From the NCBI RefSeq assembly GCF_004340525.1, contig NZ_SLWX01000002.1, positions 1 to 64,000 on the forward strand: a stretch of DNA of 64,000 nt. The letters run 5' to 3'. The notes under the pieces are model-generated. The model had not been told where the DNA came from. It was given only the letters and a program-made list of their open reading frames with translations, and did not search any database. A program made the translations under genes and the position numbers. This document shows positions 1-64,000 of this stretch, piece after piece. The stretch is from Chromatocurvus halotolerans. GTDB taxonomy: Bacteria; Pseudomonadota; Gammaproteobacteria; Pseudomonadales; Halieaceae. How positions within the stretch are numbered: position 1 is the stretch's first letter; the number at the start of each line of letters is the position of its first letter.

Positions 1-164
1 TCTGTTCCAAGGGCTTACTGCAAAAGGCAGAAAACATGAAAAATAGCACATGAAAGTTGGAAGAATGCGATTGACAGGTCACAACATATCAGTGGACCAT
101 GCGGCAGGTTCGGCCGGACATTATCTGCCCTCCTGAATCCCGCGTGCCCCGCGGGCGCCAGCCA

Positions 165-1355
165 TCAGATGTCGAGCCGCTGCTTGGCGGCCCGGAACGC
201 GTCGATTGCCATGGCAACGTCGTCCTGACTCAGCGCTGCAGACATCTGCGTGCGTATCCTCGCCTTGCCGCGGGGGACCACGGGGAAGGAAAACGCCACG
301 ACATACACGCCGAGCTCGAGCATGGTCTCGGCAAAGCGTGCAGCGAGTGCGGCGTCGTGGAGCATGACGGGGACGATGGGGTGCTCACCGGGCAGCAGTT
401 CAAAGCCCGCCGACTGAAGGCCATCGCGCAGCGCCGCCGTATTGTCACGCAAGCGGTCGCGCAGCGCCGGTTCCTCGTCGACCAGTTCGAGCGCGCGGAT
501 CGCGCCTGCCACCACCGGCGGTGCGACGGTGTTGGAGAACAGGTAGGGCCGTGAACGCTGCCTTAGCAGCGCAACAATGTCTGAATGTGCGGAGGTGAAG
601 CCACCACTGCCGCCGCCGATGGCCTTGCCCAGCGTGCCGGTAATGATGTCTACCCGGTCCATGCAGTCGCGGAACTCGTGGGTGCCGCGCCCGCTGGCGC
701 CAAGGAAGCCGGTGGCGTGGCAGTCGTCAAAATGCACCAGCGCGCCGTAGCGCTCCGCAAGGTCACAGATCTCGTCCAGGCGGGCAATGGTGCCATCCAT
801 GGAAAAGACACCGTCGGTGGTGATCAGCTTGAAGCGGGCACCGGCGGCATCTGCCGCCTTGAGCTGTGCTTCCAGGTCGGTCATGTCGTTGTTGCGGTAG
901 CGGTAGCGCGATGCCTTGCACAGACGGATGCCGTCGATAATGCTGGCATGGTTGAGTTCGTCGGAAATCACCGCGTCTTCGGGGCCGAGCAGAGTCTCGA
1001 ACAGGCCGCCGTTGGCATCGAAGCAGGACGGGTAGAGGATAGTGTCCTCACAGCCGAGAAACGCACTGAGTCGTTCTTCGAGAGTCTTGTGCAGTGTCTG
1101 TGTGCCGCAGATAAAGCGCACGGACGCCATGCCATAGCCCCACTGCTCGAGTCCCTGGCGCGCGGCGGCATTCACCTCGGGGTGCTGGGCGAGGCCCAGA
1201 TAGTTGTTGGCACACAGGTTCAGCAGCTCGCCGTCGCCGGCGATGCCCACCCGGTTGCCCTGGGGCGTGCTGATGATGCGCTCGTGCTTGCGCAGCCCGG
1301 CCGCATCTATGTCCGCCAGCTCCGACTGCAGGTGTTCCGCGAATGTTCCGTACAT
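165..1355 (-). CDS. kbl: 2-amino-3-ketobutyrate CoA ligase (glycine C-acetyltransferase)
   Basis: PLP-dependent enzyme that cleaves 2-amino-3-ketobutyrate with CoA to glycine and acetyl-CoA, the second step of threonine degradation by the Tdh-Kbl route in the cytoplasm. The 396-residue length is that of E. coli Kbl. The fold-type I aminotransferase features are visible: the cofactor-stacking histidine region SDELNHASI near 131-139, the FDDCHATG motif near 209-216 and the Schiff-base lysine K244 in [11 protein letters not shown]. The ATG start lies 4 nt after the tdh stop, and its ribosome-binding site GGAGGAG is embedded in the last codons of tdh, so the two are almost certainly one transcript with coupled translation. 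Very sure of the family; the tdh neighbour makes Kbl far more likely than the related AONS or ALAS enzymes. Confidence 0.96.
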
Positions 1356-1359
1356 ACTC

Positions 1360-2391
1360 TCAGTGCTCCTCCCAGTTGAGAATGACCTTGCTCGCTTCGC
1401 CGCTGTTCATCACCGTGAAGCCCTGCTCGAATTCCCGATAGTTCAGACGGTGGGTGATGACCGGCGAAATATCCAGTCCGGAATCGATCATCACCGACAT
1501 CTTGTACCAGGTCTCGTACATTTCGCGACCGTAAATTCCCTTGATGGTGAGCATGTTGAAAATCACCGTGCTCCAGTCTATCGCCATCTCCTTCGCCGGG
1601 ATGCCGAGCATGGCGATCTTGCCCCCGTGGCACATATTGGCAATAAGGTCGTTGAAAGCCTGAGGATTGCCGGACATTTCCAGGCCGACATCAAAGCCCT
1701 CGCGCATGCCCAGCTGCTTCTGCAGGTCGCTGATGGTGTCGCGGCCGACATTCACGGTGTGTGTGGCACCCAGGGTTTTCGCCATCTCCAGCCTGGCATC
1801 GATAACGTCGGTGATCACGACGTGGCGCGCACCGGCGTGGCGACAGACGGCCGCCGCCATCGCGCCGATGGGGCCGGCGCCGGTGATCAGCACGTCCTCA
1901 CCCAGCAGGTCGTTCTGCAGAGCCGTGTGTACGGCATTGCCGAAGGGATCGAACAGGGCGGCAACGTCCAGATCAATGCCCGGGGCGTGCTCCCAGACAT
2001 TGGACATGGGCAGGACCATGTATTCGGCAAATGCCCCCGGACGATTGACGCCGATGCCACTGGTGTGAGCGCAGAGGTGTCGTCTGCCCGCCATGCAGTT
2101 ACGGCAGCGGCCGCAGACCACGTGACCTTCGCCGGACACGATCTGCCCGGGCTTGAAGTCGATGACATTGCTGCCCACCTCGACGATTTCGCCGACAAAT
2201 TCATGGCCGATCGTCATCGGCGCCTTTATCGTCTTCTGCGCCCATGCATCCCAGTTGTAGATATGCAGATCCGTGCCGCAGATCGCGGTTCGCCGTACCT
2301 TTATGAGAACGTCGTTAATGCCGGGGCGAGGCTCGGGCACCTCTTCCAGGCTGAGCCCGGGTGCAGCGTCGCGTTTTACCAGTGCCTGCAT
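1360..2391 (-). CDS. tdh: L-threonine 3-dehydrogenase
   Basis: Zinc medium-chain dehydrogenase oxidising L-threonine to 2-amino-3-ketobutyrate with NAD+, feeding Kbl encoded just downstream. I start at the ATG giving [10 protein letters not shown] (343 residues; E. coli Tdh is 341), because GGAGG sits five bases upstream; upstream in-frame methionines have no comparable site. Catalytic zinc ligands C38, H63 and E64 (GHE) are present, as are the four structural-zinc cysteines C93, C96, C99 and C107. A Rossmann segment ([12 protein letters not shown]) follows in the middle. First gene of the tdh-kbl unit. No threonine-sensing leader or regulator gene is visible next to it. Confidence 0.96.
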
Positions 2392-2428
2392 GAAGGCCTC
2401 CATGGGTTTCGTATAGAAGAATAATTCC

Positions 2429-2460
2429 AGTATAGTGGATGAAGGGCGCGCCGGATGCAA
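2429..2460 (-). promoter_or_regulatory. possible tdh-kbl promoter
   Basis: On the minus strand a good -10 hexamer TATACT (plus 2429-2434) lies about 38 bases upstream of the tdh start. The best -35 candidate, TTGCAT (plus 2455-2460), is 20 bp away, longer than the usual 16-18, so this is weak. Position in the divergent gap between tdh and the thioesterase gene supports a promoter somewhere here. Confidence 0.25.
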
Positions 2461-2573
2461 GTCCTGGCGGTGCTCTCGTGCCTACAAGTCCTCAATCCCG
2501 GCGGCGCTGGCTTCAAGCGACAGGCGATCAGTGAAATAATGCGCGTTATCGGACCGATAACAGCGAGGCACCT

Positions 2574-3011
2574 GTGACAGCAATGAATAATGAAGAATCC
2601 GTGATCCCGGCATTGAACGCCCGTCGTCCGGCGTTCCTCGGGATGCTCGGTGGCCGGGTTGTGGCGCTGGATCGTGATGCAGGAACCTGCACCATGGCCT
2701 TCGACATCAGCACCGACTTCTGTCACTCCGTCGACATCATCCAGGGGGGCTTCGTCACGGCCATGCTTGACGCGGCCGCATCGCACGCCGCGTTTGCGCT
2801 TGTCGACGGCGTCACGGCGCTCGCCACCCTGGAGATCAAGGTGAGTTTTCTCGAACCCTCACGCGCCGGCGTCTATCGCGCCGTCGGCATCATCAATCGG
2901 GTCGGTCAGAGCACCGCCTTTCTCAGCGCTGAGCTGTATACCGACGATGGGCGTCTTACCGCCATGGCAACCACAACAGCCCGCCTCATCCGCAAAAAGG
3001 AAGTCGCCTGA
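2574..3011 (+). CDS. PaaI-type hot-dog thioesterase
   Basis: Small (145 aa) single hot-dog-fold protein of the PaaI/YdiI acyl-CoA thioesterase type. The family signature is visible at 55-69: an IIQGGFVTAMLDAA stretch with the catalytic-site acid D66 and the Q/H-GG turn. Downstream strands (TLEIKVSFLEP, AELYTDDGRLTAMATTTARL) match the fold's central sheet. Substrate cannot be told; general clearance of stalled acyl-CoA or aryl-CoA esters is typical. The frame opens with GTG at 2574, with an in-frame ATG at 2583 as alternative; neither has a strong ribosome-binding site. The TGA stop overlaps the ATG of the following metalloprotease by one base (TGATG), so the two are translationally coupled, an odd pairing. 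Confidence 0.85.
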   Translation: MTAMNNEESVIPALNARRPAFLGMLGGRVVALDRDAGTCTMAFDISTDFCHSVDIIQGGFVTAMLDAAASHAAFALVDGVTALATLEIKVSFLEPSRAGVYRAVGIINRVGQSTAFLSAELYTDDGRLTAMATTTARLIRKKEVA

Positions 3012-5479
3012 TGAAGCTCTCGCGCCGCCTCCTGCTGTCGCCGTTTCTGATCGCGGCGGGTCTTTTTCTCCTCGCCGGCTGCGGCGATACAGAGCAGACG
3101 GTCAGGGAGCCGCAGACGGTGGATGCTCTGGAGGCCTTTACCGATGGCATGCAGCGGGTTGGCGGTTTTCTGCCGTTCTACCTCGACGAGAAAAAGGGCC
3201 GTGTGTATCTGAGCCTGCAGCCTGATCCGCCGCAGATGATTTATCAGGCCTCTCTGCCGCAGGGCGTTGGGTCGAATGACCTGGGCTTTGACCGCGGCCA
3301 GTTGGCGCGGAACGGGACATCGCTGGTACGTTTCGAGCCCGTGGGGGATCGCGTGCTGATGCGTCGCCTGAACACGCAGTTTCGCGCGAACTCGGGCAGC
3401 GATGCCGAGCGCCGCTCCGTGGAAGAGGCATTTGCCAGTTCGGTGCTCTGGGGCTTTCCGGTGGTTGCCCGCAGTGACGGGCAGCTGCTGCTGGATGCCA
3501 CGGATTTCCTGCTGCGCGACAGCCACGGCATAGCGCGCAACCTGCGCGATCGCGGGCAAGGCGATTTCCGGCACGATGCCAGTCGCTCCGGGCTTTACTA
3601 CCCACGCATCCGCAGTTTTCCGCGCAATACCGAGTTCGAGGCGACGGTCACCTTTACTGGCGATAATCCGGGTCAGTACCTGGAGGATGTCGCGCCAGAT
3701 CCGCACAGCTTCAGCGTGCGAATGCATCACAGTTTCGTGGCGCTGCCGGAGCCCGGCTACCAGCCGCGCCTTTTTCTGCCGGAATCCGGTTTTGGCGCAT
3801 TTACCTACCGTGATTATGCGGCGGCGATTGAAGAGCCGATTGTGCAGCGCTATATCCGCCGGCATCGCCTCGTGAAAAAGAATCCAGCGGCGGACAGCAG
3901 TGAACCCGTCGAGCCTATTATCTACTACCTTGACCCCGGCACGCCGGAGCCCGTGCGCGGCGCTTTGCTGGATGGGGCGCGCTGGTGGAATGATGCCTTT
4001 GCCGCTGCAGGCTATGAAAATGCGTTCCGGGTCGAGATGCTGCCCGAGGATGCCGACCCCATGGACGTGCGCTTCAACGTCATCCAGTGGGTACACCGCG
4101 CCACGCGCGGCTGGTCCTACGGTTCGAGCATCACCGACCCGCGCACCGGTGAGATCATCAAAGGTCACGTGACTCTGGGCTCGCTGCGCGTGCGGCAGGA
4201 TTACCTTATTGCCCAGGGTATGACATCGCCGTTCACGGAGGGCGACGAAGACACCGATGACATTTCTGCGCTGGCGCTGGACCGGATACGACAGCTCTCC
4301 GCGCACGAGGTAGGCCACACGCTGGGGCTGGCGCACAATTTCGTCGCCAGCGCCCGGGGACGCGCGTCGGTGATGGACTACCCGCATCCCCGGATAGCGC
4401 TGGATGCGGATGGCGAGGTTGCGCTGGATGATGCCTATGCGAGTGGCATCGGGGACTGGGACAGGATAAGTATCCGCTATGGTTACGCGGACCTGCCGCC
4501 GGGCGAGACCGAGCTGGCAGCCCTGTCGGGCCTGCTGGAGGACGCGCGGTCTGGCGGCTACGCCTTCATTTCCGACCCCGACTCAAGAGCGAGTCGACAG
4601 GCACACCCGCGCAGTCATCTTTGGGACAACGGCGCCGACGCCGTCGCCGAACTGGAGCGATTGATCGATCTGCGCGAGCATGCCCTGAGTCGTTTCGGTC
4701 ATCGCAGTATTGCCAATGGTCGTCCATTTTCGGATCTCGAGGAGATACTGGTCCCGGTGTATTTCCATCACCGCTACCAGGCCGAAGCCGTCGGCAAGTG
4801 GATTGGCGGCATCGATTACCGCTATGCGGTGCGTGAGGGCGGTGACGACTATGCCTACCGCCCGGTGTCTGCGGTCAGGCAGCGCCGGGCACTGCTGGCG
4901 CTGATGAGAACGCTGCGCCCGGAGTTTCTTGCGCTGGACGAATCGCTGCGCCGCGCCATACCGCCAAAAGCCTATGGCTATGAGCGCACGCGTGAAAGTG
5001 CCGGAGGCTACATGGGACGGCAGCTGGATCCTGTGTCCCTGGCGGAGGCCTCGGTACAGCACACGCTGGACATTCTGCTTGAGCCCGAGCGGCTCGCCCG
5101 GCTGGCGCTGCAGCACGCGGATGATTCGGCACATATTGGCGTGGGACTGCTGTTTGCCCAGCTGCAGGAGAATCTGCTACCCACGGTCACGGAAGACGGC
5201 TACCTGGCGCTGCTGCAGCAGCGCACGGCGGCGACATTGCTCTCGGCCTGGCGCAAGCTGGTGCAGGCACCAGAGGTCGCTCCGGAGGTGCGTGCGGAAA
5301 GCCTCGCTGCGCTGGAATCCGCGGCGCGCTTCATGCGTCGACAGCACCAGGCGCCGCCCGGTTACGCGGCCTTTTACGCCTACCAGCTGTCGCTGATCGA
5401 GGAGTTCCGCCGCAGTCCGGCGCTTCTGCCACCGCTGCAGTCGCGTGACCTGCCGCCGGGCTCTCCCATCGGGGGATGA
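3011..5479 (+). CDS. zinc-dependent metalloprotease lipoprotein (DUF5117/DUF4953 type)
   Basis: Large (822 aa) exported metallopeptidase of the metzincin group. The N-terminus is a lipoprotein signal: basic start, hydrophobic core and lipobox LAGC with the modified cysteine near residue 24, so the product should be anchored at the cell envelope facing the periplasm or outside. The zinc site HEVGHTLGLAHNF begins at H432 and fits HExxHxxGxxH exactly; a downstream SVMDYPHP supplies the methionine turn expected of metzincins. The part before the site corresponds to the DUF5117-like domain and the part after to DUF4953. Substrate unknown. The ATG overlaps the stop of the thioesterase gene. It converges on cti with only 24 bases between and no clear terminator. 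Confidence 0.85.
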   Translation: MKLSRRLLLSPFLIAAGLFLLAGCGDTEQTVREPQTVDALEAFTDGMQRVGGFLPFYLDEKKGRVYLSLQPDPPQMIYQASLPQGVGSNDLGFDRGQLARNGTSLVRFEPVGDRVLMRRLNTQFRANSGSDAERRSVEEAFASSVLWGFPVVARSDGQLLLDATDFLLRDSHGIARNLRDRGQGDFRHDASRSGLYYPRIRSFPRNTEFEATVTFTGDNPGQYLEDVAPDPHSFSVRMHHSFVALPEPGYQPRLFLPESGFGAFTYRDYAAAIEEPIVQRYIRRHRLVKKNPAADSSEPVEPIIYYLDPGTPEPVRGALLDGARWWNDAFAAAGYENAFRVEMLPEDADPMDVRFNVIQWVHRATRGWSYGSSITDPRTGEIIKGHVTLGSLRVRQDYLIAQGMTSPFTEGDEDTDDISALALDRIRQLSAHEVGHTLGLAHNFVASARGRASVMDYPHPRIALDADGEVALDDAYASGIGDWDRISIRYGYADLPPGETELAALSGLLEDARSGGYAFISDPDSRASRQAHPRSHLWDNGADAVAELERLIDLREHALSRFGHRSIANGRPFSDLEEILVPVYFHHRYQAEAVGKWIGGIDYRYAVREGGDDYAYRPVSAVRQRRALLALMRTLRPEFLALDESLRRAIPPKAYGYERTRESAGGYMGRQLDPVSLAEASVQHTLDILLEPERLARLALQHADDSAHIGVGLLFAQLQENLLPTVTEDGYLALLQQRTAATLLSAWRKLVQAPEVAPEVRAESLAALESAARFMRRQHQAPPGYAAFYAYQLSLIEEFRRSPALLPPLQSRDLPPGSPIGG

Positions 5480-5503
5480 TGGTTGCCGGCGGCTGCCACG
5501 CTG

Positions 5504-8005
5504 TTACCAGCGGCCGTAGCGATTGAGGTCGTAAACGCCGGCTTCCAGCGGCGCCTGCGTCTCGAGCAGATCCCGGAAGCTGTGGAACACCGGCCAGATG
5601 TCCGGATCCATGCGCCGCAGCCCCCAGCGCCCGACCATCGCCTGCATCGCGGCCTCACTGTCCACATCCAGCAGGGTGCCGACGAAGTCTCCCAGTTCCT
5701 CCGCGTCCACGCGCAACATCAGGTTGGGGTAGCTGCCGACCAGCGTGGGAAGGATGCTCAGAGTGTCGTGCCCCTCCTGATAGCGCAGTGATTCGCCCAG
5801 CATGAAAGCCACGTTGCTGTGTCGTCGATTGCGCAGCAGTGTCAGGGCTTCGCGGCTGCCGTCCGCATGATCCACACGCAGGAAGGTGGTTTCCGGCATC
5901 CAGCGCACCAGGTCCAGGTCGCTGGCGGGGCGTGCAGCCAGCACTCGCAGCGTTCTGTGCGTGTCGCGCTGCTCAGGTGTCAGCCCTGGTGACCAGTGAT
6001 CGGTCTCCGGCCTGTTGATGGCGTCGCTGGTACCGGTGAGTTCGGGGCTTCTTTTTTTCAACTGCTGCAGCACCCGGGTATAGCTGTCGTCTGTGCCTGG
6101 CAGGACCTGCGTCGGTGTCGTGGTATCCAGATCGTGGTAGGTCATGAGCATCTTCAGCTTGCCGCTGTTCTGGTACCAGCTGTCGTACCTGGCCTTGCGC
6201 CGGTCGGGCGGCAGCAGTCGCAGAAAGTTGGTTTCCGCCTCGTTGCGTATGAGGTCAAAATAGAGTCGTGTCTGCGCCTGGTGGGAGACGCTGCCAAAGA
6301 CATTGAAGCCCACCACCAGCTCATAGTAGGTTCTTTCCAGCAGCGGATAATCCATCAGCCAGGTTGTACGCGGCTGTTCCCCCTGCCAACCGGCCATGAC
6401 GGAAGCGCTGTCATGATGGCGGAAAATGGTCAGGAAGGCATTCGGGTTATGCGTCTCACCGTTCCAGACCTGGGACAGGCCCGGGCCCTGGGGAAAGTCT
6501 TCGGCGTAGCGAAGGGTTCGCCTGTCAAGATAGCGGTTGCGTACCGCCTTGTAGTCGAGCCACTCCGGTCCCAGCGAGATCAGTGAGCTTTTCTGTCCGG
6601 GCACGCCCAGCAATGGGCTGACCTCCTCGCGGTAGGCCTTGCGGTTGGTGAAACGTTCTTCTGCCGGCGATTCGAACATGACCCAGAACTGATCGCGAAT
6701 GACATCGGTGGCGATCTGTCCGCGACAGACGGGTCCTCGAATGAAATTGCGCACAAAGTACAGCGCGTCGTTGAGCAGAAAACGGTAGCGCAGCCGGGGT
6801 GGAATGGCGGCGAAGGTCTCGAAGGGGTTGGCGCGCGCATCGCTGTCATACCCGGGCAGTGTATCGACAGACCAGTCCTGGCTGTCGAACAGGTCCATGA
6901 GTTCCCGGCGTCGCGCGCGATCAAAGCGGTAAATGATGTGGGTCTTGTGGACGATGCTGTCGTCAATGCGCGCAAGACGATAATGGAAATCACCCTCTAC
7001 CGGATCATTCGGCCGCAGAGTGGCCACCGGCCGGGGTGCAGCCGGGGCAGCGGTGCGCGACCGTATGAGGGCATAGAAGCGGCTGTTTGCACCTTCGCCG
7101 CTCTCCAGATACAGGTGACCGAGGTACAGATGCTCGTACAGATAACGGGCGAGTAGCCTGGCGCGTTTATCGTCGCGATTCAGCCAGCGCTCCCACTGCC
7201 GGATCTCTTCGGTATGCGTTGAGTCGGCGGCGTCGGCGCTGCCGTCCCTTTCTGTCGACGCTATGAGAGCGCCTTCCCTGATCCAGCGAGACAGCCTGTC
7301 ATACTCGCCATCCGTGAGCCCTGCCATGACCAGCGGCATGCCGCCATGGGGGTTCTGTTCGCGATAGCGCGCAAATTCGCCGGGCTCGGGGCAGGCATGC
7401 CTGCGCGACAGGTCGAGGCGGATCTCGTCCGGGATGGGGTCCTGCTGCGGCAGCGGATTCTCTCTGCCAAAGTCAATCATGGACTGCAGCAGCGGCAGCG
7501 TTTCCTGGCCGCCTTCCTGTGGCGCGTCCAGGACGCTGAAGAAGCCGCGCCGGCGCCACTCTGCGGCAGTCTGCGCATCGATACCCAGGCGTGTAGGCGG
7601 TGTGTCTCCCAGCCGCAGACCACTATAGACCCGTATTTTCGAGGCGCCGCGTTCAAGCCCTGCAACGTTATCGAATTTCAGCTGGCAGGGGGCGTCGTAG
7701 CAGGCGTGACAGGCCAGGCATTTGTCGTACAGCACGGGCAGGATATCCCGCTCGAAGTCGTGGCTTTGCTCTTTCGCTGTCTCCCGATCCTGCCACGCAT
7801 ACTCTTTCTGCCGGGTAAACAGCTGTTTAAGCTGGTCAAAGCCCGAGCGCAGCGATGTGTTTATCGTATGCAGCTGGTTGTCGGGGTTATCTGCCTCTGG
7901 CGTCTGCGCGTTGTCGGCGGCGACCATCTGGTTGAGGCAGAGTGTCGCGGCCATAAAAAGATATAGCAGGGCCGACTGCCGGCTCCTGGAGAATCCATCA
8001 ATCAC
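5504..8005 (-). CDS. cti: fatty acid cis/trans isomerase (periplasmic cytochrome-type)
   Basis: Heme enzyme that converts cis-unsaturated acyl chains of membrane phospholipids to trans, rigidifying the membrane under solvent, heat or osmotic stress. I place the start at a GTG giving 833 residues, preceded by AGGGAG, since the longer frame adds 23 residues before an otherwise normal signal peptide (hydrophobic core near 11-24, cleavage near AADNA). The single c-type heme site CLACH is at 96-100, close behind the mature N-terminus as in the Pseudomonas enzyme. The first eight bases overlap the end of the GST-like gene upstream, so the two are cotranslated. Length is slightly above the typical 760-790. 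Confidence in the family is high. Confidence 0.9.
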   Translation of the reverse strand: MIDGFSRSRQSALLYLFMAATLCLNQMVAADNAQTPEADNPDNQLHTINTSLRSGFDQLKQLFTRQKEYAWQDRETAKEQSHDFERDILPVLYDKCLACHACYDAPCQLKFDNVAGLERGASKIRVYSGLRLGDTPPTRLGIDAQTAAEWRRRGFFSVLDAPQEGGQETLPLLQSMIDFGRENPLPQQDPIPDEIRLDLSRRHACPEPGEFARYREQNPHGGMPLVMAGLTDGEYDRLSRWIREGALIASTERDGSADAADSTHTEEIRQWERWLNRDDKRARLLARYLYEHLYLGHLYLESGEGANSRFYALIRSRTAAPAAPRPVATLRPNDPVEGDFHYRLARIDDSIVHKTHIIYRFDRARRRELMDLFDSQDWSVDTLPGYDSDARANPFETFAAIPPRLRYRFLLNDALYFVRNFIRGPVCRGQIATDVIRDQFWVMFESPAEERFTNRKAYREEVSPLLGVPGQKSSLISLGPEWLDYKAVRNRYLDRRTLRYAEDFPQGPGLSQVWNGETHNPNAFLTIFRHHDSASVMAGWQGEQPRTTWLMDYPLLERTYYELVVGFNVFGSVSHQAQTRLYFDLIRNEAETNFLRLLPPDRRKARYDSWYQNSGKLKMLMTYHDLDTTTPTQVLPGTDDSYTRVLQQLKKRSPELTGTSDAINRPETDHWSPGLTPEQRDTHRTLRVLAARPASDLDLVRWMPETTFLRVDHADGSREALTLLRNRRHSNVAFMLGESLRYQEGHDTLSILPTLVGSYPNLMLRVDAEELGDFVGTLLDVDSEAAMQAMVGRWGLRRMDPDIWPVFHSFRDLLETQAPLEAGVYDLNRYGRW

Positions 8006-8957
8006 CGTGCTGGCTCCCTGCGTCCGCCGTTGTTCTCTCGACCTGGAATCCCTGACGCGGAAAGTGGACAGCAACAGTGCCTACCCGGGGGTGCTCACGC
8101 AGCAGGCTGATATGCTCCAGCGTCGACTGCATGAGGACACCTGCCACCGGCTGCCGACCGTAGTCCGTTGCCATGACCTGCACGTCTTCGCCAGGCCTGA
8201 GTCCGTCCATCGGCGCCAGCGATTTGCCGTCAGCCACCCGGGGTGACACACGGCGAGCCAGCTCAACGGCGTCCGCGGAGGACAGTTCCGTGGCATCACC
8301 GTGGCCGAATTCGCGCATGACATCCATCCATTTGAGCAGGTGGGGATAGGGGGCAAATTCGGTTTCCAGCGCCGGGTTGCGCCAGACAAACCAGCAGCAA
8401 TGATAGGTGGAAAAGTCCGCTTCGGTGGGCGTGCTGTTGAACAGAAAGGCGCTCGACCCCAACTGACGGTCCAGGCGCGCCAGATGGCCGTGAAATGCGG
8501 GCAGGGCGGTTGCCAGCGGCATGGTGAGGCTCGTCCCTCCGGTGAGTTCACGCCGGTCGCGCATGAAGGCGTCGGCCGCCTGTGGGTCTGAGAACAAGGG
8601 GCTCTGTGCCAAAGCCCTGGGCTGGAAGGCCACGGAGATACAGATGCGGAAAAACTCGCTGTCGGTCCAGCGCGCGGCGGCGTTGACGGTTGCCTCGTTC
8701 CCCGCGGGGTAGATACTGTTCTCGGGGAGGATGTGATCTATGACCCGTGCGATCAGCGCCGAGTCACAGTAGATGTCGGCACCAAGCTGCATCACCGGAG
8801 TTCGGCGGTAACCGCCAGTCAATGGCATCAGGTCGGGTCTCGGCATGATCACGGGTATCTCCACACGCTTCCAGGTGGCGTGCTTGTAGCCCAGCAGCAA
8901 GCGGATCTTTTCGGAAAACGGTGAATCCGCATACTGGTGGAGAACGATATCGGTCAT
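7998..8957 (-). CDS. glutathione S-transferase-like protein with C-terminal extension
   Basis: Thioredoxin-fold N-terminus (residues about 1-80) with the YADSPFSEKIRLLL motif and the cis-proline strand TPVMQLGADIYCDSALI, followed by an all-helical GST domain to about 225. Beyond that, about 90 residues form an extra domain (PMDGLRPGEDVQVMATDYG and VAVHFPRQGF are its clearest pieces) that ordinary 200-220 aa GSTs lack. Start chosen at the ATG giving MTDIVLHQYA. The active-site position carries serine (S12/S15), not cysteine. The stop overlaps the cti start, making a two-gene unit; a role with fatty-acyl or electrophile stress is an inference from that linkage. It diverges from metC. Confidence 0.8.
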   Translation of the reverse strand: MTDIVLHQYADSPFSEKIRLLLGYKHATWKRVEIPVIMPRPDLMPLTGGYRRTPVMQLGADIYCDSALIARVIDHILPENSIYPAGNEATVNAAARWTDSEFFRICISVAFQPRALAQSPLFSDPQAADAFMRDRRELTGGTSLTMPLATALPAFHGHLARLDRQLGSSAFLFNSTPTEADFSTYHCCWFVWRNPALETEFAPYPHLLKWMDVMREFGHGDATELSSADAVELARRVSPRVADGKSLAPMDGLRPGEDVQVMATDYGRQPVAGVLMQSTLEHISLLREHPRVGTVAVHFPRQGFQVERTTADAGSQHGD

Positions 8958-9145
8958 GCAGGTATGCCCCGGTGGCTCCTGGCCGGGAGTGGCCGGAGGC
9001 TTACTGTCGCAAACATCCCGGGGGGCGTCCATGGCAAAATTGCCGCGCGGAATACGCCGCGGATGGCGGCGTGCCATGGCGGGTGGCCTTCCCGGGGCGC
9101 GAGCCTGCTATGATCGGTGCGGTCAATCACCGGAATGGAGGAGGC

Positions 9146-10336
9146 ATGAAGCAGAAGAGCGGTGCAGACCTGTCTGTACAGACCCGACTGGTGCACGATC
9201 CCGATAACGCCTACGGTGTCGTGGCGACACCCGTCTACCACGCTTCGACCGTGCTTTTCCCGACCTACGCAGACCTGCGCCGGGGGGAGGCCGATCCACT
9301 GAGTCGCGATTCGATGTACTACGGCCGCATGGGGACACCTTCCACCCGTTCACTCGAGGACGCGCTCTCCGCTCTGGACAACAGCGTTGGCGCGGTATTG
9401 TTTCCTTCCGGCGTTGCCGCTATCGCCGCCACGCTGCAGTGTTTTCTGCGTCCGGGTGACCATTTGCTGATGGTGGACTCGACCTACGGCCCCACCCGCA
9501 ACTTCTGTCTGGGATACCTGGCTGACATTGGCGTGGAAACCACCTTCTACGACCCCTGTGCAGGCACTGCGGAACTGCAGTCCCTGTTCAGGGAGAACAC
9601 GCGCCTGGTGTTCATGGAATCGCCCGGGTCAGCGACGTTCGAGGTGCAGGATGTTCCCGCGATCGTTTCTCTGGCCGCCGGGCGAGGCATTCTCACGGCA
9701 ATTGACAACACCTGGGCGACACCGCTTCTGTTCAATCCGCTGGATCACGGCGTTGATCTTGCCATTCAGTCCGGCACGAAATATCTCAACGGCCACGCCG
9801 ATTGCCTCTATGGCGTAGTGACGTGCCGCGACAACACACTGTATGACCGACTGCATCGGTATGCCCTGGCCACCGGCAGTCATCTTGCGCCCGATGACTG
9901 CTTTCTGGCGCGACGCGGTCTGCGTACGCTCGCGGTACGCCTTGCGGCACACGAGGCTGCCGGCATTGCCCTGGCAGAGTATCTGGCGCAGCGATCCGAG
10001 GTGTCACAGGTTCTGCATCCGGGGCGCCCGGAGCACCCGGGCCATGCCATTTTCAGGCGTGACTTCTGCGGCGCCAGTGGTCTGTTCGCGGTGGTGCTGG
10101 ACGGTTTCGACGAGGAGCGGCTGGCCCGGTTCCTCGATGCCCTGGCGCTTTTCGGTATGGGTTATTCCTGGGGTGGCTTTGAAAGCCTGGCCCTGCCCAT
10201 GCGGCCGGTGCGGACGCTGTCGACGCGACTGGCGCTGGGTCCCGATCAGCGTTTGCTGCGCCTGCATGCCGGTCTCGAGTCAATCGATGATCTGACTGCA
10301 GACCTTGAAGGCGCATTTGCCGCCGCTGCACGCTGA
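9146..10336 (+). CDS. metC: cystathionine beta-lyase (Cys/Met metabolism PLP enzyme)
   Basis: PLP-dependent lyase of the Cys/Met metabolism family, 396 residues, the length of proteobacterial MetC. It would cleave cystathionine to homocysteine, pyruvate and ammonia in methionine synthesis. The Schiff-base lysine is K212 in QSGTKYLNGHAD, and the cofactor-phosphate region YGRMGTPSTRSLEDAL is near 58-73. The start at 9146 is preceded by GGAGGAGG with ideal spacing; the frame remains open upstream but without a site. Within this family, cystathionine gamma-synthase or gamma-lyase are possible alternatives, yet the W-containing C-terminal segment (YSWGGFESLALPM) is characteristic of the beta-lyases. 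It ends six bases from the convergent creatininase-family gene. Confidence 0.88.
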   Translation: MKQKSGADLSVQTRLVHDPDNAYGVVATPVYHASTVLFPTYADLRRGEADPLSRDSMYYGRMGTPSTRSLEDALSALDNSVGAVLFPSGVAAIAATLQCFLRPGDHLLMVDSTYGPTRNFCLGYLADIGVETTFYDPCAGTAELQSLFRENTRLVFMESPGSATFEVQDVPAIVSLAAGRGILTAIDNTWATPLLFNPLDHGVDLAIQSGTKYLNGHADCLYGVVTCRDNTLYDRLHRYALATGSHLAPDDCFLARRGLRTLAVRLAAHEAAGIALAEYLAQRSEVSQVLHPGRPEHPGHAIFRRDFCGASGLFAVVLDGFDEERLARFLDALALFGMGYSWGGFESLALPMRPVRTLSTRLALGPDQRLLRLHAGLESIDDLTADLEGAFAAAAR

Positions 10337-10342
10337 TGGCGA

Positions 10343-11089
10343 TCAGCTGCTTTCGAAGCGTCGGAAGTCGGTGATCAGCGCATCCACCGCCGCGGCAATG
10401 ATTTTCTCGCCGTTCGCAGCCGTCGCCTGAGACGGGTCAGAGCCAATGCGACCGTCGGGAAAGTTTTCCCGGTAATGGTTGGCATCGGTGAAGGTATTCA
10501 CGGGCGCGACTTTTGGCTGCAGCTTGCGCGTGCGCTTTTGCTCGGGATAAGCCGCCCATGTCACGGCGATTTCCGAAGCCGTGGCATGCATGCCATCGTT
10601 GCTGGGGTGCAGCTGTCGACAGGTTTCCATCACTGCCGGAAGCTCCCACCAGTTTCGCGCGCGCAGGGTCAGCGCGCTTTCCTCCGGCGCTGCCGGATTC
10701 AGGCTTCGCCGCGCATAGATTTCGGCGAAGGCAGCGTGCAGCGTCGCCGTATTGCCGCCGTGCCCGTTGAGAAAGTAGATGCGCCGGAAACCGTGTCGGG
10801 AGAGGGATGCGCACCAGTCCTCAAGCGCGGCAATCATCGTCGACGGACGCAGGGTGATGGTGCCGGGAAATCCGAGATGGTGCTGTGCGCAGCCGACGTT
10901 GAATGTCGGACCAACAAGAAAGTTATCGCGCTCGCCCGCGCGCCGGGCGATGATTTCGGGACACAGGGCATCTGTTCCTATCAGGCCGGTGGGGCCGTGC
11001 TGCTCCATGGAGCCGATGGGCACGACAAGTGCCTTGCTGCTGCGAAGATAGTCTTCGACATCGCACCAGGTTGATAATGCCAGCTGCAT
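10343..11089 (-). CDS. creatininase-family metal-dependent amidohydrolase
   Basis: 248-residue member of the creatininase/formamide hydrolase family. Metal ligands can be read: E29 and H31 in GSMEQHG, D40 in LIGTD, and the NGHGGN motif near 106-111. The family covers creatininase, ArfB (F420/riboflavin pathway in archaea) and MftE (mycofactocin), but none of those partner genes is here, so the substrate is unknown; a small cyclic or linear amide is the usual theme. Start chosen at the ATG (MQLALSTWCD) with GGAG eight bases upstream. The gene diverges from the lipid A acyltransferase gene with a 109-base gap. Confidence 0.8.
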   Translation of the reverse strand: MQLALSTWCDVEDYLRSSKALVVPIGSMEQHGPTGLIGTDALCPEIIARRAGERDNFLVGPTFNVGCAQHHLGFPGTITLRPSTMIAALEDWCASLSRHGFRRIYFLNGHGGNTATLHAAFAEIYARRSLNPAAPEESALTLRARNWWELPAVMETCRQLHPSNDGMHATASEIAVTWAAYPEQKRTRKLQPKVAPVNTFTDANHYRENFPDGRIGSDPSQATAANGEKIIAAAVDALITDFRRFESS

Positions 11090-11198
11090 GGCGTTTCTCC
11101 AGAACGGTCTCGGTTGTCTTTCGACCATCGCAGAATACCATGGACAGAGCCGGTATACTGTCAGCTCCCTTGTGGTTCCGGGACAATAAAGCGACACA

Positions 11199-12038
11199 AT
11201 GCCAATCATTTCTCTGCTTGCCCGCGTGCCGTTGCGCGCGCTTTATCTGCTGTCCGGCGTTCTGTCCTTCCTGCTTTACAGAGTGCTTCGCTATCGACGT
11301 CGGGTGGTGCGTGAGAACATCGCTGCGGCGCTGCCCGAGCGGCCGGTAGCCGAGCAGCGTCGCATCGAACGAGCCTTCTATCGCTACCTTGCCGATCTGG
11401 TGGTAGAGGTTATCGCTGCGAGCGCCTTGCCGCGCTCGGCGTTCACCTCCCGCGTCACGCTGCGCAATCCCCAGCTGTTCGAAGCGGCGATCCGCGATCG
11501 TGGGGTGCCGATGCTCGTGCTGGCGATACATCAGGGTAACTGGGAGTGGATGCTGCACGCTGCGACGCTGTCGCTGGATACGCCGATTCACGCCGTCTAC
11601 AAACCGCTGCACAGCCCGCGCTGGGACGCGTTCGCCGTTGCCATGCGCAGCCGCTTCGGCAGCAGTCCGCTGCCCATGCAGCGGGCGTTCAGATCGGTGT
11701 TGCGCAATCGTCACCATAGCGTCGCGTATGCCCTGGTGGCCGATCAGTCGGCGTCACGCCACGGCTACCGTACGCAGTTTCTCGGCAGAGAGGCGAGTTT
11801 CTACCGCGGGGCGGACCAGATGGCGCGTGCGGTTGATGCGCCGGTGATTTTTATCCAGTGCCGTCGCCTCGGCAGAGGGCACTATGAGGCCGTTTTCCAC
11901 AGCCTGTCGATGCCGCCGCACGACTGCCCGGAGAACGCCATTACCGAGCGCTACGTCGCCCTTGCAGAGCAGTGCATCCGGGAGCAGCCAGAGACCTATC
12001 TCTGGAGCAGCCGCCGCTGGCGACGCAAGGCCCCATGA
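11199..12038 (+). CDS. LpxL/HtrB-family lipid A acyltransferase
   Basis: Inner-membrane acyltransferase that adds a secondary acyl chain to lipid A (or a related lysophospholipid). 279 residues, slightly short for LpxL (about 300). An N-terminal hydrophobic helix (about 10-30) anchors it; the catalytic HX4E motif is H111-Q-G-N-W-E116. The C-terminal WSSRRWRRKAP resembles the W..RR.K ending found across the family. It leads a plus-strand trio with a polysaccharide deacetylase (46 bases on) and a sulfotransferase, and faces an MsbA operon, all pointing to surface lipid and glycan assembly. Which acyl chain or acceptor it uses cannot be told. Confidence 0.85.
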   Translation: MPIISLLARVPLRALYLLSGVLSFLLYRVLRYRRRVVRENIAAALPERPVAEQRRIERAFYRYLADLVVEVIAASALPRSAFTSRVTLRNPQLFEAAIRDRGVPMLVLAIHQGNWEWMLHAATLSLDTPIHAVYKPLHSPRWDAFAVAMRSRFGSSPLPMQRAFRSVLRNRHHSVAYALVADQSASRHGYRTQFLGREASFYRGADQMARAVDAPVIFIQCRRLGRGHYEAVFHSLSMPPHDCPENAITERYVALAEQCIREQPETYLWSSRRWRRKAP

Positions 12039-12084
12039 TACGCTTGCGTCATGTCGCGGGGCTGGACGAGGATATTGCCTGTTG

Positions 12085-12909
12085 ATGACGATCGCTATAG
12101 TTTTCACCGTATTGCTGGCGTTGATAGGGTCACTCCGTTATCCCTGGTGGAAGCCGGCGGTACCCATAACACTGCCGCGGATTCTCATGTACCACATGAT
12201 CTGCGAGCCCGTGCCGGGTGCCCGCTTCAATGGACTGCGCGTATCCCCGCAGCAGTTAGAGCGCCAGCTCGCCTGGCTTCGTCGTCATGGCTGGCAGTTC
12301 CGATTCCTGTCCGATGTGCTATCGGCAGATGCCGTGCGTCAGCCTGGCTCCGAAAAGGTCTGCGTGATCACCTTCGATGATGGCTACGCGGACAACCTGC
12401 ATAGCGCACTGCCGATTCTGCAGCGCCACGGCGCGGTGGCCACGCTTTACCTGGTTCAGCACCGCCATGACAACGACTGGTCGGTGAAGAAGAAACAGCA
12501 CCATGATGAGGGCGAACTGGCGCGCGAGCCGAAGCTGACGGATGCCGAGGTCGAGACGCTCCTGGCGTCCGGGTGTTTCGAGCTGGGAGGGCACAGCGCG
12601 ACCCATGCCGATTTCAGCAAGCTGGACCCCGCGACGCGGCGTGCGGAAATCGTGGAGAGCAAGTCGGCGCTGGAGAGACGTTTTGGCGTGCCGCTGCAAA
12701 CCTACGCCTACCCCTTCGGGATTTATGACAGCCTGGACGTGGCGCTGGTCCGCGAGGCCGGCTTCCTGGGCGCAGTGACAACGCGTCCCGGTATCAGCCG
12801 TGACCTGCAGACCGAGCGTTTTGAACTGAAGCGTGTCAAGGTATCGGGCAAAAAAGGGCAGCTCATCTTCCGCCTCGGCATGCGGATGGGCTGGCGGACC
12901 TGGGTATAG
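12085..12909 (+). CDS. membrane-anchored polysaccharide deacetylase (NodB fold)
   Basis: Carbohydrate esterase 4 domain with an N-terminal membrane anchor (hydrophobic residues 1-18). The metal site is complete: FDDGYAD at 97-103 supplies the catalytic and metal aspartates D98/D99, and H170 and H174 in GGHSATHAD give the HxxxH pair. The later TYAYPFGIYD stretch is the third family motif. It would remove N-acetyl groups from an envelope polysaccharide or a lipid-linked sugar. Start at 12085 (an in-frame TTG and CTG precede directly). The stop lies four bases before the sulfotransferase start, so they are cotranscribed; LPS core or O-antigen modification is the likely context. Confidence 0.85.
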   Translation: MTIAIVFTVLLALIGSLRYPWWKPAVPITLPRILMYHMICEPVPGARFNGLRVSPQQLERQLAWLRRHGWQFRFLSDVLSADAVRQPGSEKVCVITFDDGYADNLHSALPILQRHGAVATLYLVQHRHDNDWSVKKKQHHDEGELAREPKLTDAEVETLLASGCFELGGHSATHADFSKLDPATRRAEIVESKSALERRFGVPLQTYAYPFGIYDSLDVALVREAGFLGAVTTRPGISRDLQTERFELKRVKVSGKKGQLIFRLGMRMGWRTWV

Positions 12910-12913
12910 CCGG

Positions 12914-13612
12914 ATGATCATCAGTCATCGCTATCGCTTCATTTTTATCAAGACGCACAAGACCGCGGGCAGCAGTCTGGAAATGGGTCTTGGGCCCCTG
13001 TGCGCGAAAGAGGATGTCGTGTCGCACATGGAGACCAACCTGCAGTCGGGTGTGCCGCGCAATTATCTGCCCGACACGCGGATTGGCCGCGCCTATGGCC
13101 GGCACCGCTGGGTACGTAAACTGCTGTCACGGCATTCGCCACGCCTCGGCGCGTATTTTTATGAGCATATGCCGGCATGGCGGGTGCGCGAGCTGGTGGG
13201 TGAGGGTGTCTGGCAGTCGTACTTTACCTTCTGCATGGAGCGCAATCCCTGGGACAAGCTCGTGTCCTACTATCTGTGGAAACGCGACGGGCAGTCGCGG
13301 TCCATGCCCTCTTTCAAATCCTGGGTGATGGGTAAACCCCACAGACTGCCGCTGGATGCGGACCTGTACATGTCGGGTGATCAACTGCTGGTGGATCGTG
13401 TCTTTGACTATCGGGATCTACCGTCGGCACTGCGTGAGCTGGGCTCACGTACCGGACTTCCGGTTCCAGCAGTGCTGCCGGGTGAGAAAACCGGCATCGC
13501 GATTGACCGCAAGCCATGGCCCACCTACTACGACGACGAGGCGCGGGCACGTGTCGAGATGCTGTATCGCCGCGAGATCGCGTTGATGAACTACCGCTTC
13601 GACGGGCCGTGA
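12914..13612 (+). CDS. sulfotransferase (PAPS-dependent, sulfotransferase family 2 like)
   Basis: 232-residue cytoplasmic sulfotransferase. Both PAPS-binding signatures are seen: the 5'-phosphosulfate loop FIKTHKTAGSSLE at 11-23 with K13, and the 3'-phosphate motif RNPWDKLVSYY from R110. Similar bacterial proteins resemble the carbohydrate sulfotransferases of animals (HNK-1, chondroitin 4-O type). Its place directly after a polysaccharide deacetylase, within an LPS-type region, suggests sulfation of a surface sugar. No PAPS synthesis genes lie nearby. It ends nine bases from the convergent methyltransferase gene. Confidence 0.85.
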   Translation: MIISHRYRFIFIKTHKTAGSSLEMGLGPLCAKEDVVSHMETNLQSGVPRNYLPDTRIGRAYGRHRWVRKLLSRHSPRLGAYFYEHMPAWRVRELVGEGVWQSYFTFCMERNPWDKLVSYYLWKRDGQSRSMPSFKSWVMGKPHRLPLDADLYMSGDQLLVDRVFDYRDLPSALRELGSRTGLPVPAVLPGEKTGIAIDRKPWPTYYDDEARARVEMLYRREIALMNYRFDGP

Positions 13613-13621
13613 CAACTGGCG

Positions 13622-14368
13622 TCAGCCTGGCCTGATAACGCTGTGCACATAGCCGGTGCGGGGACCGTCGATGCCAAGGCGACTGCGCTGTGCTTCGCTC
13701 GACTCGAGGTCTCCGGGCCGGGTAACGCTGGCGGTGAATCCGGCTTCCTCAAGTCGCTGCAGATAATCGTGACCATACTGCCGCAGGTGCTCGTCCGGGC
13801 GCCTGTCGAAGCGCGGTCGGACATTATCCGGGCGTACGTTCTCGCAGGTGGTCTCGGCGTGCAGCGGGACGTTGAGAATCGCCCATCCCCCCGGACGCAG
13901 CGTGCGGCGGAACTCGGCCAGGGCCGCGCGATCGTCGGGCACATCCTGCAGGACATGGCTGCAATAGATGGCGTCGAGGCAGGCATCCCGGAACGGCAGT
14001 GCACTCACGTCCAGCCGGAAATCGACATCACGGCGCATCAGGTCGGCGCTGATATAGCCGGTGCCGGCGCGCTGGCGGAAAAAGTCTGCGAGCCGCGGTT
14101 CGGGCGCAACGTGCAGCAATCGCAGCGGTTTGTCGAAAAGCTGCGTGTTGCGCTGCAGGAACAGCCAGGTCAGACGGTCGCGTTCGCGCGCCCGGCACAG
14201 GGGGCATACGGCGTTTTCGCGATAGCGCGCGCCGGTCCCCGCCGGCAGGAAGCGACTGAAGTCTGCCTCGCATACCGGACAGTGCACGGCGCTGCCGCGG
14301 TAGCGCCAGGGTGCCAGGCGATTGCGCCACTGGCGCAGGCGAACTTCCACCGGTTTCAGAAATTGCAC
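13622..14368 (-). CDS. class I SAM-dependent methyltransferase with N-terminal zinc knuckles
   Basis: 248-residue methyltransferase of the type 11 class. Two CxxC pairs, C30/C33 (CPVC) and C55/C58 (CPLC), form a probable zinc-binding head. The SAM fold follows with LLHVAPEPRLADFF (motif I region), LDVSALPFRDACLDAIYCSHVLQDV and LRPGGWAILNVP. The start is a GTG 13 bases inside the end of the YrbL-like gene, so it is the last gene of the msbA operon. Such zinc-headed methyltransferases occur often in polysaccharide clusters, so a sugar acceptor is likely but not proven by sequence. Confidence 0.82.
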   Translation of the reverse strand: MQFLKPVEVRLRQWRNRLAPWRYRGSAVHCPVCEADFSRFLPAGTGARYRENAVCPLCRARERDRLTWLFLQRNTQLFDKPLRLLHVAPEPRLADFFRQRAGTGYISADLMRRDVDFRLDVSALPFRDACLDAIYCSHVLQDVPDDRAALAEFRRTLRPGGWAILNVPLHAETTCENVRPDNVRPRFDRRPDEHLRQYGHDYLQRLEEAGFTASVTRPGDLESSEAQRSRLGIDGPRTGYVHSVIRPG

Positions 14369-15021
14369 AGTTGAACCTTCTCCTGATCGCAGAGGGGTAG
14401 CAGCATGCGAACACGACCCTCCAGCCGCTTCAGCTTGCGCTGAACCTTGGCGCGCGCGGCGCGCTGTGAGCAGGCGGCGAGCGGGATGAAGTCTGCGCTA
14501 CCGATGCCATCGACCACCAGTACCTGTACGCTGCCGTCGGCGTGCTCAACCGCGATCATGTTGTGTGGCAGAAGGTCGCGGGTCAATACGCGGTATCGCG
14601 CCATGACGTCAGCAAAGGCCTTTATCCCATCACACAGCGCCGGCGTCAGTCCGCGCGGCAGGCGTTGCTCGAGATTCCGTGGCCAGCTGCCGTCGTGGTT
14701 GCGGTACAGCCGCGTTACAATGCCGAGTCCGCAGTCTGTGGTCACCGTGCCGAAGTATTCAGGAACGTGCTGCCAGACCGGCGTCAGGTCGGGGGTGGAT
14801 GCCAAAAGCTGCTGGTAGGCACGTATCTCCTTGATCTGGTCATCGAAGGCGGAAGCCGGCAGCAGCTGCTTCCAGCCGCGTTTCTGCGCGCGACGGGCGG
14901 CCCCGGTGCGGTCTGAACGCAGGACCTTGATGCACCGGTCGGCGTAGTCCGGATGCTGGAAAACCCGACGTGTGCCGCCGATGAACAAGGGTTTCTCATC
15001 ACTGAGCAATACCTGCTGCAT
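14356..15021 (-). CDS. YrbL-family kinase-like protein
   Basis: 221-residue member of the YrbL (PhoP-regulated) family, an outlying protein-kinase-like fold. Kinase landmarks can be traced: a glycine-poor loop LFIGGTRRVF near 12-21, the VAIK-type lysine K32 in CIKVLR, the helix-C acid E65, the catalytic loop RDLLPHN with D149 and N154, and the metal-binding DFG-like aspartate D171 in VVDGIG. All key residues are retained, so an active small-molecule or lipid-sugar kinase is plausible. Its start overlaps the GT4 stop by one base (TGATG) and its end overlaps the methyltransferase start, placing it inside the MsbA operon; a role as LPS-core kinase is my inference. Confidence 0.8.
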   Translation of the reverse strand: MQQVLLSDEKPLFIGGTRRVFQHPDYADRCIKVLRSDRTGAARRAQKRGWKQLLPASAFDDQIKEIRAYQQLLASTPDLTPVWQHVPEYFGTVTTDCGLGIVTRLYRNHDGSWPRNLEQRLPRGLTPALCDGIKAFADVMARYRVLTRDLLPHNMIAVEHADGSVQVLVVDGIGSADFIPLAACSQRAARAKVQRKLKRLEGRVRMLLPLCDQEKVQLCNF

Positions 15022-16148
15022 CAGTGTTCCGTCCTGTCGCGCTGGGTTTCCAGCAGCTCACGGTAAACCGCCAGGGTGTCCTCACACATGCGCGAGAGCA
15101 GAAATGTCGTGTTGGCGCGCGGCGGCGGCAGGGCCTGCCGCAGTGCGGCATCGACTTTTTCTACCGCCTCTTCGATGGCGCCGCAGGGCACCGCACCCTC
15201 CGGGAACAGCGCCTGCATTATCTCGCCGACGCCACCGTGATTGTAGGCGACCACCGGAACCTGCATGCTCAGCGGCTCCAGCACCGTGCGACCGAAAGAC
15301 TCCGGCCGATTCGACAGGGACAGGACGACGCTGGACATGGCATAGATTTCCCGCATGTCGTTCCTGTGTCCGGTAAACAGCACGTGATCCGACAGCCCCA
15401 TGTCCATCGCCAGGTCGTGAATTTCCTGTGCGTATGCTCTGTGTCCGGGGTCTTCGTCGCCAACGATCAGGCCTTTCACGCTGCGGCCACGGGCGCGCAG
15501 CCCCGCGAGTATCCGCAGAAAGTCCGTGTGATTCTTCAGGCGTGTCAGCCGCCCCGGCAGCGTGATCACGTCGTGTTCCAGCAGCTGGGGATATTGTCGG
15601 TACCAGCGGCGCAGCCAGTGTTCCGGCGGCCGGTAACCGGGCGGGAACTGCGCCGGGTTGATACCGCGATACACCAGCCGAAGCTTCGCGGGATCGCAGT
15701 CAGGGTAGTTTTCCGTGACATAGCGCCGCACTGACTCCGAGACGACGATGACGCGCTCGCCGCAGGTCACGATCGCACTGTAACGGCTGACCGAGTGCAG
15801 ACCATGCACAGTGGTCACAAGGTGTGGCCGTGTCGCAGCAGGCATGCCGCGCCAGGCAAGCCAGACCAGCCAGGCGGGCATGCGCGAGCGCAGGTGGACA
15901 ATGTCAAAGCGCTGTCGGGTCAGCCAGCGTCGCAGTCCTGGCACCTGAAGCAGTGACAGTGGGGATTTTTTGCCGAGTGACCACTGCACGTGCGTTGACC
16001 CCTGACGCTCGAGGCGAGAGACCAGCTGACCTCCGCCCGAGATCACCCAGGACTCATGGCCGGCCTTGACCAGGGCAGTGCCCATTTCCAGCGTGCCGCG
16101 CTCCACGCCCCCGCTGTTCAGCGCCGGCAGAACCTGCAGAACCTTCAT
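15021..16148 (-). CDS. GT4-family glycosyltransferase
   Basis: 375-residue retaining glycosyltransferase of the GT-B, family 4 type. The N-terminal MKVLQVLPALNSGGVERGTL is the usual acceptor-side start with its glycine-rich loop, and the C-terminal donor domain shows RLTRLKNHTDFLRI, a nucleotide-sugar region around VLFTGHRNDMREIY, and the ESFGRTVLEPLSMQVPVVA (E-x7-E type) motif near 285-303. Cytoplasmic, acting on a lipid-linked acceptor before MsbA export. ATGA overlap with the ELM1-family gene upstream and TGATG with YrbL downstream show tight coupling. Sugar donor unknown. Confidence 0.9.
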   Translation of the reverse strand: MKVLQVLPALNSGGVERGTLEMGTALVKAGHESWVISGGGQLVSRLERQGSTHVQWSLGKKSPLSLLQVPGLRRWLTRQRFDIVHLRSRMPAWLVWLAWRGMPAATRPHLVTTVHGLHSVSRYSAIVTCGERVIVVSESVRRYVTENYPDCDPAKLRLVYRGINPAQFPPGYRPPEHWLRRWYRQYPQLLEHDVITLPGRLTRLKNHTDFLRILAGLRARGRSVKGLIVGDEDPGHRAYAQEIHDLAMDMGLSDHVLFTGHRNDMREIYAMSSVVLSLSNRPESFGRTVLEPLSMQVPVVAYNHGGVGEIMQALFPEGAVPCGAIEEAVEKVDAALRQALPPPRANTTFLLSRMCEDTLAVYRELLETQRDRTEH

Positions 16149-17107
16149 GTCAGCACCCTTTCCGGCAGTTTCTGCAGCAGCCAGTCTGCGGCGCGAGCGG
16201 CCTCCTGCAGCGGCTGCGCTGGCCGCTGCGGCGACTGACCGGCCAGAATCGGGTCGAGCAGGTTGATCATGTTGCGACGGTGCAGATTCTCCATGCCGTG
16301 CTGCAGCCGCCCGGCGCGGACTGTGGGCAGGGCAAGCAACCCGGTTGCCGTGCCGGCGCTCAGCGCCTCGTAAACCATGGAAACACTATCCTCGGTAATC
16401 CATGCCTGCGCACAGCCTGACAGCATCTGCGCAACCCATCCCTGCGGCGTATCGGTGTGTGATATCACCTGCAGGTTTGCTACCGCCTTCGCCGCCAGGG
16501 CGGCGATCGTACCGTCCGGTGTTCGGCGCGAGGTGCTGGCAGTCCACTGCATCCCGGGAAAACGCTGACACAGTAACGCGACCCGGGTACAGACGTCGTC
16601 GACAGGGAAATGGAAATGTCGTGACGGCCCGCCAAGCAGAATCAGGCCGCGGCTGTCGTCCACCTTCGTGGCCGGCAGAATGGGGTTGAGAACACCCTCG
16701 GTGACCAGTACCCGTGGGCTTTGCGGCGGCAGGTCGTGGCGCGGTACGACGGCCGTATCGAAACAGCGCAGGGGAAGGCTTGGGCGCATCAGCACACAGG
16801 TCAGGCAACCACTCGCCCGGCCCAGCGTCAGCAGCTGGCGATGCGTGGCATGGCCGGCGCCAACGGCGATTGTCGGAGTATTTGACGCCGTCAGGTCCGG
16901 ATAGCGGCCACGCAGCAGATCTGTCCAGCCCGCGCGCCGGCTCGCCACGTCTATCCATGTGACCGTCACCGGCCGGCGTCGCGCCAGCGCCTGTCCCAGA
17001 CCCTGGAGCTGTGCCTCGTGTCCCGCCTTGCCGTCCGACAGCAGCCAGATCCTGATCGCCTCGGAAGCCGCGGCGGTACTGGCGTGGGGCCGCTCAGCGT
17101 GCAGCAT
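16145..17107 (-). CDS. ELM1/GtrOC1-family putative glycosyltransferase
   Basis: Protein of the mitochondrial-fission ELM1 family, which in bacteria usually sits in LPS-core clusters and is thought to be a glycosyltransferase. Recognisable pieces are IWLLSDGKAGHEAQLQGL at the N-terminus, the VGAGHATH stretch, LLGGPSRHFHFP and the late TEDSVSMVYEALSAGTATGLL, which resembles a GT-B nucleotide-sugar site. I choose the ATG giving MLHAERPHAS (320 aa), 14 bases inside the end of msbA; a longer start adds 18 low-complexity residues. Activity has not been shown for most members, so treat the reaction as inference. Confidence 0.78.
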   Translation of the reverse strand: MLHAERPHASTAAASEAIRIWLLSDGKAGHEAQLQGLGQALARRRPVTVTWIDVASRRAGWTDLLRGRYPDLTASNTPTIAVGAGHATHRQLLTLGRASGCLTCVLMRPSLPLRCFDTAVVPRHDLPPQSPRVLVTEGVLNPILPATKVDDSRGLILLGGPSRHFHFPVDDVCTRVALLCQRFPGMQWTASTSRRTPDGTIAALAAKAVANLQVISHTDTPQGWVAQMLSGCAQAWITEDSVSMVYEALSAGTATGLLALPTVRAGRLQHGMENLHRRNMINLLDPILAGQSPQRPAQPLQEAARAADWLLQKLPERVLT

Positions 17108-18920
17108 CGCTATCGCTGAATTGTTGCCGGTAGAGGTCGGCATAGGGGCCGTCGTTGGCAACCAGTTCCGCGTGCGTGCCGATTTCCACGATACGCCCGG
17201 CTTCCAGCACGATAATGCGATCCGCGCGCTCCACGGTAGACAGACGATGCGCGATGATCAGTGTCGTGCGGTCCTCGGTGATACGCGTCAGTGCCTGCTG
17301 GATGAGCATTTCCGAGTGGGCATCGAGTGCCGAGGTGGCTTCGTCGAGCACCAGGATTCTGGCGTCCTTGAGGAATGCGCGGGCAAGAGCGAGGCGCTGG
17401 CGCTGCCCGCCTGAGAGATCGTTGGCGTCCTCGTTGACCTGGGTTGCCATGCCGTCTGGCAGCTGTGCGATGAACTCGCTGGCGTGGGCGTCGTCTGCGG
17501 CGCGACGTATCGCCTCCTCGCTGGCGCCGCGAAGTTCGCCGTAGGCGATATTGTCGGCAATACTTGCCTCGAACAGTACGGTGTGCTGGTTGACGACAGC
17601 CACGTGGCGGCGCAGCGACTCGAGTCGGATGTCCTCCATGGCAATATCGTCGATGAAAATACACCCCGCGGGCGGCGGCGTGAAACCGGCTACGAGGGAC
17701 GCCAGAGTTGACTTGCCGGCGCCGGAACGCCCGACGACGGCCACGGTTTCTCCGGGCTCTATGATCAGATTGATATCCTGAAGTACTGGCGTATCCCCTG
17801 GCTGGTAACGGAAGCTAAGGTGCCGGCATTCAATGCGTCCTCGCGGGTTATCGAGGCTGCGCGTGCCGCGATCTGGCTCCACTGGCTGGTCGAGAATCGC
17901 AAAGATGCTCTCGCTGGCTGCAATCCCCCGCTGTATGCCGGCGTTGATGTTACTTAGCTGCCGGAGTGGCTTGGCGACGAGGCTAGCTGCGGTAATATAG
18001 GTGAGGAACTCTCCGGCCGTCATGCCGCCGCGCAGCTCCGGGTCGAGTCCCAGCCAGAACAGTCCCGCAATGGCGCCGAAGGTCAGAAACTGGATCACCG
18101 GCGTACTGATCTCGTTGACCCGGGCGAGCTTGAGATCCTGTTTCAGTGCATAACCGCTGCGTTCACTGAAGCGTTGATTCTCATAGCGCACGCCACCAAA
18201 GCTGCGAACCACGGGAAACCCGCGGATCGCCTCGGTCGTGACCTGGGTAATCCCGCCCATGGACGTCTGTATCCGACGGCTGTATTTCTTGAACTGCCCG
18301 GAGGCAAAGCCGATGATCAGCGCGATCAGTGGCGCGACCGCCAGGAAAAGCAGGGACAGTTTCCAGTTCAGGTAAAAAATATAGGCCATGAGAGCGATTA
18401 CGGTCAGGCCCTCACGGACCACCACCTTGATGGCGTTGGAGGCGGCCGATGTGACCTGTTCTACATTGTAGGTGATGATGGAAACGAGCTGGCTGGAATT
18501 GTTCTGGCTGAAGAAACTGCCCGGCATCAGGTTGATATGCCGGAACAGGTCTACCCGCAGCTGATTGACGACGTTGCGAGCCACATACGTGATGTAGTAG
18601 CCGCCGAGATAGGATCCGATACCTCGCAGGCTGACAATGACCAGCAATGCCACGGGCAGGAAAACCCGGATCCCCTCCGGCGAATCAAGATTGAGCGCCA
18701 GTTCCCACGCGGCGAGTTCGGTGGTGTCGGCGGGCAGGGTCGCGAAAGCATTGGGGAGATACTGCATAAGCCCGGCAAACGCCGACTGGGTGAGCGCGTA
18801 CAGCATGAAACCGATAAGACTGAGGAGAAACGCCGGCCAGATGGCCTTCACGTAAACCAGCAGACGGCGGTAGGTACGCCAGCCAGAGGGCGCTGGGCTG
18901 CCTGGACTGTCGTGGCTCAT
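17094..18920 (-). CDS. msbA: lipid A export ABC transporter ATP-binding/permease MsbA
   Basis: 608-residue fused ABC half-transporter: six transmembrane helices over about 1-330, then one ATPase domain. Walker A is GRSGAGKS with K403, the signature LSGGQRQRLALARA and Walker B ILVLDEATSALD follow, and the switch histidine is in IIAHRLSTV. It flips lipid A-core from the inner to the outer leaflet of the inner membrane. First gene of a minus-strand run (msbA, ELM1-family, GT4, YrbL-like, methyltransferase) whose junctions all overlap by 1 to 14 bases. A Halo of LPS-type genes supports MsbA over a generic drug exporter. Length is close to E. coli MsbA (582). Confidence 0.9.
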   Translation of the reverse strand: MSHDSPGSPAPSGWRTYRRLLVYVKAIWPAFLLSLIGFMLYALTQSAFAGLMQYLPNAFATLPADTTELAAWELALNLDSPEGIRVFLPVALLVIVSLRGIGSYLGGYYITYVARNVVNQLRVDLFRHINLMPGSFFSQNNSSQLVSIITYNVEQVTSAASNAIKVVVREGLTVIALMAYIFYLNWKLSLLFLAVAPLIALIIGFASGQFKKYSRRIQTSMGGITQVTTEAIRGFPVVRSFGGVRYENQRFSERSGYALKQDLKLARVNEISTPVIQFLTFGAIAGLFWLGLDPELRGGMTAGEFLTYITAASLVAKPLRQLSNINAGIQRGIAASESIFAILDQPVEPDRGTRSLDNPRGRIECRHLSFRYQPGDTPVLQDINLIIEPGETVAVVGRSGAGKSTLASLVAGFTPPPAGCIFIDDIAMEDIRLESLRRHVAVVNQHTVLFEASIADNIAYGELRGASEEAIRRAADDAHASEFIAQLPDGMATQVNEDANDLSGGQRQRLALARAFLKDARILVLDEATSALDAHSEMLIQQALTRITEDRTTLIIAHRLSTVERADRIIVLEAGRIVEIGTHAELVANDGPYADLYRQQFSDSDAAR

Positions 18921-19147
18921 GCGATCGGTAGTATTCCGTCTGGCGGGTGTCGGAGTCTGGCCTTCCTTGACTTGCCGGGGTGTAGGGTGATCATGCGGTG
19001 CTGCCGTATCTGCCGGGAATGCCCAATCTGCAATTGTACGGTATCGGGCGCGGCTCGCCTAACAGGCGGGGCGGCATGACCGGCGACAGGGGCGTAAAGC
19101 ATGGCAGTCAGCGGTGACCATTTGCAGGCAGGACAGGAGAAAATGCC

Positions 19148-20056
19148 GTGATACATGACGACAGCGTCCCCCGACACATTCCGCACCTCGCCACGCCGGA
19201 GGTAATGTCGATGGGACTGCGCCCACTGGATCCGGGGGACTGGATCGAGACGGATACCAGCCTGTCACATTTTCATCAGCATACGCTGGCGATGCGACAG
19301 CTGCACGGTCACGCCGTGTACGCAGCGCTCCCCGGGTCCCTAGAGGCGCAGCAGGAACTGCTGTCGCTGCTGTGCGGGCACTTGCTGGAGGACCATGCCG
19401 ACGCCTATCGGCGCGATGGCAGTGGGATAAGCAGCGCTGCGGGCGGCTTCCACGTCGCGCTGACGGAAGCGGACCCGGAGCCACTGTGGCAGGCGTCCCT
19501 GCTGGTGGCAGACGACCTCGTCATTATGCAACCCTCGGCGAATGGTTACCTGCTGGCCGCGGCAAGCCTTGCCAGTCCAAGCCACTGGCGTCTGCAGGAC
19601 AAGCTCGGACAGCCGATACGGGCAGTTCACGACCCGATTCCGGGAATACATCGGCAGCTCACCCCGCGCATTGAGCGTTTCTTTGTCCACATCAGCCCCG
19701 AGCGCCCGGTATCCCGCTTCAACTGGGCGTTACAGAGCGATCCCGGCCTGTTTCACCCCGCTGCGCCTGAGGCCACGGCGAGCAGTGACACCATTCTCTA
19801 TTACCGGGTGGAGCGTCAGACACTGCGACGGCTGCCCTGCAGTGGAGCCATTGCATTCACGATTCGCGTTTTCCTGCACCCGCTGGCGGCACTCAGCACG
19901 GTGCCAGGCGCTATTGACGCGCTGGTTTCGGCTGTCGATGCCACGCCACCGGCGCTGGCCAGGTATAAAGGATTTCCCTCACTGCGAGACGCGCTGGAGC
20001 AATACCGGCTAAAATCCGCAGCTGAAATCCACTGGCCCCGGAGGTCGCCTACGTGA
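19148..20056 (+). CDS. heme-dependent oxidative N-demethylase family protein (DUF3445)
   Basis: 302-residue protein of the DUF3445/HODM family, whose characterised members (dimethylamine monooxygenase-type subunits) bind heme and oxidatively demethylate secondary amines. The family core is plain: HDPIPG at 161-166, the FFVHISPERPVSRFNW stretch around R190, and the earlier WIETD near 32-36. GTG start with AGGAGA nine bases upstream. Characterised systems need extra reductase subunits, none of which is here. Instead the TGA stop overlaps the GTG start of a UbiA-type prenyltransferase (GTGA), so the pair is cotranslated. Substrate unknown. It diverges from msbA across a 227-base gap in which I find no convincing promoter. 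Confidence 0.78.
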   Translation: MIHDDSVPRHIPHLATPEVMSMGLRPLDPGDWIETDTSLSHFHQHTLAMRQLHGHAVYAALPGSLEAQQELLSLLCGHLLEDHADAYRRDGSGISSAAGGFHVALTEADPEPLWQASLLVADDLVIMQPSANGYLLAAASLASPSHWRLQDKLGQPIRAVHDPIPGIHRQLTPRIERFFVHISPERPVSRFNWALQSDPGLFHPAAPEATASSDTILYYRVERQTLRRLPCSGAIAFTIRVFLHPLAALSTVPGAIDALVSAVDATPPALARYKGFPSLRDALEQYRLKSAAEIHWPRRSPT

Positions 20057-20952
20057 TCAATGCCCATTTCGCGGCCGCCCTCGGGCCGATGCGCGCACCA
20101 TTTCTTTTGCTGGTGCCCGTCTGTGTGCTGCTCGGCTGGGCTGCAGCGGTTCACGATGGTCACAGTGTGAACGCTGTTCATCTTGCTCTGGCTGCGGCGG
20201 GCGCCCTGGCGGCGCACATCAGTGTCAATGCGCTCAACGAGTATGAGGATTTCCGCAGCGGCCTCGATTTCCGGACCGAGCGAACGCCGTTCAGCGGCGG
20301 TACCGGCGTGCTGCCGGCCAATCCGGATAAAGCGCATTACGCACTGGTTGTTGCCGTTGCGACGCTGTGTATTGTGATAGCCGTGGGCGTTTACTTCATT
20401 CGCCTGCGCGGCGTCGGTATTCTGCCTCTTGGCCTGGCGGGTGTTCTGATCATCGTGCTGTATACCCGTTGGCTGACGCGCTCGCCGCTGCTGTGCCTGC
20501 TGGCGCCGGGTGTCGGGTTCGGGCCACTGATGGTGCTCGGGGTCTACTATGTGCTCACCGGTGTGTACAGCACTACCGCTCTGATGGTGTCCCTGCTGCC
20601 GCTGTTCATGGTCAGCGACCTGTTGCTGATCAACCAGTTCCCGGATCGTGAAGCGGATCGCTGGGCTGGTCGCAATCACCTGTTGCTGGTCTGGGGCGGT
20701 CCCGCGGGCGTGGCGGTTTACGGGGTCTTTCTTTTTGCGGCCTATGTTTCCGTGGTTGTCGCCGTGATCTTCAAGGTGTTGCCGCCTATGGGTCTGCTGA
20801 GTCTGGCGACGATTCCCGTCGCTGCACTGGCATACCGCGGTCTGCGTCGGCATCAGGACTCGGTGCCCGCGCTGGTGCCCCACATGGCGCAGCACGTGGC
20901 CCTGACGCTGGCGACGCCGCTGCTGCTCGCCCTTGGCATTGCCATCAGCTGA
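20053..20952 (+). CDS. UbiA-family membrane prenyltransferase
   Basis: 299-residue polytopic membrane protein with about eight or nine helices. The two aspartate-rich Mg-prenyl-diphosphate sites are N62-E-Y-E-D-F (continuing to D72) and N194-Q-F-P-D-R-E-A-D, which places it in the UbiA superfamily near the MenA-like and 1,4-dihydroxynaphthoate transferases. The aromatic acceptor cannot be told; no other quinone genes are nearby. The GTG start overlaps the stop of the N-demethylase-family gene. VanZ follows 19 bases on. The combination with a heme oxidase-like partner is unusual and leaves open a role other than ubiquinone or menaquinone synthesis. Confidence 0.85.
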   Translation: MINAHFAAALGPMRAPFLLLVPVCVLLGWAAAVHDGHSVNAVHLALAAAGALAAHISVNALNEYEDFRSGLDFRTERTPFSGGTGVLPANPDKAHYALVVAVATLCIVIAVGVYFIRLRGVGILPLGLAGVLIIVLYTRWLTRSPLLCLLAPGVGFGPLMVLGVYYVLTGVYSTTALMVSLLPLFMVSDLLLINQFPDREADRWAGRNHLLLVWGGPAGVAVYGVFLFAAYVSVVVAVIFKVLPPMGLLSLATIPVAALAYRGLRRHQDSVPALVPHMAQHVALTLATPLLLALGIAIS

Positions 20953-20971
20953 TGGCAGGTCGTGGCATTCC

Positions 20972-21328
20972 GTGCTGATTGAGCCCCTCGCGGTAATCGC
21001 TCGATACTGGCGCGCCCTGTCGATTCTTTCCCTGGTTGTGTTGACCACGCTGTCGCTACTGCCACTGCCGGCAGGGTCGTCTGTCGCCGGCAGTGACAAG
21101 TTTCTGCACCTTGCCGCGTGGGGGCTCGCGGTGATTCCCGCGGCACTGGCGCTCGGCGGACGCGTGCTGCCGTTGATCGCTCTGTTTCTGATGTGGAGCA
21201 TAGCTATCGAGTTTGTACAGCCGTTTGTGGGGCGTTTTTTTGAAGTCGCGGACATGCTGGCCAATGCCGCGGGTCTGTCGCTAGGCGCGTGGCTGGGTAG
21301 CGCTCTGCGCCGATTCGCCGGACGGTGA
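20972..21328 (+). CDS. VanZ-family membrane protein
   Basis: 118-residue small membrane protein of the VanZ-like family. Three to four hydrophobic helices are visible, with the family stretches SDKFLHLAAWGLAVIP and AIEFVQPFVGRFFEVAD, including the conserved K-x-x-H and F..D positions. The start is uncertain: I use the GTG at 20972 (no strong ribosome-binding site), while the frame could open at a TTG at 20933 inside the prenyltransferase gene. Function of chromosomal VanZ proteins outside glycopeptide resistance is not known. Probably cotranscribed with its upstream neighbours. Confidence 0.8.
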   Translation: MLIEPLAVIARYWRALSILSLVVLTTLSLLPLPAGSSVAGSDKFLHLAAWGLAVIPAALALGGRVLPLIALFLMWSIAIEFVQPFVGRFFEVADMLANAAGLSLGAWLGSALRRFAGR

Positions 21329-21338
21329 GGGAGCCCGC

Positions 21339-21653
21339 ATGTCCGTAACGCCGCAACCCGCACTGTCTTCCCTCGTTCTGCGGGCCATAGGTGTGAGCAC
21401 CGGTACGGTTGTAAGTCGTGCTGGCATACACGATGCCCATGAGGCGGCCGGGACCAGTGCCGGGCTGTCTGGCGCCCTTGGGATCGTCTTCGGCGCAGTT
21501 TTTGCCGTCTGGTCCGGTGCTGTCTTCAAAGGTGACTTTGCGCCGGTCGCCAACATTATCGCCATTTCCGCGAGCCTGACCTTCCTCCGCTGGCTGCTCG
21601 TGCGCAAGCGGGCGTCGATAGACGCGTACGAAGCGGAGGTGCACTCGCGTTGA
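21339..21653 (+). CDS. small membrane protein of unknown function
   Basis: 104 residues, not recognised. Two or three hydrophobic, Gly/Ala-rich segments (about 41-59, 68-85) suggest a small inner-membrane protein with a charged C-terminal tail. A good ribosome-binding site (GAGGGAG) precedes the ATG, and the gene starts ten bases after the VanZ stop, so it is expressed with that group. Nothing in it points to an enzymatic role. Confidence 0.65.
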   Translation: MSVTPQPALSSLVLRAIGVSTGTVVSRAGIHDAHEAAGTSAGLSGALGIVFGAVFAVWSGAVFKGDFAPVANIIAISASLTFLRWLLVRKRASIDAYEAEVHSR

Positions 21654-21726
21654 ACTGCCTTGCTCTGCATTCCTGCCTGAATATGCCATCATGCCCATGC
21701 CCTGCAGTCACCCGGGAAGCCGAGCC

Positions 21727-22404
21727 ATGACCGACAGCAGAAACGACGAACCTGACGACGACCACGCAGAAAGTCTCGCGCAGAGTTACAGACGCGCCTA
21801 CGACAACAGAATCGGGTTCGGACGGAAACCGGCACTGATTCTGGTGGATTTTGTGCGGGCGTATTTTGACAGGGATTGCGAGCTGTATGCGGACGTCCAG
21901 CCGGCGCTCGATGCTGCGCTTCGGGTGCGGGCGGCGGCCCGCGAAGCGCAGATTCCGGTCATCTACACGAATGTCGTGTTCCACGAGTCGGGGATGAATG
22001 GCGGTCGTTTCTTTCAGAAAGCACTGCCGCTGCGTCATTTCGTGGCCGGAAATCCCATGGGTGCCTGGGCGGATGGGCTCGAGCCTGCCGCGAGCGAACT
22101 GGTCATTTCCAAGCAGTATGCAAGTGCGTTTTTTGCAACCAGCCTGTCTTCCACTCTCACGGCCATGGGTATCGATACGCTGTTGATTACGGGTGTGACG
22201 ACCAGTGGCTGCATCCGGGCAACCTGTGTCGACAGCTGTCAGCACGGTTTCATTCCGATTGTCGTCGAGGAAGCCTGTGGTGACAGGCACCCGGCGCCTC
22301 ACGCCAGCAATCTGTTTGATATGGATGCCAAGTACGGCGATGTGTGCAGCGAGCATGAGGTGGTTGTCTGGCTGTCTGGCCTCGGACAGTCGGTGCGACG
22401 ATGA
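21727..22404 (+). CDS. isochorismatase-family cysteine amidohydrolase
   Basis: 225-residue cytoplasmic hydrolase of the isochorismatase-like fold. The Asp-Lys-Cys triad reads D41 (ALILVDFVRAYF), K129 (ISKQYASAFF) and C162 (VTTSGCIRATC). The N-terminal YRRAYDNRIGFGRKPA resembles N-carbamoylsarcosine amidohydrolase and maleamate amidohydrolase relatives, making amide hydrolysis more likely than isochorismate cleavage. Start taken at the second ATG (21727), which follows a short non-family lead. A 73-base gap separates it from the small membrane protein, so operon membership is possible but unsure. Confidence 0.82.
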   Translation: MTDSRNDEPDDDHAESLAQSYRRAYDNRIGFGRKPALILVDFVRAYFDRDCELYADVQPALDAALRVRAAAREAQIPVIYTNVVFHESGMNGGRFFQKALPLRHFVAGNPMGAWADGLEPAASELVISKQYASAFFATSLSSTLTAMGIDTLLITGVTTSGCIRATCVDSCQHGFIPIVVEEACGDRHPAPHASNLFDMDAKYGDVCSEHEVVVWLSGLGQSVRR

Positions 22405-22450
22405 CGCGGCGTGCGGTTCGTTGGCGGATGGGCTACTCTTCAAGGGCAGT

Positions 22451-22482
22451 CGGTGCCGTGATCGGTGCCGTGATCGGTGCCG
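22451..22482. repeat. 12-bp tandem repeat (2.7 copies)
   Basis: The unit CGGTGCCGTGAT occurs at 22451-22462 and 22463-22474 and is followed by eight matching bases to 22482. It lies in the 119-base gap between the amidohydrolase gene and the YqjD-like gene, about 40 bases before the latter's ribosome-binding site. No function is evident; replication slippage in a promoter-proximal stretch is the simplest reading. Confidence 0.85.
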
Positions 22483-22523
22483 ACAAAGTGCAACCAACAG
22501 GCAACTGACAGGGAGAGACTATC

Positions 22524-22820
22524 GTGGCGGCAAATGACAAGACGACGTCCGACAGGCAGAAAGAGATGGATGCTGGCAGAGAGTCCGTGCTGGCTGCCTA
22601 TAACGACATGCTGGAGGCTCAGGGGCATTTTCGAAGTGCTGCCGAGGCCGCCGGGCTGGATCTCAAGAACGATGCGATGGAGCAGCTGCTGAAAGGCAGG
22701 GAAAAGGCGGATGCACTCGGCGAGGAAGTTCAGCGCTACGTGCACGAGAAGCCCGTAGCCACCCTGGGCCTCGCATTTTTTGCCGGACTGCTAGTGTCGC
22801 AGTTATTGTCCCGGAAGTAG
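22524..22820 (+). CDS. ElaB/YqjD/DUF883-like inner-membrane anchored protein
   Basis: 98-residue protein with a charged, helical N-terminal part and a single C-terminal membrane helix (about 77-95) ending in SQLLSRK. The ending VHEKPVATLGLAFFAGLLVSQLL, with glycine spacing, is the hallmark of the ElaB/YqjD/YgaM group, tail-anchored proteins that bind ribosomes in stationary-phase E. coli. GTG start with GGGAGAG upstream. Followed by YqjE-like and YqjK-like genes in the E. coli order, which strengthens the call. Confidence 0.8.
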   Translation: MAANDKTTSDRQKEMDAGRESVLAAYNDMLEAQGHFRSAAEAAGLDLKNDAMEQLLKGREKADALGEEVQRYVHEKPVATLGLAFFAGLLVSQLLSRK

Positions 22821-22824
22821 CTCT

Positions 22825-23262
22825 GTGCCCGAAGACGCGGATCCCCACGACAGCGGCGCGCAAAACGACAGGGCAGCGGCGGAACTGCAGGCCTGGTTCG
22901 CACTGGGCAGCCAGGCCGTTGCTGTCATGGAGCAGCTGGCGACAGTGCTGCGCCTGGAGCTTGGGCTCGCTGTTGCCGATGCGAAACGGCTTCTCATGGT
23001 GGTGCTGGCGATGATCCCGCTGATTTTGCTGGCGTGGCTGGGCTTCTGCGCACTGCTTGCCTGGCTGGCAGTGGTGGCCAGCGAGTCTGTCACACTGGGC
23101 CTGACCACGTTTCTTTTGCTGCAGCTGGGCTCTCTTTTTTTGCTGGCGCGTGCCGCCCGCCGATTCCAGAGCAGTCTGGGTTTTCCGGCCAGCCGGCGCC
23201 AGTGGCGGGCGTTGATGCACAGCCAGGCCGCGAACAGCGGCGAGACAGGGCAGGGGAAATGA
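22825..23262 (+). CDS. YqjE-like (phage-holin superfamily-like) membrane protein
   Basis: 145 residues with an acidic N-terminal region, an amphipathic helix (about 21-55) and two strong membrane helices (about 56-88 and 90-112) followed by a basic tail. This architecture and its place between YqjD-like and YqjK-like genes match YqjE/DUF1469-type proteins. Starts GTG four bases after the YqjD-like stop and ends with an ATGA overlap into the next gene. Role unknown; probably a membrane partner of the YqjD-like protein. Confidence 0.72.
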   Translation: MPEDADPHDSGAQNDRAAAELQAWFALGSQAVAVMEQLATVLRLELGLAVADAKRLLMVVLAMIPLILLAWLGFCALLAWLAVVASESVTLGLTTFLLLQLGSLFLLARAARRFQSSLGFPASRRQWRALMHSQAANSGETGQGK

Positions 23263-23543
23263 GTCGTAAACAACAACTGCGGGAACTGCAGTCTGCCGAG
23301 GCGGTGCTCGAGGAACGCAGACTGAAACTGCATCGTGCGGCGCGTTCGCGGCGGGATCACCTGCAGCGCGTGCATCCCGCCTGGCTGCTCGCGGTCGGTT
23401 TCACTACTGGCGTTGTCACGCATCGCGTGGGCGTGTGGGCAGGGGCATCCGGCATGGTTTCCTCGCTGCTCGTTTCCGGATTGCGTCTTGCGCGCATCGC
23501 GGCAGGCAGTGTGTTCGCCGACATCGGCGTCACCGGTCGGTGA
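23259..23543 (+). CDS. YqjK-like small protein
   Basis: 94 residues: a strongly basic N-terminal helix (SRKQQLRELQSAEAVLEERR) then one weak hydrophobic segment near 46-80. Position after YqjD-like and YqjE-like genes is the main evidence for YqjK kinship; sequence alone is too short to be sure. Its ATG overlaps the YqjE-like stop (ATGA) and its TGA overlaps the GTG of the AI-2E permease gene, so the block is translated as a chain. Confidence 0.6.
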   Translation: MSRKQQLRELQSAEAVLEERRLKLHRAARSRRDHLQRVHPAWLLAVGFTTGVVTHRVGVWAGASGMVSSLLVSGLRLARIAAGSVFADIGVTGR

Positions 23544-24712
23544 GCCCCGGCGATGGCCAGCCGGGAGCGAGTCACCCGGAAGCGAGTCACCAGGAAGTCC
23601 GCCAGGGCAGCGGGCAGGGTGTCACGCTGGCCCTGCGCTGCCTGTCGGTGCTGGCGGTTCTCTACACGGTGTATTTTGCCCGATCGCTGCTGATGCCCAT
23701 GGTGGTGGCGCTGTTTTTCGCGCTGTTGCTGAGCCCGTTGGTGGAGTCCCTGAAGCGGTTTTATGTGCCGCGAACCCTGTCTGCCATCCTCATTCTCTGC
23801 GTTATCGGCGGGCCGCTGGGTTTACTGGCGAGTCAGCTCGCTGAGCCGGCACAGCGCTGGGCGACAGCGATTCCCCGGCTGGCGGATGAACTCAGTCAGC
23901 ACGTGGAGGACCTGACGCAGCGACTGGCTCCCGGGGAAGCGCCGACACCGCCCGAGCCGCAAGGCTTTACGTTTTTTGGTCTGTTCGGCGACGATGAGTC
24001 GGATGCTGCAGGCGTCTCCGGAGGCAGCAACGCAGACCCGGGCATCAGCGAAAAACTCAAGCAGGGGGGACTGGAAGCCATGATTGCCGCGTTGAGCGCG
24101 GCGCCGGTCATGATCGCCCAGCTGCTCACTGCCCTGATGCTGATTCTGTTTCTCCTCATTTTCGGTTCCGGGCTTTTTGTCACCTGGGTCAACGTCTTCC
24201 CGCACATTCGCGAGAAAGAGCACAGCATCGACCTGATGCAGTCCATTCAAAGGGAGCTCTCGCGGTATATCCTGACCGTCAGCGTCATCAATGCCGGCCT
24301 GGGTCTGGTCGTCGCATCCGCGCTCTGGTCCCTCGGTGTCGAGGACGCGCTTTTCTGGGGCGCTGTGGTGGGAATGCTCAACTTTGCGCCTTACGTGGGG
24401 CCGTTGATCGGTGTGATCCTGCTCTCGCTCGCCGGTGTTGTGCAGTACGGCCTCGCACTGTCGGCGCTGTTGCCGGCGCTGGTCTATTTCAGCATCAACA
24501 TGCTGGAAGCCCAGTTCGTGACGCCTGTTGTCCTCGGCCGCAGAATGCGGCTGAACCCGCTGATTATCATTGTCTGGCTGGTCATCTGGGGCTGGCTGTG
24601 GGGTGCCGTGGGGGTGCTGCTCGCCGTGCCGATGCTGGTCTGCATCAAGATAGCGGCGAAACAGACCCGCGTCATGAATCACTGGGTGGACCTGATAGAA
24701 ACCCGCGCCTGA
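23540..24712 (+). CDS. AI-2E family transporter (TqsA/PerM type)
   Basis: 390-residue polytopic membrane protein of the AI-2E exporter-like family. Seven or eight helices are visible, including LSVLAVLYTVYFARSLLMPMVVALFFALLLSP as the first pair (about 26-57) and the C-terminal family block GAVVGMLNFAPYVGPLIGV (about 274-292). A long soluble loop (about 85-185) carries a DDESDAAG acidic insert. Members transport quorum signal AI-2, Na+ or unknown substrates; no luxS-type gene is here, so substrate is open. The start GTG overlaps the YqjK-like stop. The first codons contain a 14-15 bp direct repeat (23564-23592) encoding ASHPEASHQE. Confidence 0.82.
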   Translation: MSPGDGQPGASHPEASHQEVRQGSGQGVTLALRCLSVLAVLYTVYFARSLLMPMVVALFFALLLSPLVESLKRFYVPRTLSAILILCVIGGPLGLLASQLAEPAQRWATAIPRLADELSQHVEDLTQRLAPGEAPTPPEPQGFTFFGLFGDDESDAAGVSGGSNADPGISEKLKQGGLEAMIAALSAAPVMIAQLLTALMLILFLLIFGSGLFVTWVNVFPHIREKEHSIDLMQSIQRELSRYILTVSVINAGLGLVVASALWSLGVEDALFWGAVVGMLNFAPYVGPLIGVILLSLAGVVQYGLALSALLPALVYFSINMLEAQFVTPVVLGRRMRLNPLIIIVWLVIWGWLWGAVGVLLAVPMLVCIKIAAKQTRVMNHWVDLIETRA

Positions 24713-24837
24713 GCAAGGCATTGGCGGTCGCACGGACTGCCGCTTGCGCGATTCCCCGCGTGGCGAGGCAGGCAGCATACGCCCGTTGCGCAAACCGCGT
24801 TAGAATCGGGGCACACATCACTACCGTGAGGCTACCC

Positions 24838-26481
24838 GTGAAAGCATCCGACCTGTTCGTCCGCGCGCTGGAAGCTGAAGGCGTGAAATACATTTTTGGC
24901 ATTCCCGGCGAGGAAAATCTCGATCTGCTCGAATCCCTCCGAACTTCGTCAATCCGGCTGATTCTGACGCGGCACGAACAGGCCGCGGGCTTCATGGCGG
25001 CGACCTATGGGCGTCTTACCGGCAATGTCGGGGTCTGCCTGTCGACGCTGGGTCCGGGGGCGACAAATCTGGTCACTGCGGCTGCCTACGCCCAGCTGGG
25101 CGCCATGCCCATGCTGATGATCACGGGACAGAAACCGATCAAGAGCAGCAAGCAGGGGCGTTTCCAGGTCATTGACGCGGTGGACATGATGCAGCCGATT
25201 ACCAAACATACCGTGCAGGTTGTGAGCGGTGATCGCGTGCCGTCCATTGTGCGCGAGGCATTTCGCCTGGCGCATGAGGAGCGGCCGGGCGCTGTGCATA
25301 TTGAGTTGCCCGAGGATATTGCGGCGGAGCAGACCGATGTCCCCCTGCTTGCCGCCAGTGCGGTGCGCCGCCCCATCGCCGAATACAAGTCCATTGACGC
25401 CGCCGTTGGCATGATCGAGCAGGCGAGGTCGCCGGTGCTGCTGATCGGTGCCGGCGCCAACCGCAAGCTCACGGCAAAAATGCTGCGCGAGTTTGTCGAC
25501 AAAACGGATATTCCGTTTATCACCACGCAGATGGGAAAGGGCGTTCTGGACGAGAAGCATCACCGCTTCATGGGAAATACCGCGTTATCAGACGGCGATT
25601 TTGTGCACCGGGTCATCGGTGCGGCTGACCTCATCATCAACATCGGTCACGATGTGGTCGAAAAACCCCCCTTTTTCATGCGCGCGACGGACAAACGCCA
25701 GGTTATGCATATCAACTTCGAGACCGCTGCGGTTGATCCGGTGTATTTTCCCCAGCTGGAGGTGGTGGGCGATATTGCCAACAGCATCTGGCAGATCAAG
25801 GAAAAAATCAGCGTTCAGGATGACTGGTCTTTCGATTTCTTCAGCCGCGCGCACGATGCCTACCTAACCCATCGTGCCGAGGCGGAGGCGGACATGCGCT
25901 TCCCGATGCTGCCAGAGCGCCTGGTCAGGGTAGTGCGTGATGTCCTGCCCCCAGAGGGTATCGTGACGCTGGATAACGGGGTCTACAAGATCTGGTTTGC
26001 GCGCAATTTCCCGGCAGCGCATCCGAACACGCTGCTGCTGGACAACGCTCTCGCCACCATGGGCGCGGGGCTGCCGTCGGCAATGGCGGCGAAGCTGGTG
26101 CATCCGGACAGACCGGTGATTGCCGTGGTGGGTGACGGCGGATTCATGATGAACAGCCAGGAACTGGAGACAGCTGTCCGTCTCAAGCTGCATCTGGTCG
26201 TGGTGATACTGCGTGACGACGCTTACGGCATGATCAAGTGGAAGCAGGCCCAGATGCAGTTCCCTGACTATGGGCTGGATTACGGCAACCCGGATTTCGT
26301 GCAGTACGCCGAATCATATGGCGCACGCGGCTGGCGCGTGGCTGACAGTGCCGAGCTGGAGCCGCTGCTGACCCGCTGTCTGGGTGAGCCCGCCGTGCAC
26401 GTGATCGACGTGCCGGTGGACTACTCACTCAACGACGAAACGCTGCACAGAACGATACCGGCACTGAGTCGCGCGCTGTAA
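24838..26481 (+). CDS. acetolactate synthase, catabolic-type large subunit
   Basis: 547-residue thiamine diphosphate enzyme condensing two pyruvates to 2-acetolactate. The catalytic glutamate is E47 (LTRHEQAAGFMA); the ThDP-Mg motif GDGGFMMNSQELETAV starts at about G432 and is followed by RDDAYGMIKWKQ. Start at GTG 24838 with GTGAGG as ribosome-binding site. Neither an ilvN-type regulatory subunit nor an alsD decarboxylase is adjacent, which fits the stand-alone AlsS-like class more than the biosynthetic IlvB/IlvI class. It converges on rhlE with a 22-base gap. Which pathway it serves is open. Confidence 0.85.
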   Translation: MKASDLFVRALEAEGVKYIFGIPGEENLDLLESLRTSSIRLILTRHEQAAGFMAATYGRLTGNVGVCLSTLGPGATNLVTAAAYAQLGAMPMLMITGQKPIKSSKQGRFQVIDAVDMMQPITKHTVQVVSGDRVPSIVREAFRLAHEERPGAVHIELPEDIAAEQTDVPLLAASAVRRPIAEYKSIDAAVGMIEQARSPVLLIGAGANRKLTAKMLREFVDKTDIPFITTQMGKGVLDEKHHRFMGNTALSDGDFVHRVIGAADLIINIGHDVVEKPPFFMRATDKRQVMHINFETAAVDPVYFPQLEVVGDIANSIWQIKEKISVQDDWSFDFFSRAHDAYLTHRAEAEADMRFPMLPERLVRVVRDVLPPEGIVTLDNGVYKIWFARNFPAAHPNTLLLDNALATMGAGLPSAMAAKLVHPDRPVIAVVGDGGFMMNSQELETAVRLKLHLVVVILRDDAYGMIKWKQAQMQFPDYGLDYGNPDFVQYAESYGARGWRVADSAELEPLLTRCLGEPAVHVIDVPVDYSLNDETLHRTIPALSRAL

Positions 26482-26503
26482 CCGGCATGCGCCGCGCAAC
26501 GCT

Positions 26504-27841
<1,338 letters not shown>

Positions 27842-28249
27842 CGTCAGGATCCCTAACGTTGGATGCTGACGAACAGGAAGACACTGTCAGCAAGTGTCGA
27901 GGTGCGCAGGATACGCTATCGTCCGGCCTTTGCAACTGCCCGTAACGTTATCCATTCAGGCGCCCGGGTCACGCAGCAAGTCGCAGGGACAATCTGTGAA
28001 AATAAAGCGTGCACATCCCCGCATTCGGTGTTAATGTTCAAGGCGTTTGATAGTTGCAAGCATTTATGTCGCTTTAGTTCGTGTACGCTCTATCTGCCCC
28101 CATTGTAGGGACAGCCACTTCAAGGTCGCTATTCATTACTACGGGTCAGATTGTCGTTTCCCGTCCTGTTTGTTCATATTGCCCAGCATGACTTCAAGCA
28201 AGAACGCCCGCTTGTGGGCACAATCAATGAATGAGTAGGAATGTAGAAA
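27842..28249. other. 408-base divergent intergenic region (rhlE / csp leader)
   Basis: The longest non-coding stretch of the window and visibly richer in A+T than its surroundings. It should hold the rhlE promoter, the csp promoter and a csp 5' leader. I see two small inverted repeats near the csp start, GCCCGCTTGTGGGC (around 28206-28220) and ACGGG...CCCGT (around 28139-28164), but no match to the E. coli cold box. No open frame in it looks like a gene. Confidence 0.6.
27908..27935 (-). promoter_or_regulatory. possible rhlE promoter
   Basis: Minus-strand hexamers TTGCAA (plus 27930-27935) and TATCCT (plus 27908-27913) are 16 bp apart, each four of six to the sigma-70 consensus, about 70 bases upstream of the rhlE start. 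AGGGAT serves as ribosome-binding site near the ATG. Modest support only. Confidence 0.35.
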
Positions 28250-28459
28250 ATGGCATCAGTTACCGGTACAGTTAAGTGGTTCAACGAAACAAAAGGCTTT
28301 GGCTTCATCGAGCAGGAATCAGGCCCTGACGTGTTTGCACACTTCAGCGCTATCAGCGGTTCAGGTTTCAAAACCCTTCTGGAAGGTCAGAAAGTGCAGT
28401 TCAATGTCACGCAGGGCCAGAAAGGCCCCCAGGCGTCTGATATTGAAGTTATTGCGTAA
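28250..28459 (+). CDS. cold-shock protein, CspA family
   Basis: 69-residue single cold-shock domain. RNP1 is KGFGFI at about 15-20 and RNP2 is DVFAHF at about 27-32, with [11 protein letters not shown] as the usual N-terminal strand. Binds single-stranded RNA and DNA and melts structures that block translation. The ATG is preceded by TAGGA at suitable distance. It is a monocistronic gene with its own terminator and long leader. Whether it is cold-inducible or constitutive cannot be read from the sequence. Confidence 0.95.
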
Positions 28460-28482
28460 CGCGATAGCACAGTGACAGCAGG

Positions 28483-28515
28483 AACCCGGTTGGCGAAAGC
28501 CAGCCGGGTTTTTTT
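28483..28515 (+). terminator. intrinsic terminator of csp
   Basis: A 12-bp stem (AACCCGGTTGGC with GCCAGCCGGGTT, one G-T wobble) closes on a GAAA loop and is followed by a run of seven T. It starts 24 bases after the csp stop, and it is the clearest rho-independent terminator in the window. Confidence 0.92.
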
Positions 28516-28634
28516 GTGGGCGCTTTTTCTTGTGCTTGATATCAGGCATGTGCTCGATATCAGGGACCTCGACTGCCCGCAAGCCGGGCGGGCTAACAGG
28601 CTATGACCGCCGGCTGCTCATGCCGGCATCTGTG

Positions 28635-31600
28635 TCACGCTGATGTAACGGGGCGCCCCGGGTCACTGCTTCGCTCGCTGAACCGGGCCCGGATATCGGC
28701 AAACCTGCCGCGCAGATGGTCGGGCAGCGCCAGCATGGCTGGCGTTGCGATCAGCGTAAGGATGGTCGCGAAGCTCAGGCCGAACACGATCGCCTGGGAG
28801 AGTGGCCCCCAGAAAGTGGCCATCTGGCCGCTGGCAGTGATACTGCGGTTGATCAGGTCCACCGACAGGCCGCACGCGAGTGGCAGCAAGCCGAAAACCG
28901 TCGTCACAGTAGTGAGCAGAACCGGCCGCAGACGTTGCGAGGCCGATAGCACTACGACCTCCGCCGTGCTGAGGCCGGGCTGCTCTCTGCGTACGGTGTT
29001 GAAGGTATCAATCAGGACGATATTGTTGTTCACCACAATGCCCGCCAGCGCAACGACGCCAACGCCTGAGAGAATGGCGCTGAAAGGCTTGTCGAGAATC
29101 AGTAAGCCAAGAAGCACGCCCGCAGTTGACATGATCACCGCCAGCAGAATCAGTGCGCTCTGGTAGAAACTGTTGAACTGCGTGACAAGCAGAATGAACA
29201 TGAGCAGCAGTGACAGCAGGAAGGCCACCTGCACGAAAGCCAGGGAGTCTGACTGCTCTTCGTTGGCGCCGCGGAAGCGGATATCCAGGCGAGGATCGAA
29301 GGTCTGTGTGTTCAGCCAGGACTCGATGTCACGGACCATGCTGTCTGCGAGTACACCATCAATGACATCAGCGCGTATGCGCTCTACCGGTGTCCCGTCG
29401 ATACGCTCAAAGGTGTCGACACCCGGCGAGGGCTGCAGCGTCACAAAATTCGACAGCGGCACATGCCCCATGGCAGTGCTGATGCGGAGATCGTCCATGG
29501 CGCCGATACCGCGCTCATTCAGGGGATAGCGTACGCGAATGTCAACCGCATCGTCAGCGGATTCCGGCCGGTATTCCGCCACTTTGACGCCGTTGGTCAC
29601 CAGCTGCACCGCGACTCCCGCGGAGGAGACGTCAGCACCGTAAATAGCGGCCTGGGCGCGATCCACATCCATCTGCCACTCGATGGTCGGCAGCGCCAGC
29701 GTGTCATCGATATCCACCAGCTCGGGCAGGGACTGCATGTACTCCTTGATGCGGGCGAGGGCGGGCTCAAGCAGAGCGCGCTGGGGTGAGCGCAGCTCTA
29801 TCTGTATCGGCTTGCCGACCGGTGGGCCTTGCTCCTGAGCCATGACGTCCACTGTGATGCCCGCCAGCGGATCCGTGCGACGACGAATTTCCTTTATGAT
29901 CTCGCGCCCCTTGATGTTGCGTTCGCTCTCGGGGAACAGCTGGATAAAAATGGAGCCAATGCGATCTGCGGTGCTCATCGCGCCGCGCCCCATGCCGTTG
30001 CCGCCGGGGAGAATCGTGCGCGAGTTCAGTGCCTCGATGCCGGGTATCTCGAGAATCTCCCGCTCCACTTCATAGACCAGCGCGTTGACCTCGTCGGCTG
30101 AGAAATTGCCCTGTGCGCGAACCGACACCTGTATGAACTGCGGGTCAGAGTCCGAGAAGAACACCATGCCCTTGCTGTACTTGCCATAGGCGACAAAAAT
30201 GCTCATCAGTCCCGCGAGCACGATCATGAGAGTGAGGCCGGGCCTGGCGCATACGCGCGCGAGGAAGCGGGCGTAGCCGCCGGTCACTGTCGGCAGGGTT
30301 GTGGGATCGCCGCTCTCGAGCTCCTGCATGGCCTTGGCTGCCGCACGGGAATGGACGGTGGGTCGCCCGAAGACCGTGCCCAGCACCGGGCCGAACAGCA
30401 GGGCATACAGCAGCGAGCCGGCCAGGACCGTGAACACGGTGACCGGCAGGAAGCTCATGAATTTTCCGGGAATGCCCGGCCAGAAGATCAGCGGCAGAAA
30501 GGCCGCGAGCGTTGTCGCCACGGACGCGGTGACCGGCCAGAACATGCGCTTTACCGACTCTGAGTAGGCGGCCCGGTGGTCCATGCCCTCACCCATTTTG
30601 CGGTCGGCGTACTCGGTAACCACAATGGCACCGTCAATCAGCATGCCCAGCCCGAGCAGCATGCCGAACATCACCATGAAGTTGAAGGTGTAGCCCAGCA
30701 GATAAATGATGATCACGGAAAACAGCAGCGACACAGGAATACCGAGACCGACGATCACGCCGCTGCGAAAGCCCATGGTTGCCACGACGAGAATCATGAC
30801 CAGCGCCAGGGCCGTAAAGATGTTGCCCTGGAGTTCCGTGACCTGCAGCCCTGCGAACTCGGCCTGATCCTGCGTGGTGAGCACCTTGATGCTGCTGGGT
30901 ATCTCGGGGCGCATCTCTTCCAGGAGGGCACGTAATGCGTCGACTGTCTCGATGATATTGCCGTTGGCCCGGGCGCGCACGGCAATCGATATGGCGTCCA
31001 TGCCATTGACGCGGGCGTGGCTGTCGCGATCCTTGAAGGTCTTGCGGATCTCGGCGACTTCGCGCAATGTGACCACGGTATCGCCAGAGCTGGTAATGGG
31101 CAGGCTCATTACGTCTTCCGGGCGCTCCACAATGGAGGGTACCTTCACGGAAAAACGCCCGCTGCCGGTATCGATACTGCCCGCCGGGATCAGCCGGTTG
31201 TTGCGCTGCAGCGTGTTGATCAGTGTCTCACTGGATATCTGGTAGGTATCCAGAGCCTCCGGATCAATGATCACCTCCAGAAGTTCCTCACGGTGGCCCT
31301 GAAGGTCGGCCTTGAGTACTGAGGGTATAGTCTCTATCCGGTCGCGTAACATGAGTGCCGTTTCATACACGATGCGCTCGGGGGCACCATCACCGATCAG
31401 GCTGATCTGCAGTATGGGATACTCGTCGATTTCAATTTCGCGAACGATCGGCTCCTCCGCCGTGGCCGGAATCTCGGCCTTGCCGCGGTCAACGGCCTCG
31501 CGCACGTCTGTCAGTGCCTGGCTGAGATCCTGCTCGGGGCCGAATTCGATGAACAGCGTGGCATTGCCCTCGGATGCCATCGCCGTGATTTCATCAATGC

Positions 31601-31826
31601 CCTCCACCTTTCGCAGTTCGGTTTCCATCGGCTGTATCAGCAGGCGTTCGGCGTCCTCGGGCGAGATACCCTCGTGCATGATGCCCACATAGAAAAAGGG
31701 CACTTCTATGTGGGGTTCGTTGGCTATTGGCAGGATGGAGCGCGCGATAAGCCCGCACAGGATGATAACGCCCATGAGCATTAGCGTGCTGCGCGAGCGA
31801 TTGATCGCGGCGTCTATAAAACTCAT
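28635..31826 (-). CDS. RND efflux transporter permease
   Basis: 1063-residue inner-membrane pump subunit of the AcrB/MexB superfamily with the standard two repeats of membrane helices and large periplasmic loops. First helix at 10-30; the TM4 proton-relay segment reads GLGMLIDGAIVVTEYADRK, with D398 followed by G399 where AcrB has two adjacent aspartates. The C-terminal repeat includes VVALAGIVVNNNIVLIDTFN. The start ATG overlaps the adaptor stop (ATGA), so adaptor and pump form one unit; no outer-membrane TolC-type gene is attached. Substrate unknown; the family is broad. Confidence 0.92.
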   Translation of the reverse strand: MSFIDAAINRSRSTLMLMGVIILCGLIARSILPIANEPHIEVPFFYVGIMHEGISPEDAERLLIQPMETELRKVEGIDEITAMASEGNATLFIEFGPEQDLSQALTDVREAVDRGKAEIPATAEEPIVREIEIDEYPILQISLIGDGAPERIVYETALMLRDRIETIPSVLKADLQGHREELLEVIIDPEALDTYQISSETLINTLQRNNRLIPAGSIDTGSGRFSVKVPSIVERPEDVMSLPITSSGDTVVTLREVAEIRKTFKDRDSHARVNGMDAISIAVRARANGNIIETVDALRALLEEMRPEIPSSIKVLTTQDQAEFAGLQVTELQGNIFTALALVMILVVATMGFRSGVIVGLGIPVSLLFSVIIIYLLGYTFNFMVMFGMLLGLGMLIDGAIVVTEYADRKMGEGMDHRAAYSESVKRMFWPVTASVATTLAAFLPLIFWPGIPGKFMSFLPVTVFTVLAGSLLYALLFGPVLGTVFGRPTVHSRAAAKAMQELESGDPTTLPTVTGGYARFLARVCARPGLTLMIVLAGLMSIFVAYGKYSKGMVFFSDSDPQFIQVSVRAQGNFSADEVNALVYEVEREILEIPGIEALNSRTILPGGNGMGRGAMSTADRIGSIFIQLFPESERNIKGREIIKEIRRRTDPLAGITVDVMAQEQGPPVGKPIQIELRSPQRALLEPALARIKEYMQSLPELVDIDDTLALPTIEWQMDVDRAQAAIYGADVSSAGVAVQLVTNGVKVAEYRPESADDAVDIRVRYPLNERGIGAMDDLRISTAMGHVPLSNFVTLQPSPGVDTFERIDGTPVERIRADVIDGVLADSMVRDIESWLNTQTFDPRLDIRFRGANEEQSDSLAFVQVAFLLSLLLMFILLVTQFNSFYQSALILLAVIMSTAGVLLGLLILDKPFSAILSGVGVVALAGIVVNNNIVLIDTFNTVRREQPGLSTAEVVVLSASQRLRPVLLTTVTTVFGLLPLACGLSVDLINRSITASGQMATFWGPLSQAIVFGLSFATILTLIATPAMLALPDHLRGRFADIRARFSERSSDPGRPVTSA

Positions 31827-32938
31827 GATGACGCGCTCCGGGAGGCGACCGTGCCGCTTTCCGTGACGGGCTCGACACGCTGTCCGGGAACAACGGATTC
31901 CTGGCCGACGATGATCAGGCGCGTGCGATCGGGCAGACCGGTAATCCAGGCGCCGTTGGGCGTATCTTCAATAATCGTGATGTGCCGGAACTCGACCTGG
32001 TCACGATCGTCCAGTATGCGAACGCCGACACGACCGGCATCGTCCAGCGCAAACAGGGCCGGCGAGACCCGGTGCGCCTGCACCTCATCGCGGGCGATGA
32101 ACAGCGTTGCGGTGACGCCGGATCTCAGCGCGTAGTCACTGTTATCGACCGTCGCCTCCAGCGCATAGGTTCGCGTCTGGTTGTCGCTCTGGCGACCGAC
32201 AAAGCTGACGATGCCCGTCACCTCCTGGCCGGTGGCGATGCGGGCGTTGACACTGTCGCCTTTCTCGATGGCACTCACGTCGCGTTCGGTCACGCGCGCG
32301 GTCAACAGCATCGGATCGAGATCCAGCAGTGTCACGCAGTCACCACCGGGAGACAGGTAATCGCCGCTGTTGGCGTGAATCTCTTCGACCATGCCGGCGA
32401 ACGGCGCCCGGATTTCGGTGCGCGCCAGGTTGAGCCGTGCCCGTCGAAGGACCGCCTCGGCCGCCGCCTGTGAGGCCTCGGCCTGGGCGATGGCGGTATC
32501 CGACTGCAGCCCCTTTTCTTTCAGACGCTGACTGCCTTCATATTCCAGCGTGGCGCGGCGCAGCATGGCCTCGGCTTCGGCAACTGCCGCGCTGCGGTCG
32601 TCATCCGCAAGACGGCAAAGGAGTGCGTTCTGCTCCACACGCTCACCGCGTTCGACTGCGCGCTCGGTCACCACCCCGGTGATTTCTGATTTGACGACGA
32701 CGGTGCGCTTATTGGCAGTGCGCCCGCGCAGAGTGATGCGCTGGATGCGGGGTTCCGCCTCGATCTCACGCACGCGGACCCTCGGCAGCTCGTTTTTTTC
32801 GCGGGGTTCGAAGGATTGTTCGGCCAGTACGGGCCGGGTGTCGGGATCGACGGCTTCGTCACCGGAGAGAAGGCCTGACAGCAGCCAAAGACCGATTGCT
32901 GCCGCGATCAAAAAGGCAGTGATCAGGTTTTTGCGCAT
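31823..32938 (-). CDS. RND efflux periplasmic adaptor subunit
   Basis: 371-residue membrane-fusion protein. N-terminal membrane anchor (about 5-25), then barrel-sandwich halves around KRTVVVKSEITGVVTE and TEIRAPFAGMVEEI, a helical hairpin (about 110-165, ADDDRSAAVAEAEAML onward) and the beta-barrel domain. It links the RND pump to an outer-membrane channel encoded elsewhere. Four-base overlap with the pump gene downstream. The start is an ATG with AGGAGG-like bases just upstream. A 60-base gap separates it from the aspartoacylase-like gene, which is probably a separate unit ending there. Confidence 0.92.
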   Translation of the reverse strand: MRKNLITAFLIAAAIGLWLLSGLLSGDEAVDPDTRPVLAEQSFEPREKNELPRVRVREIEAEPRIQRITLRGRTANKRTVVVKSEITGVVTERAVERGERVEQNALLCRLADDDRSAAVAEAEAMLRRATLEYEGSQRLKEKGLQSDTAIAQAEASQAAAEAVLRRARLNLARTEIRAPFAGMVEEIHANSGDYLSPGGDCVTLLDLDPMLLTARVTERDVSAIEKGDSVNARIATGQEVTGIVSFVGRQSDNQTRTYALEATVDNSDYALRSGVTATLFIARDEVQAHRVSPALFALDDAGRVGVRILDDRDQVEFRHITIIEDTPNGAWITGLPDRTRLIIVGQESVVPGQRVEPVTESGTVASRSASS

Positions 32939-32998
32939 AGGAGGTGACCGGGGCGCATCGCCCTGCAGTGAAAATCAGTCGACGAGTATATCATTGCA

Positions 32999-34027
32999 TC
33001 AATCAATCTGGCTTTCGTACTCTTCGTGAAATTGTTCCAGGTGTCGCTCCACGAGGGCGGTCTGTCGACCGTAGCGAGCGACATGGAACACGGCATCGCC
33101 CTCGTATACCAGCGGCAGGTTGGTGCGGCCGATGACCACCCCGTCGTGGGTTGCCACCATCGGCACCTCGCTGCTGCCGAGTGGGTCGGCGACCACGGCA
33201 ACGGTTTCTCCCGCCACTATCTTGGCGCCAAGGGGAACCAGGGTGCTGAGAATGCCGCTTTCCGGGGCCCGCAGCCAGCTCGACTGGTCGCTCACTATGG
33301 GTGCGGGCACCGGCTTGCGGCGGGGGCTGCGGCGCAACAGGCCCACTTCCCGCAGGACGTTGATGACGCCGGAGACGCCGGCACGGATATACATCTCGTC
33401 GAAGCGCAGGGCCTCGCCGGCCTCGTAGAGAATGACCGGAATGCCGGCATCACCGGCTGCCTCCCGCAGCGAGCCGTCGCGGATCTTCGCATCGATCGCC
33501 AGCGGAACGCCGAAGGCCTCCGTCATGGCCCGCGCTCCGGGCATGTCCAGGTCAGCGCGAATCTGGGGGAAATTGGCCCGATGGCGGGCGCCGGTATGCA
33601 GGTCAATGCCGTAATCGCACTTGAGCACGATTTCCCGGAGGAAGGTGTTGGCGACCCGCGCTGCGAGCGATCCGGCTTCCGAACCCGGAAAGGAGCGGTT
33701 GAGGTCCCTGCCATCCGGCAGGTAGCGGGAATGGTTCAGAAATCCGTAGATATTGACGATGGGAATCGCCAGGAGCGTGCCGCGCAGGTTGCGTAGCGAA
33801 CGGTGCTTGAGCATTCGCCGGATGATTTCGACACCGTTGATTTCGTCGCCGTGCACGGCCGCACAGACGAAGGCGATGGGTCCCGGCTGTCGGCCATGTA
33901 TGACCTGTACGCTGATGGACAGGTCGTCATGCGTGTAGAGTGGAGCCACCGGGATATCAACGGTCTTTTTTTCTCCGGGAGCAATGCTGATACCCCCGAT
34001 GTCAATAGCGCCGCGTGATCTGGCCAT
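32999..34027 (-). CDS. succinylglutamate desuccinylase/aspartoacylase family deacylase
   Basis: 342-residue zinc carboxypeptidase-like deacylase. Zinc ligands H59 and E62 (HGDE) and H144 (DLHTG) are in place, with the substrate-binding DGRDLNRSFPG near 105-115 and a likely catalytic glutamate in ILYEAGEA. A C-terminal barrel-sandwich part (about 260-310, APESGILSTLVPLGAKIVAGE) is typical of this subgroup. Start taken at the ATG four bases after the rimK stop, with AGGGAT upstream; a longer frame reaches into rimK. Adjacent to RimK it is a candidate for removing or trimming the amino-acid tags that RimK adds; that is inference. Confidence 0.88.
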   Translation of the reverse strand: MARSRGAIDIGGISIAPGEKKTVDIPVAPLYTHDDLSISVQVIHGRQPGPIAFVCAAVHGDEINGVEIIRRMLKHRSLRNLRGTLLAIPIVNIYGFLNHSRYLPDGRDLNRSFPGSEAGSLAARVANTFLREIVLKCDYGIDLHTGARHRANFPQIRADLDMPGARAMTEAFGVPLAIDAKIRDGSLREAAGDAGIPVILYEAGEALRFDEMYIRAGVSGVINVLREVGLLRRSPRRKPVPAPIVSDQSSWLRAPESGILSTLVPLGAKIVAGETVAVVADPLGSSEVPMVATHDGVVIGRTNLPLVYEGDAVFHVARYGRQTALVERHLEQFHEEYESQID

Positions 34028-34031
34028 GTCT

Positions 34032-34946
34032 CTATCCCTGAGTGCGTCGGCTGTCGGTGCGCGTTGGCCTCGCGTTCTCCTCGACATACTGGATGATTCT
34101 GCTGGCGATATTCTTGCCGCTGGCCTCTTCGATACCGCGCAGACCCGGGGAGGAGTTGACCTCCATGATCAACGGTCCCCGGGACGAGCGCAGTATATCG
34201 ACGCCTGCCACCGCGAGTCCCATGGTCTGTGCCGCCTTGACCGCCGTGCGCCGCTCTTCCGGCGTCAGCTTGGTCGGCTGTGCACTGCCGCCGCGGTGAA
34301 GGTTGGAGCGGAATTCGCCTTCCGCGGCGCTGCGCTCCATGGCGGCGACGACCCGGCGGCCGATAATAAAGGCGCGCACGTCCGAGCCACCCGCTTCCTT
34401 GATGAACTCCTGCACCAGGAAGTCAGCGCCGAGCTCGATGAAGGCATCGATCACGGATTCCGCGGCTTTGTAGGTTTCCGCCAGGACAACACCGCGCCCC
34501 TGCGTACCCTCGAGGAGTTTCAGCACTACGGGGGTGCCGCCGACCATCTTGATCAGCTCGCGGCCGTTCTCCACGCTGTGGGCAAAGCCGGTGACCGGCA
34601 TGCCGACGCCCTTGCGCGACATGAGCTGCAGCGCCCGCAGCTTGTCCCGCGAACGTCCCAGCGGGATCGACTCCGTGAGGCAGTAGACCCCCATCATCTC
34701 GAATTGCCGGATGACCGCCGTGCCGTACTCTGTTATCGAGGCGCCAATGCGCGGAATGATGGCATCGAATCCTTCAACGGCCTTGCCTTTGTAATAAATG
34801 GCGGGCCTGGCCGAGTTGATATCCATGTAGCACTTCAGCGTGTCCATGACTTCAACATCATGGCCGCGTTCGCGAGCCGCCTCTGCCAGCCGCTGCGTGC
34901 TGTAGAGTCGTGAGTTGCGCGAGAGAATGCCTATCTTCATTTTCAT
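34032..34946 (-). CDS. rimK: RimK-type alpha-L-glutamate ligase
   Basis: ATP-grasp ligase of 304 residues (E. coli RimK 300) that adds glutamates to the C-terminus of ribosomal protein S6 or makes poly-glutamate. [17 protein letters not shown] is the family N-terminus; [16 protein letters not shown] gives the ATP-grasp lysine and glycine loop, and [22 protein letters not shown] holds the metal-binding E and N. Two starts are possible six bases apart (MKMKIG or MKIG). Thirty bases downstream of the RimB-like gene and four before the deacylase, it is the centre of a four-gene operon. Confidence 0.92.
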
Positions 34947-34976
34947 GGTCGGGCGGTGACCTGTGTCAGTGGTTTT

Positions 34977-35456
34977 CTAGCGGGGAGGTTTCCCGACCAG
35001 GTAGGAGCGGCCGGAATCCACCACAAAGTTGCGTTTCAGCGCCGTGCGGCCCAACAGGCAACGAAAACGCATGGAGTCGCGATCCGTCAGCGTTACCTCG
35101 GCTGTCAACTGATGGGGGCCAATGTGGATCTCCGCCTCGATGACATAACGCATCTCAGCGTGCCCGCCGGAATCGCGCACCGACCGGCGGTCGACAACCG
35201 GGGCTTCGCACTCCAGTACTGTGTCCTGATCCCGTTGATTGGGATGGATGGAGAAGGCGACATAAAGTCTGCCGTCCCGCTCGAAAGGAGACACCTTGAA
35301 GGCGTGCAGTGCACTGGTGCGTGCCCCGGTATCGACCTTTGCCTTGATGGCGTCGATACCGAGAGCCGGGAAGCTGATCCACTCCCGCCAGCCTACCCGA
35401 GGCAGGCCGGGTGGAACAGGAGTTTCGTCCCGGTTGGTAGCGCTGGCGCCTGACAC
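34977..35456 (-). CDS. RimB-like retropepsin-type protease (ATP-dependent zinc protease family)
   Basis: 159-residue protein of the family named ATP-dependent zinc protease, in fact an aspartic-protease-like fold: the catalytic triplet D42-T-G lies in AKVDTGARTSALHAF, and LLGRTALKRNFVVD is the second conserved loop. A relative next to rimK in Pseudomonas is called RimB and affects RimK activity. The GTG start follows the ferritin-like gene's stop by three bases and has no strong ribosome-binding site of its own, so coupling to that gene is likely. Confidence 0.85.
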   Translation of the reverse strand: MSGASATNRDETPVPPGLPRVGWREWISFPALGIDAIKAKVDTGARTSALHAFKVSPFERDGRLYVAFSIHPNQRDQDTVLECEAPVVDRRSVRDSGGHAEMRYVIEAEIHIGPHQLTAEVTLTDRDSMRFRCLLGRTALKRNFVVDSGRSYLVGKPPR

Positions 35457-35459
35457 GGG

Positions 35460-35747
35460 CTACTTGTGGGCTATGGGTTTGTCAGTGAACAGGTAGTCCC
35501 TGAGCTCACTGTAAAACTTTGGATCCTGACGGCGTATCCACTCAATCACCATCGCGGCATGCTCCTTTTCCTCGTCGCGATTGTGCTCGAGAATACGCTT
35601 CAGTTCCGGGTCCTGGCAGGCATCGACTCGCTGGTTATACCAGTCTACGGCCTCCAGCTCTTCCATCAGTGAAACGATGGCGCGATGCATGTCGCGAGTT
35701 GCGGCGGACAGTTCGCTTACGGGTTCGTGATATCCCTCATTGGCCAT
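35460..35747 (-). CDS. encapsulated-ferritin-like (EncFtn) protein, no encapsulin targeting tail
   Basis: 95-residue two-helix demi-ferritin. It matches the R. rubrum EncFtn pattern closely: MEELEAVDWY at 28-37 and HNRDEEKEHAAM at 55-66. Ferroxidase residues align as E30, E60 and H63, with the entry-site E29, E32 and W36 also kept, so a decameric iron-oxidising ring is expected. The chain ends YLFTDKPIAHK shortly after helix 2, without the Gly/Leu-rich C-terminal peptide that docks cargo to encapsulin, and no encapsulin gene is present. ATG with AGGGG upstream; in-frame extension upstream looks non-coding. First gene of the operon with RimB-like, rimK and the deacylase. Confidence 0.85.
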   Translation of the reverse strand: MANEGYHEPVSELSAATRDMHRAIVSLMEELEAVDWYNQRVDACQDPELKRILEHNRDEEKEHAAMVIEWIRRQDPKFYSELRDYLFTDKPIAHK

Positions 35748-35978
35748 AATCGTCCCCTGATGTGTATTTTTACCGTCGACGTTGCGACAAAAACGAATAG
35801 TCTGGCTCCTCAGCACGGACAATGCAACGAGTCTGCGCCCGGCGTTCGCAATCAGCCAGGCTCCTGCCGCCGGTTTATGTGCAAAAACCAGCGATCCTGC
35901 GTCGCTGGTGCATTCAAGACAGGAAGCGGAATTCACAGGGGTGTTCTTTGTCGTGATTGGCGTATACTGCGCCGCTCG

Positions 35979-36010
35979 GGGTCACGCGATCTATTGAGGG
36001 GTCGTGACCC
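35979..36010. promoter_or_regulatory. inverted repeat, candidate operator
   Basis: GGGTCACG (35979-35986) and CGTGACCC (36003-36010) are perfect 8-bp inverted arms 16 bases apart. The right half is itself nearly palindromic (GGGTCGTGACCC). It lies in the 294-base divergent gap, 32 bases before the small secreted protein gene and downstream of a TATACT hexamer (35963-35968). A regulator site for the metal-receptor unit or a leader hairpin are both possible. It does not resemble the Zur or Fur consensus. Confidence 0.45.
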
Positions 36011-36041
36011 GCAACGCACTCAGTGTATCCTACGGGCCGCT

Positions 36042-36329
36042 ATGAGCTGGAAAACACAACGACAGCGAGTCTCCAGAACGTTGGCAGTATTCCTGCTGGC
36101 TTTTGCTATCGGAGCGCAGTTCGGGCTGGTCGGCCATCAACATGTCGATGGCAAGCCTGTTGCCGACTGTCTTCAATGCCAGTTCGATCACGGTAAGGCA
36201 GCGATCTCAAGCAATAGCCTGAGCGGCTTCCACGCCCCGGCACACGCAGCACCTGAATCAGTCACCCTGGTGGGTATCGTCGCTGCCCACTACGCCTTCA
36301 ATGCGCGAGGCCCACCCTTACTCTCCTGA
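36042..36329 (+). CDS. small secreted protein preceding TonB receptor (DUF2946-like)
   Basis: 95 residues. A basic start and hydrophobic segment (about 13-30) form a signal peptide or anchor, followed by a short region with HQH and a CLQC pair (C43, C46) then H50, which could bind a metal ion. Small CxxC secreted proteins of this shape (DUF2946 type) commonly precede copper or zinc TonB receptors. The ATG at 36042 is the first in frame after the inverted repeat; ribosome-binding site is weak. It ends 35 bases before the receptor gene. Role in receptor loading or sensing is inference. Confidence 0.65.
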   Translation: MSWKTQRQRVSRTLAVFLLAFAIGAQFGLVGHQHVDGKPVADCLQCQFDHGKAAISSNSLSGFHAPAHAAPESVTLVGIVAAHYAFNARGPPLLS

Positions 36330-36364
36330 TCATCACATTTTCTTTCTATCATCAGGAGAACGAC

Positions 36365-38497
36365 ATGAAGAAGACCCTAATTGCGGTCTGCGTTGGCGCT
36401 GCCAGCCAGGCTATGGCACAGATACCAGAGTCACGGATGGAGCACGTGCTTGTTACGACGCCCATTCACAAAAAAGCGGCAGAGACAGCTCTCCCCGTTA
36501 CCGTTCTGAGCGGCGATGAACTGCGTCGACTGGCGGCGAGTACTCTCGGCGAAACGCTTGGCGACAAGCCAGGCATCTCCAATGCATCCTTTGGCCCCGG
36601 CGTCGGAAGACCCGTGATACGGGGGCAGGGTGGTCCGCGAACCATCAATCTCAACAACGCCATTGCAGCGGCCGATGTGTCCAGCCTCAGCCCGGACCAT
36701 GCGGTGAGCATCGAGCCGATGTTGGCGGATTCCGTTGAGGTGCTGCGTGGCCCCGCCACACTCCTCTACGGGGGTGGGGCTATTGGCGGTGTGATCAATA
36801 CGCGCGACAACCGAATCCCCAGCGAGCGTATAGATGGCGTGCAGGGTGCCGTGGAGTATCGCTACGATGACGCTCCCGAGATGAACACGGGTGTTCTGAA
36901 ATTCGAGGGAGGCTCCGGCGACTTTGCGTTTCATGTCAGCGGCACGTTCCGGGACTTTGAGGACACGAGTATTCCAGGTCTGGCGATTGATGAGGAAGCG
37001 GTAGAAACGCAGGAAGCGCTGCTCGGCGGTGGGCACGGTGGGGACCACGAAGAAGATCACGATCACGAGGAAGAAGAATTCGAGAACTCCGATGGCTTTA
37101 TTGCCAATACGGATGGCGACGCAGACGTTTTCACGATCGGCGGCAGCTATCACTTTGGTGAACGGGATTTTGTCGGTTTTTCCTACAACAGCTTCGAAAC
37201 CAATTACGGCATTCCGCCCGGGGCGCATGAACACGGCCATGAAGAAGAGCACGACCACGATGGAGAACACGACCACGAGGGCGAAGAGCATGGCGAGGAG
37301 GAGGACGAGATTATCCGTATCGATCTCAAGCAGGAACGCTACGATACGCAGCTACACATACACGACCTCGTGCCGGGCCTCATTGACGTAGCGCGAGGCT
37401 TTCTGACCTATACAGACTATGAGCACGTGGAGCTTGAGGGTGTTGAGATCGGGACACAATTCAGCCGTCAGACCTACGAGGGGCGCCTGGAGCTTGTGCG
37501 CGAGGGCGATAATCATGGCGTCCTCGGTTTGCAGTGGCGCGCTGACGAGTTTGAGGCGGTGGGTGATGAAGCCTACGTACCAAAAACCGACTCGTCGGAA
37601 TGGGGTGTGTTCTACGTGCAGGATTTCCACGCTGCAGACTGGCAGTTTGAAGTAGGTGGTCGCGCCGATATCGTTGATCGCGATCCGGCGACCGGCGCCG
37701 CAGAAGACTTCACCAGTTTCAGTCTGTCGGCGTCGGGACTTTACAACATCAGTCGTGAGTGGAACCTGGGTGTTTCCTTGTCACGTGCAGAACGCGCACC
37801 TTCAACGGAGGAACTGTTCTCTAACCTCAATAACACGGATGAGCAGCTCGTAACCCACGCCGCCACGGGCGTCATCGAAATCGGCGACCCCGACATCGGC
37901 ACTGAAACGTCTCTCAACGGCGACCTGTCGCTAACATGGACTGCCGAGCGCAGCTTCGCGGAGCTCACGGTGTTCTACAACACCTTCAGTGATTATATTT
38001 TCCTGCTGAATACAGGCGAGGAAGTTGACGAAACTCCGGTGTACATTTACGAACAGGAGGACGCGAAGTTCTATGGTGTGGAGTTTGAGTCCAGCTTCGC
38101 GCTTGCCCGCGTTGCCGGTGGTGACGTTAGCCTGGGTGTTTTTGGCGACATGATTACGGGCGAATTCGACTCCGCCGGTGACGTGCCGAGGCTGCCTCCC
38201 ATGCGGATTGGCAGCGAGCTCTCCTGGCGCAGTGACTCCCTGGGCGCCTATGTCAGGTTCCTCAATGCGAGTGATCAGGATGATCCCGGTGATTTTGAAA
38301 CCGGGACCGACGGCTATACCCGTTGGGACGCCGGTGTCGACTACCGCGTGCAGTTTGCGGGTAACAACGAGTTACTGGCTTTCCTGAAGTTAAAAAATAT
38401 CACCGATGAGGAAATACGCCTCAGCACCTCTTTCCTGCGCAATTTCGCGCCTCAGGCCGGAGAGAGCATAGAAGCGGGTGTGCGTTTCATGTTCTAG
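36365..38497 (+). CDS. TonB-dependent receptor with metal-binding His/Glu/Asp-rich loops (ZnuD-like)
   Basis: 710-residue outer-membrane receptor. Signal peptide to AMAQ (about 19), plug domain with PVTVLSGDELRR and VEVLRGPATLLYGGGAIGGVIN, then a beta-barrel ending in GVRFMF with a terminal phenylalanine. Two acidic-histidine segments stand out: GGGHGGDHEEDHDHEEEEF (about 221-239) and a longer one about 286-315 with many HEE/HDH repeats; both should lie in extracellular loops. This pattern is known from ZnuD and related zinc (or copper/nickel) receptors. Good ribosome-binding site (AGGAGAAC) before the ATG. No TonB/ExbBD genes nearby. Metal identity unproven. Confidence 0.88.
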   Translation: MKKTLIAVCVGAASQAMAQIPESRMEHVLVTTPIHKKAAETALPVTVLSGDELRRLAASTLGETLGDKPGISNASFGPGVGRPVIRGQGGPRTINLNNAIAAADVSSLSPDHAVSIEPMLADSVEVLRGPATLLYGGGAIGGVINTRDNRIPSERIDGVQGAVEYRYDDAPEMNTGVLKFEGGSGDFAFHVSGTFRDFEDTSIPGLAIDEEAVETQEALLGGGHGGDHEEDHDHEEEEFENSDGFIANTDGDADVFTIGGSYHFGERDFVGFSYNSFETNYGIPPGAHEHGHEEEHDHDGEHDHEGEEHGEEEDEIIRIDLKQERYDTQLHIHDLVPGLIDVARGFLTYTDYEHVELEGVEIGTQFSRQTYEGRLELVREGDNHGVLGLQWRADEFEAVGDEAYVPKTDSSEWGVFYVQDFHAADWQFEVGGRADIVDRDPATGAAEDFTSFSLSASGLYNISREWNLGVSLSRAERAPSTEELFSNLNNTDEQLVTHAATGVIEIGDPDIGTETSLNGDLSLTWTAERSFAELTVFYNTFSDYIFLLNTGEEVDETPVYIYEQEDAKFYGVEFESSFALARVAGGDVSLGVFGDMITGEFDSAGDVPRLPPMRIGSELSWRSDSLGAYVRFLNASDQDDPGDFETGTDGYTRWDAGVDYRVQFAGNNELLAFLKLKNITDEEIRLSTSFLRNFAPQAGESIEAGVRFMF

Positions 38498-38602
38498 CCG
38501 TAACAAGGCAGGAGAGAAGGCACGGCGCGTTCATAGCGGCGTAAAGTCGTCGGTTCGACGATAGCGCGGGTTGCGAAAGCTGAACGGGCCGCCTGCTTAG
38601 AT

Positions 38603-38660
38603 CCCCCCCAACGACCCAGCTTCAGCCTGAGGCGACGGGCCCGTCGTCTGGGGGGCTTTT
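38603..38660 (+). terminator. long hairpin after the TonB receptor gene
   Basis: CCCCCC-A-ACGAC on the left pairs with GTCGTC-TGGGGGG on the right (one bulge), enclosing a second perfect palindrome CGACGGGCCCGTCG (38633-38646), followed by CTTTT. It sits about 105 bases downstream of the receptor stop and may end that transcript. The T run is short, so termination is plausible but not certain. Confidence 0.5.
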
Positions 38661-38737
38661 CCAGCTCGCGCAACGAGTGTTCAAATGCGATCGAAAAGAT
38701 TATGCTGGAGAGCGACATCAATAACGGAGATACCGCA

Positions 38738-39169
38738 ATGCCACTTACCAATTTCAGTCGTCTGACCAAGCTTTTCCGGGAGCAGGAGGTTACGGCAGAC
38801 GAAGAGGTGTATCGTGAGCTTTTCGTACTGGTGCTGTCGCGTGCAACGGATGCGGATGCCTACACGCATCCGGCGGAAATCGCCAGCGTACAGGCTGTGA
38901 TAAAGGAATACCTTGGCGAGGACATTTCGAGCAGTGACATTCGCACAGCCGCATTGTCGAAGCTCTACGAGTCTGCGCCGCTGCACAAATATCTCGCGGA
39001 GGTTGCGCCGCGACTCAGCCGACCGCAGCGCGTGTCAATTATCCGCGGTCTGGTGGAAGTGCTGAAAGCCGATGGCAACGTTTCCAGTGGTGAGGCGGAA
39101 TTCTTCAACATGGTGACGATGGCGCTGGGCCTGACGGCCGCGGATGCCGCCGGACTGGCTGTGGAGTAG
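38738..39169 (+). CDS. TerB-family protein
   Basis: 143 residues, all-helical, of the TerB (tellurite resistance B-like) family: the region VLVLSRATDADAYTHPAEIASVQAVIKEYLG and the final EVLKADGNVSSGEAEFFNMVTMALGL carry the acidic, EF-hand-like calcium/metal positions of the family. ATG with ACGGAGA upstream; an earlier in-frame ATG (38702) overlaps the hairpin region. No other ter gene is near, so tellurite resistance should not be assumed; single TerB proteins are widespread with unknown roles. Confidence 0.8.
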   Translation: MPLTNFSRLTKLFREQEVTADEEVYRELFVLVLSRATDADAYTHPAEIASVQAVIKEYLGEDISSSDIRTAALSKLYESAPLHKYLAEVAPRLSRPQRVSIIRGLVEVLKADGNVSSGEAEFFNMVTMALGLTAADAAGLAVE

Positions 39170-39204
39170 CGACCGGCTCGACAGGCGTCCGGCCTGGTCG
39201 GCGG

Positions 39205-39624
39205 TCAGGACGCACGCCCCTGTAGCCACCGGGACGCCAGCCACATGCCGGCGAACATGCTGACGACAAAAGCCAGAGTCCCGGTATGGCCATAGATCAG
39301 CGCGGTCAGGCCAGGGCCCGGGCAGTAGCCGTAGAGTCCCCAACCCGTTCCGAACAGCGCCGACCCTATCATCAGACGGCCGTCTATTGCTCGCGCCTGC
39401 GGCAGCGAGAACGCCTGCGCGAAAATGGGCGTCCGGCGGCGCAACACCAGGGTAAAGGCGATGGCGGTCACCGCGACGGCACCGCCCATCACGAATGCGA
39501 GATCGGGCATCCAGTCACCAAAGATGTCGAGGAAGCCCAGCACCTTGGCGGTATCGGTCATTCCCGACAGCGCGAGACCGGCACCGAACATCAGGCCACA
39601 GACGAGTGCCGCCAGCGCTTTCAT
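39205..39624 (-). CDS. YeeE/YedE-family sulfur transporter half (C-terminal type)
   Basis: 139-residue membrane protein with four helices, the second half of a split YeeE/YedE (sulfur transport) pair. The signature GWGLYGYCPGPGL near 99-111 contains the conserved cysteine of the family. ATG overlaps the stop of the partner gene (ATGA). Such split pairs move thiosulfate or another reduced-sulfur species; here no sulfurtransferase or TusA-like gene is alongside. Confidence 0.88.
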   Translation of the reverse strand: MKALAALVCGLMFGAGLALSGMTDTAKVLGFLDIFGDWMPDLAFVMGGAVAVTAIAFTLVLRRRTPIFAQAFSLPQARAIDGRLMIGSALFGTGWGLYGYCPGPGLTALIYGHTGTLAFVVSMFAGMWLASRWLQGRAS

Positions 39625-40046
39625 GAACCACCCCCGAGCACGTGGCGCAGGATAAATACCGTGATGATGCCGGTGGTCATGAATGTTGCCGTTGCCGCCA
39701 GGGAGCGCAGGGAGTGAAAGCCCAGCCCGCAAACCCCATGCCCGCTGGTGCATCCATTGCCGAGTCTGACGCCAATGCCGACGACAAGCCCTGCAGCGGC
39801 GGCCAGCGGCCAGCCTGCGGGATTGGGCGCCGGCGCGGGGGTGCCGCTGATCCAGTGATAAAGAGCGCCGCCACCGATCAAACCCAGCAGAAACAGCCAG
39901 CGCCAGGCATTGTCAGCAGCGCCGGAGACAGCGCTCCAGGCGATGCCGCTGATGCCGGCGATACGCCCGACAAGCAATAGAAGCATGACGGCAGAGAGGC
40001 CGATGAGCAGGCCGCCCGCCAGCGGTGCCAGAAATTGGTTTACCAT
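39621..40046 (-). CDS. YeeE/YedE-family sulfur transporter half (N-terminal type)
   Basis: 141-residue membrane protein, partner of the next gene. The conserved motif is VRLGNGCTSGHGVCGLGFHS near 95-114 with two cysteines. Start taken at MVNQFLAPLAG; the frame runs further upstream but without a ribosome-binding site. The divergent neighbour is the Atm1-type exporter gene (132-base gap). Confidence 0.88.
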   Translation of the reverse strand: MVNQFLAPLAGGLLIGLSAVMLLLLVGRIAGISGIAWSAVSGAADNAWRWLFLLGLIGGGALYHWISGTPAPAPNPAGWPLAAAAGLVVGIGVRLGNGCTSGHGVCGLGFHSLRSLAATATFMTTGIITVFILRHVLGGGS

Positions 40047-40178
40047 GAGGTGTGTCCGCAGGTCTGCTGTGGTTGCCAAGTGTGAGCACATGGCGCGTCC
40101 CGGGCAAGCCCTGCGTGCATGCGGCGAGAGTGTCACTCTGCCGCCATGCCATCCGGTTTTTCTGCACTGAGGAGTTTC

Positions 40179-41975
40179 ATGCACCCGTCATCCGTGTCCG
40201 AGCCCACCAGCGGCCACTACAACTGGTCCCTGCTATGGCGTCTGCTGCCGGTGCTGCGCGAGAACGCCGGCCGTGTCGCCCTTGCCATGGCCTGCCTGTT
40301 CCTTGCCAAAGGCGCTCTGCTGACCATTCCGTTTATTCTGAAGTCGCTTGTCGACACGCTGGATCTTGAGACTCCTGAACAGATAACGGTGGTTATGCTG
40401 CTGTCGCTGGTGATTGCCTACGGTATGGCGCGCTTCGCCAGCGTGATGTTCGCAGAGCTGCGCGACACCCTGTTCGGCCGGGTCACGGAGCGGGCCATGC
40501 GACGAATCGGTCTGCAGGTGTTCCGCCATGTGCACAATCTGGACATTGATTATCACCTGAATCGACGCACCGGCGGTCTGGCGCGGGATATCGAACGTGG
40601 CACCACCGGCATCAGCTTCCTGATGCGTTTCTTCATTTTCAATATCGCCCCTACCCTGTTTGAAATTGCGATGGTTGCGGGCATCCTGCTATACAACTAC
40701 GGGCTCTCCTACGCTGTTGTGGTTGTGGTCGCGGTGCTGGGTTATGGCGCGTTTTCCTTCCGCGCGACCGAGTGGCGGACCCGCTTTGTCCGTGCGGTGA
40801 ATGAGGCGGATTCCAGCAGCAATACGCGGGCGGTCGACAGCCTGCTGAACTACGAAACGGTCAAGTACTTTACCAACGAGACCTTTGAGAGCGACCGCTA
40901 CGATGAGTCTCTCGCGGCCTGGGAGCAGGCTCGGCGCTCCAATCGCCTGTCGCTGTTCGCGCTGAATGCGGGACAGGCGCTGATAATCGCTCTTTCCCAG
41001 ACACTGATGATCGGTCTGGCGGCCTGGCAGGTTCGGGATGGGGTGCTGAGCCTTGGTGATTTCGTGCTCATCAACCAGTTCATGCTGCAGCTGTTCATGC
41101 CATTGGGCTTTCTCGGTTTCGTGTACCGAGAGATCAAGAGTTCCATGGCGAACATCGAGAACCTGTTTGATCTGCTGGAGCGTGAGCCCGCGGTGCGCGA
41201 TGCCGACGATGCCAGGACGCTGCAGGTCGAACACGGACGTATCGCTTTCGAGGATGTGGTGTTTAATTACGGGGACAAGCGCAGCATTATCAATGGCTTC
41301 AGCCTGGGCGTTGAGCCGGGAACCCGTGTGGCACTGGTCGGCGCCAGCGGCGCGGGCAAATCCACGCTGATAAAGCTGCTGTTTCGATTTTATGACCCGG
41401 TGGCTGGCCGAATTACCATTGACGGTCAGGATATCCGCGAGGTCACGCAGGAATCGCTGCGTCGGCACATAGCAATCGTTCCGCAGGATACCGTGCTGTT
41501 CAATGACAGTCTGCTGGAGAATGTTCGCTACGGCAATCCGGCGGCAGATGACGACGCGGTGCGAGAGGCGATTCACGCTGCCCACCTCGACGACTTTGTC
41601 AGTCAGCTCCCGGAGGGCCTGCTGACCCGCGTGGGTGAGCGGGGGCTGAAACTCTCTGGCGGTGAAAAACAGCGGGTGGCCATCGCGCGCGCAATCCTCA
41701 AGGACGCACCGATACTGGTCTTCGATGAGGCAACGTCATCGCTGGACAGTCACTCGGAGCAGGCCGTGCTCTCGGCGTTTCGCGACCTGGCGCAGCGCCA
41801 TACGACGCTGGTCATCGCGCATCGCCTGTCAACCGTGGTAGACGCCGATCGTATTGTCGTTCTGCGCGATGGCGCTATTGCCGAGAGTGGCGCACACGGC
41901 GATCTGCTGTCGCGTGATGGAGAGTATGCCCGACTGTGGTGGGCGCAGCAGGCACGTGAAACGGTGCCCGCGTAA
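40179..41975 (+). CDS. Atm1-type ABC exporter (ABCB7/HMT family)
   Basis: 598-residue fused ABC half-transporter. Membrane domain about 20-320 with NRRTGGLARDIERGTTGISF and VDSLLNYETVKYFTNE, which are distinctive of the Atm1/heavy-metal-tolerance group and its glutathione-binding pocket. ATPase domain: Walker A GASGAGKST, signature LSGGEKQRVAIARA, Walker B ILVFDEATSSLD, IAHRLSTV. Bacterial members export glutathione conjugates, including metal complexes and persulfides. ATG at 40179 with GAGGAG just upstream. It faces the HDAC-family gene with 20 bases between. Confidence 0.9.
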   Translation: MHPSSVSEPTSGHYNWSLLWRLLPVLRENAGRVALAMACLFLAKGALLTIPFILKSLVDTLDLETPEQITVVMLLSLVIAYGMARFASVMFAELRDTLFGRVTERAMRRIGLQVFRHVHNLDIDYHLNRRTGGLARDIERGTTGISFLMRFFIFNIAPTLFEIAMVAGILLYNYGLSYAVVVVVAVLGYGAFSFRATEWRTRFVRAVNEADSSSNTRAVDSLLNYETVKYFTNETFESDRYDESLAAWEQARRSNRLSLFALNAGQALIIALSQTLMIGLAAWQVRDGVLSLGDFVLINQFMLQLFMPLGFLGFVYREIKSSMANIENLFDLLEREPAVRDADDARTLQVEHGRIAFEDVVFNYGDKRSIINGFSLGVEPGTRVALVGASGAGKSTLIKLLFRFYDPVAGRITIDGQDIREVTQESLRRHIAIVPQDTVLFNDSLLENVRYGNPAADDDAVREAIHAAHLDDFVSQLPEGLLTRVGERGLKLSGGEKQRVAIARAILKDAPILVFDEATSSLDSHSEQAVLSAFRDLAQRHTTLVIAHRLSTVVDADRIVVLRDGAIAESGAHGDLLSRDGEYARLWWAQQARETVPA

Positions 41976-41995
41976 AGGTAGTGTCGTGGGCGGCT

Positions 41996-42919
41996 TCAGG
42001 GGCCAATCAATGCTTTGAGGTGGGCTTCTACGCTGCGTGCGAGGGCGTGCAGCTCGTAGCCGCCCTCGAGACACGACACAATCCGGCCTGCCGCGGAGGT
42101 ATTGGCGACCCGGCACAGCTCGGAGGTGACCCAGGCGTAATCACTGTCGACGAATGTCAGGCCTGCCATGTCGTCAGCCTGGTGGGCGTCAAAGCCGGCG
42201 GAAATCAGCACCAGTTCCGGGGCAAAGTCGGCAAGCCTCGGCAGCCAGTGTTCTTCCACTGCGCAGGCGAAAGCCGCACCGCCGGAGCCCGCCGCAAGCG
42301 GCACGTTGACAATATTGTCCGCCGAGGGCGTTGATCCCGAGTGGGGATAGAAGGGGTGCTGGAAGGTAGAACAGAACAGTATCCGGGAGTCATCGGCAAC
42401 AATATGTTCCGTGCCGTTGCCGTGGTGCACGTCGAAATCGACGATAGCAACACGGGCTAGCCCATAGGCTTCGAGGGCCTCGTAGGCCGCAATAGCCACA
42501 TTGTTGTAAAGGCAGAAGCCCATGGCGCGATCGCGCTCTGCATGGTGGCCGGGCGGGCGCACGGCGCAGAATACGCGGCGGTGTTCTCCCGTCATCACGA
42601 GCGCAACAGCGCTGGCGGCAGCACCGGCTGCACGTTCTGCCGCCAGCAGGCTGTGCGGGTTCATGGCGGTGTCGCCATCCAGCCAGGTCATGCCGGCGGC
42701 GGGCGACTGTTCGGCGATAGCGTCGATATAGGCAGGATCGTGGACTCGCAGCAGCTGCTTCCGGGTAACCCGGGGTGCATCGTGACGCACCAGCGCCGCA
42801 TCGAGACCGCAGCCAATCAGTCGATCATTGATGGCCAGCAGGCGAGCCGGGGATTCCGGGTGGCCCTGCCCCGATTCGTGTAGCAGGCAATCCGTGTGCG
42901 TGATGTATCCGATGGTCAT
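41996..42919 (-). CDS. histone deacetylase family (class II-like) deacetylase
   Basis: 307-residue zinc deacetylase of the HDAC/AcuC/acetylpolyamine amidohydrolase superfamily. The site is intact: tandem histidines H125-H126 (RPPGHHAE), zinc ligands D163 and H165 (DFDVHHGNG) and D244 (SAGFDAH), and the catalytic tyrosine Y288 (LEGGYEL). Substrates of bacterial members are acetyl-lysine of acyl-CoA synthetases, acetylpolyamines or other amides. Start at MTIGYITHTD. It diverges from a PatZ-like acetyltransferase gene across only 85 bases, suggesting opposed writer and eraser roles. Confidence 0.92.
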   Translation of the reverse strand: MTIGYITHTDCLLHESGQGHPESPARLLAINDRLIGCGLDAALVRHDAPRVTRKQLLRVHDPAYIDAIAEQSPAAGMTWLDGDTAMNPHSLLAAERAAGAAASAVALVMTGEHRRVFCAVRPPGHHAERDRAMGFCLYNNVAIAAYEALEAYGLARVAIVDFDVHHGNGTEHIVADDSRILFCSTFQHPFYPHSGSTPSADNIVNVPLAAGSGGAAFACAVEEHWLPRLADFAPELVLISAGFDAHQADDMAGLTFVDSDYAWVTSELCRVANTSAAGRIVSCLEGGYELHALARSVEAHLKALIGP

Positions 42920-43004
42920 GTGGGTATCCAGCTGATTTGTGCCTATGGCACCATTGTCCCGTATCCTGCGCATCGATGCACTTGCGTGCGGGAGCGGGAG
43001 AATC

Positions 43005-45467
43005 ATGGCGAGGAAACATTACCTGCACCGGCTGTTCGAGCCAGACAGCGTTGCCGTCGTCGGGGCCTCTGATCGTATTGATGCCGTGGGGGGCAGAGTC
43101 CTGCACAACATCCTCGGCGGCGGTTTTTCGGGCGCGGTATATCCGGTCAACTCCCGCCGCACGACGGTCCAGGGTTTGCAGGCCTATCCCCGAATAGGAG
43201 CGATCGGCGTTGCACTGGACCTGGTTGTCATTGCCGTGCCCGCGAGCGATGTCCCCGACGTGCTGCTCGATGCGGCCCAGGCTGGCGTCTCGGCGGCGAT
43301 TGTCCTTTCCGCCGGCTTTGGTGGTCAGGCGACGGATGGCCTGTCGCAGCAGCCGCTGGTCAGGATCGCCCGGGAGCACGGCATCGCGCTGCTCGGCCCG
43401 CATACGCTCGGTGTGCTGCGCCCGTCCTGGAACTTCAATGCCAGCTTCGCGCGCAGTGTGGTGGGGCCCGGGCGCGTTGCTCTGTTGTCCCAGTCCGTGG
43501 GTTTCTGCAATGCCATGCTCGACTGGGCGGCCTCGAATCACTTTGGAATGTCCCTGCTGGCGTCTCCCGGTGCGGCCGCCGATGTGGATTTCGGCGACCT
43601 GCTTGACTATTGCGCGGTGGATGCGTCAACGCGCAGCGTTCTTCTCTATGTAGAGCGCATTGCCGATGCCCGGGCCTTTGTCAGCGGACTGCGGCTTGCT
43701 GCGCGGGTGAAGCCTGTTGTCGTGCTCAAGTCGGGCGGTGGAGCCATCAATGATACCGCGATTGACCAGGCACCCATGGCGGATGCTGCGTTTGATGCCG
43801 CCGTCAGGCGCGCCGGTGCCGTGCGCGTGAGCAGCGTGCATGAACTGCTAACGGCGGCACGGACCCTGGCTTCGGGTACCAAAGCGGCGGCGGGGCAGCG
43901 CGTGGTGATGATCACCAATGCCGCCGGCCCGGGAGCCATGGCCACGAACCGCGCCCGCCACCATGGCCTGCCAATGGCCTGTCCCTCCGCGTCCACCCGC
44001 GAGGCGCTAACCGCCGTAATGCCGTCCGGCTGGCAGTGCAGCAATCCGGTCGATTTGCTGGGTGATGCCGCCCCCGCGCGTTTTGCCGAGGCAGCGAAAG
44101 CGCTGTTGGGCGATCCCGAGGTGGATACGTTACTGGCGCTGTTGACACCGCAGGGCGTGACCGATCCGCTTGCCTGCGCAGAGGCGCTGGTTGCACAGGC
44201 CAACCCCGCGGGCAAGCCGGTAATGGCCTGCTGGATGGGGCAGGATCTGGTGGCAGACAGCCGCGCGCTGCTGTCTGCCGCCTCGATTCCGCAATTTTCA
44301 AGTCCCGAGCGGGCGGTGGATGCGCTGGCTTATCTCGCCAGCTACCGGAACAGCCAGAATCTGCTCCTGCAGCTCACGCCACCCCTGTCTCGACATGCCG
44401 CTCCCGATCTACCCCGCGCCAGGGCGCTTGTCAGAGATCACATGACCGCTGAAGCATCGCGCTTGCCGGCAGCGGCTGTGGTCGAGTTGTTCGACGCCAT
44501 GGATGCCCGGGTGGTTCCCTCGCCTGCTGCCATGACGGGCGCGCCGGCGTCTTTTCATCGTCGTATCGCGTTGCTTCTTGCGCGGGCGCCGGCCTTTGGG
44601 CCGGTGTTATTCCTCGGCCCTGCCGGCAGTATCCTGCCGCGTCTTGACGGTGTGCAGGCGTCACTGCCCCCGCTTAACGATTACCTGTGTCGGGAGCTGC
44701 TAGGGCGCGTGACAAAGCGCTTTGCCATGGAGCCCCTTTTGCCCTCGCAGGAAACCCAACTGATAGATATGCTGATGACGCTGTCGGCGATCGCCTGTGA
44801 GATTCCCGAGGTCGAAAGCATCAGCCTGCCGTACCTGCCGCTGGGCGATGCAGCAGTGCCGGAAGCCGAGCGCATAGAGGTTTCCCTAGTCCCCCGGGGC
44901 GTCGGCGCTACCGCATCCAGCTATGGCCATATGGCCATACTTCCCTACCCGGGTGAGCTGGAAAACCGGGTGTCACTCCCCGACGGAGAATCCCTGCTGA
45001 TTCGGCCGATACGCCCGGAAGATGCCGACATGGAGCAGCGTTTCGTGGATGGCTTGTCGGCGCAGAGCCGTTATTACCGTTTCATGTATCGCCTCGATCA
45101 TCTTTCCACTGCCATGCTTGCGCGCTTCACCCAGATCGACTACGACCGTGAGATGGCCCTGGTGGCCGTTGTCGACAGCGGTTTGCCGGGTGAGCGCATT
45201 GTCGGCGTGTCGCGCTATGCCGTGAACTCGGATGCCGTTTCCTGCGAGTTTGCCCTGGCGGTGTCCGACGAGATTCAGGGCCGGGGTATCGGAAGCCAGT
45301 TAATGCAAGCGCTATTTCGCATTGCGCGCGATCGCGGCCTCGAGCTCATGGAGGGTGAAGTGCTGGCCCACAATCGCAAGATGCTTGCACTGTGCCGCGG
45401 TCTTGGCTTCAGCCTGAAGCGTCGTCTCGACGATCCTGATATTGTCGCGGTTACCCGACCGCTTTAG
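43005..45467 (+). CDS. PatZ-like protein lysine acetyltransferase with degenerate acyl-CoA synthetase half
   Basis: 820 residues. N-terminal CoA-binding Rossmann domain (FEPDSVAVVGASDR, 11-24), two succinyl-CoA-ligase-like domains to about 460, then a shortened remnant of ATP-grasp and a C-terminal GNAT domain (about 660-820) with the acetyl-CoA loop QGRGIG at 758-763 and the family segment FTQIDYDREMALVAV. Where ADP-forming synthetases carry the phosphorylated histidine (SHTGA), this has IDQAPMAD (about 251-258). The ATP-grasp lobe with the GYPVALK-type lysine is missing: about 85 residues found in E. coli PatZ are replaced by about 20 (around 505-530). Start at ATG 43005 with GGGAG upstream. 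Expected to acetylate lysines, not to make acyl-CoA. Confidence 0.85.
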   Translation: MARKHYLHRLFEPDSVAVVGASDRIDAVGGRVLHNILGGGFSGAVYPVNSRRTTVQGLQAYPRIGAIGVALDLVVIAVPASDVPDVLLDAAQAGVSAAIVLSAGFGGQATDGLSQQPLVRIAREHGIALLGPHTLGVLRPSWNFNASFARSVVGPGRVALLSQSVGFCNAMLDWAASNHFGMSLLASPGAAADVDFGDLLDYCAVDASTRSVLLYVERIADARAFVSGLRLAARVKPVVVLKSGGGAINDTAIDQAPMADAAFDAAVRRAGAVRVSSVHELLTAARTLASGTKAAAGQRVVMITNAAGPGAMATNRARHHGLPMACPSASTREALTAVMPSGWQCSNPVDLLGDAAPARFAEAAKALLGDPEVDTLLALLTPQGVTDPLACAEALVAQANPAGKPVMACWMGQDLVADSRALLSAASIPQFSSPERAVDALAYLASYRNSQNLLLQLTPPLSRHAAPDLPRARALVRDHMTAEASRLPAAAVVELFDAMDARVVPSPAAMTGAPASFHRRIALLLARAPAFGPVLFLGPAGSILPRLDGVQASLPPLNDYLCRELLGRVTKRFAMEPLLPSQETQLIDMLMTLSAIACEIPEVESISLPYLPLGDAAVPEAERIEVSLVPRGVGATASSYGHMAILPYPGELENRVSLPDGESLLIRPIRPEDADMEQRFVDGLSAQSRYYRFMYRLDHLSTAMLARFTQIDYDREMALVAVVDSGLPGERIVGVSRYAVNSDAVSCEFALAVSDEIQGRGIGSQLMQALFRIARDRGLELMEGEVLAHNRKMLALCRGLGFSLKRRLDDPDIVAVTRPL

Positions 45468-45567
45468 TGCGTCACGTGGTGAGTCCGTTGTCGCCCGGCC
45501 GCATCCGATGGCACGTTGCCTGCGTAGCTAAAGATCGGGAAAAAGATCTGCGAAGGAGTCGGCGGGC

Positions 45568-46293
45568 ATGTCAGCACAAGCTGCGGTCATTATCGGTGCC
45601 AGCGGTGGTATTGGTCGGGCATTGGTGGACGCGGTGCAGGATGGCTGCGTGCACGCCGTCAGTCGCAGTGCGGCACCGGACGCTCTGGCGTCGCACGTGC
45701 AGTGGCACGTCTGCGCCGATGACGCGGTGCAGCGCGCTGAAACCGTTTCGAGAATCGGCAGAATGCTCAAGGAATCGGATGCCGAACTGCGGCGCGTCAT
45801 CGTGTGTAGCGGAACACTTCACGGCGAGCATTATCGACCCGAGCGCGCGCTGCGCGAGCTTGATGCCGGCACCATGCAGACCGTGTTTCACGTCAATGCC
45901 ATGGTGCCGATGTTGTGGCTTGCCGCACTGGAGCCTCTGATGCGGCGCAGCCCGGGGTGCGTTGCGGCTTTCCTGAGTGCTCGCGTGGGCAGTATCGCGG
46001 ACAATCGCCTGGGTGGCTGGTACAGCTATCGGGGATCCAAGTCTGCCCTCAACATGATGCTCAAATCGGCGGCAATCGAACTTGCCCGACGTGCACCCGC
46101 GATCAAGCTTGTCGCGTTCCACCCCGGCACCACCGATACGCCATTGTCGGAACCGTTCCAGGCGCGCGTGCCAGAGGAAAAGCTTTTTACGCCGGCGTAC
46201 GTGGCTGACAGGCTGCTGACGATCATGGAAAGTGTCAATGCGGATGGTACTCTGTCCTACCTGGACTGGGCCGGGGAGCGCATTGACTGGTGA
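45568..46293 (+). CDS. SDR-family NAD(P)-dependent oxidoreductase (CsgA/C-factor-like)
   Basis: 241-residue short-chain dehydrogenase. Cofactor motif GASGGIGRA at 10-18, active-site tyrosine and lysine Y154 and K158 in YSYRGSKSAL. The composition (long C-terminal half, VAAFLSARVGSIADN before the tyrosine) resembles the C-factor/CsgA subgroup. Substrate unknown. The ribosome-binding site GAAGGAG lies about 12 bases upstream. A 100-base gap separates it from the PatZ-like gene. Confidence 0.85.
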   Translation: MSAQAAVIIGASGGIGRALVDAVQDGCVHAVSRSAAPDALASHVQWHVCADDAVQRAETVSRIGRMLKESDAELRRVIVCSGTLHGEHYRPERALRELDAGTMQTVFHVNAMVPMLWLAALEPLMRRSPGCVAAFLSARVGSIADNRLGGWYSYRGSKSALNMMLKSAAIELARRAPAIKLVAFHPGTTDTPLSEPFQARVPEEKLFTPAYVADRLLTIMESVNADGTLSYLDWAGERIDW

Positions 46294-46378
46294 ATGGCGC
46301 GACACCCCGGCGCCGGCGTCTGTTCATGGCAGCCGGGGCAGGGTATCTTGCGCAGGGATATCTGCTGTGGAGTCACTG

Positions 46379-46759
46379 ATGGTTTCAGACATCGTAAGGC
46401 ACGCCGGCTGGCGCGCGATACCGGTTCTTCTTTTTTGCGTCCTTGGGGCCTGTGCGCAATACGACAACAGGCGCGGTGTCGAAGTTACCTGGAAGCCCGC
46501 AGCCATCGGGGATCTGCAGCCGGGCAGGACGACCCGCGGCGAGATTCTGGCACGTCTGGGACCGCCGTCGCAGGTTATCGCCCTCGGCGACGAATCCGTG
46601 CTGTATTACCTGAATGAACAGGCCGACGGTGAAGCCCTGCTGCTGATTGTGTATAACCGCTTCACGGTGGATACGCGCTACGACCGGGCTATTTTCTTCT
46701 TTGACGAGAATGACATTCTCACCGATCACTCCACGTGGATTCGACCGGACGCGGATTAA
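46379..46759 (+). CDS. SmpA/OmlA-like small lipoprotein
   Basis: 126 residues with a lipoprotein signal and lipobox LGAC (cysteine near 24). The mature part, with IGDLQPGRTTRGEILARLGPPSQVI and a run of strands ending IFFFDENDILTDHSTW, resembles the SmpA/OmlA (BamE) fold, in which a helix pair packs on a small sheet. Start chosen at ATG 46379; a GTG at 46367 is equally possible. Followed five bases later by a second lipoprotein gene of similar logic. Role unknown; an outer-membrane assembly helper is a guess from the fold. Confidence 0.75.
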   Translation: MVSDIVRHAGWRAIPVLLFCVLGACAQYDNRRGVEVTWKPAAIGDLQPGRTTRGEILARLGPPSQVIALGDESVLYYLNEQADGEALLLIVYNRFTVDTRYDRAIFFFDENDILTDHSTWIRPDAD

Positions 46760-46763
46760 CGCG

Positions 46764-47348
46764 ATGATGCGTGTATCAGCCCTTCTTGCCGTGTTTCTCC
46801 TGGTTGGCTGCACGCAGCGCTTTCATCAGTTGGGGCAGCCACTGCCGTCCGTTCAGGCTGAGCCCGCCGCAGGCGCATCGCTGCAGTCGGTGTTGGCCCA
46901 GCTGGGTCCGCCGCAGCGCCTGACGCGCAGCGCCTCGGGGTGGGTCATGGGCTGGGAGCACTGGCGTATCTCAGAAAATGCCTTTGGAGCCAGTCTCGGC
47001 GTCCTGGGGGTCGATGCGCTGACCTTCGACTGGGGTGACGCCCGGGTCCGCGGCGATTTTCTGCTGGTCAGCTTTGATGACGGGCATGTCGCGACCTCGG
47101 TCTCGCGCGCCACCTGGGACAATGCCGTTGGCGGCGGTGCTTCCGTGCAGGCCTTTGTCGGCGTCGCACCGCTGGTGAATGTCGCCGACCTGCTGATCCC
47201 CATGCCCCAGCATGGCTGGGGCGCCGCCGCGTTAATGCCATTGCCCACGGCTCTCAATAACGAAAACAGACCGGGCATGGGCAGTAATGGTCTGGAACAG
47301 CGCGGTACGCCGACCGGAATCGGGCAGCGGACCCTGGAGATGAGATAG
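46764..47348 (+). CDS. lipoprotein of unknown function
   Basis: 194 residues with a lipoprotein signal (lipobox LVGC, cysteine near 16). The start of the mature part, SLQSVLAQLGPPQRLTRSASG, echoes the LGPP element of the preceding SmpA-like lipoprotein, so the two are probably related. The rest has WEHWRISENAFGASLGVLGVDALTFDWGDARV and a Pro/Asn-rich tail. Not otherwise recognised. Cotranscribed with the previous gene (four bases apart). Confidence 0.7.
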   Translation: MMRVSALLAVFLLVGCTQRFHQLGQPLPSVQAEPAAGASLQSVLAQLGPPQRLTRSASGWVMGWEHWRISENAFGASLGVLGVDALTFDWGDARVRGDFLLVSFDDGHVATSVSRATWDNAVGGGASVQAFVGVAPLVNVADLLIPMPQHGWGAAALMPLPTALNNENRPGMGSNGLEQRGTPTGIGQRTLEMR

Positions 47349-47399
47349 CCGGCGCGTGATGTCCAAATCCATCCGGCCCCGACAATAAGGAGATGACGC

Positions 47400-49061
47400 A
47401 TGTTGAACGACACTATCACCGGGCTGGTGAGCCACTGGGCAAAGACGTGTCCAGACAAACTGTGGCTTCGTGATCTTCGTGAAGCGGGCAGCGATGATTA
47501 CACCTGGTCTGAGGCTTACGCCGAGATTCAGGCCATCGCCGCCATGCTGGAGGACCGCTTCGGGCACGGTGAACGCATGGGCATATTGTCCCGCAACCGG
47601 CCGCACTGGTTCATGGCAGATCTCGCGGTTATCGCCTCCGGTAACATCTCGGTAAGCCTGTTTACCACGCTGCCCGCATCCACAGCGGAGTACATACTTG
47701 ATTTCACGGAGACCCGGGTTCTGTTTGTCGGTGAGACGCATAACTGGGAGGCGGTCAGCAAGGTTCTGCCTGACGGTGTCACTCTGATCACGCTGCCGGG
47801 CGTTTCCCTCGATCATCCCCACTTGCGCTGGGAGGACCTGTTGGCGGAGTGGCGGGGCAGGGCGCCGGCCTATGAGTGTGCTGCCGATGACACCATCGCC
47901 CTGGTGTTCACCTCCGGCACCACGGGTCTGCCCAAGGGGGTTATCCAGACGCATTCCAGTAATCTTGTGCCGATTCGCCGGTTCATCCAGGCCTTCGGTA
48001 TACGAGACAATCCACGCTACTTCTCTTATCTGCCCCTTTCACATATCGCCGAGCGCCAGATTGTGGAATTTTCCTCGGTGGTCGTTTGCGGCGAGGTGTC
48101 GTTCAACGAGTCACTGGAAACCATCCTTCGGGATCTGCAGCGCACACGCCCGCACATGTTCTTCGGGCCGCCGCGCATCTGGGAGCAGTTCCAGCAGGCG
48201 ATCATTGGCAAATTCGGTGGCCAGGCAGAGCTCGACAAGGCTCTGGAGGCGGATCGTGAGGGTATTGGCAGGCTGGTGCTGGACACCATGGGGCTGAACG
48301 AGGTCGAGTTCTGTCTGGTGGCCGCCGCGCCCACCCCGCCAGCGCTGATTCACTGGTGGGAAAAGTTCGGTCTTACGCTCATGGAGGGGTTTGGTCAGAC
48401 CGAAGCCATGGGGCTGATTGTCAGCAGTCCCGACCAGCGCCGTATCGGTTCGATCGGCAAGCCGATTGGCGAGGTCCAGTACCGGATAACAGAAGATGGC
48501 GAGCTGGCGGTCAAGGCGGAAGGCTGTACGCCCGGCTATTACCGCATGCCGGACAAGACGGCGGAACTGATTCGTGATGGCTGGATCCACACCGGCGACA
48601 AGGCCCGTGTGGATGAGGACGGCTTTCTCTACATCACCGGGCGCGTGAAGGATTACTTCAAGACTATCCAGGGCAAGTACGTCGCGCCGCCACCCATCGA
48701 GGGGGAGTTTGCGAAGAACCCGCACGCCGAGCAGCAATGTCTTCTGGGGCGCGGTTACTCGAAGACAGTCATGGTCGCGGTGCTTACGCCGGAAGCGCGT
48801 CAGCGCTCGCGCGAGGAACTGGAAGCCTCGTTCCTGGCGACGCTGGAAGAGATCAACGCCGCTGTTGAGAGGCACGCGCGCATCGGTGGCGTCATTCTGT
48901 CCAGCGAGGCGTGGGATATCGCCAACGAGGTGCTGACACCGACGCTCAAAATACGTCGTGACCGCGTCGAGGAGCTGTTTGGCGATGTGGCGCGCGAGAT
49001 TGCGTTGCAATCCGCGGAGCAGGGAAAAGTTGTTGTTCACTGGCATGGCCAGGTGAACTGA
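47400..49061 (+). CDS. AMP-forming acyl-CoA synthetase (long-chain type)
   Basis: 553-residue adenylate-forming enzyme activating a fatty acid to acyl-CoA. P-loop-like motif FTSGTTGLPKGV near 170-181, GFGQTEAMG, then DGWIHTGDKARVDEDGFLYITGRVKDY for the hinge region. The size is short for a FadD15-type protein and the C-terminal lid has LTPTLKIRRDRV with the lysine that is the usual target of acetylation control in this superfamily. ATG at 47400 with AAGGAG upstream. Lies some 2 kb from the PatZ-like gene. Confidence 0.88.
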   Translation: MLNDTITGLVSHWAKTCPDKLWLRDLREAGSDDYTWSEAYAEIQAIAAMLEDRFGHGERMGILSRNRPHWFMADLAVIASGNISVSLFTTLPASTAEYILDFTETRVLFVGETHNWEAVSKVLPDGVTLITLPGVSLDHPHLRWEDLLAEWRGRAPAYECAADDTIALVFTSGTTGLPKGVIQTHSSNLVPIRRFIQAFGIRDNPRYFSYLPLSHIAERQIVEFSSVVVCGEVSFNESLETILRDLQRTRPHMFFGPPRIWEQFQQAIIGKFGGQAELDKALEADREGIGRLVLDTMGLNEVEFCLVAAAPTPPALIHWWEKFGLTLMEGFGQTEAMGLIVSSPDQRRIGSIGKPIGEVQYRITEDGELAVKAEGCTPGYYRMPDKTAELIRDGWIHTGDKARVDEDGFLYITGRVKDYFKTIQGKYVAPPPIEGEFAKNPHAEQQCLLGRGYSKTVMVAVLTPEARQRSREELEASFLATLEEINAAVERHARIGGVILSSEAWDIANEVLTPTLKIRRDRVEELFGDVAREIALQSAEQGKVVVHWHGQVN

Positions 49062-49072
49062 AGGTTCGACCA

Positions 49073-49102
49073 CTCCCATGGCAGATTGGCCTGCCGTGGG
49101 AG
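49073..49102. terminator. 12-bp hairpin between convergent genes
   Basis: CTCCCATGGCAG (49073-49084) and CTGCCGTGGGAG (49091-49102) form a 12-bp stem with one wobble and a six-base loop, 12 bases after the acyl-CoA synthetase stop and 54 before the folE end. It lacks a T run on either strand, so it may stop or protect both transcripts but is not a textbook terminator. Confidence 0.5.
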
Positions 49103-49155
49103 CGTTGACGCAGGCTCGATCCGTCGCCCGCCCGAAGGCGTGGCGATGACGGGGT

Positions 49156-49836
49156 TCAGCCGAGAAATTCGCCGCGCGTACTGGCGTCGGTCTTGAATGC
49201 ACCACCGAGTGCCGTGGTCCGGGTTGTCGAGTTACTGTCCATGACGCCGCGTGATTTCACGCAATAGTGGACAGCGTTCACGGTCACGGCGACGTCGTCG
49301 GTCTCCAGCAGCGTTTGCAGCGCGACGAGGATCTGCTGTGTCAACCGTTCCTGGACCTGGGGGCGCTGGGAGAAAAAGCGCACAATGCGGTTGATCTTTG
49401 ACAGGCCGATGATCCGGTGCCGCGGTATGTACGCAACCCTGGCGCTCCCGTCGATGGTGACGAAATGATGCTCACAGGTGCTCACCAGATCGATCTTGTC
49501 GATGCAGACCATCTCCTCCACCTGCATCTTGTTGTCGATGACCGATATGGACGGGAATTTTGCATAGTCCAACCCGGAAAAGATCTCGTCGACGTACATT
49601 TTGGCAATCCGGTGCGGCGTTTCACGGAGACTGTCGTCGCGCAGGTCAAGTCCTAGCACTTGCGCGATTTCCGTGAAGGCATCACGAATCCGGGCGTATT
49701 TCTCATCCCGGTCGAGACCGTTGTGAACTAGCGGTGTCTCGAGGCCTTTATCGGTCAGCGCTTTCTGCACCATGGCAGCTTCGGCACTGAGGTTGGTTGT
49801 GACGTCCGGGCAGGTAATAGCATGGGCAGTGGTCAT
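49156..49836 (-). CDS. folE: GTP cyclohydrolase I
   Basis: 226-residue type I GTP cyclohydrolase, first step of tetrahydrofolate synthesis. Zinc ligands C121 and H124 in STCEHHF and C192 in [21 protein letters not shown] and GLSKINRIV are further family motifs. ATG start; the first 40 or so residues are a variable extension as in E. coli FolE (222 aa). It diverges from the GAPDH pair across a 151-base gap, which must hold both promoters; I see no clear one. Confidence 0.93.
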
Positions 49837-49987
49837 GTCGAGTCTCCATCAACGTAAACAGAAATACGCGGACCTTGCCCGCCCAGATTGCCGGGAACAT
49901 GGTCAAAGTAGCGACAGGTTTGCGCTGCCATGCGATGAGTGCAAGACTATTCACAGCGCAGTTACCCTACCTTTGGAGATTTTCAGT

Positions 49988-51007
49988 ATGTCGACAGACA
50001 GGCCAGTACGCCTTGGGCTGATGGGCTTCGGGCAGACGGGACGCCAGCTGTATGATCTGGCATCGCACCGGGACGACATCACCGTCATTGCCATTGCCGA
50101 TATCGGCAAGCCCCAGATTCTCCACTACCTGCTGCAGTCGGAAGTTGCCAGACCGGCGGAGTATTCCCTGGATGGCAATTATCTGGTGGGTCCCGGCGGT
50201 CGCACACGCCTGATGTCCACCGACCAGCCGGCGGAAATGCCCTGGGATGTGTTTGACGTGGATCTCGTGATCGACGCCACCGGGCGCTACCGCAGCGCTG
50301 ACGAGATGCGTGCCCATCTGGGCAACGGCGCTCCCAGAGTGCTGCTGCGCACGCTCCCCGGGGATGATATCGATCGCATCGTGATACCCGGCGTCAACGA
50401 GGAGAGTATTGCCCCGCAGGATCGCATGGTCTCCGCCGGTTCACCGACAACATCGGCACTGTGCCTGCTCCTGCACACGCTGTCGCAGCACTTCGTGATC
50501 GAGTGCGGCAGTGCCACCACGGTACATGCGTACACGTCGGACCAGGCGCTGCAGGACTATGCGGGCAGCGATTACCGGCGCAGTCGCTCCGCGGCGCGCA
50601 ATATCATTCCCAACGGCCATGAGGCCGGCCACTGGCTGGGCCATGTGCTGCCGCTGTTTGCCGGCAAGATAACGACGTCGACACTCAATGTGCCCGTGCA
50701 GGAGGGCTGCCTGCTTGACGTGAACCTGGTGTTCGAGGATGCCGCCGTGACCGCCGATGACGTCAACCGGGTCATGACCGAGGCAGCAAAGCGCCTGCCT
50801 GAGCAGATGGGCGTGATAGATGATCCGATTGTGTCCTCCGATGTGCTCGGCAGCAGTCTGTCGCTGCTGTTCGACATTCAGGGGACGTTGAAAGCCGGGG
50901 AACATTTCGTCAAGACCCTGTCCTGGTATGAAACGCGGGGGCATGCCGCGCGGCTTCTCGACGTTGCCCGACTCTACCATCGACTTGATGCCAGGGAGGT
51001 TGCGTAA
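49988..51007 (+). CDS. GAPDH-like pseudoenzyme lacking the catalytic cysteine
   Basis: 339 residues with the full two-domain GAPDH layout but a changed active site. The nucleotide motif is GFGQTGR (GFGRIGR in the next gene). At the SNASCTTN position it reads SAGSPTTS, so residue 153 is proline where the paralogue has the nucleophile C153. H180 (HAYTSDQ) is kept at the same number. The phosphate-site segment STGAAK has become NGHEAGHW, and the arginine of SRVPVSDG is asparagine (TLNVPVQEG). Dehydrogenase activity is therefore very unlikely. GGAGA precedes the ATG. Its stop shares a base with the true GAPDH start (TAATG), so the proteins are made together and could form mixed tetramers. Confidence 0.88.
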   Translation: MSTDRPVRLGLMGFGQTGRQLYDLASHRDDITVIAIADIGKPQILHYLLQSEVARPAEYSLDGNYLVGPGGRTRLMSTDQPAEMPWDVFDVDLVIDATGRYRSADEMRAHLGNGAPRVLLRTLPGDDIDRIVIPGVNEESIAPQDRMVSAGSPTTSALCLLLHTLSQHFVIECGSATTVHAYTSDQALQDYAGSDYRRSRSAARNIIPNGHEAGHWLGHVLPLFAGKITTSTLNVPVQEGCLLDVNLVFEDAAVTADDVNRVMTEAAKRLPEQMGVIDDPIVSSDVLGSSLSLLFDIQGTLKAGEHFVKTLSWYETRGHAARLLDVARLYHRLDAREVA

Positions 51008-52014
51008 TGAAAAACCTCAAGGTCGCCATCAATGGCTTCGGGCGAATCGGCCGCTCCGTCTTCCGCATACTCGAGGACGTGGAGGGTATCGATGTTGTCG
51101 CCATCAATGATCTCTTCGACCACGACGCCCTGCGCTATCTGCTCAATTACGACACTGTCATGGGCCGCTTCAAGGGTGAGCTGGCGTTGCAGGATGACCA
51201 TATTGTGACTGGCAAGAGCCGTGTCCGTATGCTCAGCGAACGGGATCCCTCGGCGTTGCCCTGGGCTGAACTTGGCGTGGACGCAGTGATCGAGGCCACC
51301 GGCGCATTTCGCACGCGGGAGAAGCTGCAGCTGCACATCGACGCCGGTGCCGACCGCGTGGTGCTGACCGTACCGGCAAAGGATGATATCGACTTCATGG
51401 TCGTGCTGGGAGTAAACGACGAACAGCTTGAGCCGGCGCACCGGATCATCTCCAACGCGAGCTGTACGACAAACTGTCTGGCGCCGATGGTGCGCGTGCT
51501 GAATGACAGTTTCGGCGTCGTCGAGGGTGTCATGAACACGGTGCACGCCTATACCAACGACCAGCGGCTTGCAGATGTCCCGCACTCTGACTGGCGTCGC
51601 AGTCGAGCGGCTGCGGAAAACATTATCCCGACCTCTACCGGTGCCGCGAAAGCGGTCGGCAAGGTGTTGCCGGAACTTGCCGGCAAATTGCACGGCATCG
51701 CATCCCGGGTACCGGTTTCCGACGGCTCGGTGGTGGATCTGTTTGTGAAGCTGGGGCGCACGGTCAGCGTGGAGGAGGTACATCGGGTCGTGAAAGCCGC
51801 ATCCGAGAGCGACACCCTGGCGGGCATCCTGCAGTTCAGCGAGCGGCCGCTGGTGTCTTCAGACATTATAGGCAACAGCCACTCCTCGATATTTGACAGT
51901 GGTTTTACCGCAGTGACCAACGGCCGGTATCTGCGGGTGCTGAACTGGTACGACAATGAATGGGGTTACAGCTGCCGCGTCTGCGACCTGCTGGAGCGAT
52001 TCCGACAGTGGTAA
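51007..52014 (+). CDS. gap: type I glyceraldehyde-3-phosphate dehydrogenase
   Basis: 335-residue canonical GAPDH oxidising glyceraldehyde-3-phosphate to 1,3-bisphosphoglycerate. GFGRIGRSVFR at the N-terminus, catalytic C153 in SNASCTTNCLAP, H180 in HAYTNDQ, phosphate residues in STGAAKAVGK and ASRVPVSDGS, and WYDNEWGYSCR near the end. Whether it prefers NAD or NADP cannot be fixed from this. Translationally coupled to the upstream pseudoenzyme and followed 49 bases later by ppc. No pgk follows, unlike the common gap-pgk order. Confidence 0.95.
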   Translation: MKNLKVAINGFGRIGRSVFRILEDVEGIDVVAINDLFDHDALRYLLNYDTVMGRFKGELALQDDHIVTGKSRVRMLSERDPSALPWAELGVDAVIEATGAFRTREKLQLHIDAGADRVVLTVPAKDDIDFMVVLGVNDEQLEPAHRIISNASCTTNCLAPMVRVLNDSFGVVEGVMNTVHAYTNDQRLADVPHSDWRRSRAAAENIIPTSTGAAKAVGKVLPELAGKLHGIASRVPVSDGSVVDLFVKLGRTVSVEEVHRVVKAASESDTLAGILQFSERPLVSSDIIGNSHSSIFDSGFTAVTNGRYLRVLNWYDNEWGYSCRVCDLLERFRQW

Positions 52015-52063
52015 CCCAGGGGGTGGTACACCTTCTTCCCTACTGTTCGCCAGCGAGCGTGTA

Positions 52064-54742
52064 ATGGTTCACTGGGCGAAAGAAGGCAATGCTCAGGACG
52101 AGCCGCTCCGGGGTGATACCTATGCCAGTCTGCGACGCAATGTCAGTATGCTGGGCAGCGTTCTTGGCGAAGTTATCGCCTCTGCCGAGGGTGAGGACTT
52201 TCTGGCAGGCGTTGAACGCATCCGACAGCTCTCCCGCAGCTCCCGCGATGGCGACAGTGAAGACCGGGACCGGCTGATTGACGCCCTGCACAGTCTGCCC
52301 GAGAAAGACATGCTGTCGGTGGCCCGCGCCTTCAGCCAGTTTCTCAACCTGGCAAATATCGCCGACCAGCAGCACAGCGTGTCGAGGGAGATGGTGCAGC
52401 AGTTCTCGCCGTCGAGCATGCTGTCAGGCATGGTGGACGAGCTGCTTGCTGCCGACATCGATCCGACCGGGGTCGCGCAGACGATTGACGCCCTCAATAT
52501 CGAGTTGGTGCTGACGGCGCATCCCACGGAAATCATGCGTCGAACACTGATCCACAAGCACCGCGAAATCGGTCGTTGCCTGTCTGATCTCGAGCTCTCC
52601 GGGCGTACCGATGCCGAGCGCGAGCGACTGCAGCAGCGTGTGCGGGAGCTCGTTGCACAGATCTGGTTCGGAGAGGAGTTCCGGGCTGAGCGACCCACAC
52701 CGGTGGATGAGGCGAAGTGGGGCTTCGCCGTGGTCGAGGACTCTCTCTGGAATGCGGTGCCGGAATTCCTGCGCCGCCTCGATCGCGCCCGGCAGCGCGC
52801 CTGCGGGGAAGGCCTGCCGCTGGATGCGGCACCGGTACGATTTCTTTCCTGGATGGGCGGCGACCGTGACGGCAATCCCAATGTCACGGCCAGCGTGACT
52901 GAAGAGGTATTGCTGCTGGCCCGCTGGCAGGCCGCCGACCTCTACCTCCGCGATATCGAGGATCTGATCGAAGAACTGTCTGTCACGCGCTGTGATGCTC
53001 ACCTTCGCGAGCGCAACCCCGAAGCCCGTGAGCCCTACCGTGCAGAGTTGCGCAAACTTCGCCGGCTGCTGCGGGACACCCTGAGCTACCTCGAGGCGGT
53101 GCTCGCCGGCGAGTCGCCTGCAGAGCCTGCGGATGGGGACTGGCTGCACAATGAACAGCAGCTGCGCGAGCCCCTGCTGTTCTGCTATCGCTCACTTGAG
53201 GCCTGCGGCATGCAGGCCATAGCGCAGAGTCGTCTTCTGGACAGTTTGCGTCGCGTGGAGTGCTTTGGCGTTCATCTTGTGCGCCTGGACATTCGCCAGG
53301 ACAGCGCCCGGCACACGGCGGCATTGGCCGAGATTACCCGATACCTCGAGCTCGGGGACTATGCCGCCTGGGATGAGCCGCATCGCCTGGCGTTTCTGGT
53401 GTCCGAGCTGCAGGGACGCCGGCCGCTGCTGCCGTGGGGATGGCGGGGGAGTGATGACGCGCAGGAGGTTTTCGATACCTGTCGCGCCATCGCTGCACAG
53501 CCGGCCGCGTCGCTGGGTGCCTATGTCATTTCCATGGCCCGCGAGGCGTCTGATGTGCTGGCGGTGCATCTGCTGCTGCGCGAGTTTGGCTGTCGTGTTG
53601 CCCTCCCTGTTGCGCCGCTGTTTGAAACCCTGGATGACCTCTCCAACGCCAGCCGTGTTGTGGAGGGTCTGCTGCAGATCCCCTGGTATCGCGAGCACAT
53701 AGACGGCCGCATGATGGTCATGATCGGCTATTCAGACTCCGCCAAGGATGCCGGCGTTTTTGCCGCTGCCTGGGCGCAGTATCAGGCCCAGGAAGCGCTG
53801 CTTTCGGTGTGCCGTACGAATGCCGTGGAGCTGACGCTGTTTCATGGGCGCGGTGGCACGATTGGACGTGGCGGGGCGCCTGCCTATGACGCGCTGCTGT
53901 CACAGCCACCCGGGTCGTTGCGCAATGGTCTTCGGGTTACCGAACAGGGCGAGATGATTCGCGCCAAGCTCGGCCTGACCTCGATTGCCGTGCGCACCCT
54001 GGCTCTGTACGCCAGCGCCATCTGCCGCACGAACCTGATCAGTCCGCCGCGTCCGAAGCAGGCCTGGCGCGAGGGCATGAACGCCATGGCCGAGAGTTCC
54101 TGCGCCGCCTATCGACGGGTAGTGCGCGACAATCCCGATTTTGTCGACTATTTCCGTCACGCGACACCCGAGCAGGAGCTGGCAAGTCTGCCTCTGGGAT
54201 CGCGGCCGGCGCGGCGTCGGGGAAGCGGAGGAATCGAGAGCCTGCGCGCCATTCCCTGGATATTTGCCTGGTCGCAGAACCGGCTAATGCTTCCCGCCTG
54301 GCTGGGGGCGGGGCATGCGCTGCGTGAAGCACTGACGGGCGGGCACGCGCAGACGATTGCGGAAATGGCCCGGGAGTGGCCCTTCTTCGCCACGCGTCTG
54401 GCCATGCTGGAAATGGTTTTTGCCAAGGCCGATGCCGGCTTGTCTGCACATTACGACGTCCATCTGGTACCAGACAACCTGCGCGATATCGGCGAGGCGC
54501 TGCGCGCGGAAATGGCGGCAGACCGGGATACCGTCATGTCCCTGCTGGGGGTCGATGCCTTGCTGGAAACTCAGGTATGGGCCGCTGAATCGATATCACT
54601 GCGCAATGTCTACACAGACCCCCTGAACTATCTTCAGGTCGAGTTGCTCACACGAACCCGGGAAACCGCCGACCCGGTGGCCCAGCGGGCCATGATGGTC
54701 ACGATAGCGGGTATCGCGGCGGGCATGCGCAATACCGGCTGA
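52064..54742 (+). CDS. ppc: phosphoenolpyruvate carboxylase
   Basis: 892-residue anaplerotic enzyme making oxaloacetate from PEP and bicarbonate. Catalytic histidine H153 in TAHPTEI; GYSDSAKDAG and FHGRGGTIGRGGAP are the other active-site loops, and the chain ends with the invariant MRNTG. Start taken at ATG 52064 (MVHWAKEGN), since the open frame upstream overlaps gap without family similarity. E. coli Ppc is 883. Together with gap it places a glycolysis-to-TCA node in one unit. Confidence 0.95.
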   Translation: MVHWAKEGNAQDEPLRGDTYASLRRNVSMLGSVLGEVIASAEGEDFLAGVERIRQLSRSSRDGDSEDRDRLIDALHSLPEKDMLSVARAFSQFLNLANIADQQHSVSREMVQQFSPSSMLSGMVDELLAADIDPTGVAQTIDALNIELVLTAHPTEIMRRTLIHKHREIGRCLSDLELSGRTDAERERLQQRVRELVAQIWFGEEFRAERPTPVDEAKWGFAVVEDSLWNAVPEFLRRLDRARQRACGEGLPLDAAPVRFLSWMGGDRDGNPNVTASVTEEVLLLARWQAADLYLRDIEDLIEELSVTRCDAHLRERNPEAREPYRAELRKLRRLLRDTLSYLEAVLAGESPAEPADGDWLHNEQQLREPLLFCYRSLEACGMQAIAQSRLLDSLRRVECFGVHLVRLDIRQDSARHTAALAEITRYLELGDYAAWDEPHRLAFLVSELQGRRPLLPWGWRGSDDAQEVFDTCRAIAAQPAASLGAYVISMAREASDVLAVHLLLREFGCRVALPVAPLFETLDDLSNASRVVEGLLQIPWYREHIDGRMMVMIGYSDSAKDAGVFAAAWAQYQAQEALLSVCRTNAVELTLFHGRGGTIGRGGAPAYDALLSQPPGSLRNGLRVTEQGEMIRAKLGLTSIAVRTLALYASAICRTNLISPPRPKQAWREGMNAMAESSCAAYRRVVRDNPDFVDYFRHATPEQELASLPLGSRPARRRGSGGIESLRAIPWIFAWSQNRLMLPAWLGAGHALREALTGGHAQTIAEMAREWPFFATRLAMLEMVFAKADAGLSAHYDVHLVPDNLRDIGEALRAEMAADRDTVMSLLGVDALLETQVWAAESISLRNVYTDPLNYLQVELLTRTRETADPVAQRAMMVTIAGIAAGMRNTG

Positions 54743-54755
54743 CAGGAGAATCATC

Positions 54756-55973
54756 GTGCAAGAATTCAGTAATCAATCGCAGGCCTTCCAGTCGCGTCTG
54801 CAGGCCTTCATGGATGAGCACGTCTACCCGAACGAGGCGCTCTACGCCCGGCAGCTGCACGAGGCGACATCGCGCTTTGCGCCCTTGCCGCTGATGGATG
54901 AACTGAAATCCCTTGCGCGTGAGGCGGGGCTGTGGAACCTGTTTGTTTCACCGCACCACGCCGGGTACTGCGATCATGGGGGTTTCAGCAATTTCGATTA
55001 TGCGCCAATGGCGGAAATGATGGGGCGTGTTCTCTGGTCGCCGGAAATCTTCAACTGCAACGCGCCCGACACCGGCAACATGGAAGTGTTGATGAAGTAT
55101 GGAGATGCGGCGCAGCGGGAGCGCTGGCTGCGCCCACTGCTGTCGGGGGAGATTCGATCGTCTTATGCGATGACGGAACCGCAGGTGGCCTCATCGGATG
55201 CCACCAACATCGAACTGCGGATAGAGCAAGAGGGTGATGAATGGGTATTGAACGGACGCAAATGGTTCATCACCAACGCCATGTACGAGCGAACGACAAT
55301 CTTCATCGTCATGGGCAAGTCGGACCCCGACAACCCCAACCGTCACCTGCAGCAGTCTCAGGTTCTCGTGCCGAAGGACACGCCGGGAGTGACGCTGGTG
55401 CGCCCGCTGACGACGCTGGGTTACGACGATGCGCCACTCGGGCACGCCGAGGTGGATTTCAAGGACGTGCGTGTACCCCTGGAAAACATGCTGCTCGGCG
55501 CAGGCCGCGGTTTCGAGATTGCCCAGGGGCGCCTCGGTCCCGGGCGTATGCACCACTGCATGCGCCTGATCGGTGCGGCCCAGCGCTCGCTGGAGCTGGC
55601 GTGTGCGCGGGTGCAGACGCGGACGACGTTTGGCCGTGCCCTGAGTCAGCACCAGTCGGTTCGCGAGGATATCGCCCGCTGTTTTTCCGAGATCGAGATG
55701 GCCCGGCTGCTGGTGCTGAAAACCTGTCAGCGCATGGACGAGGTGGGTCCGCAGGAGGCGCGCGACATGATCGCCGCCAGCAAGACCAGCGTTCCCCTCA
55801 TGATGCAGACCGTGATTGATCGCTGCATGCAGGTGCACGGCGCCGGCGGCCTGACCGAGGATTACTGCATGGCGGAGGCATTCAACTATGCGCGCTGGTG
55901 CCGTCAGGCGGATGGCCCGGATCAGGTGCACCTGATGGCGCTTGGCAAGCAGATCATCAACCGCTTTGCCTGA
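54756..55973 (+). CDS. acyl-CoA dehydrogenase (ACAD10/11-like)
   Basis: 405-residue FAD-dependent dehydrogenase introducing the alpha-beta double bond in acyl-CoA. Helical N-domain, then SSYAMTEPQVASSDATN for the FAD/substrate strand and RKWFITNA, and C-terminal helices with RTTFGRALSQHQSVREDIAR (FAD R-x-FG motif) and QVHGAGGLTEDYCMAEAFNYAR. The latter resembles the ACAD11 branch. GTG start with AGGAGAA upstream, 13 bases after ppc, so cotranscription is likely although the functions differ. Confidence 0.92.
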   Translation: MQEFSNQSQAFQSRLQAFMDEHVYPNEALYARQLHEATSRFAPLPLMDELKSLAREAGLWNLFVSPHHAGYCDHGGFSNFDYAPMAEMMGRVLWSPEIFNCNAPDTGNMEVLMKYGDAAQRERWLRPLLSGEIRSSYAMTEPQVASSDATNIELRIEQEGDEWVLNGRKWFITNAMYERTTIFIVMGKSDPDNPNRHLQQSQVLVPKDTPGVTLVRPLTTLGYDDAPLGHAEVDFKDVRVPLENMLLGAGRGFEIAQGRLGPGRMHHCMRLIGAAQRSLELACARVQTRTTFGRALSQHQSVREDIARCFSEIEMARLLVLKTCQRMDEVGPQEARDMIAASKTSVPLMMQTVIDRCMQVHGAGGLTEDYCMAEAFNYARWCRQADGPDQVHLMALGKQIINRFA

Positions 55974-56128
55974 GGCCCTGGTGGACGACAACCAGGGGCG
56001 CGCTGGTGCGGGCCGGGAGTTCTGCTTTACACTAAGCCTGTAATCCGTCACTCAGGCCTTGCGTGGCGAGATCGTCCGGCGCATCGATCACTTGCCGGGT
56101 TTCTGATTCTGCCGTGGAGTGAACCACC

Positions 56129-56713
56129 ATGCGACTGTCTGCCCAACGTTTTACCGCGATGCTCTTACTGCTGTTCTGTACCAGTGGCGTTGCGCAGGCC
56201 GACAGATACGAGGAGGCCATCCAGTCCTTCGACAGTGCCACAGAAACTGACCGGTTTTTCAGGACCGCTTATGGCTACGCGCTGTTTCCCACCATCGGCA
56301 AGGGTGGCATCGGTATTGGCGGCGCCTACGGCAAGGGCCGCGTCTATCGACAGGGCGAGCACGTGGGTGATGTCTCCATGACCCAGCTGACCATGGGCGT
56401 GCAGTTCGGGGGGCAGGCCTACAGCCAGATCATCTTCTTCGAGGACGCGCGGGCCTTTGAGATATTCACGTCCGGGAATTTTGAGTTTTCCGCCCAGGCC
56501 ACGGCGGTGGCCATCACTGCTGGCATCTCTGCTGAAGCCAATACCGGGGGTGGCGTCTCTGCCGGCGCCAGCGGTGGCCGCAATGACGCGACGGCGAGGC
56601 ACGCGGGTTATCGCAAGGGTATGGCGGTATTCACCATTGCCAGAGGCGGGTTGATGTACGAGGCCACTATCGGGGGACAGAAGTTCAGCTACGAGCCACT
56701 GGCCGCGCCCTGA
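56129..56713 (+). CDS. SYLF-domain lipid-binding protein (YSC84-related)
   Basis: 194 residues with a signal peptide (cleavage after GVAQA, near 24) and one SYLF domain: YGYALFPTIGKGGIGIGGAYGKG near 44-66, then the QLTMGVQFGGQAYSQIIFFEDARA strand pair and a final AVFTIARGGLMYEATIGGQKF. The family binds phosphoinositides in eukaryotes; in bacteria it is a secreted protein of unknown role. Its last 29 bases overlap, on the opposite strand, the end of lutC. Confidence 0.88.
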   Translation: MRLSAQRFTAMLLLLFCTSGVAQADRYEEAIQSFDSATETDRFFRTAYGYALFPTIGKGGIGIGGAYGKGRVYRQGEHVGDVSMTQLTMGVQFGGQAYSQIIFFEDARAFEIFTSGNFEFSAQATAVAITAGISAEANTGGGVSAGASGGRNDATARHAGYRKGMAVFTIARGGLMYEATIGGQKFSYEPLAAP

Positions 56714-57410
56714 CAGCAGCTGCATCCTGTGCCGCCCTGGCCAGCTCAGGCCCGTCCGCGGCGATCAGAATCACCAGCCAGGCTTTCGGTCCCTGTGCGC
56801 CATACACCATGTTCAGTGCGATGTCGGCGGTGCTGGAGGGCCCCGAGATGATCTGCAGGCAGCGCGGGCGATAGGCATCGGAATCCGCGGTTCTTGACTG
56901 CCAGGCGTCTTCCAGTCGGTCGAACACATCGACAGCGTCCACCAGCACAATGTGATTTTCCGCCAGCAGGCTGTTGCTGACCGGGCTGTCGCGCCCGCTC
57001 TCCAGAACAATACTGCCCGTTTCGGCAATCGCCCGGCGGGCATAGCTCACGCTCACCTTGTCACCGCTTTCCACCACGCCGAAACGCGGCAGCAGCCCTG
57101 CCTCGCGCCATGGCAGGGCCGCCAGTCGCGCATCCTTGCCGGCCACCACTTTGCGCTGGCCGAATCGCCGGGCGACATAGTCGCCGATACACGCCACGGC
57201 ACCCGAGCGGTTTTCCACGCCGCGAGCGTCGCCGTGATTATTGAGCACGTTTGCCAGAAACGTCACGTGACGGTCCGTGTGCCGCGCTCTGGCCGCAGGT
57301 CCCCTGCCGATTGCCTGCAGCTCATGGGCAATGTCCGCAGGATCAGCGCGTCGGCTGCTGTTCCTGATCCGCGCTTCAATGGCGGATTGCGCCCCGTGAT
57401 CATCTTCCAT
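56685..57410 (-). CDS. lutC: LutC-type LUD-domain lactate utilisation protein
   Basis: 241-residue LUD (YkgG) domain protein, third component of the LutABC L-lactate oxidation complex. AETGSIVLESG and RCLQIISGPSSTADIALNMVYGAQGP are family signatures. ATG (MEDDHGAQSA) overlaps the lutB end by 11 bases. Ends inside the SYLF gene on the other strand. The LUD domain has no cofactor-binding residues of its own that I can name; it works with LutA and LutB. Confidence 0.88.
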   Translation of the reverse strand: MEDDHGAQSAIEARIRNSSRRADPADIAHELQAIGRGPAARARHTDRHVTFLANVLNNHGDARGVENRSGAVACIGDYVARRFGQRKVVAGKDARLAALPWREAGLLPRFGVVESGDKVSVSYARRAIAETGSIVLESGRDSPVSNSLLAENHIVLVDAVDVFDRLEDAWQSRTADSDAYRPRCLQIISGPSSTADIALNMVYGAQGPKAWLVILIAADGPELARAAQDAAAVRARPVARS

Positions 57411-58827
57411 GGCGTGACTTTCTGAGGCTGTTGTATTGATGCATGAACGTGTTGGCGGACTCCGGCGCCGGAAAATCCCGCGCCGCGCTCCAGCCCTTTG
57501 CGAAGGGCAGCCGCGCAAGGCTGCCGCGCCCGCGTGCCAGCCAGGTCAGGGACCGCACCGCGAGGGCGGTCAGTCTGCGATACAGTCCGGGGGTTGTGAG
57601 CAGCCAGGCATGCGCGCGCATGCCCATGCGCCAGCGGCGGGGCGACAATTGCGCGAGAAGCTCCTCGTGGCGCAAATCCCGCAGCAGATCGGGCAGGGCG
57701 ATATTGGCCGGGCAGACTTCTTCGCAGCGGCCGCATGCAGTGCAGGCGTTGGGCAGGTCATGACTCTCATCGAGCGAGGTCAGCAGCGGGGTCAGTATGG
57801 ATCCCATGGGCCCGGGATAGACCCAGCCGTAGGCGTGTCCGCCAGCGGCAACATAGACCGGGCAGTGATTGAGGCAGGCGCCGCAGCGCACGCAGTGCAG
57901 CATGTCACGGTAATCGCTGGCCAGAATGTCGGTGCGTCGATTGTCGAGCAGTATGATGTGTGTCTCCAGCGGGCCATCTTCCTCGCCGTCACGACGTGGA
58001 CCGCTGTAGAGCGTGCTGTAACAGGAGATCGGCTGTCCTGTCGCGGACCTCGCCAGCAGGCGCAGCAGATCCGTCGCATCCGCAAAGCGCGGCAGCAGGC
58101 GCTCCAGCGTCGTGCACACAATCAGCACCGGCGGCAGGTTGGCACAGAGATCGCCGTTGCCCTCGTTAGTGACCAGTACGGAATAACCGCTATCCGCAAT
58201 CAAGGCATTCGCGCCGATAATGCCCACATCCGCATCGAGGAAACGCTGCCTGAGAAGCCCACGTGCCTCTGCCACCAGGGCGGCCGCATCTCCCAGTTCG
58301 CGGTCGCCGAGATCATGCCTGTCCAGGAACAGCTCACGGATCTCGGCTTCCGGCTTGTGCAGTGCGGGTCCCACGATATGGCTGGGGGTTTCCCCGGCCT
58401 CCTGCAGGATATACTCGCCAAGATCGGTCTCGGTAACCTGGTAGCCCTCGGCTATGAGGTGATCGTTGAGCGCCGTCTCCTCGGTCACCATCGACTTGCC
58501 CTTGACGACCTGCCGGGCCTCATGGCGCTGGCAGATATCGGAAACCAGGCGGTTGAGCTCGTCGCCATCCCGGGCGAAGTGCACCTCGTTGCCGTTCTGC
58601 GTTGCCTGCTTCACATAACTGTCAAGGTAATGATCCAGGTGGTCCAGGGTGTGTGTCCGCACCTCACTCACATGGGCGCGGAGCGCGTCAAAATCACCGA
58701 AGGAGGCAACGCCGCTATCGCGAAGCTGTGGCATCAGCGTCCCCAGGCGCTGGCGATTCATCGATCGCTCTGGCTGCAGCATGGCGTCATGGGCGTTCTG
58801 CAGGAATGTGGCGCTGGTCTGTTTCAC
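57400..58827 (-). CDS. lutB: LutB-type iron-sulfur lactate oxidation protein
   Basis: 475-residue protein: LUD domain in the first 300 residues, then two 4Fe-4S sites CVRCGACLNHCP (from about 309) and CTACGRCEEVCP (from about 359). Carries electrons from L-lactate oxidation to the respiratory chain. ATGA overlap with lutA upstream and 11-base overlap with lutC downstream. No lactate permease or regulator gene is adjacent, so the substrate is set by family knowledge only. Confidence 0.9.
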   Translation of the reverse strand: MKQTSATFLQNAHDAMLQPERSMNRQRLGTLMPQLRDSGVASFGDFDALRAHVSEVRTHTLDHLDHYLDSYVKQATQNGNEVHFARDGDELNRLVSDICQRHEARQVVKGKSMVTEETALNDHLIAEGYQVTETDLGEYILQEAGETPSHIVGPALHKPEAEIRELFLDRHDLGDRELGDAAALVAEARGLLRQRFLDADVGIIGANALIADSGYSVLVTNEGNGDLCANLPPVLIVCTTLERLLPRFADATDLLRLLARSATGQPISCYSTLYSGPRRDGEEDGPLETHIILLDNRRTDILASDYRDMLHCVRCGACLNHCPVYVAAGGHAYGWVYPGPMGSILTPLLTSLDESHDLPNACTACGRCEEVCPANIALPDLLRDLRHEELLAQLSPRRWRMGMRAHAWLLTTPGLYRRLTALAVRSLTWLARGRGSLARLPFAKGWSAARDFPAPESANTFMHQYNSLRKSRHGR

Positions 58828-59645
58828 TGCCTGCCGGCCCCGTTCGCCGGGCCCGCCCCGATGCCCTGCCCGGACCTATGGTCATGGATCAACTCGACCA
58901 CGTGGCGGAACTCGAGATCGATGCCCTCCCGCGAGGCGCGTCCGGCGAGGCTGAGGAGACAGCCGAGATCACCACCAACCAGCATGTCCGCACCCGAGTC
59001 GATCGTGTCGCGCAGCTTTTCAGACGCCATGGTGGCAGAAATTTCCGGCATCTTCGCGCAGAAGGTCCCGCCGAAGCCGCAGCAGACGTCGCGTTTCTCG
59101 AGCTCCAGAGCCTGCACCCCCGCGCGCTCGCGCAGCAATGCCCGGGGCTGCTCACGGATGTTGAGTTCGCGCAGACCCGCGCAGCTGTCGTGGTAGGCGA
59201 CCTTACGGTTCGTCAATGCCGTGTCAGGAGTTCGATCACCGGCAGGAAGGGGCATCACGTCGGTCAGAAAGGCGGTGATTTCGAAGGTCCGGCTAGCAAG
59301 CGCCTGGGCGCGCTCTTTCCACTCCCCCTCAAGCAGGCGCGGATAGTGCTTCACGATCATCCCGGCGCAGGATCCGGAAGGTGCCACCACGTAATCGGCG
59401 CTTTCGAACATGGCGATGACGCGCCTGGCGACATCACCGGCGCCCCGGTAATCCCCGCTGTTGTAGCCCGGCTGTCCACAGCAGGTCTGCGCTCTGGGTA
59501 CGCTGACCCTGCAGCCGGCGGCCTTGAGCAGGGCCAGACTGGCGAATGCCACGGATGGCCGGAAAACATCGGCCAGGCAGGTCACGAAGAGGGCCACTTT
59601 CGGTCGCCGCGATCGGCCTTTACGGATGTGCGGTGCGGGAGACAA
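58824..59645 (-). CDS. lutA: LutA-type Fe-S (CCG-domain) protein
   Basis: 273-residue protein with two cysteine-rich CCG domains: TCCGQPGY at C55-C56 and CCGFGGTFC near 188-196, also found in heterodisulfide reductase and glycolate oxidase subunits. First gene of lutABC. The frame begins with TTG at 59645, preceded by AAGGAT; a GTG at 59597 next to KVALFVTCLAD is an alternative closer to the B. subtilis LutA start. Cytoplasmic, forming the lactate-oxidising complex with LutB and LutC. Confidence 0.9.
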   Translation of the reverse strand: MSPAPHIRKGRSRRPKVALFVTCLADVFRPSVAFASLALLKAAGCRVSVPRAQTCCGQPGYNSGDYRGAGDVARRVIAMFESADYVVAPSGSCAGMIVKHYPRLLEGEWKERAQALASRTFEITAFLTDVMPLPAGDRTPDTALTNRKVAYHDSCAGLRELNIREQPRALLRERAGVQALELEKRDVCCGFGGTFCAKMPEISATMASEKLRDTIDSGADMLVGGDLGCLLSLAGRASREGIDLEFRHVVELIHDHRSGQGIGAGPANGAGRQ

Positions 59646-59721
59646 AACAGGCGTTATCCTTGCCAGCTGAATGGCGCTGCGCGGCAGTATAGCGCAGCAG
59701 ACCCCGCTTAGCAGTCCCCGC

Positions 59722-61776
59722 TCATACTGCTGTCGGCAGTGTCAGCCACAGCGAGACGATTAGCAGCCCGACAGGGATTGCCAGGGCGGGCAGAAGCAAG
59801 GGGTGACGGGACCGCACAAGCCGTTCGAGGACGCTGGCGGCATGCCCGGGCACGTCGTCCTGCAGAGGATGACTCCACAAACTCGCGCGCTCTTGCCGCC
59901 GAGGCATCTTGATGCCGGGAATTCCCGGCAGGTGCGTGCAGACAATGACGCCGCCACGAAAGACAAAGGGGCCAAAGGTGTGGAAGGTGCCGGCAGCGCC
60001 TGTCTGGTAGATACCGCGGTGATCGACCAGGGCGACATGGTCGCCGTCTATACCGATCTGGGGGGCGGGGAGAGCGAGGTAGTGTCTGGCGCCGAGACTG
60101 AAAAGAAGCGCCGGCAGGCACAGGGCGGCCAGCGCCGTCACCCCGGCTGCGATTGCCAGGCAGAACGTGAGAGCAAGGGAAAGGCACGCGAGAGACCACT
60201 TGCGCCTCGCTGCAGCGCGATCTGCATCTGGCGGCAGCCAGCGAAACCGCGGCAGCCTGGGCTCCAGCAGGAAGTCGGGTGCCGCAGGCGGGGTCTTGCT
60301 GGCGCTCCGCCGATGGAAGTTCATCCAGGTAAGCAATCCGCCGCACAGCGTGAGCACCAGGAGCACGAGCAGGCCCACGGCGTATCCGAACTGCCTCCGC
60401 GAAGCATCCGCTCGGGTGCTCGCTGCCAGGTTGGTGAGCGATTCTGACACTAGCGGCGCCTCCAGCCTGCCTGCCGGGCTGACACGCTCCACCTTCAGGC
60501 GATCGGGCGCGAAGATCAGCAGTCGATCGCGCCAGGTCGTCACACGCGCGGATGCGGGCAGGGATGGCAGCGCTATTACGGCCTCAGGTGCCCAGTCTTC
60601 ATTGAAGCGATAGAGGTCCGTGCCTGTGCCGTCGGTCAGCAGAGCCCAGTTGCCGTTCGCGGTCAGCGCAAAATCCAGCACCCGGTTCTGGTTGCGGGCT
60701 ATCGCCTTGGGATGCAGCAGGAGTATTTCGTCCAGCTGCTGCCCGAAGGCGGCAGCGTCCGGGCGGTAGACGCCAATCCCGGGGCCTTCGCTGTTGTTGA
60801 TCAGCAGCAGACCGCGATGATTGATCACTCGCAGTGGAGTATTGTTCGCCGGTAGTGGACTGCGCTGATCGATCGTGCCGCTGGCAAGCCGCAGCAGTTC
60901 CGGCGCATCGTTTATCGCGAAAAGCGTGGCGGTCAGTCGGCTGGAGGCGAGGGACTCGACGGTTACGGGCGCGGCGGTGAGCGCCTCGCACGCGGGTGCG
61001 TCAGCGTCAGTCTCCATCGGGCACTCCCATGGGCGCCAATCGTCAGCCGCATCACCCATGGCGCTCGCGCTCAGGATCGGTGTGTTCCCGCGAATCGAGA
61101 GAAGGGCACGTATTGCCTGAAAGCCAAGATCAGCGGCGCTGTACGTTGTGATGCTGCTCCCCGCCCGATCGTGCACCAGCAGGCTGTCGCCGGCAAGCAT
61201 GTAGAGCGTGCCGTCCATTGCCGAGACCAGGTTTTCCGGTCCTGTGACGGGCGCAGCCGGAGACCACAGGAAAAGCCGGGTCAGCAGTGCGACCATAAGG
61301 GCGGTGCCCGCCAGTGCCGTGCCGACCGCCGTTGCGAGAAAGCGCAGCTGCAGGCTCGCCGCATCGGCATTGTCTGCTGATGGCATATCACTGCGGATCT
61401 GGAACCGGTTTGGCGGCGGGGCGGATTCGAGCGGGTTGCACTCAGGTTCAGGGTCTGGCTCTGGGGCTGGCTCTGGTTCAGGTTCAGGTTCAGGTTCTGG
61501 CTCTGGCTCTGGCTGTGCCAGCAGGTGGCATTCCAGCCCGCCGGCTACCAGTCGCTCGCAAAGCTCTTGTGCCTCCGCTTCCGGCAGCGCGCGTCGCAAT
61601 GTCACGGCGCCGTTGCCGAAAAACGACTCTACCGCCGCCGGGTCTGCCAGTCGGAAAAAGGCGGTGAGCCTCAGGCGTGCCTGCCGGGTATCGGTCCCGG
61701 GCAGAAGATTCCCCGTGAAAACCAGGTCAAACCCGGGGTCGGATGATGTCAACGCAGTCGACTCCCGGGCTGGCAT
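59722..61776 (-). CDS. membrane protein of unknown function with Glu-Pro repeat linker
   Basis: 684 residues, not recognised as a whole. N-terminal about 14-85 (DLVFTGNLLPGTDTRQARLRL to AGGLECHLL) looks like a small alpha/beta domain seen ahead of other membrane proteins in gammaproteobacteria. Residues 89-112 are twelve Glu/Asp/Ala-Pro dipeptides. A membrane helix (about 140-165) leads to a long soluble part (about 170-430) with repeated strand-turn units, possibly a beta-propeller-like sensor, then further hydrophobic helices near 435-460 and 500-540 and a C-terminal anchor (about 655-680). Start at ATG 61776, eight bases after the POT-transporter stop. Not assigned a function. Confidence 0.7.
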   Translation of the reverse strand: MPARESTALTSSDPGFDLVFTGNLLPGTDTRQARLRLTAFFRLADPAAVESFFGNGAVTLRRALPEAEAQELCERLVAGGLECHLLAQPEPEPEPEPEPEPEPAPEPDPEPECNPLESAPPPNRFQIRSDMPSADNADAASLQLRFLATAVGTALAGTALMVALLTRLFLWSPAAPVTGPENLVSAMDGTLYMLAGDSLLVHDRAGSSITTYSAADLGFQAIRALLSIRGNTPILSASAMGDAADDWRPWECPMETDADAPACEALTAAPVTVESLASSRLTATLFAINDAPELLRLASGTIDQRSPLPANNTPLRVINHRGLLLINNSEGPGIGVYRPDAAAFGQQLDEILLLHPKAIARNQNRVLDFALTANGNWALLTDGTGTDLYRFNEDWAPEAVIALPSLPASARVTTWRDRLLIFAPDRLKVERVSPAGRLEAPLVSESLTNLAASTRADASRRQFGYAVGLLVLLVLTLCGGLLTWMNFHRRSASKTPPAAPDFLLEPRLPRFRWLPPDADRAAARRKWSLACLSLALTFCLAIAAGVTALAALCLPALLFSLGARHYLALPAPQIGIDGDHVALVDHRGIYQTGAAGTFHTFGPFVFRGGVIVCTHLPGIPGIKMPRRQERASLWSHPLQDDVPGHAASVLERLVRSRHPLLLPALAIPVGLLIVSLWLTLPTAV
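61441..61512. repeat. hexanucleotide-type repeat encoding Glu-Pro linker
   Basis: Twelve six-base units, mostly GGTTCA or GGCTCT on the plus strand, encode 24 residues of (E/D/A)P on the minus strand. Length change by whole units would keep frame, so it would alter linker length and not switch the gene off. Confidence 0.88.
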
Positions 61777-61784
61777 GACGCGAT

Positions 61785-63341
61785 TCAGTGAATACCGCGC
61801 ATCATCTTTCGCAGGACAGGCGATGCCGCCAGCAATACCGCACCCACGCTGACACCGGTCCACAGCAGGCTGCTGAACAGATCGGTATACAGTCCCAGCG
61901 CGACGCCGACGTCAGCGATCTCCCCGGTGGGTGTCTCCACGACCGCCAGCTTTGCCAGCTGCGCCGCCACGTGCTGCGAGTAGGCGGTGGCGAGAAACCA
62001 GGCGCCCATCATCAGACCCGCGATGCTCGGCACCGCCAGCTTGGTTACGGCAGACAGACCCACCGGCGACAGACACAGTTCGCCGCTGGTATGCAGCAGG
62101 TAGGCAAGCACCATCCAGTAACCGGAGACCAGTCTCGCCTGGTCGGGGTTGGCGGCACCCAGCACCAGTGCACCGAAGCCGAGTCCAGCCTGGGCGATGC
62201 CAAACGCAAACTTGACCGGCGTCGAGGGCTCCAGTCCACGGCGTCCCAGCGCCGTCCACAGCCAGGCGAAAAGCGGCGCCAGCAGAAAGATAAAGAAGGC
62301 GTTGAGCGAGCCGAACTGCGCCGCGGTGAGCTGGACGCCGAAGATATTGCGGTCCATGACCCGGTCGGCGTACAGCGTCATGGAGCCTGCACTCTGCTCG
62401 AACAGCGACCAGAACAGCACGCTGGACATGGTAAGGATGACCAGTACGATCATGCGGCTGCGCTCCGTGGCATCGCACTTGACCGCGATGAACCAGACCA
62501 GACCGCACAGCACAGAGATGGCAAGGACATTCAGCAAGGTGCCGACCGCGCCCTGGAACTGAAGCATCTGCCACGCGGCTAGCACTGCCAGCAGCGCTGC
62601 GGCGTAAATGGTGGTTTCCTTGTTCAACCCCAGCGGTGAGCGCTCACGCAGAACCGCGGGCCGGGCAGGCTCTGCGTGCCCCTGCAAATGCCGCTGGCCA
62701 CGCAGGAAGGTTGCGAGGCCGACGAGCATGCCAATACCGGCGGCACCGAAACCGTAGCGCCAGCCCAAGGTCTCACCCAGATAGCCGCAAAGCAGCGTGG
62801 CGGTAAACGCGCCGAGATTGATGCCCATGTAGAAGATGGTGAAGCCGGCGTCACGGCGCGGATCATCAATCGCGTAGAGTTTTCCGACGATGGTGGAGAT
62901 GCTGGGCTTGAGAAAGCCTACGCCTATCACAATCAGGCCGAGGGAAAAATAGAACACCTGCAGCGCGCCGCTGTCGCGGATTACCGTATCGCCCATGCGT
63001 CTGGCCTGCTCACCCTCGACCGCCATGCCGAGGTGGCCTAGGACCAGCAGCAGGCCGCCGAAGACCACGGCCTTGCGCATGCCCAGGTAGCGGTCAGCGA
63101 TGAGTCCACCGAGCACGGGCGTGGCGAACACCAGGGCGGCGTAGCCACCGAGGACCTCAAGGCCGTTGCTGTCGCTGAACAGATGGTACTTCGTGAGGTA
63201 AAGAAGCAGGAGGTACTTCATGCCATAAAACGAAAACCGCTCCCAGAGCTCCGTGGCGAAACACACGAACAGCCCCGTGGGGTGACCGAAAAATCCGGTG
63301 TCCAGGGCGCGATCGGAGTCGTTGGCGGTCGTTGCGGGCAT
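61785..63341 (-). CDS. POT/PTR-family proton-coupled peptide transporter
   Basis: 518-residue MFS-type transporter of the proton-dependent oligopeptide family with 12 or more helices. The ExxERFxYY-type motif reads ELWERFSFYG at 31-40, and GGLIADRYLGMRKAVVFGG is the conserved loop between helices 2 and 3. TSGELCLSPVGLSAVTKLAP-like sequence near 415-432 is the PTR2 family second signature. Imports di- and tripeptides. Start taken at MPATTANDSD. Lies 28 bases after dusC and leads into the Glu-Pro protein gene. Confidence 0.9.
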   Translation of the reverse strand: MPATTANDSDRALDTGFFGHPTGLFVCFATELWERFSFYGMKYLLLLYLTKYHLFSDSNGLEVLGGYAALVFATPVLGGLIADRYLGMRKAVVFGGLLLVLGHLGMAVEGEQARRMGDTVIRDSGALQVFYFSLGLIVIGVGFLKPSISTIVGKLYAIDDPRRDAGFTIFYMGINLGAFTATLLCGYLGETLGWRYGFGAAGIGMLVGLATFLRGQRHLQGHAEPARPAVLRERSPLGLNKETTIYAAALLAVLAAWQMLQFQGAVGTLLNVLAISVLCGLVWFIAVKCDATERSRMIVLVILTMSSVLFWSLFEQSAGSMTLYADRVMDRNIFGVQLTAAQFGSLNAFFIFLLAPLFAWLWTALGRRGLEPSTPVKFAFGIAQAGLGFGALVLGAANPDQARLVSGYWMVLAYLLHTSGELCLSPVGLSAVTKLAVPSIAGLMMGAWFLATAYSQHVAAQLAKLAVVETPTGEIADVGVALGLYTDLFSSLLWTGVSVGAVLLAASPVLRKMMRGIH

Positions 63342-63369
63342 GCGCGGTTTTCCTCGGATTGACGATGGC

Positions 63370-64000
63370 TCAGGCGGCGATGCCCTGTCGGTCAGCACCG
63401 TCGAGGTGCGCCCGGATGGCGGCGGGGTCGTGCAGCCGCTTGATGGACTCGAACAGGACGGCACCCTGTGGATAATAGCTTCGCAGATATACCAGCCACT
63501 GCTTCAGCGGGTTTCCCGCATAGCGGGCATCGTAGCCCTGCAGCGTCAGCTCGAAAAAATGTCGTAACAACGGGCGCACGTCAGACCAGGCCATCGGCGC
63601 CAGCGGATCGCCGCGGTCGACACTGCGCACCAGCCGCGGCAGGTCCGGCCGGCACAGCGCGCCGCGTCCCAGCATGAGGTCGCTGCTGCCGCTGGCTTCC
63701 CGGCAGCGAACAGCATCATCCGGACTCCAGATCTCTCCGTTCGCCACCAGCGGCAGTTCGGTGCAGGCCCGCGCGCGTTCGATCTCTCCCCAGTAGGCGG
63801 GGGGGCGGTAGCCATCCCGGCGGGTACGTGCGTGAATCACGATTTCGCTGGCGCCGGCATCGCTGATGGCCGAAATGACCTCGGTAAAGGTGCTCCGGTC
63901 GTCGAATCCCAGCCGCACCTTGACCGTCAGCGGGGTCGCCGCCGGCAGCGCACGACGCACGGCAGCGGTAATGGCGTGAACGCGCCCGGGCTCGCGCAGC
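63370..64000 (-). CDS. dusC: tRNA-dihydrouridine synthase C (5' part beyond window)
   Basis: Carboxy-terminal 210 residues of a Dus flavoenzyme; the start lies past the window edge. The visible part begins LREPGRVHAITAAV, then LTVKVRLGF, VIHARTRRDGYRPPAYWGEI and LGRGALCRPDL, which are FMN-binding and tRNA-facing family blocks; the arrangement resembles DusC (U16) more than DusA or DusB. The missing part contains the catalytic cysteine, so its presence cannot be checked here. Confidence 0.85.
   Translation of the reverse strand, partial: LREPGRVHAITAAVRRALPAATPLTVKVRLGFDDRSTFTEVISAISDAGASEIVIHARTRRDGYRPPAYWGEIERARACTELPLVANGEIWSPDDAVRCREASGSSDLMLGRGALCRPDLPRLVRSVDRGDPLAPMAWSDVRPLLRHFFELTLQGYDARYAGNPLKQWLVYLRSYYPQGAVLFESIKRLHDPAAIRAHLDGADRQGIAA

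What the first reader, a model, noticed from the sequence alone, without database searches (positions are those of the whole stretch)
35460..35747. EncFtn homologue lacking a targeting peptide and an encapsulin
All ferroxidase residues of EncFtn (E30, E60, H63, and E29, E32, W36) are present, yet the chain stops at PIAHK soon after helix 2 and no encapsulin shell gene is in 64 kb. Classic EncFtn needs a shell to store iron, so this would be an open ferroxidase ring with another purpose, such as iron detoxification or redox sensing.
Basis: partly seen in the sequence, partly recalled or inferred. Interest (0 to 1): 0.65.

Follow-up and report, generated by a model that had tools for sequence, protein, structure and literature searches.

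The report
Shell-free EncFtn-type ferroxidase (s-FLP)
This gene encodes a small iron-oxidising protein of the kind usually locked inside an encapsulin nanocompartment; here and in many other bacteria it exists without a targeting tail or shell, often beside peroxide-defence genes, so it probably works free in the cell rather than storing iron.

Summary
Window 35460-35747(-) encodes a 95-aa EncFtn with all ferroxidase residues and no targeting peptide, and the 99.99%-complete genome has no Linocin_M18 encapsulin. It is not an oddity: it is 76% identical, end to end, to NE0167 of Nitrosomonas europaea (PDB 3k6c, a decamer), type structure of the 's-FLP' class in a 2024 review. That review left open whether s-FLPs are encapsulated and listed 'LFTD(E/N)KPIAHE' as a putative targeting peptide. 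My survey speaks against this. Of 274 genomes of the class, 65 have a short EncFtn and 14 an encapsulin; all 14 have a separate EncFtn beside the shell gene, and 61 of the 65 have no encapsulin. Short forms arose more than once, nearly all with a histidine-bearing end. In 19 genomes the gene lies beside DUF3501, mostly inside the aerobic-rubrerythrin peroxide-defence operon. Best reading: a free decameric ferroxidase for iron/peroxide detoxification, not storage. The shell-free assignment is strong; the role is inferred. The window copy itself is not in that operon: it precedes rimB-rimK, DUF3501 is absent, and the genome has a bacterioferritin.

The parts
35460..35747 (-). s-FLP gene: 95-aa tail-less EncFtn-family ferroxidase (stop codon included)
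35658..35660 (-). codon of E30, ferroxidase glutamate (E32 of R. rubrum EncFtn)
   Evidence: position arithmetic; mapping
35559..35570 (-). codons E60-K-E-H63, the ExxH motif of the ferroxidase centre (E62, H65 of R. rubrum EncFtn)
   Evidence: position arithmetic; mapping
35466..35468 (-). codon of H94 in the C-terminal ...PIAHK; invariant in the 25-sequence alignment A3; His lies within the last 8 residues of 147 of 155 short homologues
35753..35757 (-). GGGGA, likely ribosome-binding site of the s-FLP start codon
   Evidence: read from the sequence; not tested
34977..35456 (-). downstream neighbour, RimB/RloA-like retropepsin (PF05618), 3 nt after the s-FLP stop, probably cotranscribed
34032..34946 (-). 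RimK-type glutamate ligase (NF007764, 436 bits)
32999..34087 (-). AstE/AspA-type succinylglutamate desuccinylase/aspartoacylase-family protein (PF24827)

Best explanation
The gene encodes a short, shell-free EncFtn (s-FLP). Two-helix subunits pair through E30/E60/H63 to build a di-iron ferroxidase site, and five such pairs close into an open decameric ring free in the cytosol. The ring oxidises Fe2+ (with O2, possibly consuming peroxide) but has no cavity and no shell to hold mineral. It would therefore lower the reactive Fe2+ pool during oxidative stress, with ferric iron passing to other stores such as the bacterioferritin of this genome, rather than store iron itself. SHOWN here: family membership, intact active site, absence of targeting peptide and of classical encapsulin, presence of a bacterioferritin, statistical independence of s-FLP from encapsulin, and operon linkage of many homologues with aerobic rubrerythrin, its Fe-S oxidoreductase and DUF3501. 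SHOWN ELSEWHERE for relatives: decameric ring (3k6c, 5da5), and ferroxidase activity without mineralisation for R. rubrum EncFtn outside its shell. INFERRED: activity of this protein, its role in iron/peroxide detoxification, hand-over of Fe3+.
For: Family and fold. Active-site residues invariant in homologues. No encapsulin in the genome; a single EncFtn; a bacterioferritin (TIGR00754, 221 bits) and two Dps-like ferritins elsewhere. Class survey of 274 genomes: s-FLP in 65, encapsulin in 14; every encapsulin has an adjacent EncFtn of its own (tailed in 13 of the 14 genomes; in the fourteenth, G196, an in-frame EncFtn-encapsulin open frame); s-FLP overlaps encapsulin in 4 genomes, 3.3 expected by chance (p = 0.75), against p = 9e-24 for the encapsulin-adjacent group; those 4 genomes carry the s-FLP elsewhere in the genome. 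Phylum sample of 398: apart from one divergent group (f211), no genome with a short EncFtn has an encapsulin. Tree: at least 3 changes between tailed and short forms; a second short clade (L203-L207) and the G202 protein sit among tailed sequences with starred support, so decoupling from the shell recurred. Function by context: s-FLP gene within 3 kb of DUF3501 in 19 of the 45 s-FLP genomes that have DUF3501; order in most aRBR - RFO - s-FLP - DUF3501; DUF3501 in 45/65 s-FLP genomes against 73/209 others (p = 1.5e-6); peroxiredoxin is the upstream neighbour in 3 of 101. PMC5114695: aRBR-RFO-DUF3501 as a peroxide-defence cluster. PMC5012862: EncFtn alone is a ferroxidase and cannot mineralise iron.
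Against: In this genome the gene is not in a rubrerythrin operon; DUF3501 is absent and the neighbours are rimB, rimK and an AstE-like gene, none matched near the other 144 s-FLP loci compared. Most homologues (about 70%) have unrelated, variable neighbours. In vitro, R. rubrum EncFtn without its shell forms ferric precipitates and showed no peroxidase activity with o-phenylenediamine (PMC5012862). No promoter-like or obvious regulatory site was found upstream. Activity and oligomer of this protein are untested.
Confidence: 0.6

Rival explanations
1. s-FLP is still a cargo: PIAHK/E is an unconventional targeting peptide for a shell that the encapsulin model misses (remote family or other compartment).
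For: PMC11202242 lists LFTD(E/N)KPIAHE as a putative, uncharacterised targeting peptide and notes there is no steric bar to encapsulation. The C-terminal IAH(K/E/D) is strongly conserved.
Against: 61 of 65 s-FLP genomes lack encapsulin, and the 4 that have one also carry a separate encapsulin-adjacent EncFtn. The conserved end is polar and His-bearing, unlike the IGSLK/TVGSL/TIGPLK-type peptides of the tailed proteins.
Confidence: 0.07
2. s-FLP is a dedicated partner of the aerobic rubrerythrin system: it loads or unloads iron for rubrerythrin, or pairs Fe2+ oxidation with the rubrerythrin-RFO peroxidase cycle; copies such as the window's act alone or with other peroxidases.
For: Tight gene order aRBR-RFO-s-FLP-DUF3501, s-FLP often within 5-60 nt of RFO; co-occurrence with DUF3501.
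Against: 20 of 65 s-FLP genomes, including this one, have no DUF3501 hit; in most genomes the gene is unlinked; 73 of 118 DUF3501 genomes lack s-FLP.
Confidence: 0.25
3. Relic of a lost encapsulin operon: tail and shell lost, protein persisting without a defined role.
For: Tailed relatives nearly all sit next to an encapsulin; the gene is rare in the window's own order.
Against: The ferroxidase residues are conserved in 144 homologues, identity is 79-86% across Beta-, Gamma-, Zeta- and some Alphaproteobacteria, and a C-terminal His is conserved; this indicates strong purifying selection.
Confidence: 0.03
4. Redox or iron sensor, as the first reader suggested as an alternative.
For: Iron-dependent assembly is known for the H. 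ochraceum EncFtn (PMC11202242), so a ring could in principle report iron.
Against: No signalling domain and no consistently linked regulator in the neighbour tallies.
Confidence: 0.05

Closest known systems
NE0167 of Nitrosomonas europaea (PDB 3k6c), type structure of the s-FLP class (PMC11202242)
   Same: 95 aa in both, 72/95 identical residues, same PIAH(K/E) end, same ferroxidase residues apart from W36 (Leu in NE0167), no targeting peptide
   Different: Nothing of substance; the window protein keeps W36. Oligomer of the window protein not measured.
EncFtn of Rhodospirillum rubrum (Rru_A0973, PDB 5da5; TIGR04535/PF22277)
   Same: Same fold, active site, entry and exit residues
   Different: The R. 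rubrum protein (140 aa, PMC11202242) has a disordered tail ending in a targeting peptide and works inside an encapsulin; the window protein has neither.
EncFtn-encapsulin fusions (Pyrococcus furiosus, PDB 5n5e)
   Same: Homologous ferroxidase domain
   Different: Fused to the shell; here there is no shell.
Bacterioferritin/Dps
   Same: Ferritin superfamily, di-iron ferroxidase chemistry
   Different: Closed cages that store mineral; separate genes for these exist in this genome.

Membership tests
EncFtn-like (PF22277 / TIGR04535) | Profile match above the curated cut-off | tested here: met
   149.9 bits vs 27; 138.3 vs 125
EncFtn-like (PF22277 / TIGR04535) | Two long antiparallel helices plus a short third helix; ferroxidase residues E32/E62/H65/Y39 (R. 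rubrum numbering) | tested here: met
   Model helices 15-43, 47-74, 76-87 and PDB matches 3k6c, 5da5, 5n5f; residues E30/E60/H63/Y37
EncFtn-like (PF22277 / TIGR04535) | D5 decamer with ferroxidase centre at a subunit interface | not testable with these tools
   Only a monomer was modelled; inferred from 3k6c (10 chains in the entry; decamer per PMC11202242)
Encapsulated ferritin (FLP-TP) | C-terminal targeting peptide after a 20-40 aa tail | tested here: not met
   Chain ends at PIAHK; next ORF 3 nt downstream
Encapsulated ferritin (FLP-TP) | Encapsulin (PF04454) in the genome, normally adjacent | tested here: not met
   0 hits in the genome; control genomes and 14 class genomes ring
s-FLP (PMC11202242) | EncFtn domain of ~95 aa with no long tail or targeting peptide, ...LFTD(E/N)KPIAHE-like end | tested here: met
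Aerobic rubrerythrin operon (aRBR-RFO-DUF3501, PMC5114695) | Gene next to aRBR/RFO/DUF3501 | tested here: not met
   Not for the window copy: DUF3501 absent from the genome. Met for 19 other genomes of the class survey and several named loci

The most novel reading that the evidence does not exclude
Shell-free EncFtn is an unrecognised fourth component of the aerobic rubrerythrin peroxide-defence system, and its conserved C-terminal histidine, found in place of the targeting peptide also in short forms of separate origin, is a functional metal or partner site.
Probability: 0.3. Interest if true: 0.6.

Novelty: new member of a known kind. Interest (0 to 1): 0.4.

Why it matters
R. rubrum EncFtn was shown to need its encapsulin for iron storage. 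In this class most genomes with an EncFtn have no encapsulin at all (62 of 76 in the sample), so the shell-free form is the common one. A published open question (are s-FLPs encapsulated?) gets a clear comparative answer, and the rubrerythrin linkage gives a concrete, testable role.

Tried and rejected
Hidden targeting peptide downstream or by frameshift: rejected, rimB starts 3 nt after the stop. Encapsulin elsewhere in the genome: none; family-2 model PF19307 gave nothing but its controls did not ring, so no conclusion. A conserved s-FLP-rimB-rimK operon: none of these ORFs has a match near the other 144 s-FLP loci compared. Promoter-like sites and repeats upstream: nothing. Plasmid-borne spread: only 7 plasmid records with a match. 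Literature: in the held library NE0167 is named only in the 2024 review, and no paper found links EncFtn/s-FLP with the rubrerythrin operon; subscription papers, such as Giessen and Silver 2017, are not held. Searches failed for technical reasons.

Full report
WHAT IS THERE. The minus-strand ORF at 35460-35747 encodes MANEGYHEPVSELSAATRDMHRAIVSLMEELEAVDWYNQRVDACQDPELKRILEHNRDEEKEHAAMVIEWIRRQDPKFYSELRDYLFTDKPIAHK, preceded by GGGGA a few bases before the start (read by eye). It matches EncFtn-like PF22277 over 84 of 85 profile positions and the encapsulin-associated ferritin model TIGR04535. The closest solved structure is 3k6c, NE0167 of Nitrosomonas europaea, 95 aa, aligned end to end with 72 of 95 residues identical. 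All residues of the R. rubrum ferroxidase centre and of the proposed entry and exit sites are present, and nearly invariant in 144 short homologues (site definitions PMC5012862). An AlphaFold2 monomer (mean pLDDT 86) has helices 15-43, 47-74 and 76-87 and finds 3k6c and 5da5 among the first matches in the PDB. The chain therefore holds the complete ordered EncFtn domain; only the disordered, peptide-bearing tail is missing. The next gene starts 3 nt after the stop, so nothing is hidden downstream.

NO SHELL. The genome (3.91 Mb, 45 contigs, 99.99% complete) has no Linocin_M18 hit while control genomes ring, and only this one EncFtn. It has a bacterioferritin (TIGR00754, 221 bits) and two Dps-like proteins below their equivalog cut-offs, so storage need not depend on an encapsulin.

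IT IS A CLASS. [quoted passage not shown] I tested this by co-occurrence. In 274 genomes drawn evenly from the class, EncFtn was sought, encapsulin was sought, and tails were read from the DNA. EncFtns fall into two groups with almost nothing between: tails of 0-10 residues after the domain, or 22-41 residues, mostly ending in IGSLK/TVGSL/TIGPLK-like peptides. (One tailed protein, L068, has a Lys/Ala/Pro tail without such a peptide and no encapsulin; L048 ends early, at TVGKP.) Encapsulin occurs in 14 genomes, in each with an adjacent EncFtn of its own: tailed in 13, and in G196 an EncFtn open in frame with part of the shell. Short EncFtns occur in 65 genomes; 61 of these have no encapsulin. 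The four with both (G014, G196, G236, G247) carry the s-FLP at another place. Overlap 4 against 3.3 expected, p = 0.75; for the encapsulin-adjacent group 14 of 14, p = 9e-24. In a phylum sample of 398 genomes the picture repeats: the two tailed EncFtns (G072, G400) have an adjacent encapsulin, and, apart from one divergent group, no genome with a short EncFtn has one. The divergent group (f211) is the only case where a short EncFtn-like protein and an unlinked encapsulin share a genome without a tailed EncFtn (2 of 4). So the putative PIAHE targeting peptide is not supported for these bacteria.

HISTORY. A tree of 105 domains (94 columns; many forks unresolved) needs 3 changes between tailed and short forms, against 14 in shuffles. 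The window sits in the large short group with no starred placement. A second short clade (L203-L207: four genomes of the same phylum and one, G334, of the window's own order) and the G202 protein lie among tailed sequences behind starred branches. Changes between the two states therefore happened more than once; the direction for the main group is not rooted. Of 155 distinct short proteins 147 have His in the last 8 residues, against 37% expected from their own composition (relatedness not corrected). H94 is invariant in the 25-sequence alignment. Four of the five proteins of the second short clade and the G202 protein end in different but His-bearing tails (DH, HDDEH, VDH, TGHEEGASEKHGL, GHDH).

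NEIGHBOURHOOD. Clustering of ORFs around 145 s-FLP loci gives one recurrent association: rubrerythrin (about 139 aa) - GlpC/CCG-domain Fe-S oxidoreductase - s-FLP - DUF3501, all on one strand, often with gaps of a few to 60 nt. Family scans agree: the immediate upstream gene carries PF02754 in 15 of 101 and the immediate downstream gene DUF3501 in 18 of 98. This is the aerobic-rubrerythrin cluster of Cardenas et al. 2016 (PMC5114695); that paper does not mention encapsulin (its Figure 3 marks a gene HYP that I could not identify). In the class survey DUF3501 is found in 45 of 65 s-FLP genomes and 73 of 209 others (p = 1.5e-6), and the two genes lie within 3 kb in 19 of the 45, far above chance (about 1e-39 by a crude uniform-placement estimate). 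In a few of the 19 (G066, G123, G187) DUF3501 precedes s-FLP instead. Co-occurrence may partly reflect shared ancestry; adjacency is the stronger evidence. Other neighbours include peroxiredoxin (3 of 101 upstream), but most are varied. The window copy is an exception: no DUF3501 in the genome, and neighbours are a RimB-like retropepsin, RimK and an AstE-like protein downstream, with a ZnuD-like TonB receptor divergent upstream.

MECHANISM. R. rubrum EncFtn alone is a ferroxidase, forms an open decamer, does not mineralise, gave precipitates at higher iron load, and had no peroxidase activity with o-phenylenediamine (PMC5012862). By homology the window protein should be a cytosolic ring that oxidises Fe2+. 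Without shell or cavity it cannot be a store; the operon company of many relatives points to coping with iron and peroxide together. How ferric iron is kept soluble and where it goes is unknown; bacterioferritin is a candidate here. The ring, activity and role of this very protein are inferred.

VERDICT. Observation confirmed; interpretation partly supported; a member of a known but functionally uncharacterised class. Added here are the co-occurrence test against encapsulation, the repeated origin of short forms, the conserved C-terminal His, and the rubrerythrin-operon linkage.

Noticed in passing
L043 (G196:C227:4031-7435): EncFtn in frame with encapsulin residues about 116-252 in one 492-aa open frame, the N-terminal part of the shell missing; a deletion-fusion or an assembly fault. 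The same genome has an s-FLP in a rubrerythrin operon (L050).
   Followed up: partly
L068 (G074:C20:60265-70513): EncFtn with a 31-residue Lys/Ala/Pro-rich tail (..KPAAKPKAAPKAKKPTPKSE), no targeting peptide and no encapsulin in the genome.
   Followed up: no
L208-L211 (family code f211, genus g324): Divergent EncFtn-like protein (about 84 bits) with a conserved VKAGE.GEKKVD end; encapsulin unlinked in 2 of the 4 genomes. Proteins 39-41% identical to the window's also sit on Bradyrhizobium and Rhodopseudomonas plasmids as hypothetical proteins; whether they are the same group was not checked.
   Followed up: partly
window 36365-38497 (+) and 36042-36329 (+): ZnuD-like TonB-dependent receptor with His/Glu-rich loops, below the ZnuD cut-off, preceded by a small ORF with a CLQC motif and no family match; possibly a zinc-uptake pair divergent from the s-FLP gene.
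   Followed up: no
window 34977-35456 (-): RimB-like retropepsin directly in front of RimK, a ribosomal S6 glutamylation-type pair, here preceded by s-FLP with a 3-nt gap.
   Followed up: no
G002:C5:169028-169117, G027:C28:31480-31575: Only the C-terminal third of an EncFtn is found (profile 54-85), in short frames, with two stops in G027; possible decayed copies.
   Followed up: no

Follow-up and report, generated by a model that had tools for sequence, protein, structure and literature searches.

The window, a 64,000-nucleotide stretch of DNA from Chromatocurvus halotolerans, carries two overlapping genes of the GAPDH family which, on sequence evidence, are a real, old and selectively kept pseudoenzyme-enzyme pair (Table 1). 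Textbooks describe GAPDH as a homotetramer, and it serves as a model of how subunits cooperate. Here, the product of gene 1 is probably (we put this at roughly 60%) a dead paralogue that co-assembles with the gene 2 GAPDH in a mixed tetramer and tunes it, a reading favored indirectly, in that the S-loop of gene 1 is selectively conserved and the two genes are paired. If true, an unnoticed control point would be added to central metabolism in a marine bacterial family, and, with a live and a dead subunit genetically fixed as a natural pair, subunit contacts, half-site behavior and coenzyme choice could be tested directly.

Table 1. Features of the GAPDH gene pair and its downstream neighbor in the window
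Feature	Position	Strand	Basis or remark
GGAG, possible ribosome-binding site of gene 1	49975..49978	+	
Gene 1, predicted GAPDH pseudoenzyme, 339 aa	49988..51007	+	Pro153 replaces catalytic Cys
Codon 153 of gene 1, CCG (Pro)	50444..50446	+	Sequence and alignment
Codons 173 and 241 of gene 1 (Cys)	50504..50506, 50708..50710		Possible cross-strand pair
S-loop stretch of gene 1, residues 177-208	50516..50611	+	Top conservation, with 178-209
GGGAGG, possible ribosome-binding site of gene 2	50994..50999	+	Within the 3' end of gene 1
TAATG, gene 1 stop and gene 2 start	51005..51009	+	Read from sequence
Gene 2, type I GAPDH, 335 aa, Cys153	51007..52014	+	Frame, profile, alignment
Codon 153 of gene 2, TGT (catalytic Cys)	51463..51465	+	Sequence and alignment
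ppc (phosphoenolpyruvate carboxylase), name presumed	52064..54742	+	Start picked by eye

Layout of the gene pair

The first-pass annotation had described two GAPDH genes in tandem, joined by a TAATG overlap, and the coordinates of both were borne out, with 1 base common to the TAA (51005-51007) and the ATG (51007-51009). The start of gene 1 agrees with the lengths of its orthologues, though the open frame reaches upstream to 49772. The GGGAGG lies seven bases upstream of the gene 2 start codon. As raw counts, 44 of 44 loci had a loose purine motif upstream of gene 2, and 43 of 44 had a loose motif upstream of gene 1. With start codons chosen by script, the frames of the two genes overlapped in 41 of the 44 measurable loci (by 1 base in 28, 4 bases in 11 and 10 bases in 2), and the three nonoverlapping loci had gaps of 0, 10 and 15 bases, one each. 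Such overlapping frames would keep both proteins in step.

Protein 1 is a predicted pseudoenzyme

Alignment of the two proteins placed Pro153 of protein 1 opposite Cys153 of protein 2, which lies in the motif SNASCTTN, and so agreed with the initial reading that the catalytic Cys had been lost. The same reading had listed a lost phosphate site, a lost arginine, a retained His180 and a preserved overall fold, and each of these held: where protein 2 has STGAAK (residues 210 to 215) and R234, protein 1 has GHEAGH and N234; H180 is present in protein 1 and in 48/48 orthologue rows; and protein 1 has both the Gp_dh_N and Gp_dh_C domains and a GAPDH-like predicted model. The Pfam scores of protein 1 were above the cutoffs (Gp_dh_N, 55.4 bits; Gp_dh_C, 118.5 bits), and protein 2 likewise matched both domains. 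Against the NCBIfam type I GAPDH model (TIGR01534; cutoff, 367.2 bits), protein 1 scored below the cutoff (220.7 bits) and protein 2 above it (427.7 bits). A simple family search annotates gene 1 as GAPDH, so metabolic models of these organisms may count a nonenzyme as an enzyme.

Proline is one of several replacements of the Cys in gene 1: among 48 aligned rows, position 153 was Ala in 32, Pro in 8, Ser in 5 and Gly in 3, Ala being the commonest, and Cys was found in none. At position 234, the place of the phosphate-site Arg, Asn was found in 48/48 rows. C153, H180 and R234 of gene 2 were present in 44/44 rows from the order and in 3/3 from outside it, and all 30 other GAPDH rows have Cys153 and Arg234. 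For E. coli GAPDH, roles have been described for Cys150, His177, Thr180, Thr182, Thr209 and Arg232 in the available text of that report (PMC8615399); we matched this numbering to the present alignment ourselves. On the alignments, the tree and the dN/dS values, gene 1 is a conserved member of the GAPDH family without the catalytic motifs, kept by selection, and hence a predicted pseudoenzyme.

It is quite unlikely that the product of gene 1 instead catalyzes a novel reaction that relies on His180 and clade-specific residues. His180, Asp185, Arg198 and Ser152 are invariant in 45 rows from the order, and N209, N234 and H319 are new invariants, as such an enzyme might have; however, position 153 varies among four residues, no stretch of the protein is more relaxed than the phosphate loop, and the three rows from outside the order have Gln in place of Arg198.

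The genome has four members of the GAPDH family, namely, the pair, an Epd-like protein (503.0 bits, against an Epd cutoff of 530.55) and a long form (776.8 versus 431 bits for PRK08289), which also passed the type I model narrowly (369.9 versus 367.2 bits). The gene of the Epd-like protein lies in a row that, by eye, we take to be tkt, epd, pgk and fba. Since the other members are Epd-like, long or gene 1 itself, gene 2 encodes the sole ordinary short GapA-like GAPDH of this genome.

Distribution and pairing

Orthologues of gene 1 were found in 66 of 140 genomes of the family (Halieaceae), in 53 of its 78 good-quality genomes and in 23 of 28 genera, and in 23 of 244 genomes sampled from the order. 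Outside the order, the 321 genomes sampled from the class yielded, apart from the window genome, two genomes of a single genus, and in a phylum sample of 299 the window genome was the sole match; both samples were searched at E <= 1e-90, at which distant cases could be missed. A third genome of the outside-order genus was found in another search, in which 12 of 94 genomes matched and the remaining nine matches carry Cys. Among the best 10 of 262 matches of protein 1 in plasmid records, there was no sign of an orthologue (best listed, 38.3% identity); nine of these ten were annotated gap and one had no feature.

Every one of the 66 family genomes with gene 1 also had gene 2. The two genes were adjacent in 46 of 47 loci, and the remaining locus (L011) stops at a contig edge. 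A search with gene 2 gave matches in 67 of the 140 family genomes, two of which, in G030 (55% identity) and G925 (51%), were excluded as nonorthologues; the G030 protein fell outside the gene 2 branch of the tree, and the G925 protein was absent from the tree. The remaining 65 comprise every family genome with gene 1 except G941, in which gene 2 begins beside gene 1 and then runs off the contig. In G022 and G878, gene 2 was a partial match on a separate contig. One genome (G870) has the whole pair twice, on contigs C16 and C318, with both genes in each.

Age and selection

The proposal that a pseudoenzyme had been kept at full length beside its enzyme was upheld by the absence of Cys from all 48 rows, a single branch, low dN/dS and the pairing. 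In a tree of 84 proteins (27 gene 1 rows and 27 gene 2 rows; rooted for drawing only), gene 1 formed one side of a branch with a support of 100/100, and the gene 2 branch had a support of 100/95. Long branches flagged in this tree belonged to rows outside both groups, and protein 1 of one locus (L050) was flagged for odd composition. Omega was 0.024 to 0.230 for gene 1 and 0.021 to 0.116 for gene 2 (14 of 15 pairs computable), with most pairs near saturation at silent sites; in the five pairs with dS < 1 in both genes, omega of gene 1 was 0.024 to 0.094. Omega was thus far below 1, and both genes are under purifying selection. Gene 1 evolves faster, with a mean column identity of 69% versus 81% for gene 2, and 63 of its columns were invariant in 44 rows.

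Gene 1 proteins from outside the order (L055, L056 and L070; genomes G499, G383 and G954) have Ser at position 153. Seven states, M9, D96, R130, G151, L160, N209 and N234, were common to gene 1 of the order and of the outside group and rare or absent in gene 2 and the 30 other GAPDH rows. Because both groups have these states in common, the loss of the Cys and the Arg most simply predates their split. The first genes of the diverged pairs in L055, L056 and L070 still have the GRF loop and WYDNGWGY and are a possible intermediate.

That gene 1 is a decaying recent duplicate is barely credible. A broken copy does occur in 2 of 47 loci, but gene 1 forms one old branch, is full length and has an omega far below 1 and 63 invariant columns; given the old branch, the omega values and the pairing, recent decay was rejected. 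In the two loci concerned (L034 and L051), gene 1 is broken (two frames or an in-frame TGA) and gene 2 is open, and the breaks are either sequencing errors or real losses.

Trees of the two genes were also correlated with each other and with that of RecA in 24 genomes, using quick trees and excluding G017 and G067, in which the RecA match was split or weak. The correlations were 0.92 (gene 1-gene 2), 0.81 (gene 1-RecA) and 0.85 (gene 2-RecA), with 11, 8 and 9 of 21 splits shared, respectively, and the gene 1-gene 2 correlation was 0.74 with RecA taken out. Since linked genes travel together, this correlation is no proof of contact. The G048 genome belongs to another family; each gene of its pair branched with G039 and G019 (supports of 75 and 88 for gene 1 and 97 and 91 for gene 2), and RecA placed G048 elsewhere (80 and 85), which hints at joint transfer of the two genes.

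The S-loop and the proposed mixed tetramer

In solved GAPDHs, the S-loop forms a subunit interface, according to the available text of PMC9287727. Among 308 segments of 32 residues in gene 1, the two best conserved, 178-209 and 177-208, are the S-loop, with a mean conservation of 0.906 (0.995 in gene 2). The largest drops relative to gene 2 were in residues 210-219, the phosphate loop (0.36), and then in the N terminus, residues 2-11 (0.34). Identity between partners (43 pairs) was 0.655 in the S-loop versus 0.339 elsewhere; the corresponding values were 0.621 and 0.506 for other GAPDHs among themselves, 0.523 and 0.291 for gene 1 versus other GAPDHs, and 0.587 and 0.450 for gene 2 versus other GAPDHs. 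Gene 1 has Tyr191-Ala192 where gene 2 has Val-Pro, a site that we take to be residues 187-188 of the Bacillus enzyme; the title of structure entry 1dbv names a mutant of Bacillus residues 187-188. Residues R187, A189, W196, S199 and E204 of the S-loop are specific to the gene 2 branch, with S199 also found in gene 1.

These S-loop data fit a shared, remodeled interface and fit a gene 1 homotetramer equally well; the latter would lead one to expect the same conservation, and this counts against the mixed-tetramer reading, as do the faster evolution of gene 1, the low confidence of the protein 1 model in the S-loop and the lack of a HexR match or site in the window genome. An alternative in which the product of gene 1 assembles with itself and works as an independent ligand sensor or regulator, co-produced with the enzyme solely on account of a common role in sugar breakdown, is unlikely. 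The Rossmann residues G13, G15, G18, R19, D38 and T98 are invariant in 44 rows, and the clade-specific invariants of gene 1, which include N209, N234, K309, H319 and Y330, suggest a separate pocket, as would suit such a sensor; an adenosine site is proposed to be retained in a trypanosomatid protein, in the available text of PMC4106842. Against a separate oligomer stand the 66 family genomes, in none of which gene 1 occurs without gene 2, and the persistence of the pair while its other neighbors change.

A role for the product of gene 1 as an assembly factor, which would hold the gene 2 product during folding and then leave, is very unlikely. The overlapping frames with gene 1 first and the kept S-loop would suit this role, but clade-specific residues away from the interfaces are kept as well, and to our knowledge ordinary GAPDHs fold without a dedicated assembly factor.

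In the preferred mixed tetramer, the S-loop of the dead subunit would pack against a live subunit and contribute to the lining of the coenzyme site of that live subunit. The dead subunit would set the activity, stability or coenzyme response of a catabolic (Entner-Doudoroff) GAPDH, and a ligand in its retained Rossmann pocket may mediate the tuning. More speculative, and less likely than not, is that the mixed tetramer is obligate; part of its sites would then be dead by design, Tyr191-Ala192 of the dead S-loop would complete the coenzyme site of the live neighbor, the dead Rossmann pocket would read a metabolite, and Entner-Doudoroff flux would be set inside the enzyme itself.

Built on an alignment of five rows, the best predicted model of protein 1 was of middling confidence (mean pLDDT, 73.9; pTM, 0.76), with pLDDT below 50 in residues 183-209 of the S-loop and in residues 280-312; four other models were worse (60.4 to 45.4). 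Its best structural match, with many ties, was 1npt, a Cys149Ala mutant (Z, 34.2; rmsd, 2.3; 304 aligned). Positions 173 and 241 of gene 1 were both Cys in 31 of the 48 rows, and C241 was never found without C173; in two rows (L006 and L007), C173 remains but residue 241 is Ser. Because the pair arose once on the tree, it is weak evidence, and a redox switch through these residues was rejected on that single origin and the loss of the second Cys in two rows.

Comparison with known systems

Of the known systems that resemble the pair in part, the nearest is TbGAPDHL of trypanosomatids, a GAPDH paralogue in which Cys152 is replaced by Pro and an adenosine site is proposed to be retained; it is flagellar and eukaryotic, its conservation is much below that of active enzymes, and its relative in Bodo saltans keeps the Cys, according to the available text (PMC4106842). 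Gene 1 shares with it the replacement of the catalytic Cys by Pro but differs in being well conserved and paired with an active enzyme, whereas the available part of that report describes no paired active gene for TbGAPDHL. The 84-protein tree contained no TbGAPDHL sequences.

Chloroplast A2B2-GAPDH is a phosphorylating mixed tetramer of similar subunits, the B subunit having a 30-residue C-terminal extension that serves thioredoxin control, as given in the available text of PMC3824636. The likeness lies in two related GAPDH subunits, with B adding regulation; the difference is that a catalytic Cys was not found in both subunits here, gene 1 being without it. In the chloroplast B subunit, the C-terminal extension carries the regulatory Cys. 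The present pair has no such tail extension, gene 1 and gene 2 ending at similar places, and no column of gene 1 past residue 321 had Cys in at least 5 of 48 rows.

In deoxyhypusine synthase, an active and a dead paralogue form a heterotetramer in which the dead one raises activity 3,000-fold, as stated in the available text of PMC3663545. This pairing of live and dead subunits, in another enzyme family and other organisms, resembles the one proposed here. A term search of the text of a pseudoenzyme review (PMC10211241) gave no occurrence of either GAPDH or glyceraldehyde, and among the titles listed in literature searches, with subscription papers largely outside them, none pointed to a bacterial paired GAPDH pseudoenzyme.

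Gene neighborhood and sugar breakdown

Neighbors of the pair were compared across 23 stretches. One stretch (L112) has the order zwf, pgl, edd, eda, gene 1, gene 2, ppc, and in another (L110) the same four clusters (zwf, pgl, edd and eda) converge on the pair. In L104, eda lies upstream of the pair with hexR divergent, glk follows the pair in L117, and pgm precedes it in L111. The names zwf, edd and eda (L112), eda and hexR (L104), glk (L117) and pgm (L111) are from NCBIfam; pgl and ppc in these stretches are names that we presume. In stretches from other families (L113 to L121), almost no neighbor clusters were common between families, sharing being confined to stretches of one genus. Since the surroundings differ from lineage to lineage and the two genes remain side by side, the unit is the pair, and sugar breakdown is the theme that recurs around it. 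In some genomes, the pair sits within an Entner-Doudoroff cluster. A gene of the ppc cluster was downstream of the pair in 10 of the 23 stretches, two of them from one genome; ppc was therefore rejected as a true partner and is a frequent neighbor, not a fixed part.

The window genome has edd (860.9 bits), and a search of it for HexR gave no match at E <= 0.001. A HexR-like pattern, built on a consensus that we assume, gave 13 matches with at most 3 mismatches versus 18.35 expected, none of them before gene 1. Because the genome has no HexR match and the window no HexR-like site before gene 1, a tie to the sugar regulon lacks support in this genome, and HexR control of the pair in the window was rejected. 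In Pseudomonas, gapA is under HexR and lies beside edd, and the available part of the report mentions no second GAPDH gene (PMC12651266). The likeness is that of a type I GAPDH gene by Entner-Doudoroff genes, with the L104 pair flanked by hexR and eda; the pair differs from Pseudomonas gapA in its second GAPDH gene and, in the window genome, in having edd with no HexR match.

Divergent from the pair, the minus-strand frame at 49156-49836 looks by eye like GTP cyclohydrolase I, and its cluster was found in 7 of the 23 stretches. Farther upstream, at 42939-45467 on the plus strand, lies an open frame of 842 aa that by eye resembles a CoA-ligase with a C-terminal acetyltransferase domain, an architecture that we take to be like that of bacterial protein acetyltransferases.
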